9,025 nucleotides of DNA from positions 1-9,025 of the forward strand of contig JACQWU010000071.1 in NCBI GenBank assembly GCA_016209155.1, written 5' to 3'. The notes beneath the pieces were generated by a model that made no database searches, had not been told where the DNA came from, and worked only from the letters and a program-made list of their open reading frames with translations. Both the position numbers and the translations under genes were made by a program. Positions 1 through 9,025 of the stretch are shown here, piece after piece. Each line of letters begins with the position of its first letter. Position 1 is the first letter of the stretch. The stretch comes from Candidatus Desantisiibacteriota bacterium. Lineage in GTDB: Bacteria; JACRDZ01.

Positions 1-1107
1 GGGATTATAATAAACAATAATGGTAATTATTGTATTAAACTTCAACATAATAATAATTATATAAAGGGTAATGAGGAATCTATCCAGGTAGATTCTATAC
101 AAAAAACTATTAAATGGAATAAGAGTACAAAAATAATTAAATTTGAAGTAAGTTCAGGACATCATCTTAAAGATAAAATAAACAACAATCTTCTCCCATA
201 TTGGCTCAAATGGAAAAACAGCAGACTGAATTGGGAGGAATGGAAAAAAAATAATTTAGCCGGAAAAAATATAAATCGTAAAAAACAAGGAGATAAAGCT
301 TTGGGAGATTCTCCTTCCGGCATGAATTTAAGAAAAGTAGAATTAATTAATCAAGTGTCTGCAAGAGATATATCAATGTGTTACTCTATTTCTCCGGATA
401 ATAATTGGTTAATTTTTTTCCCTGATGGACTTTGGCAGGGGAACAACTTCATTTTATTTAATTTGATTAAATACAAACAAATTCCCGTAAAATGGGAAGA
501 AAATATTAAAGATTGCAGTACTATTAACTGGAATATTTTCTGGAAAAGTAATCAGGAAGCTTTTTTTTGTGAAAATAATAATCCGCCTTCTTCCTGCTAC
601 AAATTAATTTTAAATGACTCTGAAGCTTCTGTAATCAAAACTCTAAATTATAATGATAAAAACGCTAAATTTATATCTATAATTGACAATAAATGTGAAA
701 TTTTTTCAAGCAGTGATTCATTTGAATTTCAAAAACTTCCCCGAAAACATCCTGAACTGCAATTTAAGGAAACTGAACAGGATTTAAAAATTTATTACAA
801 TAAAAATTTAATAACTGCTCACAAATCAGACCCTCCTTTCCGTCCTTATTTTCATTCAGTTGCATTTTCCCCAAATAAAAAATTCGCTTTTTATTGCGTT
901 GATTGGGAAGGCAGTTCGTTCGGCAATACTCAGGCTTCTTTATATCTTTTAGATATTCTGAAAAAAAAAGTTACGCTAATCGATGAAGATTTTATTACTG
1001 ACGATCCTCTCTTTATGATATGGACAGGTGACAGCAAAAAATTTATTTATAGAAGACCGGGCAATAAAGAACTTTTCTGGAAATTAATTTTAATATCTTT
1101 TGAATGA
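1..1107 (+). CDS. Hypothetical protein, possibly beta-propeller-like, 5' end outside window
   Basis: I do not recognise this protein. The frame has no stop from base 1 to the TGA at 1105-1107 (followed at once by TAG), giving at least 368 residues. A TTG at 301 with an AAGGAG sequence 8 nt upstream could be a start. However, 100 stop-free codons before it in such AT-rich DNA argue that the gene begins upstream of the window and that this TTG is internal. The visible protein is rich in Asn, Lys, Ile and aromatic residues. It contains repeated strand-like stretches with WD40/TolB-like phrases: SPDNNWLIF near codon 131, and FSPNKKFAFYCVDW followed by a predicted strand ending LYLLDI near codons 289-318. 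This suggests a beta-propeller, but the match is weak. No signal peptide can be judged because the N-terminus is missing. It ends 25 nt before the rapA-like gene on the same strand, so the two are probably co-transcribed. Confidence 0.6.
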   Translation, partial: GIIINNNGNYCIKLQHNNNYIKGNEESIQVDSIQKTIKWNKSTKIIKFEVSSGHHLKDKINNNLLPYWLKWKNSRLNWEEWKKNNLAGKNINRKKQGDKALGDSPSGMNLRKVELINQVSARDISMCYSISPDNNWLIFFPDGLWQGNNFILFNLIKYKQIPVKWEENIKDCSTINWNIFWKSNQEAFFCENNNPPSSCYKLILNDSEASVIKTLNYNDKNAKFISIIDNKCEIFSSSDSFEFQKLPRKHPELQFKETEQDLKIYYNKNLITAHKSDPPFRPYFHSVAFSPNKKFAFYCVDWEGSSFGNTQASLYLLDILKKKVTLIDEDFITDDPLFMIWTGDSKKFIYRRPGNKELFWKLILISFE

Positions 1108-1118
1108 TAGAATAATAT

Positions 1119-1124
1119 AAAGGA
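1119..1124 (+). promoter_or_regulatory. Ribosome binding site for rapA-like gene (TTG start)
   Basis: The sequence AAAGGA lies 8 nt before the TTG at 1133. It supports this unusual start codon. The encoded N-terminus then lines up with the beginning of E. coli RapA (GQRWISDTESELGLG there, GQRFISEMEPELGLG here). Confidence 0.6.
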
Positions 1125-1132
1125 TATTTAAA

Positions 1133-2092
1133 TTGATTAATTATAAAACAGGACAACGCTTTATAAGTGAAATGGAGCCGGAACTCGGACTTGGCATCAT
1201 TAAAGAGATTGATGAACGGTTTGTCTTGATTCATTTCCCTCAAAGCGATTGTAAACGAAAATTTGCTATTTCTTCATCTCCCTTAAAACGCGTCGAATTT
1301 ATGGCCGGAGATATTGTTAAATCTCGAACCGGAGTAAGCTTCCAGGTAACTTCAATACATTCACATGACGGTATTATAATATATTATGGAAATAATAATA
1401 AACTACCTGAAAACGAGTTATCCGACAATATAAGTTTTTCAACACCTGAAGGCCGCCTTATAAGTGGTTTCATAGATAATAATAAGGATTTCAATTTAAG
1501 ATATAAAACATTAATAAACCGGTACAATTCCAAAAAATCAAGTATTCGCGGCTTTATTGGAGGAAGAATAGATTTGATTCCGCATCAGATCTATGTATCA
1601 CACGAGATTTCTTCCCGTCATATCCCCCGCGTGCTCCTGTCCGACGAAACAGGTTTGGGGAAAACCATTGAAGCATGTCTGGTTGTTCATCGTCTCCTTT
1701 TGAGCGAGAGAATATGCAGAGTTTTAATATTAGTCCCGGATTCACTGGTACATCAATGGTTTATTGAACTAATGCGCCGCTTCAATCTTATTTTTCGTAT
1801 TTTTGATAAGGAGCATTGTGAATCAATTGAATTATCCGATAATACCGCAAATCCATTTCTGGAAGATCAGCTTGGTCTTTGCAATATAGATTTTTTAACC
1901 TCAAATCCGAAATGGGGGAAAAAAGCCATTGAAGCACAATGGGATATGCTCATAATTGACGAAGCTCATCATCTAACAGTTAAAAGTCCCATGTATAACA
2001 TGGCAGAAGAGTTAAGCCGTGCTTCTAAAGGTTTGATGCTCTTGACAGCAACTCCGGAACAACTTGGACATCTCAGCCATTTTTCACTTTGA
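1133..2092 (+). pseudogene. rapA: RapA-like SNF2 ATPase, N-terminal fragment (frameshifted)
   Basis: This is the first part of a RapA (HepA) homologue, the Swi2/Snf2-family ATPase that binds RNA polymerase and recycles it after transcription. The 319 residues hold the N-terminal Tudor-like RNA-polymerase-binding region (about 1-110) and the first RecA-like lobe. Visible motifs are the Walker A box DETGLGKT (171-178), the HQW segment (207-209), the DEAHH box (276-280) and motif III TATPEQLG (305-312). The start is a TTG with a good ribosome site. After SHF (residues 315-317) the frame runs into TGA at 2090. The homologous sequence continues in the +1 frame at about 2085, but the conserved stretch that reads ARLRLLDPNRF in E. 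coli is absent. Alignment from memory suggests about 44 bp are missing. An ATPase lobe alone should not work as a translocase, so I call the gene broken. A population variant or assembly error is possible. It lies downstream of the hypothetical gene and is probably in the same operon. Confidence 0.85.
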
Positions 2093-3785
2093 ACAGGAAG
2101 AAAAACAATATTTGAATACAGTTAAAATTATCAATAAACTTATAGACAGTAAAAATTCTAATATAGAAGAATTAATTGATCAAAACGGTACAGGCAGAGC
2201 TGTATTTCGTAATACTCGAACCTCAATATCAGGCTTCCCGAAACGAGTTGCGTATATGATTCCGCTTGTCGGCAGTGAAGAAGATTTAAAACTTCAGACT
2301 TTTGAATTTATCGCTGATCAGGACAAAATTGAAAAAGAAATTACTTTTAATTACAAAAAGGATCCCAGGATAAAATGGCTTGTGCAATTTCTAAAAAAGC
2401 ATAAAAATGAAAAAGTTTTGCTTATATCTCATTCAATTAAAAAAGTTCTTGCAATTGAAGAGGTTATAAAACATAACAAGATACATATAGCATTATTTCA
2501 TGAAAAATTAACACTTTTACAAAGAGATAAAAATGCAAGCTGGTTTGCACAAACCGGCGGAGCTCAAATTCTGATTTGTTCTGAAATAGGCAGTGAGGGC
2601 AGAAATTTTCAATTTTCACATCATCTTGTATTATTCGATCTGCCGCTTAATCCTGAACTGCTGGAACAGCGAATAGGACGGCTTGACAGAATCGGACAGC
2701 AGCATGTAATTAATATTTATATCCCCTATATTATTGGAAGCGAATATGAAATAATTGCCAGATGGTATCATGAAGGAATAGACGCATTCAAAAAGAATAC
2801 CCCCGGAGTGTATCAGCTTTTTCAGGAATCGGGAGAAAAGATAAAAAAACTTGCGCTGGGAAAAAAGTTTTTAGATTTAAACCAATTTCTAAAATTCACG
2901 CAAAAACAATATGCCGGTATTGCGCAAACACTGAAAAAAGGAAGAGACCGTCTTCTGGAATTAAATTCCTTCAGACCAAAAATAGCTGAAGGTTTGATAG
3001 AAAAAATAAAAGAAGCTGATACTCTTGCCAATCTTGAAGAATATATGATTGAAATTTTTCATTTGTTTGGAATTCGGGAGGAATTGATTTCGGATCGTAC
3101 TTATAAATTAAACCTGGCGCTTTTATCAAGTCCTGAATTCCCTCTGCCATCATACAAAAAAAATGAATTAATAGTAACCTTTGACAGAAAAACCGCACTG
3201 GAAACTGAGGATATAGAATTTTTAACCTGGGATCACCCAATGGTTTTAGGAGCTATGGATTTAATACTTGCTTCTGAAAAAGGGAATTGCACAGCCGGCA
3301 TCTGGTCTTGCAAAAAAACTAAAGAAATTTTACTGGAAGCTGTTTTTGTTCTTGAATGTGTTGCTCCGAAATACCTATACATCGACCGTTTTTTACCCCC
3401 TGCCCCGCTTCGAGTTATAGTAAATCATTTGATGCAGGATTGCACTAAAAAATATCGAGCGGACTTAATTACAGAAAATATTGAAAATACCGGAACAGTA
3501 AAGATATTGGATAATGCCGTGATGAAACAGGAATTACTTCATGCAATGATTAAAGAATGCAATAAAATTGCAGATAAAAATGCTCCTGAAATTATTGATA
3601 ACGGACTTAATTTAATGAAAGCAGTTCTCACCGGGGAAGTTTCACGTCTTGTAGAATTAAAAAAAGTGAATAAAAATATAAAAGAAGAAGAAATTTCAAT
3701 TCGCAGGCAGGAAATGAAGTTATTGGAAAAAGCCATACTTTCATCCAGACTCAGATTAGATTCATTACGATTAATAATATCTTAG
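2064..3785 (+). pseudogene. rapA: RapA-like SNF2 ATPase, C-terminal fragment (frameshifted)
   Basis: This is the second part of the same RapA homologue, in the +1 frame relative to the first and overlapping it by 29 nt. True homology begins near 2088 (FEQEEKQY, matching FVEEQKNY in E. coli RapA). The TTG at 2064 is only the first possible start and lacks a convincing ribosome site. Seen in the translation are the RapA-typical NTR and GFPKR segment (about 50-61), the second RecA-like lobe with ALFHE (143-147), motif V CSEIGSEGRNFQF (172-184) and motif VI EQRIGRLDRIGQ (201-212). These are followed by the RapA C-terminal region with RWYHEG (233-238), FDRK (373-376), RFLPPAP (442-448) and the ending RLDSLRLI. 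The lobe is otherwise intact to the natural C-terminus and ends in TAG. Together the fragments span about 884 codons, against 968 in E. coli, partly because the linker after the break is short. The good conservation on both sides suggests the lesion is recent or an artefact. Confidence 0.85.
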
Positions 3786-3870
3786 TATACCATTTAACCA
3801 CCATAGCTATCAACTATCAGCTTTCAAGCTAAAAACCTTCACTCTGAGTTATATTTCAATTTCATTTGCT

Positions 3871-4881
3871 TTAAATTTCTCCGTCGTTTCTCTTCTCTAT
3901 AATTATTTCCCAGTCAGTACGGTTAATACTTTTAACTTCCAGCACCTTATGCCCCTCGTATTCAATCGTTTTCGGCACTTCAATAACAGCCTGTTCATAA
4001 TCAATAATAATTCTTAAAACCTGACCGACTTCAAGCTCTTCCAGCGCAACTTTTGTTTTCACAAAATTATCCGGACATACTGTTCCTTTTAAATTCAGTT
4101 CTTTATCAATTTTATGTTCCTCAATAAATTTGCCGTTTAAATAATCTTTTGTTTTAGAATATTTTGGATTCTTAAAAATTTCATCTGCTTTTCCATACTC
4201 AATAATATTTCCTAAATATAAAAAAATAACATAATCCGCAAGCCGCTTTGCCTGCCTAAGATTATGAGTAACAAGTACTATTGTATATTTATTTTTAAGA
4301 TCCAGAAAACGCTGTTCAATTTTCTCTGCAGAAATAGGATCAAGCGCTGAAGTAGGTTCATCCCCCAAAATTATTTCAGGATCTGCGGCAAGTCCGCGCG
4401 CAAGGCATAATCTCTGCTGCTGCCCTATTGACAGTTTTGATGCGGGCCCGGAAAGCCTCTCCTTAACTTCATTCCATAAACCTGCCTCATTTAATTCATG
4501 CTCTACAAGCTCATCAAGTTTCTTTTTATTTTTTAATCCGTGTATCCTCGGACTATAAGCAACATTATCATAAATCGACATTGGCAGAACCTGAGGTCTT
4601 TGTGAAAGCAGTCCCATTTTTTTCCGAAGATGAGTAACTTCAATTTTTTCATCATAAATATTTTCACCGTCAACAAAAACCTGTCCTGAGACCATAACCC
4701 CGTCCTGAAGATCAATTAAACGGTTAAATGATTTTAACAATGTCGTTTTTCCACATCCCGACGGCCCTATTATTACCGTAATTTTTTTATCAGGAATATC
4801 TATATTTATATTATTCAATACCTGATGTTTTTCATACCATACATTCAAATCCTTAATACTTATATGAGTTTTAAATTTCAT
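3871..4881 (-). CDS. pstB: Phosphate ABC transporter ATPase PstB with C-terminal TusA/SirA-like domain
   Basis: This is the cytoplasmic ATPase that powers phosphate import through PstC-PstA. Residues 5-252 are a PstB-type ABC domain. It has Walker A GPSGCGKTT (39-47), a Q-loop Q94, the PstB-typical PMSIYDNVAYSPRIHG (100-115), signature LSIGQQQR (150-157), Walker B with DEPTSALDP (174-182) and the H-loop VTHN (204-207). The signature has Ile where LSGGQ has its first Gly. PstB proteins usually stop near residue 250-260; this one has 336. Residues about 262-332 match the TusA/SirA sulfur-carrier fold: LKGTVCP with the conserved Cys269-Pro270, then VKTKVALEELEVGQVL, a VP segment and EGHKVLEV. 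The frame is continuous across a short linker, so this is a real fusion in the sequence given. ATG is preceded by GGGAGA at a 7-nt gap. It is the last gene of the operon, separated from pstA by a repeat and convergent with rapA. What the extra domain does is unknown; regulation or a link to sulfur metabolism are guesses. Confidence 0.95.
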   Translation of the reverse strand: MKFKTHISIKDLNVWYEKHQVLNNINIDIPDKKITVIIGPSGCGKTTLLKSFNRLIDLQDGVMVSGQVFVDGENIYDEKIEVTHLRKKMGLLSQRPQVLPMSIYDNVAYSPRIHGLKNKKKLDELVEHELNEAGLWNEVKERLSGPASKLSIGQQQRLCLARGLAADPEIILGDEPTSALDPISAEKIEQRFLDLKNKYTIVLVTHNLRQAKRLADYVIFLYLGNIIEYGKADEIFKNPKYSKTKDYLNGKFIEEHKIDKELNLKGTVCPDNFVKTKVALEELEVGQVLRIIIDYEQAVIEVPKTIEYEGHKVLEVKSINRTDWEIIIEKRNDGEI

Positions 4882-4896
4882 TTTTCTCTCTCCCTA

Positions 4897-4976
4897 TTAT
4901 GTAGGACAAGGCTTTAGCCTTGCAAATCCTGCTAATATTGTAATTTAAATCAAGCATAAATGCTTGCCCTACATAA
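4897..4976. repeat. Palindromic intergenic repeat, copy 1 (pstA-pstB gap)
   Basis: This is an 80-bp element with inverted ends: TTATGTAGGACAAG on the left and the reverse complement of TTATGTAGGGCAAG on the right (one mismatch in 14). Each arm also folds on itself. CAAGGCTTTAGCCTTG (4907-4922) and CAAGCATAAATGCTTG (4951-4966) are perfect inverted repeats of 7 bp around 2 nt. A second copy lies at 6901-6971, and both share a GTAATTTAAA core. The element fills most of the 135-nt gap and encodes nothing. It resembles REP/MITE-type intergenic palindromes; no transposase is present. Confidence 0.85.
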
Positions 4977-5016
4977 AATCACGCATCATTTATACCTAAA
5001 AACCTAAACACCTGCT

Positions 5017-5868
5017 TCACTTAACAATATTTTTATTAAATTTTTTCGCTAACATTCTTGCCGATATATTTATAAACAAAATAATAATTGTCAGTATCAG
5101 CGCTGAAGCATAGCCGCGTTCCTGAACTTCAGGGAAAGGTGTTCCCAATTGAAAAAATATCGCAAGAGGCAAAGTCGCAACCGGCTTAAACAGAGAATAT
5201 GGCAGATAATCCGTAAAACCCGCAGTAAAAAGAACTGCGGCGGCATCACCGATAGCACGGCCGAACCCAAGTAAAACTGCCGTAAGAATTCCCGGCATCG
5301 CCTGTTTAAAAATTACTTTTACCGCAGTCTCCAGTTTTGTTGCACCAAGCGCATAAGATGCTTCCTTAAGTTCCTGCGGAATCATCTTTAAAACTTCATC
5401 CATGCTTCTTGCCATAATCGGAATAATCAAAAATCCTACTGTTATTATCCCTGCAAGAAGTGAAGCCCCAAATCCAAAAAAAACCATTAAAACAAAACCG
5501 AATGCGCCATAAACAATAGACGGTATTCCCCACAATACATCAAGCGAAAAACGTATGAAAAATGCAAGCTTTGATTTCCTTTTTAAATATAAATTCAAGT
5601 AAAAAACTATTGGAACACTAATTAAAAAAGCAAACAGAGTCGCACCCAGCCCCAGAACAATGGATCCCAGGATAGCATTAAGTATTCCTCCTTCTTTACC
5701 TAAATAATATCCGCCTTTTGGAGTTTTAGTAATCATATCAAAACTTAAAGCCGGGAATCCTTTTAAAAATATAGTTACTAAAATAAAAACTATACTCCCA
5801 AAAATTATGAATGTTGAAAATATCATTAATCCTTTAAAAATATTTTCTTCTATTTTTCTTTTATCCAA
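5017..5868 (-). CDS. pstA: Phosphate ABC transporter permease PstA
   Basis: This is an inner-membrane permease that forms the phosphate channel together with PstC. The 283 residues show about six hydrophobic segments: roughly 14-35, 65-95, 112-133, 136-152, 193-217 and 252-272. The binding-protein-dependent transport EAA loop that contacts the ATPase is ELKEASYALGATKLETAVKV (166-185). RAIGDAAAVLFTAG (204-217) is the PstA/PstC-type conserved segment with Ala-Ala where PstC has Glu-Thr-Ile. Length is normal for PstA. The start is TTG, chosen because AAAGGAG lies 6 nt upstream and the residues that follow form a normal PstA N-terminus. It begins 13 nt after the pstC stop, so translation is probably coupled. 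It ends in TGA, followed by the 135-nt gap containing a palindromic repeat before pstB. Confidence 0.95.
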   Translation of the reverse strand: MDKRKIEENIFKGLMIFSTFIIFGSIVFILVTIFLKGFPALSFDMITKTPKGGYYLGKEGGILNAILGSIVLGLGATLFAFLISVPIVFYLNLYLKRKSKLAFFIRFSLDVLWGIPSIVYGAFGFVLMVFFGFGASLLAGIITVGFLIIPIMARSMDEVLKMIPQELKEASYALGATKLETAVKVIFKQAMPGILTAVLLGFGRAIGDAAAVLFTAGFTDYLPYSLFKPVATLPLAIFFQLGTPFPEVQERGYASALILTIIILFINISARMLAKKFNKNIVK

Positions 5869-5874
5869 TTTCTA

Positions 5875-5881
5875 CTCCTTT
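5875..5881 (-). promoter_or_regulatory. Ribosome binding site for pstA (TTG start)
   Basis: A perfect AAAGGAG sits in the 13-nt gap between the pstC stop codon (TGA, 5882-5884) and the pstA start, 6 nt before the TTG at 5866-5868. It supports the use of TTG as the start. Confidence 0.75.
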
Positions 5882-6799
5882 TCATTCATTTTCCGACTTA
5901 AATAAAATTCCCCACCCTATAATATTAAATAAAATTGTAACAACTAATAAAATAAGCGCCGCAAGAAGAACACTGGAATCATATAAAGGAATAGACATCA
6001 TTTCTCCGTAAGTATTAGCAATTAACGCCGGCAAAGGATATGCCGTATCAAAAATGGATTTTGGAAATTCCTGAATACTGCATCCTGCAACCATTAAAAC
6101 CGCTATCGTCTCTCCGAATGCGCGGGATATACCAAGTATTATTGCGGCAATAATGCCCGGCCATGCTTTTTTTAAAACTACAAATTTTATTGTCTGCCAT
6201 CTGGTTGCGCCAAGCGCAAGCGATGTTTCTCTCATCTCAAAAGAAACTGCTCCCAGCACCTCTCCCATAACAGATACCATAAGCGGAGAAATCATTATAG
6301 CCAGAACAATACCGCCGCTTAATGCGCAAAAACCCGTGTAATTATCTGAAACAAACGGAAAAAACGGCAAATTTTCACTTAAAAAAGGCATAAGATAGTC
6401 ACGAACAAAAGGCACAACAGCAATCACTCCCCACACACCATAAATAACAGGAGAAATACCCGCAAGCAAATCAATTACCGGTTTAGTAAATTCTTTCACA
6501 CGTTTAGGCATATATTCAGAAAGATACAAACTTGTCAAAATACTTACCGGTACGGCAATAAAAACAGCAATTAAAGTAACCCATAGCGTACCTAAAATAA
6601 AGCCCGCCATACCAAATTGACCTGTTGTGGGATGCCATTTGCCTGATAAAAGTAACTGCCATAAATTTTGTACTCCTAATATCGGCTTAGCTTTTTGATA
6701 TAAAATAAAACCAATTAAAAAAGCTAAACTCAATATAAAAACACAAAATGAAAACATAATTTTTTTCGCAATTGCATCTTTAAATTTTCGGGTATTCAT
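5882..6799 (-). CDS. pstC: Phosphate ABC transporter permease PstC
   Basis: This is the inner-membrane permease partner of PstA in high-affinity phosphate import. The 305 residues begin with a short cytoplasmic basic stretch, then a membrane segment (about 14-34). A PstC-typical periplasmic stretch follows, with WHPTTGQFGMAGFILGTLWVT (55-75). Further membrane segments lie near 68-92, 115-133, 157-180, 213-240 and 273-300. The cytoplasmic EAA loop is EMRETSLALGATRWQTIKFV (188-207), and SRAFGETIAVLMVAG (225-239) is the diagnostic PstC segment. The ATG has only a weak ribosome site (AAAAGAG, 4-nt gap). It lies 213 nt after pstS, and that gap contains a palindromic repeat and a small stem-loop. 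It is followed 13 nt later by pstA. Confidence 0.95.
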   Translation of the reverse strand: MNTRKFKDAIAKKIMFSFCVFILSLAFLIGFILYQKAKPILGVQNLWQLLLSGKWHPTTGQFGMAGFILGTLWVTLIAVFIAVPVSILTSLYLSEYMPKRVKEFTKPVIDLLAGISPVIYGVWGVIAVVPFVRDYLMPFLSENLPFFPFVSDNYTGFCALSGGIVLAIMISPLMVSVMGEVLGAVSFEMRETSLALGATRWQTIKFVVLKKAWPGIIAAIILGISRAFGETIAVLMVAGCSIQEFPKSIFDTAYPLPALIANTYGEMMSIPLYDSSVLLAALILLVVTILFNIIGWGILFKSENE

Positions 6800-6820
6800 T
6801 TAACTCTTTTCTTTTACAAC

Positions 6821-6846
6821 CTGTGTGTCTGCAATTCAGACAGCAG
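6821..6846. other. Small stem-loop in the pstS-pstC gap
   Basis: TGTCTG (6826-6831) and CAGACA (6837-6842) form a perfect 6-bp stem around a 5-nt loop. CTG/CAG at the outer edges (6821-6823, 6844-6846) could extend it across a small internal loop. On the pst mRNA it would lie about 20-45 nt before the pstC start. No run of T follows, so it is not an obvious terminator. Its role is unknown and chance is possible. Confidence 0.35.
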
Positions 6847-6900
6847 AACCGATATATCATGTATGACTTAAAATTATTTAAATATCAACCTTACCAAATC

Positions 6901-6971
6901 TTATGTAGGGCAAGGCTTTAGCCTTGCTTATCAGGTAATTTAAAGCAAGCATGAATGCCTGCCCTACATAA
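6901..6971. repeat. Palindromic intergenic repeat, copy 2 (pstS-pstC gap)
   Basis: This is a 71-bp element of the same family as 4897-4976. Its ends are perfect 12-bp inverted repeats (TTATGTAGGGCA and its complement). The left hairpin GCAAGGCTTTAGCCTTGC (6910-6927) is perfect, with an 8-bp stem. The right hairpin CAAGCATGAATGCCTG (6947-6962) has a mismatch. The shared core GTAATTTAAA is present. It lies in the 213-nt gap downstream of pstS. In mRNA it can fold strongly and might shield the pstS message from 3' decay, a role known for REP elements elsewhere; that is inference here. Confidence 0.85.
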
Positions 6972-7012
6972 ATTTACACAATATTAATAATCAAGAGGCA
7001 ACCGCGATTATT

Positions 7013-7936
7013 TTATTTTATTTCATTTAATACTTTCTCTCTATCCGCTTTTGCAAGTGACAGACTTGTTCCCACTTCGTCAACAATTTTTGTACCTTCA
7101 TCAGAAAGAGCAAACTCAATAAATTCCTTTACTAATTTTTTAGGTTTGCCTTTTACAAAAAAATAATTTTTTCTTGTTGCAGGGTATCTTCCCGCCCTTA
7201 TTGCTTTTACTGCTTCATCACGGTTGGTGTACACTTCATCAGAATCAGCAATCCCGTTTTCATTTGAATCAATAGGCACTATCCTTGCCCCGCTTACTAT
7301 AGAGCCGTCTCTGGTAAAAATATAGCTGAAATTGTTATATCCAATACCGATTGGATCTCTTGTTGCCGCCTCAAGTAAACCCGGGTCACCATAAATTCCA
7401 ACACCTCTTAAATCTTCCTGCTTTTTGCCAAAATATGCTGCCCATGAAGCAGCGGCGCCGCAGGCATCTGAACGTGTATAAACATGTAATTTTTTATTTA
7501 CTTTACGTTTAACTATACTATCCCAGGTTGTCACCAGCCCTGAAGCATAAATATCTATCCAACCCTGTTTCTTTATACCTTTTTTCAGCAAATCCTGCAA
7601 TACCGGATTTTTATTGCTTACTACAGGGAAAACAGCATCATGCAAAACATATACAGGTAAAATTCCTTTTTTCATTTCTGACGGATCAACTTCTCGGGAA
7701 ACCATTCCTATATCAACAAGACCGAAAATAGCATCAGACGCGCCTTTACCCGCGCCCCCTGCTGAAACATCGATTTTTACACCGGGATGCTTTTTCTGAA
7801 ACGCCTCACTCCATGCCACAGCAGTAGGATAAATTGCCCATGCACCGGAAAGCGTTATTGCATCCTCCGCCCTTAAAATACCGCCTGATATCAAGATAAA
7901 ACTTATCATCAATAAACCGCTAATTATTTTTTTCAT
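7013..7936 (-). CDS. pstS: Periplasmic phosphate-binding protein PstS
   Basis: This protein captures phosphate in the periplasm and delivers it to PstC-PstA. The 307 residues begin with a signal peptide (MKK, hydrophobic core 4-20, likely cleavage after LRA at residue 23). The mature protein has the PBP-like features of this family: SGAWAIYPTAVAWSEAF (30-46) in place of the usual GSTTVYP loop, SAGGAGKGASDAIFGLVDIG (58-77), TRSDACGAAASW (154-165) in the region that binds phosphate in PstS, and IGIGYNN (196-202). DSNENGIADSDE (223-234) fits an EF-hand-type loop (Asp1, Asn3, Asn5, Gly6, Asp9, Glu12). ATG has AAAGGAG 8 nt upstream; this site overlaps the stop codon of the porin frame, so the two are in one operon and may be translationally coupled. 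The binding loop differs from classical PstS, so a related oxyanion is possible, but the pst context makes phosphate most likely. Confidence 0.93.
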   Translation of the reverse strand: MKKIISGLLMISFILISGGILRAEDAITLSGAWAIYPTAVAWSEAFQKKHPGVKIDVSAGGAGKGASDAIFGLVDIGMVSREVDPSEMKKGILPVYVLHDAVFPVVSNKNPVLQDLLKKGIKKQGWIDIYASGLVTTWDSIVKRKVNKKLHVYTRSDACGAAASWAAYFGKKQEDLRGVGIYGDPGLLEAATRDPIGIGYNNFSYIFTRDGSIVSGARIVPIDSNENGIADSDEVYTNRDEAVKAIRAGRYPATRKNYFFVKGKPKKLVKEFIEFALSDEGTKIVDEVGTSLSLAKADREKVLNEIK

Positions 7937-7949
7937 TTTATCATCTCCT

Positions 7950-9025
7950 TTAAAATTGTAAAGTTACCTGCCCGATAAAAGCATTATTTTTTATATTTTT
8001 AACTTTCTCATCTTTTCGTTCATAATTAATCTGTAAAAATGCCCATTTATTAAAATACCAGTTCACACCATAAGTATAAACATCGGTTTCATCCTTTTGA
8101 ACTTTATCCTTACCGTTTGTATTTGGATCATAACTATCATATTTCAATACGCCCTGAAACGTTTTAGGAATAAAAAAATAACCGGTTTGAATATACCATC
8201 CATCCCTATTGATTATATCATCTTTACCTTTTATATATTCACCCTTTATTGAAATATCCTCTTTTACAAAAGCAATTTCAGCTCCTGACCTAATTCGAGT
8301 AGCTTTCTTTGTCAGGGCACTCGATAAAGTATAACTTCCGTTATAATATGAACCGCCAATAGATATTTCCTTCAAAGGATGAAAAACCAATCTCCCGACT
8401 AAATCTTTTCGATTATTCAAGTCTGGTTTATTTGTACCTGAACCATTAAATACTCCAAAAGCATAATCAATCGGACCAAAACCTTCTCCTATTAAAATGT
8501 TTCCACCTGCCTGAATCCCGACATCACGGCCATTCTGGTTGCCAATTACATCTTTCCCGCGCGCCGCCAATGCTTCAACTACCTGAGATCTATTAATCGT
8601 CTCCAATTTTGTGTTTGAATTTAAATTTTCCTGACTAAAAGGAATAAAAAATTGTCCAAAGTTTATTCGCAGGGATGAATTAACCTTAAAACCCAAAATC
8701 GCGTCTAACAATAATGGACCTGATGTAGGGAAATCAGATGTTTTAGGAGTAACTTTATTAACAACCTTATCGGTTTTTCCATCACTATCTTCATCTTCAG
8801 TTGTTAATGTCGTCGAAGTTACACTGGTAACCGCCGCTTTATTTTTATAATCTCCCCCAAACTCAAACTGAGTCCGGTAATCAAACCGTTCAGTAATATC
8901 TCATTGGATATTAAACCTGGCCCGCCTGATATCAAAAGTATCATTAATACTCTTGTCATTTCGATAACGCAATTGTGTGTAACCGCTTATCTTGATCGGC
9001 TTACCTGCAATCACGACAAACTCCT
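7950..9025 (-). pseudogene. Phosphate-selective porin (Porin_O_P type), in-frame TGA, 5' end outside window
   Basis: This is the outer-membrane beta-barrel expected to admit phosphate or other anions to the periplasm. One frame runs from the window edge to TAA at 7950 but has a TGA at 8901-8903. Before it are 40 codons with ISGYTQLRYRND and DIRRARFNIQ; after it come DITERFDYRTQFEFGG, LLDAILGFKVNSSLRINFGQ and FFIPFSQENL, RDVGIQAGG, YAFGVFNGSG, and alternating strands to the C-terminus VTLQF. The terminal Phe is the usual outer-membrane barrel signal. The order matches OprO/OprP-type porins, where a Gly usually stands at the stop position; GGA to TGA would explain it. The downstream piece has only internal starts (for example TTG at 8711) and would lack a signal peptide. 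It is the first visible gene of the operon, 13 nt before pstS. DEDSDGKTD (8769-8795) is a calcium-loop-like insertion. The signal peptide and promoter should lie beyond 9025. Confidence 0.85.

Follow-up and report, generated by a model that had tools for sequence, protein, structure and literature searches.

A putative sulfur-anion importer related to the Pst phosphate transporter, with a TusA-derived tail on its ATPase, in Candidatus Desantisiibacteriota

The window, which means here the whole stretch of DNA that was analysed, is 9,025 nucleotides long and represents contig JACQWU010000071.1 of a Candidatus Desantisiibacteriota bacterium. An operon was identified on its reverse strand, which encoded in order an outer-membrane porin, a binding protein, a PstC-type permease subunit, a PstA-type permease subunit and a PstB-type ATPase carrying a TusA domain (Table 1). 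Porins also preceded the same operon in L131, L132, L137, L138, L140 and L141. When the window was scanned for Rfam families, tRNAs and promoters, no RNA element was revealed and the promoter count was at chance; no sulfur-assimilation gene existed on the window contig itself. On the forward strand a RapA-type helicase was present as two overlapping frames, a Tudor and SNF2 half (1133-2092) and a Helicase_C and RapA_C half (2064-3785), thus either the gene is frameshifted or the MAG was wrongly assembled there.

Table 1. Features of the operon in the window
Feature	Position	Strand	Basis
Outer-membrane porin (Porin_O_P family), truncated at contig end, one internal stop	7950..9025	-	Pfam
PstS-like binding protein of a distinct subfamily, C159 at the PstS pocket Ser	7013..7936	-	HMM scores, pocket alignment
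PstC-type permease subunit	5882..6799	-	TIGR02138, 264.5 bits, above cut-off
PstA-type permease subunit	5017..5868	-	TIGR00974, 222.3 bits, above cut-off
PstB-type ABC ATPase with C-terminal TusA domain, 336 aa	3871..4881	-	ORF, Pfam, TIGR00972
Nucleotide-binding domain, LSIGQ replacing LSGGQ, apart from canonical PstB	4126..4881	-	Tree, motif
TusA domain, residues 260-330, with Cys269-Pro270	3892..4104	-	Pfam TusA, 1jdq match

The ATPase gene was a single frame without interruption, in which the PstB-type ATPase (residues 1-252; ABC_tran at 22-178, 99.6 bits) ran unbroken into a TusA-family tail, just as the preliminary description had proposed. The Pfam TusA profile (PF01206) was matched over its whole length (model 1-70 of 70), with 60.4 bits in the full protein and 64.3 bits for the tail alone against a cut-off of 28.6, and the place first given for the domain (3886-4098) was right to within 6 bases. 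The Cys269-Pro270 pair, the sulfur-carrying site of the family, was present as described. None of the NCBIfam equivalog cut-offs was reached by the tail (YedF, 44.6 of 79; TsuB, 34.8 of 147.5; TusA, 23.9 of 78). The solved structure nearest to the tail was TM0983 (1jdq, E 4.5e-13), and next came the YeeE(TsuA)-YeeD(TsuB) thiosulfate system. In an AlphaFold2 model built from nine sequences, of low confidence (pLDDT 62 overall, about 45-65 in the tail), residues 258-330 were arranged as beta-alpha-beta-alpha-beta-beta, which is the TusA order, and the E. coli PstSCAB ATPases were the best Foldseek matches of the ATPase-TusA model.

The fusion was found with the same junction in nine genomes. Besides the window genome, these were a Deltaproteobacteria MAG (L025) and an Omnitrophota MAG (L028), both reached when the tail was searched against species genomes, and G001 and G003 (of the window's own phylum), G404, G393, G569 and G634, which were reached with the full protein. 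An assembly artefact was rejected as the source of the fusion because the identical junction recurs across all nine; absence from related genomes had been named as evidence against the fusion, and the reverse was observed. In the tree of nucleotide-binding domains (NBDs), the ATPases of the subfamily to which the window protein belongs were split from canonical PstB (99/98), and the fused proteins all lay on one side of one weakly supported branch (51/76). The fused domains clustered together in the tree of TusA sequences (85/81), with a Nitrospinota TusA encoded directly 3' of a PiT-type permease as sister (87/81). Both topologies are compatible with one origin of the fusion. The nearest unfused TusAs, with 53-61% identity, were likewise encoded directly 3' of the PiT permease in Nitrospinota operons of the order Sir-TusA-CysH-Sat-PiT-TusA. 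The subfamily was present in 12 of 386 sampled genomes, mostly from different families, and most of its members were without TusA, so the domain is an accessory of the subfamily. Neither a TusA-PstB fusion nor Pst-type sulfate transport was found described in the open-access literature.

TusA proteins carry sulfane sulfur. The Cys-Pro pair was kept in three fused tails (window protein, L025 and G634), while in the other six of the nine the Cys was changed to Ser, Leu or Tyr or was absent; unfused or sulfite-reductase-fused TusAs kept it in 14 of 14 cases (Fisher p = 8e-4 for the difference in Cys loss, relatedness ignored). Judged from these alignments, the fused family does not conserve the catalytic Cys. 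It had been argued before that a chemical role is possible since the pair is kept, which stands for the window protein and is weakened for the family because of these six domains. The Cys-less tails were nevertheless under purifying selection, since dN/dS was 0.12-0.24 in the four measurable pairs (L028-G404, L028-G393, G404-G393 and G001-G003). The ratio of tail dN to NBD dN was about 1.2 among the Cys-bearing proteins and 1.9-5 among the Cys-less pairs, and the tail of G569 was strongly degenerate (25 bits). These nine sequences are suggestive only: an ancestral role may have depended on the Cys and would still be fully constrained in the window protein, and a role independent of the Cys may have persisted after its loss.

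Automatic annotation would call the operon a phosphate system because the PstB, PstA and PstC models were matched. The PstB cut-off (TIGR00972) was exceeded by 0.9 bits only (344.1 vs 343.2), and the binding protein stayed far under both PstS cut-offs (TIGR02136, 115.4 vs 206.6; TIGR00975, 50.9 vs 205). Its pocket was read from the alignment only, the AlphaFold2 model having a pLDDT of 38; there the PstS motifs GS-T/D, GGGS and SGT, which form the phosphate site in PstS structures, were replaced by A-W, A and C-G-A. Among the 23 subfamily binding proteins, Ala32 (22) and Trp33 (20) replaced Ser and Thr/Asp, Ala62 (21) replaced Ser, and Cys159 (20) and Ala161 (22) replaced Ser and Thr, while canonical PstS from the control loci kept the usual S, T/D, S, S, T in 10 of 10. 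C159 is the single Cys of the window's binding protein. The phosphate-discriminating Asp56 of E. coli PstS had also been considered as a kept residue; this argument was dropped because the acidic residue that follows Ser-Arg is characteristic of the subfamily, and the canonical PstS relatives aligned here were mostly without Asp at that position. Phosphate is probably not the substrate of this transporter, whose ATPase, permeases and binding protein make up a distinct subfamily derived from Pst.

With the same BLAST procedure, PhoU was found in 0 of 29 subfamily loci vs 10 of 15 canonical pst loci, and sulfur-assimilation genes (CysH, CysDNC, sulfite reductase, siroheme, MetY; families confirmed by HMM) were beside 9 of 29 vs 0 of 15, figures which serve as description and not as an unbiased test, since the 29 loci include several short contigs, two genomes give two contigs each, and some reference proteins came from the subfamily loci themselves. 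Most examples come from related Omnitrophota, which leaves a small number of independent cases (Omnitrophota, L038, L058 and L040). The clearest locus was L141 (Omnitrophota), with the order Rrf2-CysH-porin-SBP-PstC-PstA-PstB-TusA-HemA-MetY-ThiF-JAMM-Sir-TusA-CobA, where ThiS accompanies MetY and Sir-TusA is a sulfite-reductase-type protein fused to TusA. In L058, CysD-CysN-CysC lay directly upstream of the binding protein, which was followed by PstC-PstA; in L038, Sir, CobA and CysH were beside the binding protein. A haloarchaeal relative sits after a gene with the annotation putative sulfate exporter, and in L025 the fusion gene was followed by a response regulator and a histidine kinase. 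The link of the tail to sulfur that was first suspected from the window was borne out, and the transporter subfamily is tied to sulfate assimilation.

Some further genes were observed around these operons. The sulfite/nitrite-reductase-type protein with a C-terminal TusA (L141, 12743-15139) was also encoded in L128, L137 and L138, within the importer operon, and the three copies that were aligned (L141, L128 and L138) all retained the Cys-Pro pair. Rrf2-family genes were near the operon in L053 (2786-3241), L054 (11383-11841), L132 (1-282) and L141 (1887-2327), and upstream of it in L053, L054 and L141; the encoded protein is a candidate sulfur or Fe-S regulator.

A canonical pstS-C-A-B-B-phoU operon was present in full on a different contig (C40) of the window genome. 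This genome also contained SulP, and PiT beside cysDN, so the operon is not its only candidate sulfate importer; no match of the TIGR00971 type (SulT binding protein) was found in it, the operon's own binding protein being PstS-like. TIGR00971 was over its cut-off in one of the 26 subfamily genomes. PAPS_reduct was matched in 19 of the 26, and in the draft genomes of nine of these (G387, G404, G393, G569, G539, G407, G511, G003 and G724) SulP, the SulT binding protein, PiT and CysZ, the importer families searched, were all without a match over cut-off. No PAPS_reduct match was found in the other seven, several of which are incomplete MAGs and one of which (G386) bears a fusion with the Cys and a DsrE-family gene close to it. 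These seven genomes, together with SulP and PiT in the window genome, speak most strongly against reading the system simply as a sulfate importer; thiosulfate and sulfite are also possible substrates of the Pst-derived importer. A sulfur cluster was observed in the window genome on contig C166 (L039, 1889-9335), with MetY-like, ThiF, JAMM, TusA, CysD-like, CysN-like, PiT-type permease and CysK-like genes.

We consider it rather likely that the operon encodes an importer of a sulfur anion that is regulated through its TusA-derived tail. The importer would have evolved from a Pst phosphate transporter, and its substrate, destined for assimilation, would be sulfate or an inorganic sulfur anion close to it. 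A TusA of the kind encoded beside PiT-type permeases in sulfate-assimilation operons would have been fused once to the ATPase, and each ATPase of the homodimer would bear a domain that reports on sulfur status in the cytoplasm. With abundant sulfur, Cys269 would be loaded with sulfane sulfur, or the TusA domain would bind a loaded partner; ATP hydrolysis or import would then slow, a trans-inhibition as in the C-terminal domain of MetN with methionine. In relatives without the Cys, the domain could survive as a docking or allosteric element. A C-terminal domain on the importer ATPase MetN senses nutrient status, and because such sensors occur elsewhere and the context here is sulfur, a sulfur-status sensor that tunes the ATPase seems the most likely role of the tail. 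For the window protein specifically, feedback based on a persulfide is put forward tentatively. In its fullest form the proposal would place the operon in a sixth, Pst-derived class of bacterial sulfate importers, in which a fused TusA adjusts ATP-driven uptake to the sulfane-sulfur status, by a Cys269 persulfide or, in Cys-less relatives, by another ligand or partner, a sulfur carrier having become an allosteric domain; this is a conjecture which we hold with some reserve.

The operon might instead import thiosulfate or another sulfane-bearing anion, which would react directly with Cys269, the TusA domain then acting as the acceptor and carrier, in the role that TsuB has towards TsuA. TsuA-TsuB fusions exist, TsuB was the second-best solved-structure match to the tail, and uptake depends on a conserved Cys of YeeD, with which thiosulfate reacts (PMC11073785). 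The conserved Cys in the pocket region of the binding protein (20 of 23) would suit such a substrate, and so would G386, with its Cys-bearing fusion, its nearby DsrE-family gene and no PAPS reductase detected. However, the sulfur-receiving Cys is missing in most fused proteins, TusA is lacking altogether from most subfamily members, and the operon sits in clusters for sulfate activation and PAPS reduction, which thiosulfate would partly bypass. Direct sulfane reception is disfavoured as a general mechanism because of this Cys loss, and we regard the thiosulfate alternative as unlikely.

The coupling of phosphate uptake by a true phosphate transporter to sulfur metabolism through the TusA domain, which the preliminary description had offered, was not borne out and appears very improbable. 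The NBD and permeases do score above the PstB, PstA and PstC cut-offs, and the two regulatory genes after the fusion in L025 would fit it, but the margin for PstB is slight, the binding protein falls short of PstS in score and pocket residues, PhoU is missing from every subfamily locus, the subfamily is linked to sulfate assimilation, and a canonical pst-phoU operon lies elsewhere in the genome. There is likewise little probability that the tail is a functionless passenger in decay. Such a passenger would account for the six tails without Cys, for their faster evolution than the NBD and for the relatives that work without a tail, and it is possible for the degenerate domain of G569; it is not likely for the window protein, since in the Cys-bearing proteins the tail evolves hardly faster than the ATPase, and the tail is kept in several phyla with low dN/dS even where the Cys is lost.

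Compared with known systems, the operon shares with PstSCAB (E. coli, 9k3x/9k3s) its subunit composition, its PstC- and PstA-type permeases and an NBD 45% identical to E. coli PstB, and differs in the replaced pocket residues, the LSIGQ-type signature, the absence of PhoU, the TusA tail and the sulfur gene neighbourhood. MetNI (3dhw and 3tui, among the Foldseek matches) is also an ABC importer with a nutrient-status sensor at the C-terminus of its ATPase, whereas that domain has another fold and methionine as ligand. SulT (CysPTWA/Sbp) performs ABC import of sulfate, as is proposed for the window operon, with other binding-protein and permease families. In TsuA-TsuB (YeeE-YeeD), a TusA-family protein is physically tied, and sometimes fused, to a sulfur-anion transporter, and transport through TsuA depends on the Cys of that protein (PMC11073785); unlike here, TsuA is a single membrane protein and not an ABC system, and the Cys that is essential there is lost in most fusions of the Pst type.

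Bacterial sulfate transporters have been surveyed as five families, SulT, SulP, CysP, DASS and CysZ, with Pst not included (PMC5840216). What is new here is a Pst-derived importer with a newly predicted class of substrate and an undescribed accessory domain. If the prediction is true, TusA gains a regulatory function as the tail of an ABC ATPase, and annotation of the subfamily as phosphate transporters would misread phosphate biology and leave it unexplained how lineages such as Omnitrophota take up sulfate. A precedent is CysP, a sulfate permease of the PiT family, in which a family of phosphate transporters took on sulfate as substrate and lost residues specific for phosphate (PMC5840216), although CysP is a secondary transporter unrelated to ABC importers. 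It is a PiT permease gene, too, that the nearest unfused TusA follows in Nitrospinota, where the sulfate-assimilation operons (L026, 2634-3853; L027, L029 and L030) end in these two genes, which overlap in L026, L027 and L030.
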